DNA from: Bacteroidales bacterium
GTDB lineage: Bacteria > Bacteroidota > Bacteroidia > Bacteroidales > UBA932
NCBI GenBank assembly: GCA_017558775.1
Contig: JAFYTP010000007.1
Location: forward strand, 1-38,185
Direction of reading: 5' to 3'
DNA length: 38,185 nucleotides
In this document: piece by piece, positions 1-38,185 of the stretch
How positions within the stretch are numbered: the stretch's first letter is position 1
Layout: each line of letters opens with the position of its first letter
The notes under the pieces: model-generated
Databases searched by the model: none
The model's input: only the letters and a program-made list of their open reading frames with translations
Told to the model about the DNA's origin: nothing
Made by a program: the position numbers and the translations under genes

Positions 1-338
1 CTGAAATCCAGGAACTCCGCAAGGAGTTCTGGAAGACCGTCCGTGTCCCCGGAACGAACGAAGAGTTCAACCAGGAACTCGAGAAGGCGCTCCGTCTGGT
101 GGACTTCTTCGACATCGGAGAACTGATGGCCCGCGACGCGCTTCATCGCAAGGAATCCTGCGGCGGCCATTTCCGCGAGGAAATGCAGACGGAGGAGGGC
201 GAGACCAAGCGTGACGACGAGAACTTCATGTATGTCGGTGCCTGGGAATACAAGGGCGAAGGTGTGGAACCTGAACTCCACAAGGAGCCGCTCAAGTATG
301 AGAATATCAAGATTGCGACCCGTAACTATAAAGACTAA
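1..338 (+). CDS. frdA: Fumarate reductase/succinate dehydrogenase flavoprotein subunit, C-terminal part (5' end outside window)
   Basis: The open frame enters from the left edge (first full codon at position 3) and stops at 336-338, so only about 111 C-terminal residues are visible. The segment is the helical C-terminal domain typical of this flavoprotein: a Glu/Lys-rich helix, then [20 protein letters not shown], then an [10 protein letters not shown] motif in which the Arg belongs to the conserved substrate/active-site region of the family, and a C-terminus ending RNYKD. The enzyme interconverts fumarate and succinate on the inner face of the cytoplasmic membrane. The iron-sulfur subunit gene starts 8 bp downstream, which confirms the assignment. 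In anaerobic Bacteroidetes this complex mainly works as fumarate reductase, but the sequence does not settle the physiological direction. Confidence 0.9.
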
Positions 339-346
339 CTGCGATT

Positions 347-1090
347 ATGGAATATAACGTGAAAGTATGGCGTCAGAAGAATGCCAAAGCGAAGGGTCAC
401 TTCGAGACCTATCATGTCACCGACGTGGAGGAGGATGCCTCCTTCCTCGAAATGCTGGATATTCTCAACGATCAGCTGATCCGCAAGGGCGTGGAGCCCA
501 TCGCCTTCGACCACGACTGCCGCGAGGGTATCTGCGGTGCGTGTTCCCTGTACATCGACGGCCGTGCCCACGGTCCGGACGACCAGGTTACCACCTGCCA
601 GCTGTTCATGCGTCATTTCAAGCCGGGCGCCACCATCACCGTGGAACCTTGGCGGAGCGCCGCCTTCCCGGTGATCAAGGACCTCGTCGTGGACCGTCAG
701 GCCTTCGACAAGATCCTCCAGGCCGGTGGTTTCGTCTCCGTCCGCACCGGTGCCGCCCAGGACGCCAACACCATCCTCATCCCGCACGATGATGCGGAAC
801 TGTCGATGGATGCCGCCGCCTGCGTCGGTTGCGGTGCCTGCGTCGCCACCTGTAAGAACGGTTCCGCGATGCTGTTCGTGGCCGCCCGCGTCAGCTCCCT
901 CGCCCTGCTCCCGCAGGGTAAGCCGGAAGCCGCCCGCCGCGCCCGTGCCATGGTCGCCAAGATGGACGAACTGGGCTTCGGTAACTGCACCAACACCCGC
1001 GCCTGCGAGATGGAGTGCCCGAAGCACGTCACCATCGACCATATCGCGCGTCTGAACCGCGAATATCTCAAAGCCCGCTTCAGCGAGTAG
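347..1090 (+). CDS. frdB: Fumarate reductase/succinate dehydrogenase iron-sulfur subunit
   Basis: A 247-residue protein, the normal length for the Bacteroidetes-type subunit. The N-terminal plant-ferredoxin-like domain carries the [2Fe-2S] ligands in [18 protein letters not shown], with the fourth Cys in TTCQLF. The C-terminal domain has [11 protein letters not shown] and, near the end, [14 protein letters not shown], which together ligate the [4Fe-4S] and [3Fe-4S] clusters. It passes electrons between the membrane cytochrome b subunit and the FAD of FrdA. The gene follows frdA by 8 bp, so the two are co-transcribed. The cytochrome b gene is expected upstream, outside the window. A hairpin terminator 34 bp after the stop closes the operon. 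Start ATG 347 lies directly before the conserved first strand (EYNVKVWRQ). Confidence 0.95.
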
Positions 1091-1123
1091 GAGAAATACG
1101 CAACAAGCCTATAAATTGTTATG

Positions 1124-1157
1124 AGCCGCAGGATTCGCTTCCTGCGGCTTCTTATTT
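1124..1157 (+). terminator. Rho-independent terminator of the frdAB operon
   Basis: A perfect 10-bp stem (1124-1133 paired with 1140-1149, AGCCGCAGGA/TCCTGCGGCT) with a 6-nt loop is followed by the T-rich TTCTTATTT. It lies 34 bp after the frdB stop. Confidence 0.85.
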
Positions 1158-1399
1158 ATGTATCAGACAAAAACTTATAATATATTATAAGTACAAGAAC
1201 TATCGATTCAAAAACCCCCTTACAGGCTTGTCTGGACGAATATTAGGGGAGAATAATCACTTTATTTAAAATATTTATTTTGAATTATAAGGTATGGTTG
1301 AGTTATAAAACGTAAGTTTTTATTACCTAAAAATTACAAGATAAAAGTGAATATTGTGTGAATATTATCAAACACGCAAGAAATGAATATATTAAGGGA
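1158..1399. other. AT-rich intergenic stretch, no gene seen
   Basis: This is the left part of the 442-bp gap between frdB and the susC-like gene. Base composition drops sharply to strongly AT-rich compared with the GC-rich genes around it. No convincing reading frame, tRNA or long inverted repeat was seen. It probably holds regulatory DNA for the downstream SusC/D operon. No regulator gene (SusR, ECF sigma/anti-sigma or hybrid two-component system) lies next to the operon in this window. Confidence 0.5.
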
Positions 1400-1431
1400 T
1401 TTGCATATTTCGTTTTAGTTTCACATATTTG
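1400..1431 (+). promoter_or_regulatory. Candidate Bacteroidetes promoter for the susCD operon
   Basis: TTTG at 1400-1403, a 20-bp gap, then CATATTTG at 1424-1431. This matches the Bacteroidetes -33/-7 pattern (TTTG, TAnnTTTG) with one mismatch in the -7 box. The predicted start, a few bases after 1431, gives a leader of about 98 nt before ATG 1533, far longer than the leaders predicted for the housekeeping genes here. A regulated leader is possible. Confidence 0.5.
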
Positions 1432-1532
1432 CATCTTGATTAGTAGTGAATACGACCGTTTTGTTTGATTTTCACCAAAATAGAAGGTAATAACTATCAA
1501 TCAATATTTATGTTTAACCAAAGTTTATGCTT

Positions 1533-4500
1533 ATGAAAAAAGTAAAACTGTTTCTGGCGTGCCTTTTGGCTGTCTTGACAACAGTCCTTTACGCACAGAA
1601 CAGGCAGATTTCCGGTACCGTTACCGACACGAACGGTGATCCGGTTCCGGGAGCGTCTGTTGTTGTGGAAGGCACTACGACAGGAGCCGTCACCGATCTG
1701 AACGGTAATTACACCGTGAATGTCCGGAATGGCAGCGCTCTGCAGTTCTCCTTCTTCGGAATGAAGTCCGTCCGTGTTCCTATCGGCCCTTCCAACCGCA
1801 TTGACGTGGTCCTGGAAGAGGATGCGATGGGTCTGGACGAGGCGGTGGTCGTCGCGATGGGCATCACCCGTTCCGAGAAGTCCCTCGGCTACTCCGCCAC
1901 GACGGTCAAGAGCGAGGACATCATCGGCCAGCGTGCCACGAATGTCACCTCCGCCCTTGCCGGTAAGGTCGCCGGTCTGCAGATTTCGTCTTCCTCCTCC
2001 GATCCGGGTGCGGCTAACTCCGTGACCATCCGCGGTTTCAGCTCCATCAACGGTAGCAACCAGCCGCTGTACGTCGTCGACGGAATTCCTCTGTCCACCC
2101 AGAATGTCACCACGCAGGGTCACTCGATGGCCGCCGGCGGTATCGCCAACATTTCCCCGGATGACATCGAGAGCATGACCGTCCTGAAGGGCGCGGCCGC
2201 TACGGCCCTCTACGGTTCCCGTGCCGCTAACGGTGTCATCATCGTGACGACCAAGAGCGGTAAGGCCAATGCCGACCGTGACTTCTCCATCGAATACAAC
2301 GGTGGTGTCCAGGCCCGTCAGGTCAACCTGCTGTACAAGTTCCAGAACGACTTCGGTCAGGGTTGGAACGGTACGCAGACCTTCATTGAGAACGGTTCCT
2401 GGGGTCCGAAGTTCGACGGTACCCGCCAGGTGTACGGTCCTATCTGGAACAAGCAGCAGCTGATCCACGACTACAAGGCCGTCCCGAACAACGTCCGCGA
2501 CTTCTTCGACACCGGCCTGACTCAGAACCACAGCCTCTCTTTCAGCGGTGTTTCCAACGACCGGAAGATGACCTATTATCTCTCGTACGCGTATACGGGC
2601 GACGACGGTGTCATCCCGACGGATGCCGACAAGTACACCCGTAACACCATCGCCATGCGCAACAGCTATGCGCCGGTGGACTGGATCAAGGTTTCCTCCC
2701 AGATGAACTTCACCCGTTCCAAGAGTGATGTCGTGGGTTCCTTCCAGGGAACTTCCATGATCGACGGTATCCTGGAGCTCCCGCGTGATATCAGCCTCGC
2801 TGACATGCGTGACATCACCAATCCGTTCTTCACCCCGGAAGCCTACCTGACTCCTTACGGCATCACCAACCCGTACTGGTCCATCGCCAACCGAATCAAC
2901 CATACGGATGCGAAGCAGATCTTCGGTAAGGTCCAGGTCGATGTTTCCCCGCTCAAGGGCCTGACCTTCAGCTATCGTTTCGGCTTCGACTATTCCGACT
3001 ATGACCGGAAGGTCGGCGCTCCGCAGATTTCCCTGGACGACGCGCTCATCGACAACGACTTCGGTTATGCCCCGTCCAACATGAACGAGGACGGTTTCGT
3101 CTATACCCAATATCAGCGCCGCTACGAAATCAACAACGACTTCCTCGCCGCTTACAAGAACAAGTTCTTCAACGAGCGCCTGGATCTCGCCGCCACCGTC
3201 GGTGTGAACATGAACGAGCGTGCCTCGACCCGGATGGCCGGACAGGCCGACGTGCTTACGTTCCACTCCGGTTTCTGGGATCTGGCCAATGGTGCCAGCT
3301 GGAGCGAACTTTCCGAATCTCAGTGGAAGCGCCGCCTCGTGGGTGCTTTCGGTGATGTTTCCCTCGGTTGGGACGACACCATCTTCCTCACCCTGACGGC
3401 CCGTAACGACTGGTCCTCCACCCTCCCGATCGACAACAACAGCTTCTTCTATCCGGGTGTGACCCTCAGCTACATCTTCACGAACCATCTCCCGAAGAAC
3501 AACTACCTTTCTTTCGGTAAGGTCCGTCTCGCTTATGGTAGGACCGGTAACGACGCCGATGTGTACAACACCAACCCGGTGTACTACCAGGCTTCCTTCA
3601 ACGGTTACTACGGAAACGACATTGCCAACTTCCCGATCAATGGCACCAACGCTTTCCGTCGCACCTACTCCATCAGCAGCTCCACGCTCCGTCCGGAGAT
3701 GACGACCGAGTTTGAAATCGGTACCAACCTGCAGTTCTTCGGTGGCCGTTTCGGCATCGACGCCGCTTACTACAACAGAGTCACCACCGACCAGATCTTC
3801 TCCGTGAACATCGATCCGGCCGTGGGTTACACTTCCGCGGTGACGAACTTCGGTGACGTGAGCAACAAGGGTTATGAGATCCTGCTCAACTTCACTCCCA
3901 TCCAGACCAAGAAGGTCCGTTGGGACCTGGAGGTCAACTTCGCCCGCAACTTCTCCAAGGTGGTTTCCCTGCCGGCCGAACTGAAGGCTGAAGGCGAAGA
4001 CCATGGCAAGGTGAACATCTACGGCTTCTCCGCCGGTAACGACTCCGTGCAGATGTATGCCGAGGAAGGCATGCCGCTGGGTACCTACTGGACCTATCTG
4101 CCCAAGTATGTTTCCGACCAGGCTACCCTTGGCAAGGATGACGACGGCAAGGACATTCCCAACCCGTACTATGATCCCACCGGCAAGAACGTGGGCAAAC
4201 TCATCGTCGGCGAAGACGGCCAGCCTATCCAGGGCTCCGAGCTTGAGTACACCGGCTATGACATGAACCACAAGTGGACCGGCGGTCTCACTTCCACCCT
4301 CACCGTGGGCAATGTTTCCTTGAGCGCGAGCCTTGACGTCCGTTACGGCGGCAAGATGTTCTCCCGTTCCAAGAGCATCATGCAGTTCACCGGTAACGGT
4401 ATCATCACCACCTACAACGAGCGTCGTCCGTTCGTGATTCCGAACTCCGTGATGATGACCGGTGACCAGACCTTCGAGGAGAACACCCAGGCCATCCTCA

Positions 4501-4826
4501 TGACCGACTCCAGCTACCAGGATTACTTCGACGATCACGGCGCCGGCGAGGCGGGCGTGTTCTACCTCCTGGACCGCACGTTCGCGAAACTCCGCAACGT
4601 CACCCTCACTTACAATCTTCCCAAGAAGTGGTGCGGTCCGTTCCGCGGCCTGGGCGTTTCCGCCTTCGTGAACAACGCGTTCATCTGGACTCCGTCCACG
4701 AACTACTACATCGATCCGGAAGGCACCACCACTTCCTCCGACATTGACCTCCGCGGCCAGTTCGGTGAACTCTACGTGAACCCTTCCTGCCGGATCTACG
4801 GTTTCAATGTCAACATCAAATTCTAA
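1533..4826 (+). CDS. SusC/RagA-family TonB-dependent outer-membrane transporter
   Basis: About 1097 residues, typical of SusC-like transporters. In order: a signal peptide (MKKVKLFLACLLAVL, cleaved near YAQ); a carboxypeptidase-regulatory-like domain at about 25-105 (ISGTVTDTNGDPVPGASV); a plug domain at about 115-245 with the family hallmarks VTIRGFSSINGSNQPLYVVD and the stretch ending GSRAANGVIIVTTK; then a long barrel ending in a C-terminal strand NVNIKF. The protein imports an oligomeric nutrient across the outer membrane with the SusD-like lipoprotein encoded 13 bp downstream. There is an ATG at 1527 as well. ATG 1533 was chosen because it puts the basic MKK at the N-terminus of the signal peptide. 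No degradative enzyme lies in the operon, so the substrate is unknown. Confidence 0.93.
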   Translation: MKKVKLFLACLLAVLTTVLYAQNRQISGTVTDTNGDPVPGASVVVEGTTTGAVTDLNGNYTVNVRNGSALQFSFFGMKSVRVPIGPSNRIDVVLEEDAMGLDEAVVVAMGITRSEKSLGYSATTVKSEDIIGQRATNVTSALAGKVAGLQISSSSSDPGAANSVTIRGFSSINGSNQPLYVVDGIPLSTQNVTTQGHSMAAGGIANISPDDIESMTVLKGAAATALYGSRAANGVIIVTTKSGKANADRDFSIEYNGGVQARQVNLLYKFQNDFGQGWNGTQTFIENGSWGPKFDGTRQVYGPIWNKQQLIHDYKAVPNNVRDFFDTGLTQNHSLSFSGVSNDRKMTYYLSYAYTGDDGVIPTDADKYTRNTIAMRNSYAPVDWIKVSSQMNFTRSKSDVVGSFQGTSMIDGILELPRDISLADMRDITNPFFTPEAYLTPYGITNPYWSIANRINHTDAKQIFGKVQVDVSPLKGLTFSYRFGFDYSDYDRKVGAPQISLDDALIDNDFGYAPSNMNEDGFVYTQYQRRYEINNDFLAAYKNKFFNERLDLAATVGVNMNERASTRMAGQADVLTFHSGFWDLANGASWSELSESQWKRRLVGAFGDVSLGWDDTIFLTLTARNDWSSTLPIDNNSFFYPGVTLSYIFTNHLPKNNYLSFGKVRLAYGRTGNDADVYNTNPVYYQASFNGYYGNDIANFPINGTNAFRRTYSISSSTLRPEMTTEFEIGTNLQFFGGRFGIDAAYYNRVTTDQIFSVNIDPAVGYTSAVTNFGDVSNKGYEILLNFTPIQTKKVRWDLEVNFARNFSKVVSLPAELKAEGEDHGKVNIYGFSAGNDSVQMYAEEGMPLGTYWTYLPKYVSDQATLGKDDDGKDIPNPYYDPTGKNVGKLIVGEDGQPIQGSELEYTGYDMNHKWTGGLTSTLTVGNVSLSASLDVRYGGKMFSRSKSIMQFTGNGIITTYNERRPFVIPNSVMMTGDQTFEENTQAILMTDSSYQDYFDDHGAGEAGVFYLLDRTFAKLRNVTLTYNLPKKWCGPFRGLGVSAFVNNAFIWTPSTNYYIDPEGTTTSSDIDLRGQFGELYVNPSCRIYGFNVNIKF

Positions 4827-4839
4827 GGAGGACGACCGT

Positions 4840-6312
4840 ATGAAAAAGATAATCACCCTCTTTACCGTCGCTGCCCTGGCCCTGTCTTCCCTGACATCCT
4901 GCCGGGACTACCTCGACATCAACTATGATCCCAACAGCCCCTCCGCGGACGTGGTAGACAACGATATGATCCTCCCGGCCGCCGAGATGGCCCTCTCCGC
5001 CAAGTACGGCGACATCATGCGGATTTACGGCGGTTATTTCGCAGAGCAGTATTGCCAGTATTTCGGTACTTCCAACTATCTGGATTTCAGCCGGTTCATT
5101 ATGTCCGCCACCCGTTCCAACAACCCGTACGGCACCATCATGCCGGGTTGCATCGGCAACGCCACCACCGTCCGTGATAAGGCTGCCGAGGCCGAGGAGT
5201 GGGGTACTTACCTCGCCGCCACGGTCCTGCGCGTCTTCGCTTTCCAGTCCATGGTGGACGCCTATGGCGAGATTCCTTATTCCGAGGCGATGGATGCCAG
5301 CATCCTGATCCCGAAGTACGACGAAGGAAAGGACATCTACGCCGGTCTCGTCGCCGAACTGGAGGAGGCGCTTTCCAAGGCTTCCCCGACCGACCTCGTC
5401 GCCAAGAACTTCCTGTACAGCGGCCAGCCGGCTGCTCCGTGGATCAAGTTCGGCAACGCCCTGATGCTCAAGCTCCTCATGCGTGAGAGCGGCGTCGTGG
5501 ACGTGAAGTCCAAGCTGAGCGCCCTCGTGAACGCGAACAACTTCCCCGAGGAAGATGTGGCTTGGACCGGCATCTGGGCCAACGAAAGCGGTAAGGCCAA
5601 CCCGTTCTACCAGGAAGAGTTCGCCACCTATTTCGGCTCCACCCAGATCAACTGCGGTCTGAACGTGGCCCTGTTCCGCGCGATGTCCGACTATGACGAC
5701 AACCGTCTCGGCGCTTTCTTCACGAAGAACGCCAACGGTCAGTATTGGGGCAGCATCTCCGGTGACAACATGTCCACCTCCGGCAACTACAAGTCCGGTA
5801 ACTTCTGCCGTCCGAACATGGCTTACGACAGCCCGGTGTACCTAATCAGCAAGGCCGAAATCGAATTCTGGCTGGCTGAGTACTACGGCAACACCGCGCA
5901 GGGCAAGGCTCATTACGAGGCCGCGATCGAGGCGTCCTTCGCCTCCGCCGGTGTCGATGGTGCCGAAGCTGCTATCGCCGCCTGGCCGTACGACGGTTCC
6001 AAGAAGACCCTCGGTGTCCAGAAGTGGATCGCCCTTTCCGGTATCAACAACTACGAGGCCTGGTGCGAAATGCGCCGTCTGGGCTATCCTACCATCACCG
6101 GTAAGAAAGCCTCCGACATCTATTCCAACGACACCATGGATCCGACCGTCCTGACTCCTGGCGACCTCTACACCCCGAAGGATGTCAGCGCCGAAGTCGG
6201 TGCCGGTAACATCCTCTCCCGCTGGCCTTACCCGCAGTCTTCTTCCAACTACAATGCGAACGCCCCCAAGAACAAGAAACCCACTGAAAAGGTTTTCTGG
6301 GCTGCACAATAA
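4840..6312 (+). CDS. SusD/RagB-family nutrient-binding outer-membrane lipoprotein
   Basis: About 490 residues with a lipoprotein signal peptide ending LSSLTSC (lipidated Cys21). The mature start (RDYLDINYDPNSPS) is typical of the SusD-like branch with N-terminal YLDIN-DPN motifs. The chain is rich in helical TPR-like segments with many aromatic residues, as expected for a SusD fold. It should sit as a lid over the SusC-like transporter encoded just upstream. ATG 4840 is preferred over the in-frame ATG 4807, which lies inside the susC-like gene: 4840 begins the signal peptide, and AAGGAGG at 4825-4831 is one of the few good Shine-Dalgarno sequences in the window. The gap to the susC-like stop is 13 bp, so the genes are coupled. 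The ligand cannot be read from sequence. Confidence 0.9.
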   Translation: MKKIITLFTVAALALSSLTSCRDYLDINYDPNSPSADVVDNDMILPAAEMALSAKYGDIMRIYGGYFAEQYCQYFGTSNYLDFSRFIMSATRSNNPYGTIMPGCIGNATTVRDKAAEAEEWGTYLAATVLRVFAFQSMVDAYGEIPYSEAMDASILIPKYDEGKDIYAGLVAELEEALSKASPTDLVAKNFLYSGQPAAPWIKFGNALMLKLLMRESGVVDVKSKLSALVNANNFPEEDVAWTGIWANESGKANPFYQEEFATYFGSTQINCGLNVALFRAMSDYDDNRLGAFFTKNANGQYWGSISGDNMSTSGNYKSGNFCRPNMAYDSPVYLISKAEIEFWLAEYYGNTAQGKAHYEAAIEASFASAGVDGAEAAIAAWPYDGSKKTLGVQKWIALSGINNYEAWCEMRRLGYPTITGKKASDIYSNDTMDPTVLTPGDLYTPKDVSAEVGAGNILSRWPYPQSSSNYNANAPKNKKPTEKVFWAAQ

Positions 6313-6324
6313 ATCGATAGGATT

Positions 6325-7002
6325 ATGAAAACGAGAATATTGACACTCCTTTGCGCGGCGGCCGTCATTGCTGCGGTCGGCTGCACCAAGAAGACCACCG
6401 GCCTGATCGATGTCACCTATTATGCCACCATCGAACTCGCAGGAGACAATCCTTACGTGGTCCAGCTTGGTTCTTCCTATGCAGAGCCTGGTTTCACCGC
6501 CACGCTGAACGGTGAGGATATCTCCGGTCAAGTCACGGTCGATTCCAACGTTGACACCAGTTCTCCGGGTATCTACTCCGTCACTTATACGGCTGTCAAC
6601 GCCGACGGTTTCTCCTCTTCCGTCGTCCGCGACGTGTATGTCCTGAATCCGGGCGGTATCGACAACGTCTATATGAGCCACGCTCGTATGGGCTCCCGCG
6701 ACTACAACAACCTCCCGATCGTGATCAGCAAGGTTTCCGACGGCGTTTACGAACTCGAGGACCTGTGCGGCGGTTTCTACTGCTACGGCCGTTATCCCGG
6801 TTACGAACCCACCTATGATTTCCATGCCGATGTCCAGTTCTCCCTGGCGGAGGACGGCTCCTTCATCATCAAGAAGATTGGCAACTGGTATTTCAAGAAT
6901 TCCTTCAACTATGAGAATATCACCGGTGGTTATGATGCGGAAACGGGCATCTTCGACTATGATTTCGATGATCTCCTTGTGACCCTCACCCCGCTTGGTT
7001 AA
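6325..7002 (+). CDS. Lipoprotein with Ig-like (DUF5011-type) domain and unknown C-terminal domain
   Basis: 225 residues. The signal peptide ends AAVGC with lipidated Cys20. Residues about 45-105 look like a bacterial Ig-like repeat of the DUF5011 kind (an E-P-G-F/T-A start, SSPGIYSVTYTAVNADG, then a final V-R-x-V-x-V strand). The C-terminal half (about 110-225) is a beta-rich domain with many Tyr, Gly and Phe residues. I do not recognise it firmly; it may be a DUF5012/BT_2262-like domain. The gene is 12 bp after the susD-like gene and 17 bp before the next lipoprotein gene, so it belongs to the susCD operon. It probably works at the cell surface as an accessory binding protein for the SusC/D nutrient. 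That role is inferred from context only. Confidence 0.75.
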   Translation: MKTRILTLLCAAAVIAAVGCTKKTTGLIDVTYYATIELAGDNPYVVQLGSSYAEPGFTATLNGEDISGQVTVDSNVDTSSPGIYSVTYTAVNADGFSSSVVRDVYVLNPGGIDNVYMSHARMGSRDYNNLPIVISKVSDGVYELEDLCGGFYCYGRYPGYEPTYDFHADVQFSLAEDGSFIIKKIGNWYFKNSFNYENITGGYDAETGIFDYDFDDLLVTLTPLG

Positions 7003-7019
7003 TTGAAAAAGGAACAGAT

Positions 7020-7547
7020 ATGAAAAAAGCACTTTATATCCTCAGTATCCTCTCCCTGGCCATTTTCGCTTCCTGCGAGAAGGCTCCCATCGAGTCCACC
7101 GCTACCGTGGCGCTGGCCGGCGAGTGGGTTGTCACCATCGACGCGGTCGATGCGGACGGCAACATCAAATACGAAGATCCGTACGGTGCCGGTTGGGATA
7201 CCCGCGTCTGGACCTACAACACGGCTTCCAACGTGGATAACAAGATTTTTCTTGACGACATCGAGAACGACGAAGACTACCGCTTCTGGCAGTACAAGGT
7301 CCTCTTGGACTGCAATGTGAACGACCTCACGTTCTCCGGCAACACGACCGACCTGTGCAACGGCATCAACGTGGTTGTCACCGGTGGCAAGATCACGCTG
7401 AACGGCACCACCACGCCGAGCGGCACTCCTGCCGACATGATCGAATACTACATCGTGTTCGAGGATGACGACAATGCCGGCGCGGCCTACGACCGCCTGT
7501 ATGTCCACGGTTACCGTTACACCGGCCTCGATTCCGACGGTATCTAA
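7020..7547 (+). CDS. Small lipoprotein of the Lipid_bd-like (PF12888-type) family
   Basis: 175 residues with signal peptide ending IFASC (Cys19). The mature part matches what I know of the Bacteroidetes family called lipid-binding putative hydrolase: WVVTIDAVDADGN near the start, a TYNTASN strand, VLLDCNVNDLTFSG in the middle, a TTPSGTPADMIEYYIVFEDD segment, and a terminal Y-x-H-G-Y-R-Y-T-G strand. These proteins are often the last gene of SusCD operons with an Ig-like lipoprotein, as here. The hydrolase name has little experimental support and no catalytic motif is visible. A strong terminator follows 22 bp downstream, so this is the end of the operon. Confidence 0.75.
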   Translation: MKKALYILSILSLAIFASCEKAPIESTATVALAGEWVVTIDAVDADGNIKYEDPYGAGWDTRVWTYNTASNVDNKIFLDDIENDEDYRFWQYKVLLDCNVNDLTFSGNTTDLCNGINVVVTGGKITLNGTTTPSGTPADMIEYYIVFEDDDNAGAAYDRLYVHGYRYTGLDSDGI

Positions 7548-7568
7548 CAGACAGACCAGTCTATGATT

Positions 7569-7599
7569 ACGGGCGACCCTTCCGGGCCGCCCGTTTTTT
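7569..7599 (+). terminator. Rho-independent terminator of the susCD operon
   Basis: ACGGGCG (7569-7575) pairs with CGCCCGT (7588-7594), with a further CCC/GGG pairing inside the loop. T7594 starts a run of six T. On the minus strand no T-run follows, so it acts in one direction only. Confidence 0.9.
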
Positions 7600-7622
7600 C
7601 GTCATTCCGTGTCGTTATTTTC

Positions 7623-7647
7623 GTCATTCCGGGCTTGACCCGGAATC
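7623..7647. repeat. 25-bp palindromic repeat, copy A (reverse orientation)
   Basis: GTC, then ATTCCGGG (7626-7633), loop CTTGA, CCCGGAAT (7639-7646), then C. It is the reverse complement of the form seen at 19532, 19100 and 20466. It lies between two convergent operons, 1 bp from the stop of the minus-strand gene. A partial copy of its left end (GTCATTCC) also occurs at 7601-7608, right after the terminator T-run. Confidence 0.8.
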
Positions 7648-9318
7648 TCATTCAACCTCGAAGGTGAACTCCTGATAAACCGGTTTCCCGTCCTCCGTGA
7701 AGCCTTCGGCGACGGCCTTGAAGCGGCCGGAGTAACCCGGGGCGGTGATTTCGATGCGGTAGTCGGAGTCGGTATCCAGCTTCAGGATGGGGTGCCAGTA
7801 AAGGAGCTGGCGGAGATCCTGGCCCTCTCCGGGAGGAACGGCGCCGTTGTAGGCCACCGGATAGGCGACGCCCTGGAAGTCCACCACGCGCACGTTGGCG
7901 GGGAAGTAAAGGGCGGTGACGTAGTTCTTCTTGGTGATGAAATTCACGAGCCCATGGAAAGGAACCGTACCGCAGACGAAAGACTGGTCGTAAATGTCGA
8001 TGTCGTCGATGAGCATCGCGTCGAAATCAAGCAGCGGCTGGAGGTCGCTGAGAACCACCCCGTCCATCATCACCAGGATGTTGCCCGTCCGGTCGAACCG
8101 CTTCTGGAGGGCGTCGGAAACGATGAGCTGCATCACGGTCCGTCCCTTTTCCTTTTTCAAGGTCACTTCCGGCAGGATCTCGACCACGATTTCCTGGACG
8201 GAATGGAAGCGGACATAGTCGTCCAGATGATAGCGGTGGCGGGCTACGGAGGAAAGCAGAAGGTCTTCCCGGTGCGGCATAAAGGCGGCGAGCGTGTCGA
8301 TGCGGAGGGCCTTCTCCGACCGCAGGGCGCTCTTGCGGGCCATCAGGTCCGCTTTCTGGGCCGGGCTCAGCCTGAGTTTCGGAAGAGAACCGGATTCCGG
8401 ATGGAAGAAGGGGCTTTCAAATTCGATGTACCCTTCCTTCCGGTCCAGCTGGGACACCTCGCAAACGATCTCCCGGTTGCCGTAGATGTTGGAAGTATAG
8501 AAGTGAATGAGGTCGTTGTCGGTCTGCCCGATGTACAGGTCCGTCGGAGAACCCGCGGTGGACAGGGTCGTGTAGGTATAGTTGTCCTCGTCTTCCCGAT
8601 AGGAACCCCGTACGCGGGCGGAAACGATCTCGCCGTCGCCTTCCGGCACGACGGCCCTGTTCAGGGAAATGGCCCTGGGAAGCGCCCGGAGGAAGCTTCC
8701 CGGCGTATTCTCCCGGGCGGCCGGAAGAAGACCGTCTTCGTGGTAGACGGAAAGGCTCAGGGAGGCGGCGGGGCCGCCGTTGTGCAGCGTCAGGACCGTG
8801 GGCGCGCCTTTCGGAACGCGGATCCGCGTGGAAAGGTCCAGGGATCCTTCCGGGGCGACAGCCTCCGGCGCGAGGGCTTCATAAGCCTGTTCGTCCAGGA
8901 TTTCCACCCCGTCCGGAACCCGGGCGCCGGACGTGCTGTTGAAGATGGTCAGGACGCGGGATCCGGCCATCCAGGGCGTGTCCTTTTCGGCGGCGTTGAC
9001 CGCTGTATAGGCGACGAGCCGGTAGGTGCCGGTGGGCGTGGTGACCGGAATCCGGAACGACCCGGCGCCCCGGCCCTCCAGAAGGCCTATTTTGGCCGTA
9101 CAAGCCGTTCCGGACTCCGAGATGAGTTCCAGGTAGGATACGGCGCTTGCGTTCGAAAAACGGCCGTTTTCGTCCAAATCGGTGAGGGAGCACCAGACCG
9201 CATCCCCGGCCAGGTAGACGTTGCGGTCCGTGGAAACATAGAGGCGCTCAACGGGCGCCTGCGCGGCGACCGTCCCGGCAATCGCCAGGAAAGTGATGGT
9301 CAATAACTTCTTTCTCAT
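7648..9318 (-). CDS. Periplasmic/outer-membrane protein with N-terminal MG2-like domain and an orphan TonB-plug-like domain
   Basis: 556 residues from ATG 9318 (MRKKLLTITFLAIAGTVAAQ, a clear signal peptide). Residues about 22-110 (ERLYVSTDRNVYLAGDAVWC, later GTYRLVAYT) match the macroglobulin MG2-type beta domain found in many Bacteroidetes proteins. Residues about 405-470 resemble a TonB receptor plug: VMMDGVVLSD, then DDIDIYD, then GLVNFITKKN, matching the usual IDG-V, IESIEVLKG and G-V-I-x-ITTK pattern. No beta-barrel follows; only about 85 residues remain. The start overlaps the stop of the upstream DUF4249 gene (ATGA), so the two are translationally coupled. A start at 9333 would add MGRSR ahead of the signal peptide and is less likely. 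It is the last gene of the hflX-receptor operon. Confidence 0.7.
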   Translation of the reverse strand: MRKKLLTITFLAIAGTVAAQAPVERLYVSTDRNVYLAGDAVWCSLTDLDENGRFSNASAVSYLELISESGTACTAKIGLLEGRGAGSFRIPVTTPTGTYRLVAYTAVNAAEKDTPWMAGSRVLTIFNSTSGARVPDGVEILDEQAYEALAPEAVAPEGSLDLSTRIRVPKGAPTVLTLHNGGPAASLSLSVYHEDGLLPAARENTPGSFLRALPRAISLNRAVVPEGDGEIVSARVRGSYREDEDNYTYTTLSTAGSPTDLYIGQTDNDLIHFYTSNIYGNREIVCEVSQLDRKEGYIEFESPFFHPESGSLPKLRLSPAQKADLMARKSALRSEKALRIDTLAAFMPHREDLLLSSVARHRYHLDDYVRFHSVQEIVVEILPEVTLKKEKGRTVMQLIVSDALQKRFDRTGNILVMMDGVVLSDLQPLLDFDAMLIDDIDIYDQSFVCGTVPFHGLVNFITKKNYVTALYFPANVRVVDFQGVAYPVAYNGAVPPGEGQDLRQLLYWHPILKLDTDSDYRIEITAPGYSGRFKAVAEGFTEDGKPVYQEFTFEVE

Positions 9319-10499
9319 TCTGGATCGTCCCAAAAATCAGGTCTCTTTTTCGTTCCGCCGGCGGCCCGGCAGTCATAGCAGGAACGGTCTCCCCATCCGT
9401 AGGGTCCCTCCATGGTCGGATCGCGTTCCGAATTAGTGTTCTCTACGAGCGGCTGGTATCCAATGTTCCAGTATTCCGTGTATTGACTCTCAATCAGATA
9501 CTTGAGGGCATCCTGGTTCGGCCGCTTGTATTTATGGTACCGTGTGTCCAGGAAGGCCCGTTTCGAGACAGCCCTGGAAACAACGACATAGCCGAGCACT
9601 TCCCGGTCGGGATCGCTTTCGCAGCGGAGATTTCCGGCGATTTCGCCCGGATTCGGCGTGAAGAGGTTGTCGCCGCCGTCGGTATTGCTCTCAAGATTCT
9701 TCAGGAAGCGGTAGGTGGCGGGCGTGATGGCCTTCGCCTTCACGTTGATGCAGTAGCGCCGGTGGTTTCTATCGCTGTCCCGGCGGAAGGCCAGGAGCGG
9801 ATAGGCATGGATGCCGTTATCGGTCATCCCGGTATAGTCGATGGGGAAAGTCATCCCGCTGTCGTAGGACCTAAAGCACCAGTATCCGTCATAATCAGGG
9901 GGGATTCCCGGAGAGATCTCCTGCGTTTCCGGATCGTAGATAAAGTTCAGGGACCAGTCGGCGTGAAACTCCCACGTCTCGTCATAGGAAAGGAGGAAGT
10001 AGCCGGTCCCGTTGTCCCCGCCGTCTACGGACACGCTGACAATCACGTCGGTGTCGGTGGCCGAAAACTCGATTTCCGAGATGACGGGCGGCTCCGTGAT
10101 GTCGCTCCAGTCGCTGGTATAGAATCCGCCCAAGGCTTCGATGCACAGGCGATAACGCCGGTCCGCAGGCGCATTTTCGGTAGGAATGGTGAAAAGAGCG
10201 TTGCCGTAGACGCCGGTGAGGTACCAGGTATAGCCGTCACTCAGGACGCCCTCGTATTTGTCTCCGGCATCGTCTTCCACCCAGACTTTCGAGTCGCGGA
10301 AATCCGGCATCGGTTCCGAATCGTAATCGCGCCACATGGAAATGAGGGTGGACAGCAGGACGGTGGAGGGCTCCCCGATGGTGATGTTTCCATCGACCGC
10401 CAGGATACCCTGCGGAGCCTTCTCAAGTTCCGGAGTATAGGGGTAGATGCAGGCCGTTGCGCACAGGAGAACGGCGACAAAGGACAGGATCTTTCTCAT
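9315..10499 (-). CDS. DUF4249-family lipoprotein
   Basis: 394 residues with signal peptide MRKILSFVAVLLCATAC (lipidated Cys17) followed by IYPYTPELEKAPQGILAVDG, the typical N-terminus of DUF4249 proteins: a lipoprotein Cys, a short linker, then a first beta strand with V-D-G. The rest is beta-rich, with a Cys pair near the C-terminus (SCYDCRAAGG). DUF4249 proteins are usually encoded next to a TonB-dependent receptor and are thought to be its surface partner. No substrate is known. The start overlaps the stop of the receptor gene (ATGA at 10496-10499), and the stop overlaps the start of the MG2/plug gene, so all three are made together. Confidence 0.82.
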   Translation of the reverse strand: MRKILSFVAVLLCATACIYPYTPELEKAPQGILAVDGNITIGEPSTVLLSTLISMWRDYDSEPMPDFRDSKVWVEDDAGDKYEGVLSDGYTWYLTGVYGNALFTIPTENAPADRRYRLCIEALGGFYTSDWSDITEPPVISEIEFSATDTDVIVSVSVDGGDNGTGYFLLSYDETWEFHADWSLNFIYDPETQEISPGIPPDYDGYWCFRSYDSGMTFPIDYTGMTDNGIHAYPLLAFRRDSDRNHRRYCINVKAKAITPATYRFLKNLESNTDGGDNLFTPNPGEIAGNLRCESDPDREVLGYVVVSRAVSKRAFLDTRYHKYKRPNQDALKYLIESQYTEYWNIGYQPLVENTNSERDPTMEGPYGWGDRSCYDCRAAGGTKKRPDFWDDPE

Positions 10500-13400
10500 C
10501 AGAACAGGAGGTTAATGTTGATGTAGGGGATTTGGGTGGCGAAGACGGAGAGCATATACCCTTTTGATAAGCCGTAAGGCGACGTCTTGAAGAAGACCGA
10601 ATAGGGATTCTTCCGTCCGGTGATGTTGTACACGCCCAGGGTGATCGTCGTGTGGTAGATGGCCTTCAGGTAATGGCCCGGGTCGATGTTAAACGCGAGG
10701 TCGGCGCGGAAATAGTCCGGAATCCGGTAGGCGTTCCGTTCGGAATAGGCCATCCGGTAGGTGCCGGCATAATAGTATATGCCGATGGGAACGGTGACCG
10801 GCCGGCCGGTGGAATAATCCACGTTGAGCGAGAAGCTGTAGCGGTGGGTGAGGGCGAGGTTGGTCACGAGCTTGAACTCGTGCGGCTTGTCGTAGGGGGC
10901 GTTGTACCAGTGGCCATGGGCAATGGCCTCATTGCCGCGGTCCCCCATTTCCTTCTGACGCGCGCGGGAGTAGCTGTAGGAAGCCCATCCGGTGATCTTT
11001 CCGGTGGTTTTCCGCGCCATGAGCTCCACGCCGTAGGCGCGGCCCTTGACGGGAACGAGCTCCTCCGCGAGGTTCGGATTCATCGACAGGGTGGCGCCGG
11101 GCAGGAAGTCCAGGGCCCGGTATGTCTGCTTGAAATAGGTTTCCAGGGTAAAGTCGATGCCCGTGTTCAGTTCCGTCCAGTACGCGCCGGTGGCCGCCTG
11201 CCAGCCCCAGGTGGGCTTGATCAGGCCGTCGCTGAGCTTCCAGGTGTCCATCGGCGAGACCGCTGACGTGTTGGAAATCAGATGGATGTTCTGGGACAGG
11301 GAGTTCAGGCCCGCCTTGAACGAGAGGTTTTCCGTGGGGGAATACTTGAAGGCGAGCCGGATGTCGGGCATGGCATAGAGTTTCTTCCCGGTCTGGGCGT
11401 AGAAAGCGGTCAGGCGCGCGCCGGCCTCCATGGACAGTTCTTCGGTGGGTTTCCAGGTGTCCGCGGCATAGACCGCGGGCTCGAGCGCCAGTTCCCGGTC
11501 CAGACGGCGGTCGAGGACGTGGGATTCGGCGCCAAAATGGGTCATGATGCCGGGATCCAGCGCATAGCCGGTCACGTCCACGCCCCAGGAGAGTTCGTGC
11601 TCGTCCGTCAGCGTCCTTTTCCGGTCGGCTCGGAGGAAAGCCTGGCGGATGTAGGTCTGCAGGTCGTAGGCCCCGCCGGCCCACTGGTGGGCGCCGACGA
11701 GGTTAGAATATTGGTCATAGCCGCCGCTGACCTTCAGGCTGCCTTCCTCCGTCCGGTGTTTCCACGCCAAGGAAGCGTTGAGGTTGCCGTACCGGAAAGT
11801 CGTGTCTCCGCCGAAGGAGAAACGGTCCGTGGCATAATAGACATAAGCATGGAGGGAGTTGTCGTCGTCCATCCGGTGGGCGATGCCCAGGTTTGCGTCC
11901 GTGAAACCGGCCGAGCCGCCGGCGTAGGCGCTCTCCTTCGGCAGTCTTTTCAGGATCCAGTCGGAGTAGGAGGTGCGGGCTCCGGCGATAATGGAAGTCT
12001 TGCCCTTGTTCAGCGGCCCTTCCACATGGATGCGGCTGGTGAGAATGCCGATGCCGGCGGATCCTTTCCATTTCTGCATGTCTCCGTCCTTGCTGCCGAC
12101 ATTCAGCACCGAAGACACGCGCCCGCCGTATTCGGCCGGGATGGAGCTCTTGTACAGTTCGATGTTATCGACAATATCGGGGTTGAAAGCGGAGAAAATG
12201 CCGAACAGGTGCGAGGGGTTGTAGATGGTGTTGCCGTTGAACAGGATGAGGTTCTGGTCGGCGCTGCCGCCGCGGACGTTGAATCCGCCGGAGGCCTCGC
12301 CCACGGTCTTGATGCCGGGCAGGGTCAAGACCGCCTTGATGATGTCCCCTTCCCCGAAGGCCGACGGAATCTTGTTGACCGTCTTCACGCTCACCTTTTC
12401 CACGCCCATCTCCGTGTTCCGGTGCTGGGCCATGCTCTCGGCGGACACGACGGCTTCCTTGAGCATCGTCACCTTCTCGGTCATCATGACGTTGAGGCCG
12501 CCGTCGGAATGGACCTGTACCCTCAGGGCCAGCTCTTCCTTTCCTTCCGAGCTGAAATTCAGGATGTTCTCGCCGCCGGGAAGGTTGATCCGGTATTCAC
12601 CGTTCCGGTTGGTGCGGGTATAGGTCTTGGTGGCGTCGTCGAAGATGACGACCCCGTACATCGGCTCGCCCGTTTCCGCTTCCCGCACGATGCCGCGGAC
12701 GGTCTTGACGGCCTTTCCCTTGTCCAGGGACGGGTCGCCCACGGTATAGACCTTGTTCCGGTAGGAGGCGAGCAGGGGATTGTCCACATACTGGACGGAA
12801 ACGGTATCTTTCTTCCGCTCGGCGAAATAGCCGTCCGGCAGGCCGATTCCCGTTCCCGGGAGGTCCGGCTCGGCGACAACACCCGTCGGAGCCGCCACGG
12901 AATGGCTGTGCCAGGTAACCTTGTCAATGCCCAGGGAAGGCTCCCCCGCGGGCGCCTGGAGCCGCCGGTTGAGATTCCTTTTCGAGATTTTCTTCAATGC
13001 CCCTTTCTCCAGGGCGTAGTACGTATCCTTCTCGTCGAAAAAGTTATAGACGTCCGAACGGAAGTCTTCGGTCCCCTTTCTCATCATCTGCCCGCCGGTA
13101 CCATCGAAACGCAGCACCTTGGAGCGCGTCATCAGCAGCGGAGTTTCTCCGTCCCGGATTACCATGAAATAGCCAGCCGGGGCCTCTTTCCAGCCCAGAT
13201 ACTGCAGGTTGACAAAGAGGTCCGGGCCCATGGTGAACCAGGCCACCTGGTCGCGGAAGACGACCACAGGGCTGGATTTCTCCAGCGGTCGGACCTGCAG
13301 CTCCCCTTCGTGGGCGTCCAGATTGAGGGAGACGTCCCGGTAGAGCTTGCCGTTGTACATTACATTGCCCCGCTGGAACGCCTTCTGTTCCCAGAAGTAA

Positions 13401-13540
13401 GTGCCATTGAACTTGTAAGGATAGACACCGGGCAATTTTCCCCGGAAAATGGTGGCGTAGGCGCTTTCCTCGCGGTCTTGACCGATGGCGGTAACGGAAA
13501 GCAATAGCGCTGAGAGTAGGACCAGTATCCTTTTTACCAT
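10499..13540 (-). CDS. TonB-dependent receptor with an extra N-terminal beta domain
   Basis: 1013 residues from ATG 13540 (MVKRILVLLSALLLSVTAIG signal peptide). Residues about 30-250 form a domain not seen in standard receptors: V-M-Y-N-G-K-L-Y-R-D-V-S-L-N-L-D, then VVFRDQVAWF, then YFMVIRDGETPLLMTR. This resembles a Bacteroidetes periplasmic beta domain usually found in separate proteins. A carboxypeptidase-regulatory domain follows at about 280-370 (VRGIVREAETGEPMYGV), then a plug at about 390-510 (GFNVRGGSADQNLILFNGN) and a barrel. The gene overlaps the 3' end of hflX by 7 bp (ATGGTAA) and the DUF4249 gene by 1 codon. In-frame codons upstream to 13651 lie inside hflX and were not used. Confidence 0.85.
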   Translation of the reverse strand: MVKRILVLLSALLLSVTAIGQDREESAYATIFRGKLPGVYPYKFNGTYFWEQKAFQRGNVMYNGKLYRDVSLNLDAHEGELQVRPLEKSSPVVVFRDQVAWFTMGPDLFVNLQYLGWKEAPAGYFMVIRDGETPLLMTRSKVLRFDGTGGQMMRKGTEDFRSDVYNFFDEKDTYYALEKGALKKISKRNLNRRLQAPAGEPSLGIDKVTWHSHSVAAPTGVVAEPDLPGTGIGLPDGYFAERKKDTVSVQYVDNPLLASYRNKVYTVGDPSLDKGKAVKTVRGIVREAETGEPMYGVVIFDDATKTYTRTNRNGEYRINLPGGENILNFSSEGKEELALRVQVHSDGGLNVMMTEKVTMLKEAVVSAESMAQHRNTEMGVEKVSVKTVNKIPSAFGEGDIIKAVLTLPGIKTVGEASGGFNVRGGSADQNLILFNGNTIYNPSHLFGIFSAFNPDIVDNIELYKSSIPAEYGGRVSSVLNVGSKDGDMQKWKGSAGIGILTSRIHVEGPLNKGKTSIIAGARTSYSDWILKRLPKESAYAGGSAGFTDANLGIAHRMDDDNSLHAYVYYATDRFSFGGDTTFRYGNLNASLAWKHRTEEGSLKVSGGYDQYSNLVGAHQWAGGAYDLQTYIRQAFLRADRKRTLTDEHELSWGVDVTGYALDPGIMTHFGAESHVLDRRLDRELALEPAVYAADTWKPTEELSMEAGARLTAFYAQTGKKLYAMPDIRLAFKYSPTENLSFKAGLNSLSQNIHLISNTSAVSPMDTWKLSDGLIKPTWGWQAATGAYWTELNTGIDFTLETYFKQTYRALDFLPGATLSMNPNLAEELVPVKGRAYGVELMARKTTGKITGWASYSYSRARQKEMGDRGNEAIAHGHWYNAPYDKPHEFKLVTNLALTHRYSFSLNVDYSTGRPVTVPIGIYYYAGTYRMAYSERNAYRIPDYFRADLAFNIDPGHYLKAIYHTTITLGVYNITGRKNPYSVFFKTSPYGLSKGYMLSVFATQIPYININLLF

Positions 13541-14718
13541 AAAAAATTGTTGAACGGGTAGCGTCCGGCGTGGATTTCCGCTACCATCTTGTAAAGGTCG
13601 TTCCGGAGCTTTTCGATGCCGATCTTCTCCTTCGCGGAGATGAATATGCACGGGGTTTTCTCCAGGGCGATCCAGCTGTTTTTAAGTTCGTCCAGAGTCC
13701 GGTTCTTGGCCTCTTTCGGGGTGAGGGAGAACTCGTCGTAGGGTTCATAGGTGTAGGCGTCGACCTTGTTGAACACGACATAGACGGGCTTGTTCGCCGC
13801 GCCGATGTCGCGCAGGGTCTGTTCCACCACCTGCATCTGTTCCTCGAATTCGGGATGGGAAATGTCCACCACGTGAACGAGGATGTCAGCCTCCCGGACC
13901 TCGTCCAGGGTGCTCTTGAAGGCTTCGACCAGCTGTGTGGGGAGTTTTCGGATGAAGCCGACGGTGTCCGACAGCAGGAACGGGCAGTTCTCGATGACCA
14001 CTTTCCGGACCGTTGTGTCCAAGGTCGCGAAGAGCTTGTTTTCCGCGAAGACGTCGGATTTGGCCAGAAGGTTCATCAGCGTGCTCTTGCCCACGTTGGT
14101 ATATCCCACGAGGGCCAGGCGCACGAGGGACCCGCGGTTACTCCGCTGGGTGGCCATCTGACGGTCCACCTTCTTGAGCTCCTCCTTGAGCTTGGCGATC
14201 TGCTGCTTGACGATACGGCGGTCCACCTCGATCTGGGTTTCACCCATACCGCCTCGGGTTCCCATGCCGCCGCGCTGCCGCTCCAAGTGCGTCCACATAC
14301 CGGCGAGACGGGGTAACATATATTGATAATGAGCCAGTTCCACCTGCGTCTTCGCATAGGAAGTCTTCGCCCGCTGGGCGAAAATCTCCAGGATCAGGCT
14401 GGTCCGGTCGATGACGTCGGAACACTCGATGATCTTCTCGATGTTACGCTGCTGCGTCCCTGTGAGCTCATCATCGAAGATGACGTACTGGATCTCGTTC
14501 TCCGCGCAGTATTCCTTGATTTCCTGAAGTTTTCCCGTGCCGATGTAGGTGGCCTTGTCGGGCCGGTCCATCCGCTGCATGAACATCTTGTCTCCGATGG
14601 CTCCGGCGGTCTCCGCCAGGAACTGCAGTTCATCAAGATACTCCTGTACCTTGCGCTCCCCTCCCTTTTCCAGGACGACGCCGACGAATACGGCTTTCTC
14701 TGTCTTGTATTGACTCAT
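13534..14718 (-). CDS. hflX: GTPase HflX (ribosome-associated)
   Basis: 394 residues. The N-terminal HflX domain is present (GTGKLQEIKEYC, FDDELTGTQQRNIEK, DRTSLILEIFAQRAKT), then the glycine-rich GGMGTRGGMGETQIEVDRR linker and a coiled helix. The G domain has G1 GYTNVGKST (about 204-213), G3 DTVGF, and G4 NKVD (about 316-319). HflX splits or rescues stalled 70S ribosomes, especially under stress. It is the first gene of a minus-strand operon: its last codons overlap the start of a TonB-dependent receptor gene. A divergent promoter region to ybeY lies upstream. ATG 14718 (MSQYKTEKAVFVGV) is the natural start. Confidence 0.95.
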   Translation of the reverse strand: MSQYKTEKAVFVGVVLEKGGERKVQEYLDELQFLAETAGAIGDKMFMQRMDRPDKATYIGTGKLQEIKEYCAENEIQYVIFDDELTGTQQRNIEKIIECSDVIDRTSLILEIFAQRAKTSYAKTQVELAHYQYMLPRLAGMWTHLERQRGGMGTRGGMGETQIEVDRRIVKQQIAKLKEELKKVDRQMATQRSNRGSLVRLALVGYTNVGKSTLMNLLAKSDVFAENKLFATLDTTVRKVVIENCPFLLSDTVGFIRKLPTQLVEAFKSTLDEVREADILVHVVDISHPEFEEQMQVVEQTLRDIGAANKPVYVVFNKVDAYTYEPYDEFSLTPKEAKNRTLDELKNSWIALEKTPCIFISAKEKIGIEKLRNDLYKMVAEIHAGRYPFNNFLW

Positions 14719-14764
14719 TCTTTCTTAAAACTTGCTACTTGTCCAAATACTGCATACAATCTTA

Positions 14765-14799
14765 CAAAAATAACCATTTTATTCGTAGATTTGCACAAA
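14765..14799 (-). promoter_or_regulatory. Candidate promoter of the hflX operon
   Basis: On the minus strand, TTTG (14799-14796) and TATTTTTG (14772-14765) are 23 bp apart. The -7 box is a perfect TAnnTTTG, but the spacing is 2-3 bp longer than usual. The predicted leader before hflX ATG 14718 is about 43 nt. Confidence 0.4.
14786..14793 (+). promoter_or_regulatory. -7 box (TAGATTTG) of ybeY
   Basis: A perfect TAnnTTTG match 16 bp before the ybeY ATG. No clear TTG lies at the -33 position. The predicted leader is about 13 nt. The box interleaves with the minus-strand hflX promoter. Confidence 0.45.
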
Positions 14800-14809
14800 A
14801 TTCCTGGGT

Positions 14810-15229
14810 ATGGTCTCTTATTTTACGGAAGACACATCGTTCGCTTTCAAGGAGAAACGGCTGACCAGCCGCTGGCTCAAACTCGTTGCTGAAAGCGAGA
14901 TCCGCCGGCTGGGAGATATCTCCGTCATTTTCTGTTCGGACAACTACATCCTGGACGTGAATATGAAGTATCTCCAGCACGATTATTTCACGGACATCAT
15001 CACCTTCGACTACTGCGAAGGCGACCGCCTGAACGGCGACCTGTTCATCAGTGTCGATTCTGTCCGGGAGAACGCCTCGTTCTACGGGACGGAGTTCGCC
15101 GACGAGCTGAACCGGGTGATTGTCCATGGCCTCCTGCACCTGATCGGCTATGACGACCATACGAAAGAGGATATCGCCGAGATGCGGGCCAAGGAGAACT
15201 ATTATCTGTCCCTTCGTGAACTCGTTTGA
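14810..15229 (+). CDS. ybeY: Endoribonuclease YbeY (16S rRNA maturation)
   Basis: 139 residues, normal for the family. The signature is [12 protein letters not shown]: His106 and His110 plus Asp116 at the spacing where many bacteria have the third metal-ligand His, with His117 next to it. An Asp at this place is, as I recall, common in Bacteroidetes YbeY. The [11 protein letters not shown] segment is also characteristic. YbeY acts in 16S rRNA 3'-end processing and ribosome quality control. It overlaps the start of mnmG by 14 bp, so the two are co-translated. ATG 14810 fits the promoter box at 14786-14793. Confidence 0.93.
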
Positions 15230-17072
15230 TATCATCGTCATCGGTGGCGGACACGCCGGCTGCGAAGCGGCGATGGCCGCCGCGTCGCTGGGCTCCTCCG
15301 TCCTGCTGGTCTCCCCCGACCTGAACGGCTTCGCCAAGATGTCGTGCAACCCGGCCGTGGGCGGAATCGCCAAAGGACAGATCGTCCGGGAGATCGACGC
15401 GCTCGGCGGATGGACCGGTGTGGTCACGGATGCCGCGACGCTCCAGTTCCGGATGCTCAACCGCTCCAAGGGCCCCGCGATGTGGAGTCCGCGCGCGCAA
15501 TGCGACAAACTCGCCTTTTCGCTGAAATGGCGCGAAGTGTTGTTAAGTTGCTCTAACTTAAGCGTTTACGCGGATTTTGCGGCAAATCTTCTCTTTGAGA
15601 ATGGCGTTTTGGCGGGCGTCCGTACAGTGACCGGGGCAATTTTCCATTCTCGCGCGGTTGTTTTGACCGCCGGAACCTTCCTGAACGGTCGGATGTTCAT
15701 CGGCACTCACTCCTTCGAGGGAGGCCGCATCGGCGAGCCGGCGGCTTACGGGATCTCCGACCAGATCGCTTCGCTCGGTGTCCCGACCGCCCGGATGAAG
15801 ACCGGCACTCCCCCGCGCATCGACGTCCGCTCCCTCGACCTCTCGAAACTTCCGGTCCAGGTCGGCGACGACAACCCCGCCCGCTTCTCTTTCCTCGACC
15901 GTCCTTCCGCCATCCAGTCCGGCGCCCCTCAGATGGACTGCTACATCCTCCATACGAACGAGAATGTCCATGACATCCTGCGCTCCGGCTTCGACCGCTC
16001 TCCCCTGTTCACGGGTATCATCCACGGCCGCGGCCCGCGCTATTGCCCGAGCATCGAGGACAAGCTCCGCACCTTCGCCGACAAGGATTCCCACCAGCTT
16101 TTCCTAGAGCCCGAAGGCCGCAACAATCCCGAATACTATCTTCAGGGTTTCTCCTCTTCGTTGCCGCAAGAGATCCAGATCGAGGCGATGCACGCCATCC
16201 CCGGACTTGAAAACGCCGTCGTCTTCAAGCCCGCCTATGCAGTCGAATACGACTACTTCGACCCGCAATACCTGAAGTATTCCCTGGAATCCCGTATCGT
16301 CGAAAACCTCTTCCTGGCCGGTCAGGTCAATGGTACTACGGGCTATGAGGAGGCCGCCGCCCAGGGCTTGATGGCTGGTATCAACGCCCATCTCAAGTTC
16401 GCGGAGAAGGATCCTTTTGTGCTTCGCCGGGACGAAGCCTACATCGGCGTCCTCATCGACGACCTCATCAACAAGGGTGTCGACGAGCCCTACCGCATGT
16501 TCACCTCCCGCGCAGAATACCGCATTCTGCTGCGACAGGACAATGCCGATGTGCGCCTGACGCCGAGATCTCACGAGATTGGATTGGCCTCGGAAGAGCG
16601 CTACGCTGCGGTTTGCCGCAAGCTGGACCAGATTGCAGAGCTGCAGGAAATCTGCGAATCCAAGAAAGTTCGGGCCGATAAGGTTAATGATTATTTGGCC
16701 TCCGTGCCCTCCGCTCCCCTATCTGATTCGCGCCATCTTTCCGAACTTGTCGCCCGTCCAGAGCTCTCTCTGGCCGATTTGATGACAATTGTTCCATGTG
16801 GAACATTTTCTCCCGAAGTCATCGAGGCTGTTGAGATCGCCATCAAATACGACGGCTACATCCAGCGTGAAAAACAGCAAGCGGAAAAGAACAATCGCCT
16901 TGAGTACATCAAGATTCCCAGCGACTTCGACTTCGACAAAGTCCAGTCTCTCTCCATCGAATGTCGCCAAAAACTCAAGCGCTACAAGCCTGAAACCATT
17001 GCCCAGGCCTCCCGCATCTCCGGCGTCTCCCCCGCCGACATCGCTGTCTTATTAGTTTTCTTTGGGCGGTAG
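15216..17072 (+). CDS. mnmG: tRNA uridine-5-carboxymethylaminomethyl modification enzyme MnmG (GidA)
   Basis: About 618 residues from GTG 15216 ([20 protein letters not shown]), which puts the FAD-binding GxGxxG-type motif at about residue 10. An ATG at 15150 would add 22 residues read inside ybeY and is unlikely. Family motifs include [37 protein letters not shown] and [20 protein letters not shown]. The helical C-terminal domain that binds MnmE is intact. With MnmE it modifies the wobble uridine of several tRNAs. The coding region contains a parS-like 16-mer at 16790-16805, and another copy follows the stop by 1 bp. MnmG (gidA) genes are often close to the replication origin, which fits. 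Confidence 0.94.
16790..16805. promoter_or_regulatory. parS-like site 1 (inside mnmG)
   Basis: TGTTCCATGTGGAACA, 14 of 16 positions matching the general ParB-binding consensus TGTTNCACGTGAAACA. It is the exact reverse complement of the site at 17074-17089. It is read in frame by mnmG as V-P-C-G-T. Confidence 0.55.
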
Positions 17073-17073
17073 T

Positions 17074-17089
17074 TGTTCCACATGGAACA
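17074..17089. promoter_or_regulatory. parS-like site 2 (1 bp after mnmG stop)
   Basis: TGTTCCACATGGAACA, 14 of 16 positions matching the parS consensus. It lies in non-coding DNA, so coding constraint cannot explain its identity with site 1. Confidence 0.6.
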
Positions 17090-17099
17090 AAATGTCGTT

Positions 17100-17238
17100 T
17101 TCGGAGAGCGGTGTACTTCCGGAAACCTGTGGCCACCCTCGGCCACATAAGAGGGAAGGGCCCGAAGACGGCGTAAGCCGGATTTGGGAGGGGTCGGAGC
17201 GAAGCGGAGACGGTTTCCGGAAGTATACCCTCTCCGAA
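17100..17238. repeat. 139-bp inverted-repeat element with three internal hairpins (structured RNA or MITE-like repeat, unidentified)
   Basis: The arms at 17100-17127 and 17212-17238 pair over 27 bp with one bulged C (17109) and one G-U. Inside lie: hairpin 1, TGTGGCC (17128-17134) with GGCCACA (17141-17147); hairpin 2, CCCGAA (17161-17166) with TTTGGG (17183-17188), then a symmetric GA/GA internal loop, then CGGC-GTAA-GCCG with a GNRA tetraloop; hairpin 3, GTC (17193-17195) with GAC (17209-17211) around a GC-GAA-GC core. It fills most of the gap between the convergent genes mnmG and ruvA. No T-run follows on either strand, so it is not a classical terminator. I do not recognise it as a known RNA family. 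Confidence 0.6.
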
Positions 17239-17245
17239 TAACAGA

Positions 17246-17833
17246 TTAAAGCTTCTTGAGAGCCGCTTTGATGATTTCTTCCACCTTGGCGCCAGGGTTG
17301 TCCTTGAGGATGGAAGGCATGACTTTGTTGATGGCGGTTTTGGAGAAGCCGAGCATCACGAGAGCCGTGGTGGCTTCATCGACCAGGGCGTTAGTATCGG
17401 CCTTGAAGATGGTTGTGGAGTCGGTTCCGGCACCTTTTACGATCTTGTCCTTGAGCTCCAAAACCAGGCGCTGGGCACTCTTGAGGCCGATTCCCTTGAC
17501 ACTTTTGATCTTGTTGACATCCTCGGCGAGGATGGCGTGACGGATTTCATCGGAGGTCAGCGAGGAGAGCATCATGCGGGCGGAATTGACACCGATGCCC
17601 GAGACGCCGATCAGCAGACGGAACAGTTCCCTCTCGTCTTTCGTTGCGAAGCCGTAAAAGAGCTCCTCGTCCTCGCGGATGTAGTGATGGATGTACGCGA
17701 CGGTCTGGGTTTGAAGCTGCATCTTCTCGTAGGTTTGGAGCGAGATGAGGATGCTGTAGCCGATGCCGCCGCACTCAAGGATTAACTCCGTGGGCGTCAG
17801 TTCGATGATTTGTCCTTTGATGTAATCTATCAT
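17246..17833 (-). CDS. ruvA: Holliday junction branch migration complex subunit RuvA
   Basis: 195 residues. Domain I (OB fold) starts MIDYIKGQIIELTPTELILE. Domain II has two helix-hairpin-helix motifs, around GVSGIGVNSARMMLSS and SVKGIGLKSAQRLVLELKDK. Domain III (about 145-195) has ATTALVMLGFSKTAINKV. RuvA tetramers bind four-way junctions and load the RuvB motor. The gene is convergent with mnmG and divergent from sufS. The promoter at 17838-17868 has a perfect -7 box ending 4 bp before the ATG, so the mRNA is probably leaderless. Confidence 0.95.
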   Translation of the reverse strand: MIDYIKGQIIELTPTELILECGGIGYSILISLQTYEKMQLQTQTVAYIHHYIREDEELFYGFATKDERELFRLLIGVSGIGVNSARMMLSSLTSDEIRHAILAEDVNKIKSVKGIGLKSAQRLVLELKDKIVKGAGTDSTTIFKADTNALVDEATTALVMLGFSKTAINKVMPSILKDNPGAKVEEIIKAALKKL

Positions 17834-17837
17834 AACG

Positions 17838-17868
17838 CAAAATTATGTAAATTTGCAGACTTATCAAA
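17838..17868 (-). promoter_or_regulatory. Promoter of ruvA
   Basis: On the minus strand, TTTG (17868-17865), a 19-bp gap, then TAATTTTG (17845-17838). This is a full match to the Bacteroidetes -33/-7 consensus. The -7 box ends 4 bp before the ruvA ATG (17833), so the transcript should start at or next to the start codon. Confidence 0.65.
17848..17855 (+). promoter_or_regulatory. -7 box (TAAATTTG) of sufS
   Basis: A perfect TAnnTTTG, back to back with the ruvA -7 box (2 bp apart, opposite strands). No TTG is found at the -33 spacing. The predicted sufS leader is about 15 nt. The box also shows that an upstream TTG codon at 17853 cannot be the start of sufS. Confidence 0.5.
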
Positions 17869-17873
17869 GAAGT

Positions 17874-19100
17874 ATGACGGTACAGGAAATCAGAAGCCGG
17901 TTCCCGGCGCTCGCACAGACGGTATACGGCAAACCGCTCGTGTACCTGGACAACGCGGCCACCGCGCAGCGGCCGCTTGCCGTGCTCGAGAAAGAGTTCG
18001 TGTTGGCCTCCAAGTCCAACGCGAACATTCATCGCGCCGTCCACAAGCTTGCGGTCGACGCGACGGAAGAGTACGAGAAGACGCGCGACGCTGTCCGAGA
18101 TTTCCTGGGGGCCGGGAGCAGGGAAGAGATCGTCTTCACCTCGGGAGCCACGATGTCCATCAACCTCGTCGCCACCTGTTTCGGTGAAGCCTTCGTCGGA
18201 GAGGGGGACGAGATCATCGTCTCGGTCGCCGAGCACCATTCGAACATCGTCCCGTGGCAGCTGCTTTGCCGGCGCAAAAAGGCCGTCTTGAAAGTCTTTG
18301 AGATTGACGAATTTGGCGGCCTGATGGTCGACTCCCTGGAAAAATTGATTTCTCAGCGCACTAAAATTATAGCTATCTCTCACATTTCCAATGTGTTAGG
18401 CCTTGTAAATCCGGTGCGGGAAATTGTACAGATAGCGCACAATCACGACATTCCGGTGCTCGTGGACGGCGCGCAGGGGAGCGTTCACGAGAAAATCGAC
18501 GTCCGCGAGATGGACTGCGATTTTTACGCGTTCTCCGGACACAAGGTGTACGGCGCGACCGGCACCGGCGTCCTGTACGGGAAAAAGAAATGGCTCGAGT
18601 CGATGCCGCCGTACATGGGCGGGGGAGAGATGATCGAGACCGTCCGGTTCTCCGGAACGACCTTCGCTCCCGTACCCGGCAAGTTCGAGGCGGGCACGCA
18701 GAATTTCAACGCCGTCCCCACCCTCCAGGAAGCGCTCCGGCTGGCCCGAGAATTCCAGGAGGATGCGGAAGTGATTGAGAACCAAAAGAATATAACGGAA
18801 TATCTGCTGACGGTGATGACCAGCGACCCGCGCATCCACCTCTATGGTGTTCCCCGTGGAACGGCGGAGAAGACCCCGATCTTCTCCTTCACCGTGGAAG
18901 GGGCGCATCACGAGGACCTCGCGCTCATCCTGGACAAGATGGGCATCGCCGTCCGCTCCGGCCAGATGTGCGCCGAGCCCCTCATGGACCGTTTCGGCGT
19001 GACGGGCATGCTCCGCGCCTCCTTCGCCCCGTACAACACGCTGGAAGAGGCGGAGTATTTTGTGAAGTGTTTGAATAAGGCTATTGCAATGTTAGTTTAG
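17874..19100 (+). CDS. sufS: Cysteine desulfurase SufS
   Basis: 408 residues from ATG 17874 (MTVQEIRSRFPALAQ). It is a PLP-dependent class V aminotransferase-fold enzyme that takes sulfur from cysteine for Fe-S cluster assembly. Landmarks: LVYLDNAATAQRP near the N-terminus, NIHRAVHKLA, FTSGATMSIN, the PLP Lys224 in SGHKVYGATG, and the catalytic Cys366 in RSGQMCAEP, where other SufS enzymes have RTGHHCAQP. The C-terminal MLRASFAPYNT is typical. The stop (TAG) is followed directly by a palindromic repeat and then by the SufE-SufT fusion gene. A weak parS-like sequence lies in its 3' half (18848-18863). Confidence 0.94.
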   Translation: MTVQEIRSRFPALAQTVYGKPLVYLDNAATAQRPLAVLEKEFVLASKSNANIHRAVHKLAVDATEEYEKTRDAVRDFLGAGSREEIVFTSGATMSINLVATCFGEAFVGEGDEIIVSVAEHHSNIVPWQLLCRRKKAVLKVFEIDEFGGLMVDSLEKLISQRTKIIAISHISNVLGLVNPVREIVQIAHNHDIPVLVDGAQGSVHEKIDVREMDCDFYAFSGHKVYGATGTGVLYGKKKWLESMPPYMGGGEMIETVRFSGTTFAPVPGKFEAGTQNFNAVPTLQEALRLAREFQEDAEVIENQKNITEYLLTVMTSDPRIHLYGVPRGTAEKTPIFSFTVEGAHHEDLALILDKMGIAVRSGQMCAEPLMDRFGVTGMLRASFAPYNTLEEAEYFVKCLNKAIAMLV

Positions 19101-19124
19101 ATGCCCGATCAGGTCGGGCATGAC
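19100..19124. repeat. 25-bp palindromic repeat, copy B
   Basis: G, ATGCCCGA (19101-19108), loop TCAGG, TCGGGCAT (19114-19121), GAC. The first G is the last base of the sufS stop codon. The repeat offers an in-frame ATG (19101) 30 bp before the likely sufE start. Confidence 0.85.
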
Positions 19125-19130
19125 GGAAGA

Positions 19131-19970
19131 ATGACTTTAGAAGAAAAGAAACAGGAAGTCATCGAGGAGTTCTCGATGTATGAAGAGTGGCTGGACCGGT
19201 ATGAGTACTTGATCGAGCTGGGGAAGGCGTTGGAGCCGTACCCGGAGGAGGAGAAGACCGAGGAGAAGCTCATCAAGGGCTGCCAGTCGCGCGTGTGGTT
19301 GGACTATGAGGTGAAGGACGGAAAACTGTATTTCCGGGCCGACAGCGACGCGATCATCACCAAGGGTATCATCTCCCTGCTGATTTCCGTCTATTCCGGC
19401 CGCACCCCCGCGGAGATTGCGGCCGACGATTTCGGTTTTGTCGATGCCATCGGCCTGCGCGAAAACCTCTCTCCGACCCGCGCCAACGGCCTTGTGTCGA
19501 TGATTGAGACCATCAAGGCGGCCGCCGCGGAGATGGCGGGTCAAGCCCGCCATGACAACGGAGAAAACAATGTCATTCCGGGCTCGACCCGGAATCTCTC
19601 CAAGGAAGTGCTTACCGCTGAGGACGTTGCGGCCCTGCAGCCGCTGTATACGGACGTGATTCTTGCGCTCAAGCAGGTGTATGATCCGGAGATTCCGGTT
19701 AATATCTACGACCTGGGACTCATCTACGAGTTGAACATTGACAAGGAAAGGAAGGTGTCCATCGTGATGACCTTCACGGCCCCGAACTGCCCGATGGCGG
19801 ATGAGGTGCTGCACGAGGTGGAAGAGAGCGTGAAGCGGGTGCCCGGCGTGACCGGATGCACCATCGAACTGACCTTCGAGCCGGTCTGGGACCGGAGCAT
19901 GCTGTCCGAAGAGGCCCGGGTGGACCTCGGTTTGGACTATGAGGAAGACGAATACGGGAAACTGAGTTAA
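19131..19970 (+). CDS. sufE: SufE-SufT(DUF59)-like fusion protein joined by a repeat-derived linker
   Basis: 279 residues from ATG 19131. Residues 1-134 are a complete SufE: the catalytic Cys lies in KGCQSRVWL at position 51, the same number as in E. coli SufE, which supports this start. Residues about 170-279 are a DUF59/MIP18-type domain (YDPEIPVNIYDLGLIYEL and MTFTAPNCPMADEV with Cys220), as in SufT and PaaD, which help mature Fe-S proteins. Residues about 135-160 (MAGQARHDNGENN, then VIPGSTRNLS) are encoded by two palindromic repeats (19532-19556 and 19572-19596). The reading frame stays open throughout. A GTG at 19608 could start the second domain alone, but it has a poor ribosome site. 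If the upstream ATG 19101 is used, 10 repeat-coded residues are added. SufE takes sulfur from SufS, whose gene is directly upstream. Confidence 0.85.
   Translation: MTLEEKKQEVIEEFSMYEEWLDRYEYLIELGKALEPYPEEEKTEEKLIKGCQSRVWLDYEVKDGKLYFRADSDAIITKGIISLLISVYSGRTPAEIAADDFGFVDAIGLRENLSPTRANGLVSMIETIKAAAAEMAGQARHDNGENNVIPGSTRNLSKEVLTAEDVAALQPLYTDVILALKQVYDPEIPVNIYDLGLIYELNIDKERKVSIVMTFTAPNCPMADEVLHEVEESVKRVPGVTGCTIELTFEPVWDRSMLSEEARVDLGLDYEEDEYGKLS
19532..19556. repeat. 25-bp palindromic repeat, copy C (inside the SufE-SufT reading frame)
   Basis: G, ATGGCGGG (19533-19540), loop TCAAG, CCCGCCAT (19546-19553), GAC. It is translated as MAGQARHD in the linker of the fusion protein. Confidence 0.85.
19572..19596. 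repeat. 25-bp palindromic repeat, copy D (reverse orientation, inside the SufE-SufT reading frame)
   Basis: GTC, ATTCCGGG (19575-19582), loop CTCGA, CCCGGAAT (19588-19595), C. It is translated as VIPGSTRN. It has the same stem as copy A at 7623, with one base changed in the loop. Confidence 0.85.
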
Positions 19971-20453
19971 ATGGCGTTTGTGAGCGTATATCTGGGCCTG
20001 GGGTCCAACCTGGGGGACCGTCGGAAGAACATCGAACGGGCCCTGGAGCTGTTGGACGAGGGGTTCGGATGTCACTACACGGCGCTGTCCCGGCTCATCG
20101 AGACCAAGGCCTGGGGGTTCAAGGGCGATAAGTTCCTGAACGCCTGCGTGTTGTACCGGATTTACCGGAAGGGGACGCCGGAGGAGCAGGGGCACGAGAT
20201 CCTCGCCCTCTGCAAGGACATCGAGCGCGCCCTCGGCCGGGACGATGCGCCCGAATTCGATGCCGACGGCAAGCGGATTTACCACAACCGCACCATGGAC
20301 ATCGACATTCTCTTTTATGGGAAGGAATATATTGACACAGAGGACTTAACGGTGCCGCATCCGCTTATCGCGGAACGCGATTTCGTCAAGATTCCCCTGG
20401 CGGAAATCGCAAAACCCTCCCTCCGCGCCGCGTTTCCCGAATATTTTATGTAA
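19971..20453 (+). CDS. folK: 2-amino-4-hydroxy-6-hydroxymethyldihydropteridine pyrophosphokinase (FolK)
   Basis: 160 residues. The N-terminus has VYLGLGSNLGDRRKNIERAL, the standard HPPK opening. NRTMDIDILFYG (from about residue 106) carries the two metal-binding Asp residues, followed by VPHPLIAERDFVKIPLAEIA. The enzyme transfers pyrophosphate from ATP to the pterin in folate synthesis. Its ATG follows the stop of the SufE-SufT gene with no gap. Its stop (TAA 20451-20453) forms the first bases of a -7-like box (TAATTTTG) for glyQS. Confidence 0.95.
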   Translation: MAFVSVYLGLGSNLGDRRKNIERALELLDEGFGCHYTALSRLIETKAWGFKGDKFLNACVLYRIYRKGTPEEQGHEILALCKDIERALGRDDAPEFDADGKRIYHNRTMDIDILFYGKEYIDTEDLTVPHPLIAERDFVKIPLAEIAKPSLRAAFPEYFM

Positions 20454-20458
20454 TTTTG
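20451..20458 (+). promoter_or_regulatory. Possible -7 box (TAATTTTG) of glyQS, overlapping the folK stop
   Basis: A perfect TAnnTTTG, but no TTG lies at the right distance upstream. It would start transcription near 20462, just before palindromic repeat E, giving either a nearly leaderless ATG at 20467 or a 53-nt leader to ATG 20515. Confidence 0.35.
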
Positions 20459-20465
20459 CGAGCTA

Positions 20466-20490
20466 GATGCCCGATCAGGTCGGGCATGAC
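20466..20490. repeat. 25-bp palindromic repeat, copy E
   Basis: G, ATGCCCGA (20467-20474), loop TCAGG, TCGGGCAT (20480-20487), GAC. It is identical to copy B over the full 25 bp. It supplies an in-frame ATG 48 bp before the likely glyQS start. Confidence 0.85.
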
Positions 20491-20514
20491 GAGAGAAAAC
20501 AAGATATAAAAGAT

Positions 20515-22053
20515 ATGACACAGGACGAACTTTTCAAGGTGCTGGTGGCCCATTGCAAGGAGTATGGGTTCATTTTCCCGTCCAGCGAGATCTATGACGG
20601 ACTCGCCGCCGTGTACGATTACGGCCAGATGGGCGTCCAGCTCAAGAACAACATCAAGAATTACTGGTGGGAGGCGATGACCCGTCTGAACGAGAATATC
20701 GTGGGTATCGACTCCGCCATCTTCATGCACCCCCGCATTTGGGAGGCCTCCGGCCACGTGGGTGCTTTCAACGACCCCCTCATCGACAATAAGGACTCCA
20801 AGAAGCGCTATCGCGCCGACGTCCTGATCGAGGATTACCTCGGTAAGATCGAAGAAAAGATGAACAAGGAGGTCGCCAAGGGCCGCAAGCGCTTCGGCGA
20901 GAGCTTCGACGAGGCCCAGTTCCGCGCCACCAACCCCAACGTCCTGCGTGAGCAGGCCAAGTGGGACGAGGTGCACAACCGGTACGTGGCCGCCGAGAAG
21001 GCCAACGACCTGAACGAGTATCGTCAGATCATCATCGACAATAACATCGTCTGCCCCATCAGCGGCACCTGCAACTGGACCGACGTCCGTCAGTTCAACC
21101 TGATGTTCCAGACCTCGATGGGTTCCACCGCCGAGGGCGCCAACATCATTTATCTTCGTCCGGAGACCGCCCAGGGCATTTTCGTGAACTATCTGAACGT
21201 CCAGAAGACCGGTCGCATGAAGATTCCGTTCGGTATCGCGCAGATCGGCAAGGCCTTCCGTAACGAGATCGTGGCTCGTCAGTTCATCTTCCGCATGCGT
21301 GAGTTCGAGCAGATGGAGATGCAGTTCTTCATCAAGCCCGGCACCGAGCTTGACTGGTTCAAGAAATGGAAGGAAACCCGCATGAAGTGGCACGTGAACC
21401 TCGGCATGGGCGCGGAGAATTACCGTTTCCACGACCACGAGAAGCTCGCCCACTACGCGAACGCCGCCACCGATATCGAATTCAACTTCCCGTTCGGTTT
21501 CAAGGAGCTCGAGGGTATCCACAGCCGCACGAACTTCGACCTGGGCAACCACCAGAAGTTCTCCGGCAAGAAGATCGAGTACTTCGATCCCGAGGAGAAT
21601 CAGTCCTACACTCCGTACGTCATCGAGACCTCCATCGGCGTCGACCGCATGTGCCTGGCCGTCCTGGCCCACAGCTACACGGAAGAGGCCCTGGAGAACG
21701 GTGAGACCCGTATCGTGATGAAGATTCCGGCCCCGCTCGCCCCGATCAAGGTGGCCGTGATGCCGCTCGTGAAGAAGGACGGCCTGCCTGAGATCGCCCA
21801 GAAGGTGGTCGACGAGCTCAAGTACGACTTCTCCTACCAGTACGATGAGAAAGACTCCATCGGCAAGCGCTATCGCCGTCAGGACGCCATCGGAACCCCG
21901 TTCTGCGTCACCATCGACCATGACACGATCAACGATGGTTGCGTGACCGTCCGCGACCGCGACACGATGACCCAGGAGCGCGTGAAGATCGAGGACCTGC
22001 GCGCGATGATCGAGAAGAAGGTTTCGCTGACGAACCTGCTGAGAAACCTTTAG
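20515..22053 (+). CDS. glyQS: Glycyl-tRNA synthetase, single-chain (alpha2) type
   Basis: 512 residues from ATG 20515 (MTQDELFKVLVAHCKEYGF). This is the eukaryote/Thermus-like single-chain class II enzyme, not the alpha-beta type. Landmarks: SSEIYDGLAAVYDYGQMG and HPRIWEASGHVGAF in the N-terminal part, RPETAQGIFVNY, class II motif 2 (AFRNEIVARQFIFRMREFEQ, about 247), motif 3 (VIETSIGVDRM, about 370), and the C-terminal anticodon-binding domain (LAPIKVAVMPLVKKD). It charges tRNA-Gly. An in-frame ATG at 20467 would add MPDQVGHDERKQDIKD, whose first half is encoded by palindromic repeat E. Family alignment favours 20515. A strong terminator follows. Confidence 0.94.
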   Translation: MTQDELFKVLVAHCKEYGFIFPSSEIYDGLAAVYDYGQMGVQLKNNIKNYWWEAMTRLNENIVGIDSAIFMHPRIWEASGHVGAFNDPLIDNKDSKKRYRADVLIEDYLGKIEEKMNKEVAKGRKRFGESFDEAQFRATNPNVLREQAKWDEVHNRYVAAEKANDLNEYRQIIIDNNIVCPISGTCNWTDVRQFNLMFQTSMGSTAEGANIIYLRPETAQGIFVNYLNVQKTGRMKIPFGIAQIGKAFRNEIVARQFIFRMREFEQMEMQFFIKPGTELDWFKKWKETRMKWHVNLGMGAENYRFHDHEKLAHYANAATDIEFNFPFGFKELEGIHSRTNFDLGNHQKFSGKKIEYFDPEENQSYTPYVIETSIGVDRMCLAVLAHSYTEEALENGETRIVMKIPAPLAPIKVAVMPLVKKDGLPEIAQKVVDELKYDFSYQYDEKDSIGKRYRRQDAIGTPFCVTIDHDTINDGCVTVRDRDTMTQERVKIEDLRAMIEKKVSLTNLLRNL

Positions 22054-22061
22054 AGACAATA

Positions 22062-22089
22062 AGCCCGGCCACGAGGTCGGGCTTTTTTA
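22062..22089 (+). terminator. Rho-independent terminator after glyQS
   Basis: A 9-bp stem, 22062-22070 with 22075-22083 (one G-U), loop ACGA, followed by a T-run to 22088. Confidence 0.9.
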
Positions 22090-22141
22090 TGCAAGATTTC
22101 GCGTTTTTTGGATTATCTTTACGGACATAACCTGACGAAAG

Positions 22142-23428
22142 ATGAAAACACGGTATCTGATGCTGGCGCTGGCCCTTGTGGCGGCCGCGTGCAATAAGGC
22201 GAATAAGCCGGTGGACTTGGACGAGGCCTTCGCCATCGAGCAGCCCACACCCAAAAAAGAACTTACCCGCGTGGCGTTGAATGAGACGCAAAAGGGGTAT
22301 GTGCGCGAAGGGAACAAGCTGTCTTTCAAATTCTTGCAACAGCTTTCCACGGAGAACAAGAAAAGCTTCGTGTGCTCTCCGCTGAGCTTGCAACTGGCCC
22401 TGGCGATGACCGCGAACGGTGCGGAAGGGGAGACGCTGCAGGAAATGCTGAACGTCCTCGGCTACGGCAGCGAGGGGATGGCGGCGCTGAACGAATACGC
22501 CAAAATCCTCATCGAGCAGCTGCCGGCGGTGGATCTGGACGTGAAGATCAAGATGGCCGACGCCCTCCTGGCAACGGACAAATATCCGCTGAACGCGAGC
22601 TTCCAGGAGACGCTTCGGAATTACTATTATGCCCCGGCCGTAAGCATGTCTTTCGACGACCGCCAGAAGGTGCTGGATCAGGTCAATGAATGGGCCCGGC
22701 GCAACACTGAGGGGCTGATTGACCCGATGCTGAAGGAAATCAACCCGAACGCCGCCGCGTTCCTGATGAACGCCCTGTATTTCAAGGCCCGCTGGGCGGG
22801 TGGCGAGCGGAATCCGATGTTCAACAGCCGGGCGACGTATGACGACAAGTTTGCCAAGGCCGATGGTTCCACGGTCAAGGTCCCTTATATGACCACCCAC
22901 CGCAATTTCCCTTATGCCGACAAGGGTGATTACGAGATCGTGGCGCTGCCGTATGCCTCCGGCAAATTCTTCATGTATATCCTGCTTCCCAAGAAGCGGG
23001 ATGGGCTGGACGCGATGATTGGCACCTTGCAGAATACTTCTTGGAACAACTTGATTTCCAGCCTTAAAGCCGATTATGAAGTCCGTTTGTGCATGCCTAA
23101 ATTCGAGACTTCCGGCGACTTTGAGTTGAGCAAGGCCCTTAAGGCCATGGGCATGGTGAAGGCCTTTGACGACGTGTTCGCCGAGTTCGACGGCATGTTC
23201 GACGGCCCCACTCCCGGCTTCTACATCAGCCGCGTCCTCCAGAAGGCGAAAATTACCGTCGCCGAATGGGGTACGGAGGCCGCCGCCGTCACGGTCGTAG
23301 AAATGGCCGAGAAATCGTCCATGCCTGAAAAGGTGATTGATTTCACCGCCGACCACCCCTTCGTCTTCGTCTTGGGCGAACAGGAGTCCGGAACCATCCT
23401 CTTCGAAGGCGTCTATACGGGCGAATAA
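22142..23428 (+). CDS. Lipoprotein serpin (serine/cysteine protease inhibitor)
   Basis: 428 residues. A lipoprotein signal peptide (MKTRYLMLALALVAAAC, Cys17) is followed by a full serpin fold: CSPLSLQLALAMTANGAEG, NALYFKARW, and the hinge/reactive loop from about 373 (VAEWGTEAAAVTVVEMAEKS), ending with HPFVFVLGEQESGTILFEG. The hinge has the small residues (TEAAAV) needed for loop insertion, so it should be inhibitory. Counting as in alpha1-antitrypsin (P15 Gly377) puts P1-P1' at Lys391-Ser392, which points to trypsin-like targets. The family includes miropin of Tannerella forsythia. The lipid anchor suggests an outer-membrane or surface location. It lies between a terminator and the promoter of the next receptor gene, so it is probably a single-gene unit. 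An imperfect -7-like box (TATCTTTA) lies at 22114-22121. Confidence 0.9.
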   Translation: MKTRYLMLALALVAAACNKANKPVDLDEAFAIEQPTPKKELTRVALNETQKGYVREGNKLSFKFLQQLSTENKKSFVCSPLSLQLALAMTANGAEGETLQEMLNVLGYGSEGMAALNEYAKILIEQLPAVDLDVKIKMADALLATDKYPLNASFQETLRNYYYAPAVSMSFDDRQKVLDQVNEWARRNTEGLIDPMLKEINPNAAAFLMNALYFKARWAGGERNPMFNSRATYDDKFAKADGSTVKVPYMTTHRNFPYADKGDYEIVALPYASGKFFMYILLPKKRDGLDAMIGTLQNTSWNNLISSLKADYEVRLCMPKFETSGDFELSKALKAMGMVKAFDDVFAEFDGMFDGPTPGFYISRVLQKAKITVAEWGTEAAAVTVVEMAEKSSMPEKVIDFTADHPFVFVLGEQESGTILFEGVYTGE

Positions 23429-23451
23429 ATGGGTATCCCCATTTATAGGGA

Positions 23452-23482
23452 TTGTCGATGGCGGAGAAAATGGCTATCTTTG
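23452..23482 (+). promoter_or_regulatory. Promoter of the receptor-DUF4876-DUF6850 operon
   Basis: TTG (23452-23454), a 20-bp gap, then TATCTTTG (23475-23482): a full Bacteroidetes consensus. The -7 box ends 9 bp before ATG 23492, giving a leader of about 6 nt, and it rules out the upstream in-frame ATG at 23429. Confidence 0.65.
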
Positions 23483-23491
23483 TCCATCGAT

Positions 23492-26263
23492 ATGAAACGG
23501 ATTCTTTGCATTTTGCTTATTCTGGCTGCAGGCGCCGACGCGTTTGCGGCCGGATTTCGTGTTCGGGGCAAGGTGACGGACGCGGACGGGCAGCCCCTGC
23601 CCGGCGCGGTCGTGCATCTGGATGAGAATTATTTGTGGGCAGTTACCGATACTAAGGGCGAGTTTGTCTTGGAGTCCGTGGAGGCCGGTTCTTACCGGAT
23701 GGAAACGGAATGCCTGGGCTTCGCGTCCGATATCCGGACGCTGAAGGTGGCGGCTGCCATCGACAATCTCAATATCATCCTGCAGGAGCAGACGCTCGCC
23801 CTGAACGAGGTCGTTGTCACGGCCGAACTTTCCAAAGAGAACCTGAATACCACCCGTAAGATTGAAAGAACGGCGCTGGACCATCTGCAAGTGTCTGGCC
23901 TGTCGAACATTGCGGCCCTGATGCCCGGCGGAAAGACCATCAATCCGGATCTTACCGCAGCGTCGGAACTGACTGTCCGCGGAGGCGGATCCGGCGCGGG
24001 AAACGCCGCTTTCGGCACCGCCGTGGAAGTGAACGGTGTCCGGATGGGCGACAATGCCGCCTTCGGCGGGCTGGCCGGAGTCGATACGCGCAGCCTCCAG
24101 GTGGAGAACATCGAGTCCGTGGAGGTCATCTCGGGCGTTCCTTCGGCCGAATACGGCGATTTGGGCAGCGGGATGGTGCGTGTTACCACCCGGAAGGGCC
24201 GGACGCCCGTACAGGCCGCTTTTTCGGTCAATCCGCGCACTTATGACGTGTCCGTTTCCAAGGGCATCGGCATCGGCGAGGGCGTCCTGAACGTCAGCGG
24301 CCAATGGACCCGTGCCACGCAGAAGCTTACATCGCCCTATACTTCCTATACCCGCCGGGGTTTCACGGCCGAATACAGCCGTACTTTCGCCCGTGTGCTG
24401 CGGTTGGAGGCCGGCATTACCGGCAACATCGGCGGTATGAACAGCAAGGACGATCCGGACGCCTTCTCGGAGGAATTCACGAAGGCCCGCGACAACCTCC
24501 TGACGCCGCACGTCAAGCTCACTTGGATGCTCGGCAAGTCCTGGGTCACGAACCTGAGCCTGGAAGGGTCGGTCTATTATCACGACAATCAGACGCACGA
24601 GCATCTGTATAACTCCTACGGCTCCTCCCAACCGGCCGTACACGCGGAGGAAGAGGGCTATTTCCTCGCTACGGCGCTCCCGCTCACTTTCTATGCGGAC
24701 CGTATCACGGACTCCCGCGAACTGGATTATGCCGCCTCCTTCAAGTATGACTGGCTGCACCATTTTGGGGACGTGAAAAGCACCCTGAAAGCCGGCGTGC
24801 AGTGGAAGGCCGATGGCAACGTGGGTGCCGGCGAGTACTACGAGGACCCTTCCCTAGCCGCCAACGGCTACCGCCCCCGGCCTTACACGGATTATCCGTA
24901 CATGCACAACCTGGCGGTCTATCTGGAGGAGAAGATCACGTGGAGGAATCTGGATCTCAGCATGGGACTTCGCGGGGAGCAGACCTTTATTGAGGGTACT
25001 CAGTATGAGAACCTTCGGACGCTGTCGCCCCGTCTGAACGCCCGCTACGCCATTTCCAAGAGCCTTTCGGTCCGCGGCGGCTGGGGCGTCACCCGCAAGC
25101 TGCCGGGCTTCTATATCTTGTTCCCGAAGCAGGAATACCGTGACATCCAGACTTTCGCCTTCTCGCACGGCGGCGGAGCGTCCTACATCTACTACACCAT
25201 CCCTTACACGATGACCTACAATCCGGATCTGCGCTGGCAGTCCAATCGCAACGCGGAGGTCGGCATCGACTATGAATTCGATGGTTTTCGTGTCAGCTTG
25301 GCGGGATTCCGGAACGTGACGAAGGACCCGTACGAGATGGAAAACCTTTACACGCCCATCACTTACACCGCCCTTCAGGTCCCTTCCGACTTTGAGATGC
25401 CTTCCAGCCCGGAAATGGTCGTTGACCACCAAACTGGCGCCGTTTACCTGCGAAATGACGAGGGTGAATACTTTACGCCGATGGCACTTCGGGTGGAGGA
25501 CAGGACCTTTGTGGGGAGCCGGAGACAGCGGGGCGGCGCCGATGTCGTCCGCACCGGCGTGGAACTCACGGCGGATTTCCCGGAGATCGCCGTACTCCGT
25601 ACCCGTCTCCGCCTGGACGCCTCTTATACGCATACTTACACGCTGGATGAAAACCGGTACGCCTACTACCAGGCCGGCTGGTCGCACACGGAATTGCCCG
25701 GACGGTCCTACCAGTACGCCGGCATCTATGCGGGCGGCACATCCGTTTCCAATGGTCGCAAGACCGATTGGCTGGACGCCAACCTGACAACCATCACCCA
25801 CATTCCGGCCGTCCGACTCATCCTGACCTGCCGGGTGGAAGCGACGCTGCTCCGCAACGCGCAGAACCTCTCCACCCACGCCTTCACGGTCTCGAAAAAC
25901 AGCCTGACTCCTACGAACGACAACATTTATAACGGGGACAGCTATACCGCCGTCTACCCCGTCGCTTACATTGACCTGGAGGGAAACGAGCATGCCTGGA
26001 CGGAGGCTTCGGCCTATGACCCGGCCCTGCAGCGGCTCATCCTCCGCTCCGGAAATATTTACACCTTCGCCCGGGACGGTTACAATCCGTACCTGTCGGC
26101 GAACCTGAGCCTGACCAAGGAGATCGGCGACCACGTGTCCCTGTCCTTCTTCGCCAACAATTTCACCAACGCCCGTCCGTACCGGAAGAGCTGGGCCACC
26201 GGCGTGAGCGCCATCTTCACCCCGGCCTTCTATTATGGACTTACCTGCCGGATCAAGCTATGA
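23492..26263 (+). CDS. TonB-dependent outer-membrane receptor
   Basis: 923 residues from ATG 23492. The signal peptide is MKRILCILLILAAGADAFA. A carboxypeptidase-regulatory domain (about 24-105: VRGKVTDADGQPLPGAVVHL), a plug (about 125-235: LTVRGGGSGAGNAAFGTAVE, then SVEVISGVPSAEYGDLGSGM) and a large barrel follow, ending in an outer-membrane strand YYGLTCRIKL. It lacks the SusC signature, and a DUF4876 lipoprotein rather than SusD follows, so it is a separate receptor class. It imports an unknown substrate with energy from TonB-ExbBD. The stop overlaps the next start (ATGA). The in-frame ATG at 23429 was rejected because the promoter lies after it. Confidence 0.9.
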   Translation: MKRILCILLILAAGADAFAAGFRVRGKVTDADGQPLPGAVVHLDENYLWAVTDTKGEFVLESVEAGSYRMETECLGFASDIRTLKVAAAIDNLNIILQEQTLALNEVVVTAELSKENLNTTRKIERTALDHLQVSGLSNIAALMPGGKTINPDLTAASELTVRGGGSGAGNAAFGTAVEVNGVRMGDNAAFGGLAGVDTRSLQVENIESVEVISGVPSAEYGDLGSGMVRVTTRKGRTPVQAAFSVNPRTYDVSVSKGIGIGEGVLNVSGQWTRATQKLTSPYTSYTRRGFTAEYSRTFARVLRLEAGITGNIGGMNSKDDPDAFSEEFTKARDNLLTPHVKLTWMLGKSWVTNLSLEGSVYYHDNQTHEHLYNSYGSSQPAVHAEEEGYFLATALPLTFYADRITDSRELDYAASFKYDWLHHFGDVKSTLKAGVQWKADGNVGAGEYYEDPSLAANGYRPRPYTDYPYMHNLAVYLEEKITWRNLDLSMGLRGEQTFIEGTQYENLRTLSPRLNARYAISKSLSVRGGWGVTRKLPGFYILFPKQEYRDIQTFAFSHGGGASYIYYTIPYTMTYNPDLRWQSNRNAEVGIDYEFDGFRVSLAGFRNVTKDPYEMENLYTPITYTALQVPSDFEMPSSPEMVVDHQTGAVYLRNDEGEYFTPMALRVEDRTFVGSRRQRGGADVVRTGVELTADFPEIAVLRTRLRLDASYTHTYTLDENRYAYYQAGWSHTELPGRSYQYAGIYAGGTSVSNGRKTDWLDANLTTITHIPAVRLILTCRVEATLLRNAQNLSTHAFTVSKNSLTPTNDNIYNGDSYTAVYPVAYIDLEGNEHAWTEASAYDPALQRLILRSGNIYTFARDGYNPYLSANLSLTKEIGDHVSLSFFANNFTNARPYRKSWATGVSAIFTPAFYYGLTCRIKL

Positions 26264-27477
26264 AAAAGATACTGCTCATCAGCTTAAGTCTGCTTCTCGT
26301 GGCCTGCAACGCCGAGGACTATAAGAGTCCCTGGCCGGAGGGCCTGCAGCAGCTGTCGGTGAACGCCGTGTATCCGGAAGGTTATGCCGCCGCCGTTCAC
26401 GAGGGCGCCGTCATCCGCATCGAGGATGTTTCTTCCGGCGCCGCTTACCAGGCCAAGACCGATTCTCGCGGCCTGGCGGAGATTCTCATTCCGCCGGGGA
26501 TCTACCGCATTTCCTGCAGCGACCGCGTGGGCAAGGACCTCTTCAACGGCGCGGCCGACAAGGTGATTGTCACGGAGCCCCGCATCGTGGACCTCGCTTT
26601 GGCGCATTCCCTGGCGGGCGGTCTCGTCGTCAAGGAAATCTACTGCGGCGGCTGCAGCAAGGCCCCGCAGGAGGGTACATATCAGAGTGACCAATATTTC
26701 ATCATCCATAACAACGACACCGAGATCGCGTACCTGGACAGCCTGTGTTTCGGCACCCTGTCCCCGTACAACAGCACTTCCGTGAACAACTGGGTCGACC
26801 GGGATCCCGTCACCGGAGAGTCCATCTTCCCGGACTTCGCGCCGGTCGTGACGGTGGTCTGGCAGCTGCCCGGCAACGGAAAATCCTTCCCGTTGCAGCC
26901 GGGCGCGGACGCCGTCGTGGCCCTCCGTGGCGCCATCGACCATACCCTCCAGTATCCGCTGTCGGTGAATCTGAACCTGCCGGAGGTGTTCGCTTGCTAC
27001 AATCCGACCTATTTCCCGAATCCGACCTACCATCCCGCGCCGGGCGACCAGGTGAAGCCCGAGCGGTACGCGCAGGTTGTCATCAAGACGGGCCAGTCCA
27101 ACGCCAATACCTTCTCCATTTCCTCACCGACGGTGGTCCTGTTCCGGACGCCGATGCCAGCGGGAGAGTTCGTCCTGCAGCCCGATGTGGTGCGGGTGAC
27201 GCCGGGGAACAGTGCCGATCGGATCGTGGCGGTTCCGTACGAGTGGGTCGTGGACGCCGTGGAGGTTTTCGACGGGCGTTCCAGCAACAACGGCAAGCGC
27301 GTTTCGCCGGCCGCCGATGCGGGATTCGTGATCCAGAGCGACATCTACAAGGGGCATACGCTCCGGCGGAAAGTGGACGAGAAGGCCTCGTCCGAGAAGG
27401 GTTTCGAGGTGCTCGTGGACACCAACAATTCAACAAATGATTTCTATGAGAGCGAGATACAAAGTCTTCATCCTTAG
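26260..27477 (+). CDS. DUF4876-type lipoprotein
   Basis: 405 residues with lipoprotein signal MKKILLISLSLLLVAC (Cys16). Residues about 30-120 form an Ig/carboxypeptidase-regulatory-like beta domain (GAVIRIEDVSSGAAYQAKTD, then IPPGIYRISCS). From about 125 on, LVVKEIYCGGCSKAPQEGTY and QYFIIHNNDTEIAYLDSLC match the lamin-tail-like domain I associate with DUF4876. The assignment is from memory and moderate. Partner lipoproteins of this class are encoded next to a TonB-dependent receptor, as here: the start overlaps the receptor stop by 4 bp. Its 3' end overlaps the next gene by 41 bp, an unusually long overlap. The role is probably ligand binding at the cell surface. Confidence 0.75.
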   Translation: MKKILLISLSLLLVACNAEDYKSPWPEGLQQLSVNAVYPEGYAAAVHEGAVIRIEDVSSGAAYQAKTDSRGLAEILIPPGIYRISCSDRVGKDLFNGAADKVIVTEPRIVDLALAHSLAGGLVVKEIYCGGCSKAPQEGTYQSDQYFIIHNNDTEIAYLDSLCFGTLSPYNSTSVNNWVDRDPVTGESIFPDFAPVVTVVWQLPGNGKSFPLQPGADAVVALRGAIDHTLQYPLSVNLNLPEVFACYNPTYFPNPTYHPAPGDQVKPERYAQVVIKTGQSNANTFSISSPTVVLFRTPMPAGEFVLQPDVVRVTPGNSADRIVAVPYEWVVDAVEVFDGRSSNNGKRVSPAADAGFVIQSDIYKGHTLRRKVDEKASSEKGFEVLVDTNNSTNDFYESEIQSLHP

Positions 27478-28918
27478 CCTGTTGCTGCCGCTGGCCTTGC
27501 ACGGCCAGACTATCGGCCTGCTGCGCGTGAACCCGGATGCCGACAACCGGGGGAGCGCCCAGGTGTACGGCGGTTTCGAAGAAGGCGGCTACAAGCCCGC
27601 TTTCCAGGCGTCCTCGCTCTGGAAGGCCGGCGCCTCCGCCAGCGGAACCCACCACGGGATGGACGTTTCCTATACCGGGTCCTTCTCTTTCGAGCAGATG
27701 GAAGGAAAGGAGATGTTTACGTCGATGTTCCTGGAGCCGGGTTATTTCCCGGTCGATGTCGTGGAACTCACCCCGGGAAACAAGACGCGCCAGACCTACA
27801 AGTTGAGCGGCGGTTTTGCCGCAGATTTAACGGACGAGTTTGTCTTCGGCGCCAAGGCCGATTATTCCGCCTCGAATTATGCTAAGCGCAAGGACATCCG
27901 CCATACGACCTATGGTATGTCGCTGCGGGTTGAACCGACCATCTCATTCGTAACAACCGAGGTCGGAGGCGTTTCCCTGGCCTATATCTTCCAGAAGCGA
28001 ACAGAATCCATTGACGCAGAGCAGGTTGGTGCCGCTACCGATCAGTCTTACTACGCTTTCCTGGACAAAGGTATGCGGTATGGAACCTACCAGGTCTGGG
28101 ACGGCGACGGCATTCATCTGGACGAAGCGGGCGTCGGCGTTTTCCCGGTCCGGGAGTTCTCCCATGGCTTCGCCTATGTCGTGGATTTCCCTATCGTTGC
28201 CCTTGGCATGGAATGGCTTTGGAAACACGGCACCGTCGGCGAGAAAGGCTATGACTGGTTCCGGTATCCGGGTCGTTCCGTGTCGCTGTTCGCGGAACGG
28301 CGCTGGGAAAGCGGTCATTCTTTACGGATAGATATGTCGTTAGAGTCTGACCAGCTGGAAGAGGCCGTGCTGGACAAGGTGTCCGAAGGCGGTGTCACGA
28401 CACCCCAGATTTACGGTTACAATGCGGTTTCCGACCGCACCTGGGGCAGCATGGACTTGACCTATGCCGTCCGGTTCCGCCAAGGATGCCTGAGACGCCT
28501 GCAAACTGTTCTGCATGGCGGATTTTGGGACGAGAAATCCTATCTGATGTACCCGCATGAGGACCAGACGGAACGTTTCAATGGCATGGCGACCCTCGTG
28601 GCGGCCTTTGGCTTCGGCCCTGTGGACATGAATGTCCGGGTTAACGGAGGTGCCGGAACGTGGAAGGATCAGGGGCTCCAGGGTGAGACGGACGAGGTCC
28701 TCACCAAACCTTTCCGCCTCCAGGGCGACTGGGACCGCAAGATGGAATATTTCTCCACGCCCAAGCTCGGGACAGGATTGACATTGACCTATCACATGAA
28801 GTCGGTGAAGGGAATGACCATCCAGGCTGAAGGAACCTGGCTCCACGGCTTCAACATCGTCCTGCTGCCGGGGGCCGACCGCTGGAGCTCGACGCTGAAA
28901 ATCGGATATGGATTCTAA
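27437..28918 (+). CDS. Outer-membrane beta-barrel protein, DUF6850-like (paralogue 1)
   Basis: 493 residues. The signal peptide (after MIS, MRARYKVFILSLLLPLALHG) is followed by QTIGLLRVNPDADNRGSAQ. The protein has repeated amphipathic beta strands with aromatic girdles and ends in the strand TLKIGYGF, as in outer-membrane barrels. It shares a clear signature with the next gene: SFEQM-G-M-SMFLEPGYFP-D-VE-G-K-RQT. I associate this family with DUF6850, found beside DUF4876 proteins. No function is known. ATG 27446 is an equally good start and would shorten the protein by 3 residues. Either way it overlaps the DUF4876 gene by more than 30 bp. Confidence 0.7.
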   Translation: MISMRARYKVFILSLLLPLALHGQTIGLLRVNPDADNRGSAQVYGGFEEGGYKPAFQASSLWKAGASASGTHHGMDVSYTGSFSFEQMEGKEMFTSMFLEPGYFPVDVVELTPGNKTRQTYKLSGGFAADLTDEFVFGAKADYSASNYAKRKDIRHTTYGMSLRVEPTISFVTTEVGGVSLAYIFQKRTESIDAEQVGAATDQSYYAFLDKGMRYGTYQVWDGDGIHLDEAGVGVFPVREFSHGFAYVVDFPIVALGMEWLWKHGTVGEKGYDWFRYPGRSVSLFAERRWESGHSLRIDMSLESDQLEEAVLDKVSEGGVTTPQIYGYNAVSDRTWGSMDLTYAVRFRQGCLRRLQTVLHGGFWDEKSYLMYPHEDQTERFNGMATLVAAFGFGPVDMNVRVNGGAGTWKDQGLQGETDEVLTKPFRLQGDWDRKMEYFSTPKLGTGLTLTYHMKSVKGMTIQAEGTWLHGFNIVLLPGADRWSSTLKIGYGF

Positions 28919-28947
28919 CAACAATAAGGATAACTAAAACACTACCT

Positions 28948-30312
28948 ATGAATTTGAAACTGAAAAGCTTACTCTTCGGAATGCTCCTTCCGGCGCTCCT
29001 GCATGGCCAGGACGCCGGCTTGCTCCGAATGAATTTGGACACCCTCGTAAACCGAAGTGTGGCCGCTGTCTGGGGCGGCATTGAAGAGGGCGGTTACCGG
29101 CCCACCTACGCGGCCGCCCTCCAGTGGACCGCCGGCGCGGAGGCACAGACCGTCCGTCACGGGAAATTCACCTCCTGGACGGGATCCATCTCCTTTGAAC
29201 AGATGATGGGAAACAAGATGGGATCGTCGATGTTCCTGGAGCCGGGCTATTTCCCGCTGGACATCGTCGAAACCGTCAAGGGAACGAAATCCCGCCAGAC
29301 CTTCAAGATGGAAGCTGCCTTCCTGACGGATTTCGGCTATGAATGGGCCGCCGGCATGAAAGCGTCCCTCAAGGGGATCAATGTGTCGAAAAAGCAGGAG
29401 ATTCCGCACTCCGGCTTCGGGCTGGACCTGCTGCTGGAGCCCGTGCTTACCTATGTGATGGACGATGACATGGGCCTGGTCTCCTCCTATCATATCCGTT
29501 TGCGGACAGAGAATTACAAGGTACAGGCGAGCGGCGAAGCGCAGCCGTTCCTGGACTTGGGAATGCGTTATGGCTCCTATGAAGAGGGCCTGAGCCCCTT
29601 CCCGGTGATGGAATTCGCCCACGGTTTCAACGAGCTGCTCTATAACCCCGAGCTTTCCGTTGGCCTGGAAATCACGTGGAAGCGCGGTATGGCCGGGGAC
29701 GATTACACCCGTTTCAAGATTCCGGGAAGCACTCTGAAGGCTTTTGTGGAGCAGAAGTTCCTGGTCGATGAGATGGACCATGTCTATCGCGTCTCCTATC
29801 AGCGCCAGCGCGACCAGCTGCGGGAGGATGTCCAGGCGCTTTCCGACCGGAAGGGCCGGAATCTGGACCTGAAATACGAGGCCCGCTTCCTCAGCGGCGT
29901 CGTGAAGAGCGTCGGCATCGACCTGAATGGCAACCAGTGGACGGAGCGCTTCCTGCAGTCTCCCATCTATGATACGAACAAGTGGTATGACGGAGCGGCG
30001 ACGTTCCTGACCTCCTTCTCCTTCGGCAGCATCGACCTGGACGTCAATATGTTGGCTGCGAAGGGGTGGTGGAAGGGCCGCGCCAAGGCCGATGAGGCCG
30101 TGAACGGGGAGACCTGGCTCGGGGATGACTGGTTCCGGAACATGGATTACCGCACGGCTCCCAGAATTGGCATGGGCGGAACCCTCACGGTCCGCGCGAC
30201 GGACGCCCTGTTTGTCCAGCTCTATGCTTATTGGCATCACGCGCTCAAGATTACCCGCCTTCCCGGCATGAACCGCGAAATTGCCACGCTTAAAGTCGGT
30301 TATAAGTTCTAA
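28948..30312 (+). CDS. Outer-membrane beta-barrel protein, DUF6850-like (paralogue 2)
   Basis: 454 residues, signal peptide MNLKLKSLLFGMLLPALLHG, then QDAGLLRMNLDTLVNRSVAA. It is a tandem paralogue of the previous gene. The block around residues 85-120 (FEQMMGNKMGSSMFLEPGYF) is nearly the same, and the final strand is ATLKVGYKF. The sequences otherwise diverge strongly, so the duplication is old or each copy has adapted to a different ligand. It lies 29 bp after paralogue 1 and 11 bp before the FISUMP gene, in the same operon. An outer-membrane channel or structural role is inferred from the barrel-like pattern only. Confidence 0.7.
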   Translation: MNLKLKSLLFGMLLPALLHGQDAGLLRMNLDTLVNRSVAAVWGGIEEGGYRPTYAAALQWTAGAEAQTVRHGKFTSWTGSISFEQMMGNKMGSSMFLEPGYFPLDIVETVKGTKSRQTFKMEAAFLTDFGYEWAAGMKASLKGINVSKKQEIPHSGFGLDLLLEPVLTYVMDDDMGLVSSYHIRLRTENYKVQASGEAQPFLDLGMRYGSYEEGLSPFPVMEFAHGFNELLYNPELSVGLEITWKRGMAGDDYTRFKIPGSTLKAFVEQKFLVDEMDHVYRVSYQRQRDQLREDVQALSDRKGRNLDLKYEARFLSGVVKSVGIDLNGNQWTERFLQSPIYDTNKWYDGAATFLTSFSFGSIDLDVNMLAAKGWWKGRAKADEAVNGETWLGDDWFRNMDYRTAPRIGMGGTLTVRATDALFVQLYAYWHHALKITRLPGMNREIATLKVGYKF

Positions 30313-30323
30313 AGACACACGAT

Positions 30324-31916
30324 ATGAAAAAGAGTATGATTTACGCAGGCCTGGCCCTCCTGACCCTGGCCGCCTGCAACAAAAACCCGAAGGTCGAGCC
30401 CCAGCCGGTCGACTTCTCCCAGTACGCCGTCCGCGTGGAGCCGGTGATCACCCGCGCCACCGAAACCAATTTCGAGAAGGGCGACCAGATCGGCCTGTCC
30501 ATAGTCCGCGCTGCGGGCGATCATGCCACCAACGCACCGCTGACTTACGACGGAACCGCCTTCTCCGGCAGCCTCAACTGGTATGACGAGGGTGCCGAGG
30601 AGAGCACGCTCAAGGCCTATTATCCGTACAAGGAAGGCGAGGCGCTTCCCACCCGGTTCACGGTTCAGTCGGACCAGTCCCAGGGAACCACTTCCTCCGA
30701 TTTCGTTTCCGCCGTCAAGGAGAATGTCCTTCCGACCGCGAACGCCGTCGCGATGGTGTTCAAGCACCAGCTCACCCGCCTCGTCGTCACCATCCAGAAC
30801 AACTCCGGCGCCGCGATCGAGTCGGTCCAGTTCCAGGAAATCATCCCCGTCGCCAACATCGGCGCGGACCTGACCGCCAAGGTCGATGAAAACGCCCAAT
30901 GGCAGACTATCACCGCTTTTGCCGATGGTGACAAGTACTACGCCATCGTCCCGGGCCAGACGGTCGCCCCCGTCGTGGTCGTGACCGCGGCCGGCAAGGA
31001 ACTCTCCCAGCAGCTCGCCGAAGCCACCCTCGAGCCCGGCAAGCAGTATTCCATCTCCGTCGTCGTGAACAAGGAAGAGATCAAGGTCGTCCTCGCCGGC
31101 GAAATCGAGAACTGGACGGACGGCGGTGAACTCACCGGCGACGGCCCCGCTTTCGAGGAGAAGCTGGAAGAAGGTTATTTCACCTATGACGGCGTCAAGT
31201 ACAACGTGGTCAAGATGAAGGACGGCAAGTGGTGGATGGCGCAGAACCTGGCCTATCTGCCCGAAGGTTACACCCCTGCGACCGACCTTACCGCTGTGAC
31301 CGCCGGCGTTTTCGCGCCGATCCAGGTCAATGCAGGCCACACCGCCGCCGAATTCACGACCGACCCGGCCGTCATCGCCTCCAACGGCTACCTGTACCAG
31401 GCGGAAGTCGCCCTGGGCCTGAAGGTTGGAGACCTGACCTCGGAAGCCGACGCCAAGGCGCTGGAAGGCGCCCAGGGCATCTGTCCGAAGGGTTGGCACG
31501 TGCCGACGGGCTCCGACATCATCAACCTGGTGGGCAAGGCTGTTTCCCCGCTCGAGAACAACCCCGATGCCCCGTATTATGACGGTTCCAACGGTTCCAT
31601 CGTCAAACTGAACGAGGACGGCTTCAACATGGACGCTTTCGGCGCCATTTCCATCCAGGACAACACCAAGACCAACGGCACGTTCATGGGTTGGGCGTCC
31701 GCTTATCCGGACAAGATCTCTTCCGGAATGTTCTGCGGTTCCACTTTTGCCAGCGTCACCTACAATGAATCCGGCAACGCGGAGTCCGGCGTGAAGAACC
31801 TCCAGTTCTTCGGTTTCATGCCGATGACCAACAAGGCCACCGAGGCCCAGTACACCTGCAACGGCACCAAGGTCAGCTATCGCATCGCCGCTCCGCTGCG
31901 TTGTGTCCGCAACTAA
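30324..31916 (+). CDS. Fimbrillin-like lipoprotein with C-terminal FISUMP domain
   Basis: 530 residues. The lipoprotein signal peptide is MKKSMIYAGLALLTLAAC (Cys18). Residues about 25-260 resemble the fimbrillin/Mfa-like beta domain of Bacteroidetes: early VITRATETNFEKGDQIGLSI, then KAYYPY, then FKHQLTRLVVTIQN. From about 285 a FISUMP domain (Fibrobacter succinogenes major paralogous domain) is clear: YDGVKYNVVKMKDGKWWMAQ, NLAYLP, later ICPKGWHVPTGSDI, and a final SYRIAAPLRCVRN. FISUMP domains have a C-type-lectin-like fold and are common in surface proteins. It is probably a surface adhesin or ligand binder of the receptor operon. The gene lies 11 bp after paralogue 2 and 1 bp before the peptidase gene. 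Confidence 0.85.
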   Translation: MKKSMIYAGLALLTLAACNKNPKVEPQPVDFSQYAVRVEPVITRATETNFEKGDQIGLSIVRAAGDHATNAPLTYDGTAFSGSLNWYDEGAEESTLKAYYPYKEGEALPTRFTVQSDQSQGTTSSDFVSAVKENVLPTANAVAMVFKHQLTRLVVTIQNNSGAAIESVQFQEIIPVANIGADLTAKVDENAQWQTITAFADGDKYYAIVPGQTVAPVVVVTAAGKELSQQLAEATLEPGKQYSISVVVNKEEIKVVLAGEIENWTDGGELTGDGPAFEEKLEEGYFTYDGVKYNVVKMKDGKWWMAQNLAYLPEGYTPATDLTAVTAGVFAPIQVNAGHTAAEFTTDPAVIASNGYLYQAEVALGLKVGDLTSEADAKALEGAQGICPKGWHVPTGSDIINLVGKAVSPLENNPDAPYYDGSNGSIVKLNEDGFNMDAFGAISIQDNTKTNGTFMGWASAYPDKISSGMFCGSTFASVTYNESGNAESGVKNLQFFGFMPMTNKATEAQYTCNGTKVSYRIAAPLRCVRN

Positions 31917-31917
31917 G

Positions 31918-33846
31918 ATGAAGCGCCTTTTACTCATCGCCGCCCTGCTCTTCCCGAGCTTGGCGGCGATGGCCGATGAAGGGATGTGGATGGTCCACGC
32001 GATCTCATCGGCCCTGGAAAAGAAGATGCAGGAGCGGGGATTGCAGCTCTCCGCCGGGGAAATCTACAACGCCGATGCGCCAGGGGCCACTATCGCCGAC
32101 GCTATTGTGTCGCTGGGGTTCTACTGCACCGCCAGCGTGATCTCCGACGAAGGCCTGCTCATCACCAACCATCACTGCGCCTACAGCGATCTTTTCGACC
32201 TTTCCACGCCGGAAAAGGACTATCTGAAGGACGGTTACTGGGCTTTCAACCGCCAGGACGAGATTCCGCTGGAGGGGAAGGCTGTGTATTTCCTGAAGCG
32301 TGTACTGGATGTGACCGATGAGGTGGAGGCGTTGAAGGATTCCTTGCAGACCGCCGGGGTTCCGTTCGGCTCGCGCCGGCTTTCCGCCCTGATGGAGCGG
32401 AAGTATGCAAACCAAACGGGCCTGGAGGCCTCCCTGGACGTGATGTGGGCCGGAGAGAAGTATTATATCGCCCTATATAAGAAATTCACGGACATCCGCC
32501 TCGTGGGCGCTCCTCCGGTGTCCGTCGCGGCCTTTGGTGGCGACGAGGACAACTGGGAATGGCCGCAGCACAAGGCCGATTTCGCCCTATACCGCATCTA
32601 TGACCACGGCGAGCCGCTTCAATCCCCCTGGCACCTGCGCATCTCGCAGGAAGGATATCAGGAAGGCAGCTACTCCATGGTCCTCGGCTACCCCGCCCGC
32701 ACCGACCGCTACAGCAGTTCCTATAAGGTCGATTATCTCACGCGCGTGGAACGCCCGGTGACGAACCGCATCCGCGGCAAGCAGATGGAAATCGTCCGGA
32801 AATGGATGGACGCCGATCCGGCCGTCCGTGGGAAATACTCCGACTGGTTCTTCTCCCTGTCTAACGTGCAAGAGCTCCAGGAGGGCGAAGTCCAGTGTGT
32901 CAAGCGTTTCGGGGTGGTCGATGAAAAGCGCCAGAAGGAGAAAAACCTCCCTGCGGACATCCTGCAGGGTCTGGCCGATGAATACGCCGCCATCGAGGAC
33001 ATTGAACGGGAGAAGGCCTACTACCGTGAAACCATCGTACGTGGAATGCGCATTACCCCTACGATGCTCCGGATGTCCAACGCCAAGGACGACGAGCGGC
33101 GGATGGAAATCTACCGGAAGGACGTCGGGGAGCTGGATCCCCGCGTGGAGAAAGACCTCATCGCCTATGCGCTGGAGGAATACTTCGGGAATCTTCCTGA
33201 CGACGTCGTCGGTCATCGGCAGGATTCCCTGCGGAAGGCCTTTGCGGGCGACTGGAAGGCCCTTGCGGCGCATTTGTGGGACCATCCTTACGAACTGATG
33301 GATTTCGTCACGGAGGTCAAAATTTCGGCCTTTAACGAGAGGGAACAGCATACGGGGGATTTGACGGATTTGACGCACCGCTACACGCGGGCGCTCTATC
33401 ACGAGCGCGAAGCGCAGGGCGAGGTCCAATATCCGGACGCGAACTCCACGATGCGCCTGACCTATGGTGTGGTCTCTGCGCTGGAGCCTTGGGACGCTGT
33501 CTATACCTCCTGGTATTCCACGCCCCGCGGCCTTCGCGAGAAATACGACCCGGCGCAGTACGATTATGCGCTGCCGGCCGATTTCGTCGCGGCCCTCGAC
33601 CGCTACCAAGGTCCGGTGAATTTCCTCACGGATAACGACATTTCCGGCGGCAATTCCGGCTCGCCCGTGCTGAACGCGCGCGGTGAACTCATCGGCCTGG
33701 CCTTCGACGGCAACAAGGAGTCCCTCGCCTCTGATTTCTCCTTCACGCAGGACTACAACAAATGCGTCTGCGTGGACATCCGCTACGTCCTCTGGATCCT
33801 GCGGGATTACGTGGGTTTGGAGCGTATTGTCAAGGAAATCAACTAG
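31918..33846 (+). CDS. S46-family dipeptidyl-peptidase (DPP7/DPP11-like)
   Basis: 642 residues from ATG 31918 (signal peptide MKRLLLIAALLFPSLAAMA; mature start DEGMWM). Triad regions are intact: the His in LLITNHHCAYS (85/86), the Asp in FGGDEDNWEWPQH (209/211), and Ser580 in DISGGNSGSPVLN. S46 enzymes remove dipeptides from the N-terminus of peptides in the periplasm. P. gingivalis DPP7 and DPP11 are about 710-720 residues; this one is about 70 shorter, and the loss lies between His and Ser, in the helical cap domain. Whether it prefers hydrophobic (DPP7) or acidic (DPP11) residues cannot be read safely. It is 1 bp after the FISUMP gene, so it is part of the operon. An ATG at 31903 lies inside the previous gene and is not used. 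Confidence 0.92.
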   Translation: MKRLLLIAALLFPSLAAMADEGMWMVHAISSALEKKMQERGLQLSAGEIYNADAPGATIADAIVSLGFYCTASVISDEGLLITNHHCAYSDLFDLSTPEKDYLKDGYWAFNRQDEIPLEGKAVYFLKRVLDVTDEVEALKDSLQTAGVPFGSRRLSALMERKYANQTGLEASLDVMWAGEKYYIALYKKFTDIRLVGAPPVSVAAFGGDEDNWEWPQHKADFALYRIYDHGEPLQSPWHLRISQEGYQEGSYSMVLGYPARTDRYSSSYKVDYLTRVERPVTNRIRGKQMEIVRKWMDADPAVRGKYSDWFFSLSNVQELQEGEVQCVKRFGVVDEKRQKEKNLPADILQGLADEYAAIEDIEREKAYYRETIVRGMRITPTMLRMSNAKDDERRMEIYRKDVGELDPRVEKDLIAYALEEYFGNLPDDVVGHRQDSLRKAFAGDWKALAAHLWDHPYELMDFVTEVKISAFNEREQHTGDLTDLTHRYTRALYHEREAQGEVQYPDANSTMRLTYGVVSALEPWDAVYTSWYSTPRGLREKYDPAQYDYALPADFVAALDRYQGPVNFLTDNDISGGNSGSPVLNARGELIGLAFDGNKESLASDFSFTQDYNKCVCVDIRYVLWILRDYVGLERIVKEIN

Positions 33847-33908
33847 GTTCTTTTACGGACAAACGACGTTTTTTCGTTCATCATCGACCGAAATTCGGGA
33901 AATATCCC

Positions 33909-33916
33909 TATTTTTG
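33909..33916 (+). promoter_or_regulatory. -7 box (TATTTTTG) of the LytTR-symporter operon
   Basis: A perfect TAnnTTTG ending 5 bp before ATG 33922. No clear -33 TTG is present. The transcript should be leaderless or nearly so. Confidence 0.45.
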
Positions 33917-33921
33917 CCGGT

Positions 33922-34704
33922 ATGAAAGGAAAACTTGAAGGTTGGGTGGACCTTGCGGTCTGCCTGGTTATCCTGCCCTGCTTTGTGGCCGTGTTTCCCG
34001 TGGAGGAATGGGTCATCTGGCGGGCGGGTGACGTTATTGTCTACCTGATGTGGACCTACCTTTGCTGGTATCTCGGACGGTACACGCTCCCCAAGATGTT
34101 CCGGAAAGGAAGCAACCGGAACTGGACCGGAATCGCCATATTGCTATTCACCGTCGTGCTCACTTTCCTGATGGGCCTCCATAAAGTGTCGTTTCCGATG
34201 GATGTCGTGGCGGACCGTCCGCCACGACTGTATCTGTATCAGCAGGCGGTGTGGGTCCTTTACATCGCCGCGATGGGAATCGGCCTCACGACCGGCCTGC
34301 TGGCGCAGAAAATCCGCCGGCTGGAGGATGCAAAGGAAGAGGAGGACGCGACGCAGGCCGCCCGTGCAGCCCTGGAGGCCCGGGCCGCCGAGGCCGTGGC
34401 CGGCGCGACGGTCACCGTCAAGGTCGATTACAAGGACGTGACGGTCCCCCTGTCCGCCATCCAGTACATCGAGGCGCGGAACAACTATGCCTGCATCCAC
34501 CTGGACCACCAGGACGATTTAGTCTCCCAAATTACGATGAAAGCCCTCCTGGAACAGCTTCCGGAAGGGAAATTCGTCCGGATCCACCGGTCGTTCATCG
34601 TTCCGGTCCACCGGATCGAGAGCAAGAAAGCCACGACCGTAAAACTGATGGGCGTGGACACGCCCCTGCCTGTCGGGCGGGCGCATAAGGAGAATCTGAA
34701 ATGA
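33922..34704 (+). CDS. Membrane-anchored LytTR-domain transcription regulator
   Basis: 260 residues. The N-terminal half has four hydrophobic segments (about 10-30, 33-53, 70-88, 106-128) and then a charged, Ala-rich coiled linker (about 129-160). The C-terminal 100 residues are a LytTR DNA-binding domain: VTVKVDYKDVTVPLSAIQYI, EARNNYACIH, MKALLEQLP, FVRIHRSFIVPVHRIESK. There is no receiver domain, so it is not a two-component regulator but a one-component membrane sensor of the type common in Bacteroidetes. Its stop overlaps the start of a sodium:solute symporter gene (ATGA at 34701-34704), so the two are coupled and may share a signal or substrate. Confidence 0.88.
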   Translation: MKGKLEGWVDLAVCLVILPCFVAVFPVEEWVIWRAGDVIVYLMWTYLCWYLGRYTLPKMFRKGSNRNWTGIAILLFTVVLTFLMGLHKVSFPMDVVADRPPRLYLYQQAVWVLYIAAMGIGLTTGLLAQKIRRLEDAKEEEDATQAARAALEARAAEAVAGATVTVKVDYKDVTVPLSAIQYIEARNNYACIHLDHQDDLVSQITMKALLEQLPEGKFVRIHRSFIVPVHRIESKKATTVKLMGVDTPLPVGRAHKENLK

Positions 34705-36128
34705 CCCCTGTCGCAGTTTTTGTCACCATTGTCGCGTATTTCGCGGCGATGGCGCTCGTTTCCTGGCTGTCCGGCCGCGGCAAGGGCGGGCAGGATGTCT
34801 TTTATACCGGCGGCCGCAAGACGCACTGGGCCGTCGTCGCCTTTGCAATGATTGGCTCCTGCATGTCGGGCGTCACCTTCGTTTCCGTGCCGGGCATGGT
34901 CGGGACGAGCGGTTTCGGCTACCTGCAGATGTGCATCGGCTTTTTCCTGGGCTATCTTGTCATCGCCTTCGTGCTCACGCCGCTGTATTTCCGGCTGAAC
35001 GTCGTGTCCATCTACCAGTATCTGGAGAAGCGTTTCGGAATGGGCGCCTACCGCACCGGGGCGTGGTTTTTCTTCGTCTCCAAGATGCTCGGCGCGTCGG
35101 TCCGGCTGTTCCTGGTGTGCCTGACGCTGCAGCTGCTCCTGTTCGGGCCGATGGGCCTGCCCTTCTGGCTGAATGTCCTCTGCAATGTGGGCGTTTGTCT
35201 GGCATATACTTTCCGTAGCGGGGTGAAATCAGTCATCTGGACCGATGTCCTCAAGACCGTCTGCATGATCGTGGCGGTGACGCTGTGCGTCGTGCTCATC
35301 GGCAGGGACCTCGGGGGCGTCAAGATTCAGGAGCGGGTGTTTTTCTTTGACGATGTCAATCACCCCCAGTTCTTCTGGAAGCAGTTGCTGGGCGGGCTTT
35401 TCACGGTCATTGCGATGACGGGCATGGATCAGGACCTGATGCAGCGGACGCTCGCGTGCAAGGATTATCGGGATTCCCAGAAGAACCTCGTTGTGAGCAG
35501 TTTGCTGCAGACCGTGGTCATCGCCCTCTTCCTGTGCCTGGGCGCGCTCCTGTACCAGTTTGCGGCTGTCCATGGCATCGCGGAGACGGGGGATAAGATC
35601 TTCCCGGCGGTGGCGACCAGCGGCCTGCTGCCCGCCGTCGTGGGCGTGCTGTTCGTCCTCGGGCTCGTTGCCAGCGCATACGGCGCGGGTGGATCGGCAT
35701 TGACCTCACTCACAACCTCTTTCACGGTGGACATCCTCCGGAAGGGAGACGCGGTGAAGGTCCGGAAGGCGGTGCATCTGGGGATGGCGGTCCTGATGGT
35801 TGTCACGATTCTCGTGTTCAACGCCCTCAACAGCACCAGCGCCATCGACGCGGTCTATAAACTGGCAAGCTATACCTACGGCCCTATTCTGGGGCTTTTC
35901 GCGTTCGGAATTCTGACGAAGAAACAGGTGAAAGACAAGTATGTGCCGATTGTGGCGATCCTCGCGCCCGTCATCTGCCTCGTCCTCCAGCTTAATTCGG
36001 AACGGTGGTTCGGGGGATACAAGTTCAGCTATGAACTGCTGCTGCTCAACGCGGGGTTGACTTTCCTCGGTTTGTGCCTCCTGATCCGCACAAATTGTTC
36101 GTCCAGCGGGCACAAAATAAAGAAATAG
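34701..36128 (+). CDS. Sodium:solute symporter (SSS family)
   Basis: 475 residues with about 12-13 hydrophobic segments. The N-terminal GKGGQDVFYTGGRKTHWAVV and IGSCMSGVTFVSVPGMVGTS are typical of the SSS family. The GSALTSLTTSFTVDI segment near residue 335 matches the sodium-site Ser/Thr region (the S-S/T-L-N-S-x-A-T type in better-known members). The substrate (sugar, amino acid, sialic acid, iodide and so on) cannot be assigned. The gene is translationally coupled to the LytTR membrane regulator. No terminator is evident before the secDF promoter. Confidence 0.88.
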   Translation: MTPVAVFVTIVAYFAAMALVSWLSGRGKGGQDVFYTGGRKTHWAVVAFAMIGSCMSGVTFVSVPGMVGTSGFGYLQMCIGFFLGYLVIAFVLTPLYFRLNVVSIYQYLEKRFGMGAYRTGAWFFFVSKMLGASVRLFLVCLTLQLLLFGPMGLPFWLNVLCNVGVCLAYTFRSGVKSVIWTDVLKTVCMIVAVTLCVVLIGRDLGGVKIQERVFFFDDVNHPQFFWKQLLGGLFTVIAMTGMDQDLMQRTLACKDYRDSQKNLVVSSLLQTVVIALFLCLGALLYQFAAVHGIAETGDKIFPAVATSGLLPAVVGVLFVLGLVASAYGAGGSALTSLTTSFTVDILRKGDAVKVRKAVHLGMAVLMVVTILVFNALNSTSAIDAVYKLASYTYGPILGLFAFGILTKKQVKDKYVPIVAILAPVICLVLQLNSERWFGGYKFSYELLLLNAGLTFLGLCLLIRTNCSSSGHKIKK

Positions 36129-36161
36129 TTGTAAAAAACTTCGTATATCCAAAATAATTCG

Positions 36162-36169
36162 TACTTTTG
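36162..36169 (+). promoter_or_regulatory. -7 box (TACTTTTG) of secDF
   Basis: A perfect TAnnTTTG with an imperfect -33 (TTCG at 36140-36143, 18 bp upstream). It predicts a leader of about 86 nt before ATG 36259, long compared with other housekeeping genes here. The leader contains GGCC-based inverted repeats around 36199-36222. Confidence 0.5.
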
Positions 36170-36258
36170 TACCCTTATTTTGCCGAGGTCTGTCTGGTTC
36201 GGCCGGAACAGCCACGGCCTTAAGTTGTGAAAAAACTAATTATAATAAACTTAAAAAC

Positions 36259-38185
36259 ATGCAAAGCAAAGGCTTAATCAGACTGTTCGCCATCCTGCTT
36301 GCCTTGGCCAGCATCTGGCAGCTCTCCTTCACCGCGGTCACCCGCATCCAGGAGAAGAAAGCTGCCAAGGTTGCCGCCGAAAAGGCCCAGCAGTTCGTCG
36401 ATGCGAACAATGTCGCCGCCGAGGTGCGGGAGTTTGTCCTCGACTCGGTGGCCACCATCCGGAACCGTGCCTACATCGACTCCATCAGCAGCGAGAAGGT
36501 CTATCTGGGATACACCTACCAGTCTGCCAAGGAGAAGGAGATCAACCTCGGCCTCGACCTCAAGGGCGGTATGAACGTCATGCTGCAGGTCCAGCTCGAG
36601 GATCTCGTGAAGGCCCTCGCCGGCAACAGCTCCGATCCCGACTTCGTGAAGGCGCTCGAGCTCGCGAAAAAGAACAATGTCAATTCCAGCCAGGACTTCA
36701 TCGGCCTGTTCGAGGCCGCCTGGGCTGAGACAGCCAACGGCCGCCGTCTCGCCGAGATCTTCGGTACCTACGAGCTCCGTGACAAGATCAAGCCCGAGTC
36801 CAGCGACAAGGAGGTCATCGACGTCGTCCGCGGCGAAGCCAAGAGCGCCATCGACAACTCCTTCAACGTCCTGCGCAACCGTATCGACCGCTTCGGCGTC
36901 ACCCAGCCGAACATCCAGCGCATCGAGAACAGCGGTAAGATCCTCATCGAACTCCCGGGCGTCAAGGACCCTGAGCGTGTCCGCAAGCTCCTCCAGGGTA
37001 CCGCCTCCCTCGAGTTCTGGCCGACCTTCACCGCCAATGAGGTGAACCTCTATGCCGCCGACGCCCGCGTCGCGGAGATCCTCGCGAACCTCGGTGACAG
37101 CACCGCCGTCGCGAACCCGCTCCTCAGCGTCCTGCAGCCCAGCGGCTGGAACAACGCCTGCATCGGTTTCGCCAACGGTGTCGACACCGTGACCGTGAAC
37201 AAGTACCTCGCCATGGCGGAGGATGTCCTCCCGCAGGGCTTCCGCGGCCTCTGGACCGTGAAGCCGAGCGAGTTCGTCCAGGGTGCGAACGTGTATGAGC
37301 TCGTCGCCATCAAGGCCACTTCCCGCGACGGCAAGGCCCCGCTCGACGGTGGTTCCGTGACCGACGCCCGCGTCGAATTCGACGGCGGCCGTCAGGGCGG
37401 CAGCGGCGCTCCGCACGTCTCCATGACGATGAACGCCGAAGGCGCTTCCACCTGGGCCCACCTCACCAAGGACAACATCGGCAAGCAGATTGCTATCGTC
37501 CTGGACGGCCTGGTGTATTCCTATCCGAACGTTCTGAACGAGATCACCGGCGGCAGCTCCCAGATCACCGGCAACTTCGACATGGAAGAGGCCGAGGACC
37601 TTGCGAACGTCCTCAAGTCCGGTAAGCTCCCGGCTCCTGCGACCATCATCCAGGAGCAGGTCGTGGGCCCGTCCCTGGGTTCCGCTTCCATCCGCGCCGG
37701 TCTCATCTCCTTCCTGATCGCCTTCATCCTGGTGCTCATCTACATGGTGTTCTTCTACCAGGGTGCCGGTCTGATCGCTGACGTCGCCCTCCTTTGCAAC
37801 GTCCTCCTGCTCTTCGGTACCCTCGTGTCCTTCGGCGCCGTCCTTACCCTCCCGGGTATCGCCGGTCTCATCCTGACCCTCGGTATGGCCGTGGATGCGA
37901 ACGTGATCATCTATGAGCGTATCAAGGAAGAGCTGGCCGCCGGCAAGGGCTTCTCCAAGGCCGTCGCCGACGGTTACAAGAACGCCTACTCCGCCATCAT
38001 CGACGGTCAGGTGACCACCCTCCTCACCGGTATCATCCTCTACGTGTTCGGTTCCGGTCCGGTCCAGGGCTTCGCCACCACGCTCATCATCGGTATCATC
38101 ACCTCCGTGCTGACCTCCATCTTCGTCACCCGCCTGATCTTCGACGACCGTATCGCCAAGGGCAAGACCGTGAGCCTGTCCAACA
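36259..38185 (+). CDS. secDF: Protein translocase SecDF fusion (3' end outside window)
   Basis: 642 codons are visible and the frame runs off the right edge. TM1 is at about 5-25 (MQSKGLIRLFAILLALASIW). The DLKGGMNVMLQV motif follows, then the P1 periplasmic domain (FNVLRNRIDRFGVTQPNIQR, IELPGVKDPERVRKLLQGTA), and from about 475 the membrane domain with GMAVDANVIIYERIKEEL, holding the Asp/Arg residues used for proton-driven motion. SecD and SecF are fused in Bacteroidetes, so the SecF half is expected beyond the window. The complex uses the proton gradient to help export through SecYEG. ATG 36259 directly precedes TM1; no Shine-Dalgarno sequence is visible. Confidence 0.93.
   Translation, partial: MQSKGLIRLFAILLALASIWQLSFTAVTRIQEKKAAKVAAEKAQQFVDANNVAAEVREFVLDSVATIRNRAYIDSISSEKVYLGYTYQSAKEKEINLGLDLKGGMNVMLQVQLEDLVKALAGNSSDPDFVKALELAKKNNVNSSQDFIGLFEAAWAETANGRRLAEIFGTYELRDKIKPESSDKEVIDVVRGEAKSAIDNSFNVLRNRIDRFGVTQPNIQRIENSGKILIELPGVKDPERVRKLLQGTASLEFWPTFTANEVNLYAADARVAEILANLGDSTAVANPLLSVLQPSGWNNACIGFANGVDTVTVNKYLAMAEDVLPQGFRGLWTVKPSEFVQGANVYELVAIKATSRDGKAPLDGGSVTDARVEFDGGRQGGSGAPHVSMTMNAEGASTWAHLTKDNIGKQIAIVLDGLVYSYPNVLNEITGGSSQITGNFDMEEAEDLANVLKSGKLPAPATIIQEQVVGPSLGSASIRAGLISFLIAFILVLIYMVFFYQGAGLIADVALLCNVLLLFGTLVSFGAVLTLPGIAGLILTLGMAVDANVIIYERIKEELAAGKGFSKAVADGYKNAYSAIIDGQVTTLLTGIILYVFGSGPVQGFATTLIIGIITSVLTSIFVTRLIFDDRIAKGKTVSLSN

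Follow-up and report, generated by a model that had tools for sequence, protein, structure and literature searches.

SufE and SufT, two proteins of Fe–S cluster assembly, are as a rule produced as separate polypeptides. In the window, by which we mean the whole stretch of 38,185 nucleotides analysed here, a SufE domain and a SufT-like domain share one open reading frame, and part of the linker between them is encoded by palindromic repeats. Is this gene a genuine fusion, and did the repeats create it? A first-pass annotation of the DNA had proposed that a repeat insertion removed the stop codon between two adjacent suf genes. The gene fusion is real and recurrent. The repeats in its linker are probably passengers and the joining itself the more telling event, because the same joining was found in several groups of relatives, mostly without repeats.

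The fused gene and its neighbourhood

The frame of the fused gene contained no internal stop codon (Table 1). The first-pass annotation had described a full SufE and a full DUF59 domain in this frame, which the Pfam matches confirmed: the product scored 156.5 bits with PF02657 (curated cut-off 27) and 67.9 bits with PF01883 (curated cut-off 23.5). The GCQS motif of the SufE half and the NCPMAD/TCPMAD motif of the DUF59 half were both present in all 22 distinct fused loci described below, and Cys51 and Cys220 were invariant across 15 aligned fused proteins. Cys51 of the GCQS motif is presumably the persulfide-carrying cysteine of SufE. The DUF59 half is called SufT-like here, because the score of the fused protein with TIGR02945 (133.9 bits) was under the equivalog cut-off of 143.4.

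Table 1. Positions of the fused gene, its domains, the neighbouring genes and the repeat copies in the window.
Feature	Position	Strand	Basis
sufS, SufS-family cysteine desulfurase, directly upstream	17853..19100	+	TIGR01979, 507 bits (cut-off 475.1)
REP copy A, ahead of the fused gene and overlapping the stop codon of sufS	19099..19124	+	Exact pattern match
Fused sufE-sufT gene, 279 aa	19131..19970	+	Open frame, Pfam domains and fused orthologues
SufE domain with Cys51	19161..19520	+	PF02657, residues 11–130, E 3.2e-46
REP copy C in the linker (MAGQARHD)	19531..19556	+	Exact pattern match
REP copy D in the linker (VIPGSTRN), head-to-head pair with C	19572..19597	-	Exact pattern match
DUF59/FeS_assembly_P (SufT-like) domain with Cys220	19653..19865	+	PF01883, residues 175–245, E 9.5e-19
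HPPK gene (folate pathway kinase), next downstream	19971..20453	+	PF01288, E 2e-30
REP copy downstream of the HPPK gene, ahead of the gene that follows	20465..20490	+	Exact pattern match

The longest open reading frame of the fused gene starts at 19101, within a REP copy (MPDQVGHD). The start at 19131 is supported, since 14 aligned relatives begin at, or adjoining, the Met encoded there and the longer frame begins inside the repeat. Likewise, the longest frame of the gene after HPPK, which we take to encode glycyl-tRNA synthetase, starts at 20467 within a REP copy (MPDQVGHD). The N-termini from 19101 and 20467 are probably spurious.

The genome assembly comprises 2.63 Mb in 128 contigs and is 88% complete. 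The fused gene was the sole SufE match in it; at this completeness, a second SufE could be missing from the assembly. A 357-aa frame at another location contained the sole other DUF59 match, and the SufBD matches were on another contig.

Palindromic repeats in the window and in the genome

The repeat pattern was derived from the window copies themselves. It gave five exact matches in the window, compared with none in 100 shuffles, and 94 matches with up to two mismatches in the whole genome, compared with none for the reversed control. Most of the 94 genomic matches were single copies. Repeat pairs less than 110 nt apart were oriented head-to-head like copies C and D in 14 of 14 cases (counted by eye), as was one pair 111 nt apart on contig C92. 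Inspected by eye, the repeats showed an 8-bp stem starting with AT, a 5-nt loop and a CGTC/TGTC head, the base before GTC being read only in part of the copies. The tail started with CT in nearly all genomic copies and does not fit CCA. With these features, the window repeats fit the description of the published CGTC-type REPs.

Copies C and D encode residues 134–156 of the fused protein. The first-pass description of a linker of about 25 residues, nearly all of it repeat-coded, is apt for these 23 residues but not for the full distance from one Pfam match to the other, which spans residues 131–174. The RNA of the C/D pair was predicted to fold into one long hairpin with a minimum free energy (MFE) of −38.7 kcal/mol (z −4.85); none of 200 shuffles reached this stability.

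The survey of in-frame repeats took 30 loci from the 94 matches (5 in the window), and 17 long frames over 14 loci were scanned for Pfam domains. The repeat was situated inside or between Pfam matches in three of the 17 frames, encoding a Mur ligase, an M16 peptidase and a ferredoxin-like protein. In four frames the repeat was outside the region matched by Pfam, and the other ten matched no Pfam domain. The copy in the Mur ligase frame (L041, minus strand) was in frame within the N-terminal domain match; the copies in the M16 peptidase (L038) and the ferredoxin-like protein (L048) were also in frame.

A resident RAYT transposase was considered as the source of the repeats; no Y1_Tnp match was found in the window's own genome (88% complete). 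Y1_Tnp matches were present in 30 of 41 genomes of the genus (1 to 6 per genome); most of them were weak, and the frames usually measured about 300 aa. A CGTC hairpin was located near two of 20 such loci in the genus. Shuffled sequences gave 0.4, and the repeat density of the window's own genome predicts 2.1 for the 58,490 bases concerned. Since the observed number, though above that of the shuffles, is about what this density predicts, we claim no link between the repeats and Y1_Tnp.

Fused and separate loci among relatives

Searching the genus gave matches in 86 of 101 genomes, the window's own included. After three genomes with fragmentary matches (G002, G091 and G093) had been left out, 83 loci remained, and the sufE/sufT junction was fused in 14 of these. 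A scan of further genome contigs yielded 80 more loci, of which 14 were fused. Removal of identical copies reduced the 163 loci to 144 distinct ones (83 from the genus search and 61 from the further contigs, some of them outside the genus). The two-domain arrangement, which the first-pass annotation had suggested looking for in related genomes, was found in 22 of these 144 distinct loci. The closest relatives were mostly Bacteroidales assemblies from ruminant or horse gut, and one was Candidatus Cryptobacteroides faecihippi; the window itself probably belongs to Cryptobacteroides. A literature search for a SufE–DUF59/SufT fusion gave no title or visible start of an abstract describing one.

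In a SufS+SufE+DUF59 protein tree with 144 tips, the fused loci were placed in eight groups, all within the part of the tree spanned by genomes of the same genus. These groups were L122/L124; L008, L014 and L018–L020; L007; L137/L141; L064; L009; L073; and the clade of the window gene, hereafter the window clade. Parsimony on this tree required nine changes from an unfused root, compared with a mean of 20.8 and a minimum of 15 in 1000 label shuffles. Some deep nodes were weakly supported; with nodes under 0.8 collapsed, the number of changes was still nine. The ninth change is due to an unfused locus, L163, within the window clade and represents either a reversal or a second gain. The remaining nine of the ten clade members were fused (L001–L005, L116, L117, L119 and L123). 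Their linkers spanned 44 to 71 residues, with seven distinct lengths, all in frame. In one of these relatives, L005 (same as L120), 14 residues were absent shortly past Cys51 (window-protein positions 54–67, as aligned), through either a true deletion or a fault in the assembly.

Beyond the genus, and within the E-value limits used, both domains were covered by the alignments of 26 order-level and nine phylum-level genomes. Genomes with a best match weaker than the limit (219 of 247 at order level, 286 of 296 at phylum level) were left out. Three of the 35 spanning loci were fused through the whole DUF59 domain (L219, and L251 and L254 from one genus) and 29 were unfused; L214, L248 and L253 were not judged.

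In unfused loci, the gap between sufE and sufT had a median of 1 nt. It was within 25 nt in 105 of 121 loci, and the genes overlapped in 50 of the 121. These gaps were measured to the ATG nearest to the sufE stop, a procedure that favours small gaps; one of the 122 unfused loci had no such ATG and was left out. Because the separate genes mostly abut or overlap, a small indel would be enough to fuse them.

Repeats and the origin of the fusion

No repeat was recognised in the linker of 14 of the 22 fused loci, and repeat-driven fusion was therefore rejected as a general rule. Junction repeats were recognised in eight of the 22 fused loci compared with three of 121 unfused ones (L193 left out of the count). 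This excess reflects relatedness, since all eight loci came from two of the eight fused groups, namely the window clade and L007. The three fused linkers outside the genus contained no recognised repeat of either of the two types found. These repeat-free fusions, together with the small gaps between unfused genes, contradict the notion that a repeat insertion was needed for fusion. What stands of the first-pass proposal is the fusion itself and the repeat-coded linker; as a general account of the cause, the removal of a stop codon by repeat insertion does not.

Within the window clade, repeats and fusion coincide more often. Seven of the nine fused members carried a recognised repeat, six of the CGTC type and one (L117) of a second type. 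The six had one to three CGTC-type copies in differing places. L119 was fused without a repeat and none was recognised in L003. With this high share of repeat carriers, the fusion and the arrival of the repeat may have happened at about the same time in this clade.

The unfused clade member L163 may have kept the old unfused state, as the start of its DUF59 domain resembles that of the unfused locus L121. Trees of six gene segments gave no resolution at the base of the window clade. The best trees placed L163 among the fused members. A tree with one fusion event and L163 outside it was worse but was not rejected (AU p 0.14 and 0.20), and neither was a grouping of L119 with L163 (AU p 0.46 and 0.61). 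An origin of the fusion in the window clade by a 1-nt deletion, as suggested by L024, was discarded because L024 is not the nearest unfused relative.

Repeat-driven fusion within the window clade is possible. Overall, the repeat linker has the appearance of a common REP invasion at a permissive site. We found no literature on palindromic repeat insertion in Bacteroidales linkers, and no title on such repeats was among the matches listed for Cryptobacteroides.

Weighing of alternative explanations

We consider it likely that neighbouring sufE and sufT genes fused recurrently and that REPs accumulated in the tolerant linker. An alternative for the window clade is that insertion of the REP pair between sufE and sufT abolished the sufE stop codon and thereby made the fusion. 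The linker repeats in most of the fused clade members agree with this, as does the repeat sequence at the end of sufE in L066 and L069, two related unfused loci. However, fused members with no recognised repeat exist in the clade (L119, L003), repeat content and position vary among its members, and six of the other seven fused groups lack a recognised repeat. We therefore regard an origin by REP insertion as rather unlikely. A different role for the pair would be that its hairpin, in the linker mRNA, slows ribosomes so that each domain folds alone. The predicted stability of the hairpin speaks for such a pause, but any head-to-head REP pair is expected to fold in this way, and in several fused relatives at most one repeat was recognised. 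A function in pausing is thus highly improbable.

The fusion could also be nominal in the window clade if two proteins were made from one frame, the second one from an internal start in the linker. All nine fused clade members, and 16 of the 22 fused loci, have an in-frame ATG somewhere in the linker. In the window one such ATG is situated at the start of repeat C, and an ATG occupies the matching place in the linkers of L002, L003, L004 and L116. The ATGs are, however, not at one place: the ATG that opens repeat C has been lost from L005, L117, L119 and L123. The linker has no ATG in six of the 22 fused loci, which belong to other groups. Three of these six (L014, L020 and L073) also lack GTG and TTG, so that fusion is hard to avoid there; L019 has a TTG. 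The first-pass annotation had named GTG 19608 as a potential start of a second protein. This candidate was dropped, since the codon is GTC or GTT in all eight fused clade relatives. Two separate products are, in our judgement, improbable. The same annotation had also considered a sequencing error hiding a stop or frameshift, and an assembly of 128 contigs that is 88% complete could contain one. Because eight other clade genomes carry the same two-domain frame, such an artefact is very unlikely, to the point of being nearly negligible.

Predicted structure and proposed role

The fused protein was modelled with AlphaFold2 from 46 sequences (12 full fused proteins and 34 single-domain pieces). 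The model had a mean pLDDT of 84.3 and a pTM of 0.63, and both domains were confident; the relative placement of the domains is not readable from it. In the model, the C-terminal helix of the SufE domain continues as far as residue 141 and so takes in the first residues encoded by the repeats. Residues 144–157, mostly repeat-coded, were below a pLDDT of 50, which fits a linker that is predicted to be a flexible, largely disordered tether. Among sequences in the PDB, none covered both domains; the 13 matches covered one half each.

SufE hands persulfide sulfur from SufS towards the scaffold (PMC8593673). For M. tuberculosis SufT, interactions with SufS and SufU that require its DUF59 cysteine have been reported (PMC9045647). 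Since SufE relays sulfur from SufS and M. tuberculosis SufT interacts with SufS and SufU, a SufT domain tethered to SufE at SufS is plausible. We infer that the window gene encodes a tethered sulfur-transfer/maturation protein.

The fusion history that we favour would have started from separate sufE and sufT genes, abutting or overlapping, downstream of sufS. Small changes would have repeatedly joined the two into one frame in this genus, and the window clade would carry one such fusion, possibly two. Linker length would then have varied with the frame kept, while CGTC-type REPs accumulated (here one head-to-head pair), as is also seen in further genes and spacers of the genome. In the resulting protein, Cys51 of the SufE part would receive the persulfide from SufS. 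The DUF59 half, via Cys220, would contact SufS, the SufBCD scaffold or client proteins, and the tether would hold both activities at one site. We infer both the order of events in the window clade and this biochemical role.

The function of SufT is still debated. Eight locus groups in and around one genus, plus others in the phylum, tie SufT physically to SufE, a sulfur carrier, and this recurrent tie makes a direct role of SufT beside SufS and SufE testable. Tentatively, the recurrent fusion might signal that SufT acts with SufE at sulfur transfer in Bacteroidota and not only as a late carrier, with REPs serving as ready-made in-frame linker modules that lengthen fusions. The locus is also a clear case of mobile-looking palindromic repeats within a conserved protein whose frame is unbroken.

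Comparison with known systems

Like SufE (PF02657), the window protein has the complete domain, with Cys51 in the GCQS motif, and its gene adjoins sufS; it differs by the second domain at the C-terminus. Like SufT/DUF59 (PF01883; TIGR02945), it has the complete domain with the conserved cysteine. In contrast to SufT, this domain is situated behind SufE and scores below the equivalog cut-off of TIGR02945.

Fusions of DUF59 are known from the architectures S2–S9 and from an Nfu–SufT fusion in Oligotropha (PMC4982691). Section 6 of that study, whose set consisted of complete genomes up to October 2011, names no architecture in which SufE is the partner. The window protein resembles these architectures in that DUF59 is joined to a part of Fe–S assembly, for example a U-type scaffold domain in the published set.

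An earlier study described CGTC-tagged REPs, among them the Rickettsia repeats RPE-4 and RPE-6, and already listed Bacteroidetes (PMC3733652). In that study, most of the tails, though not all, fit CCA, and copies within open frames of other species were already reported. The window repeats differ by their CT tail, compared with the usual CCA, and their genus is not named in sections 6, 14 and 15 of the study. They share with the CGTC-tagged REPs the 8-bp stem starting with AT, the 5-nt loop, the CGTC/TGTC head, the arrangement in head-to-head dimers and the occurrence of in-frame copies.
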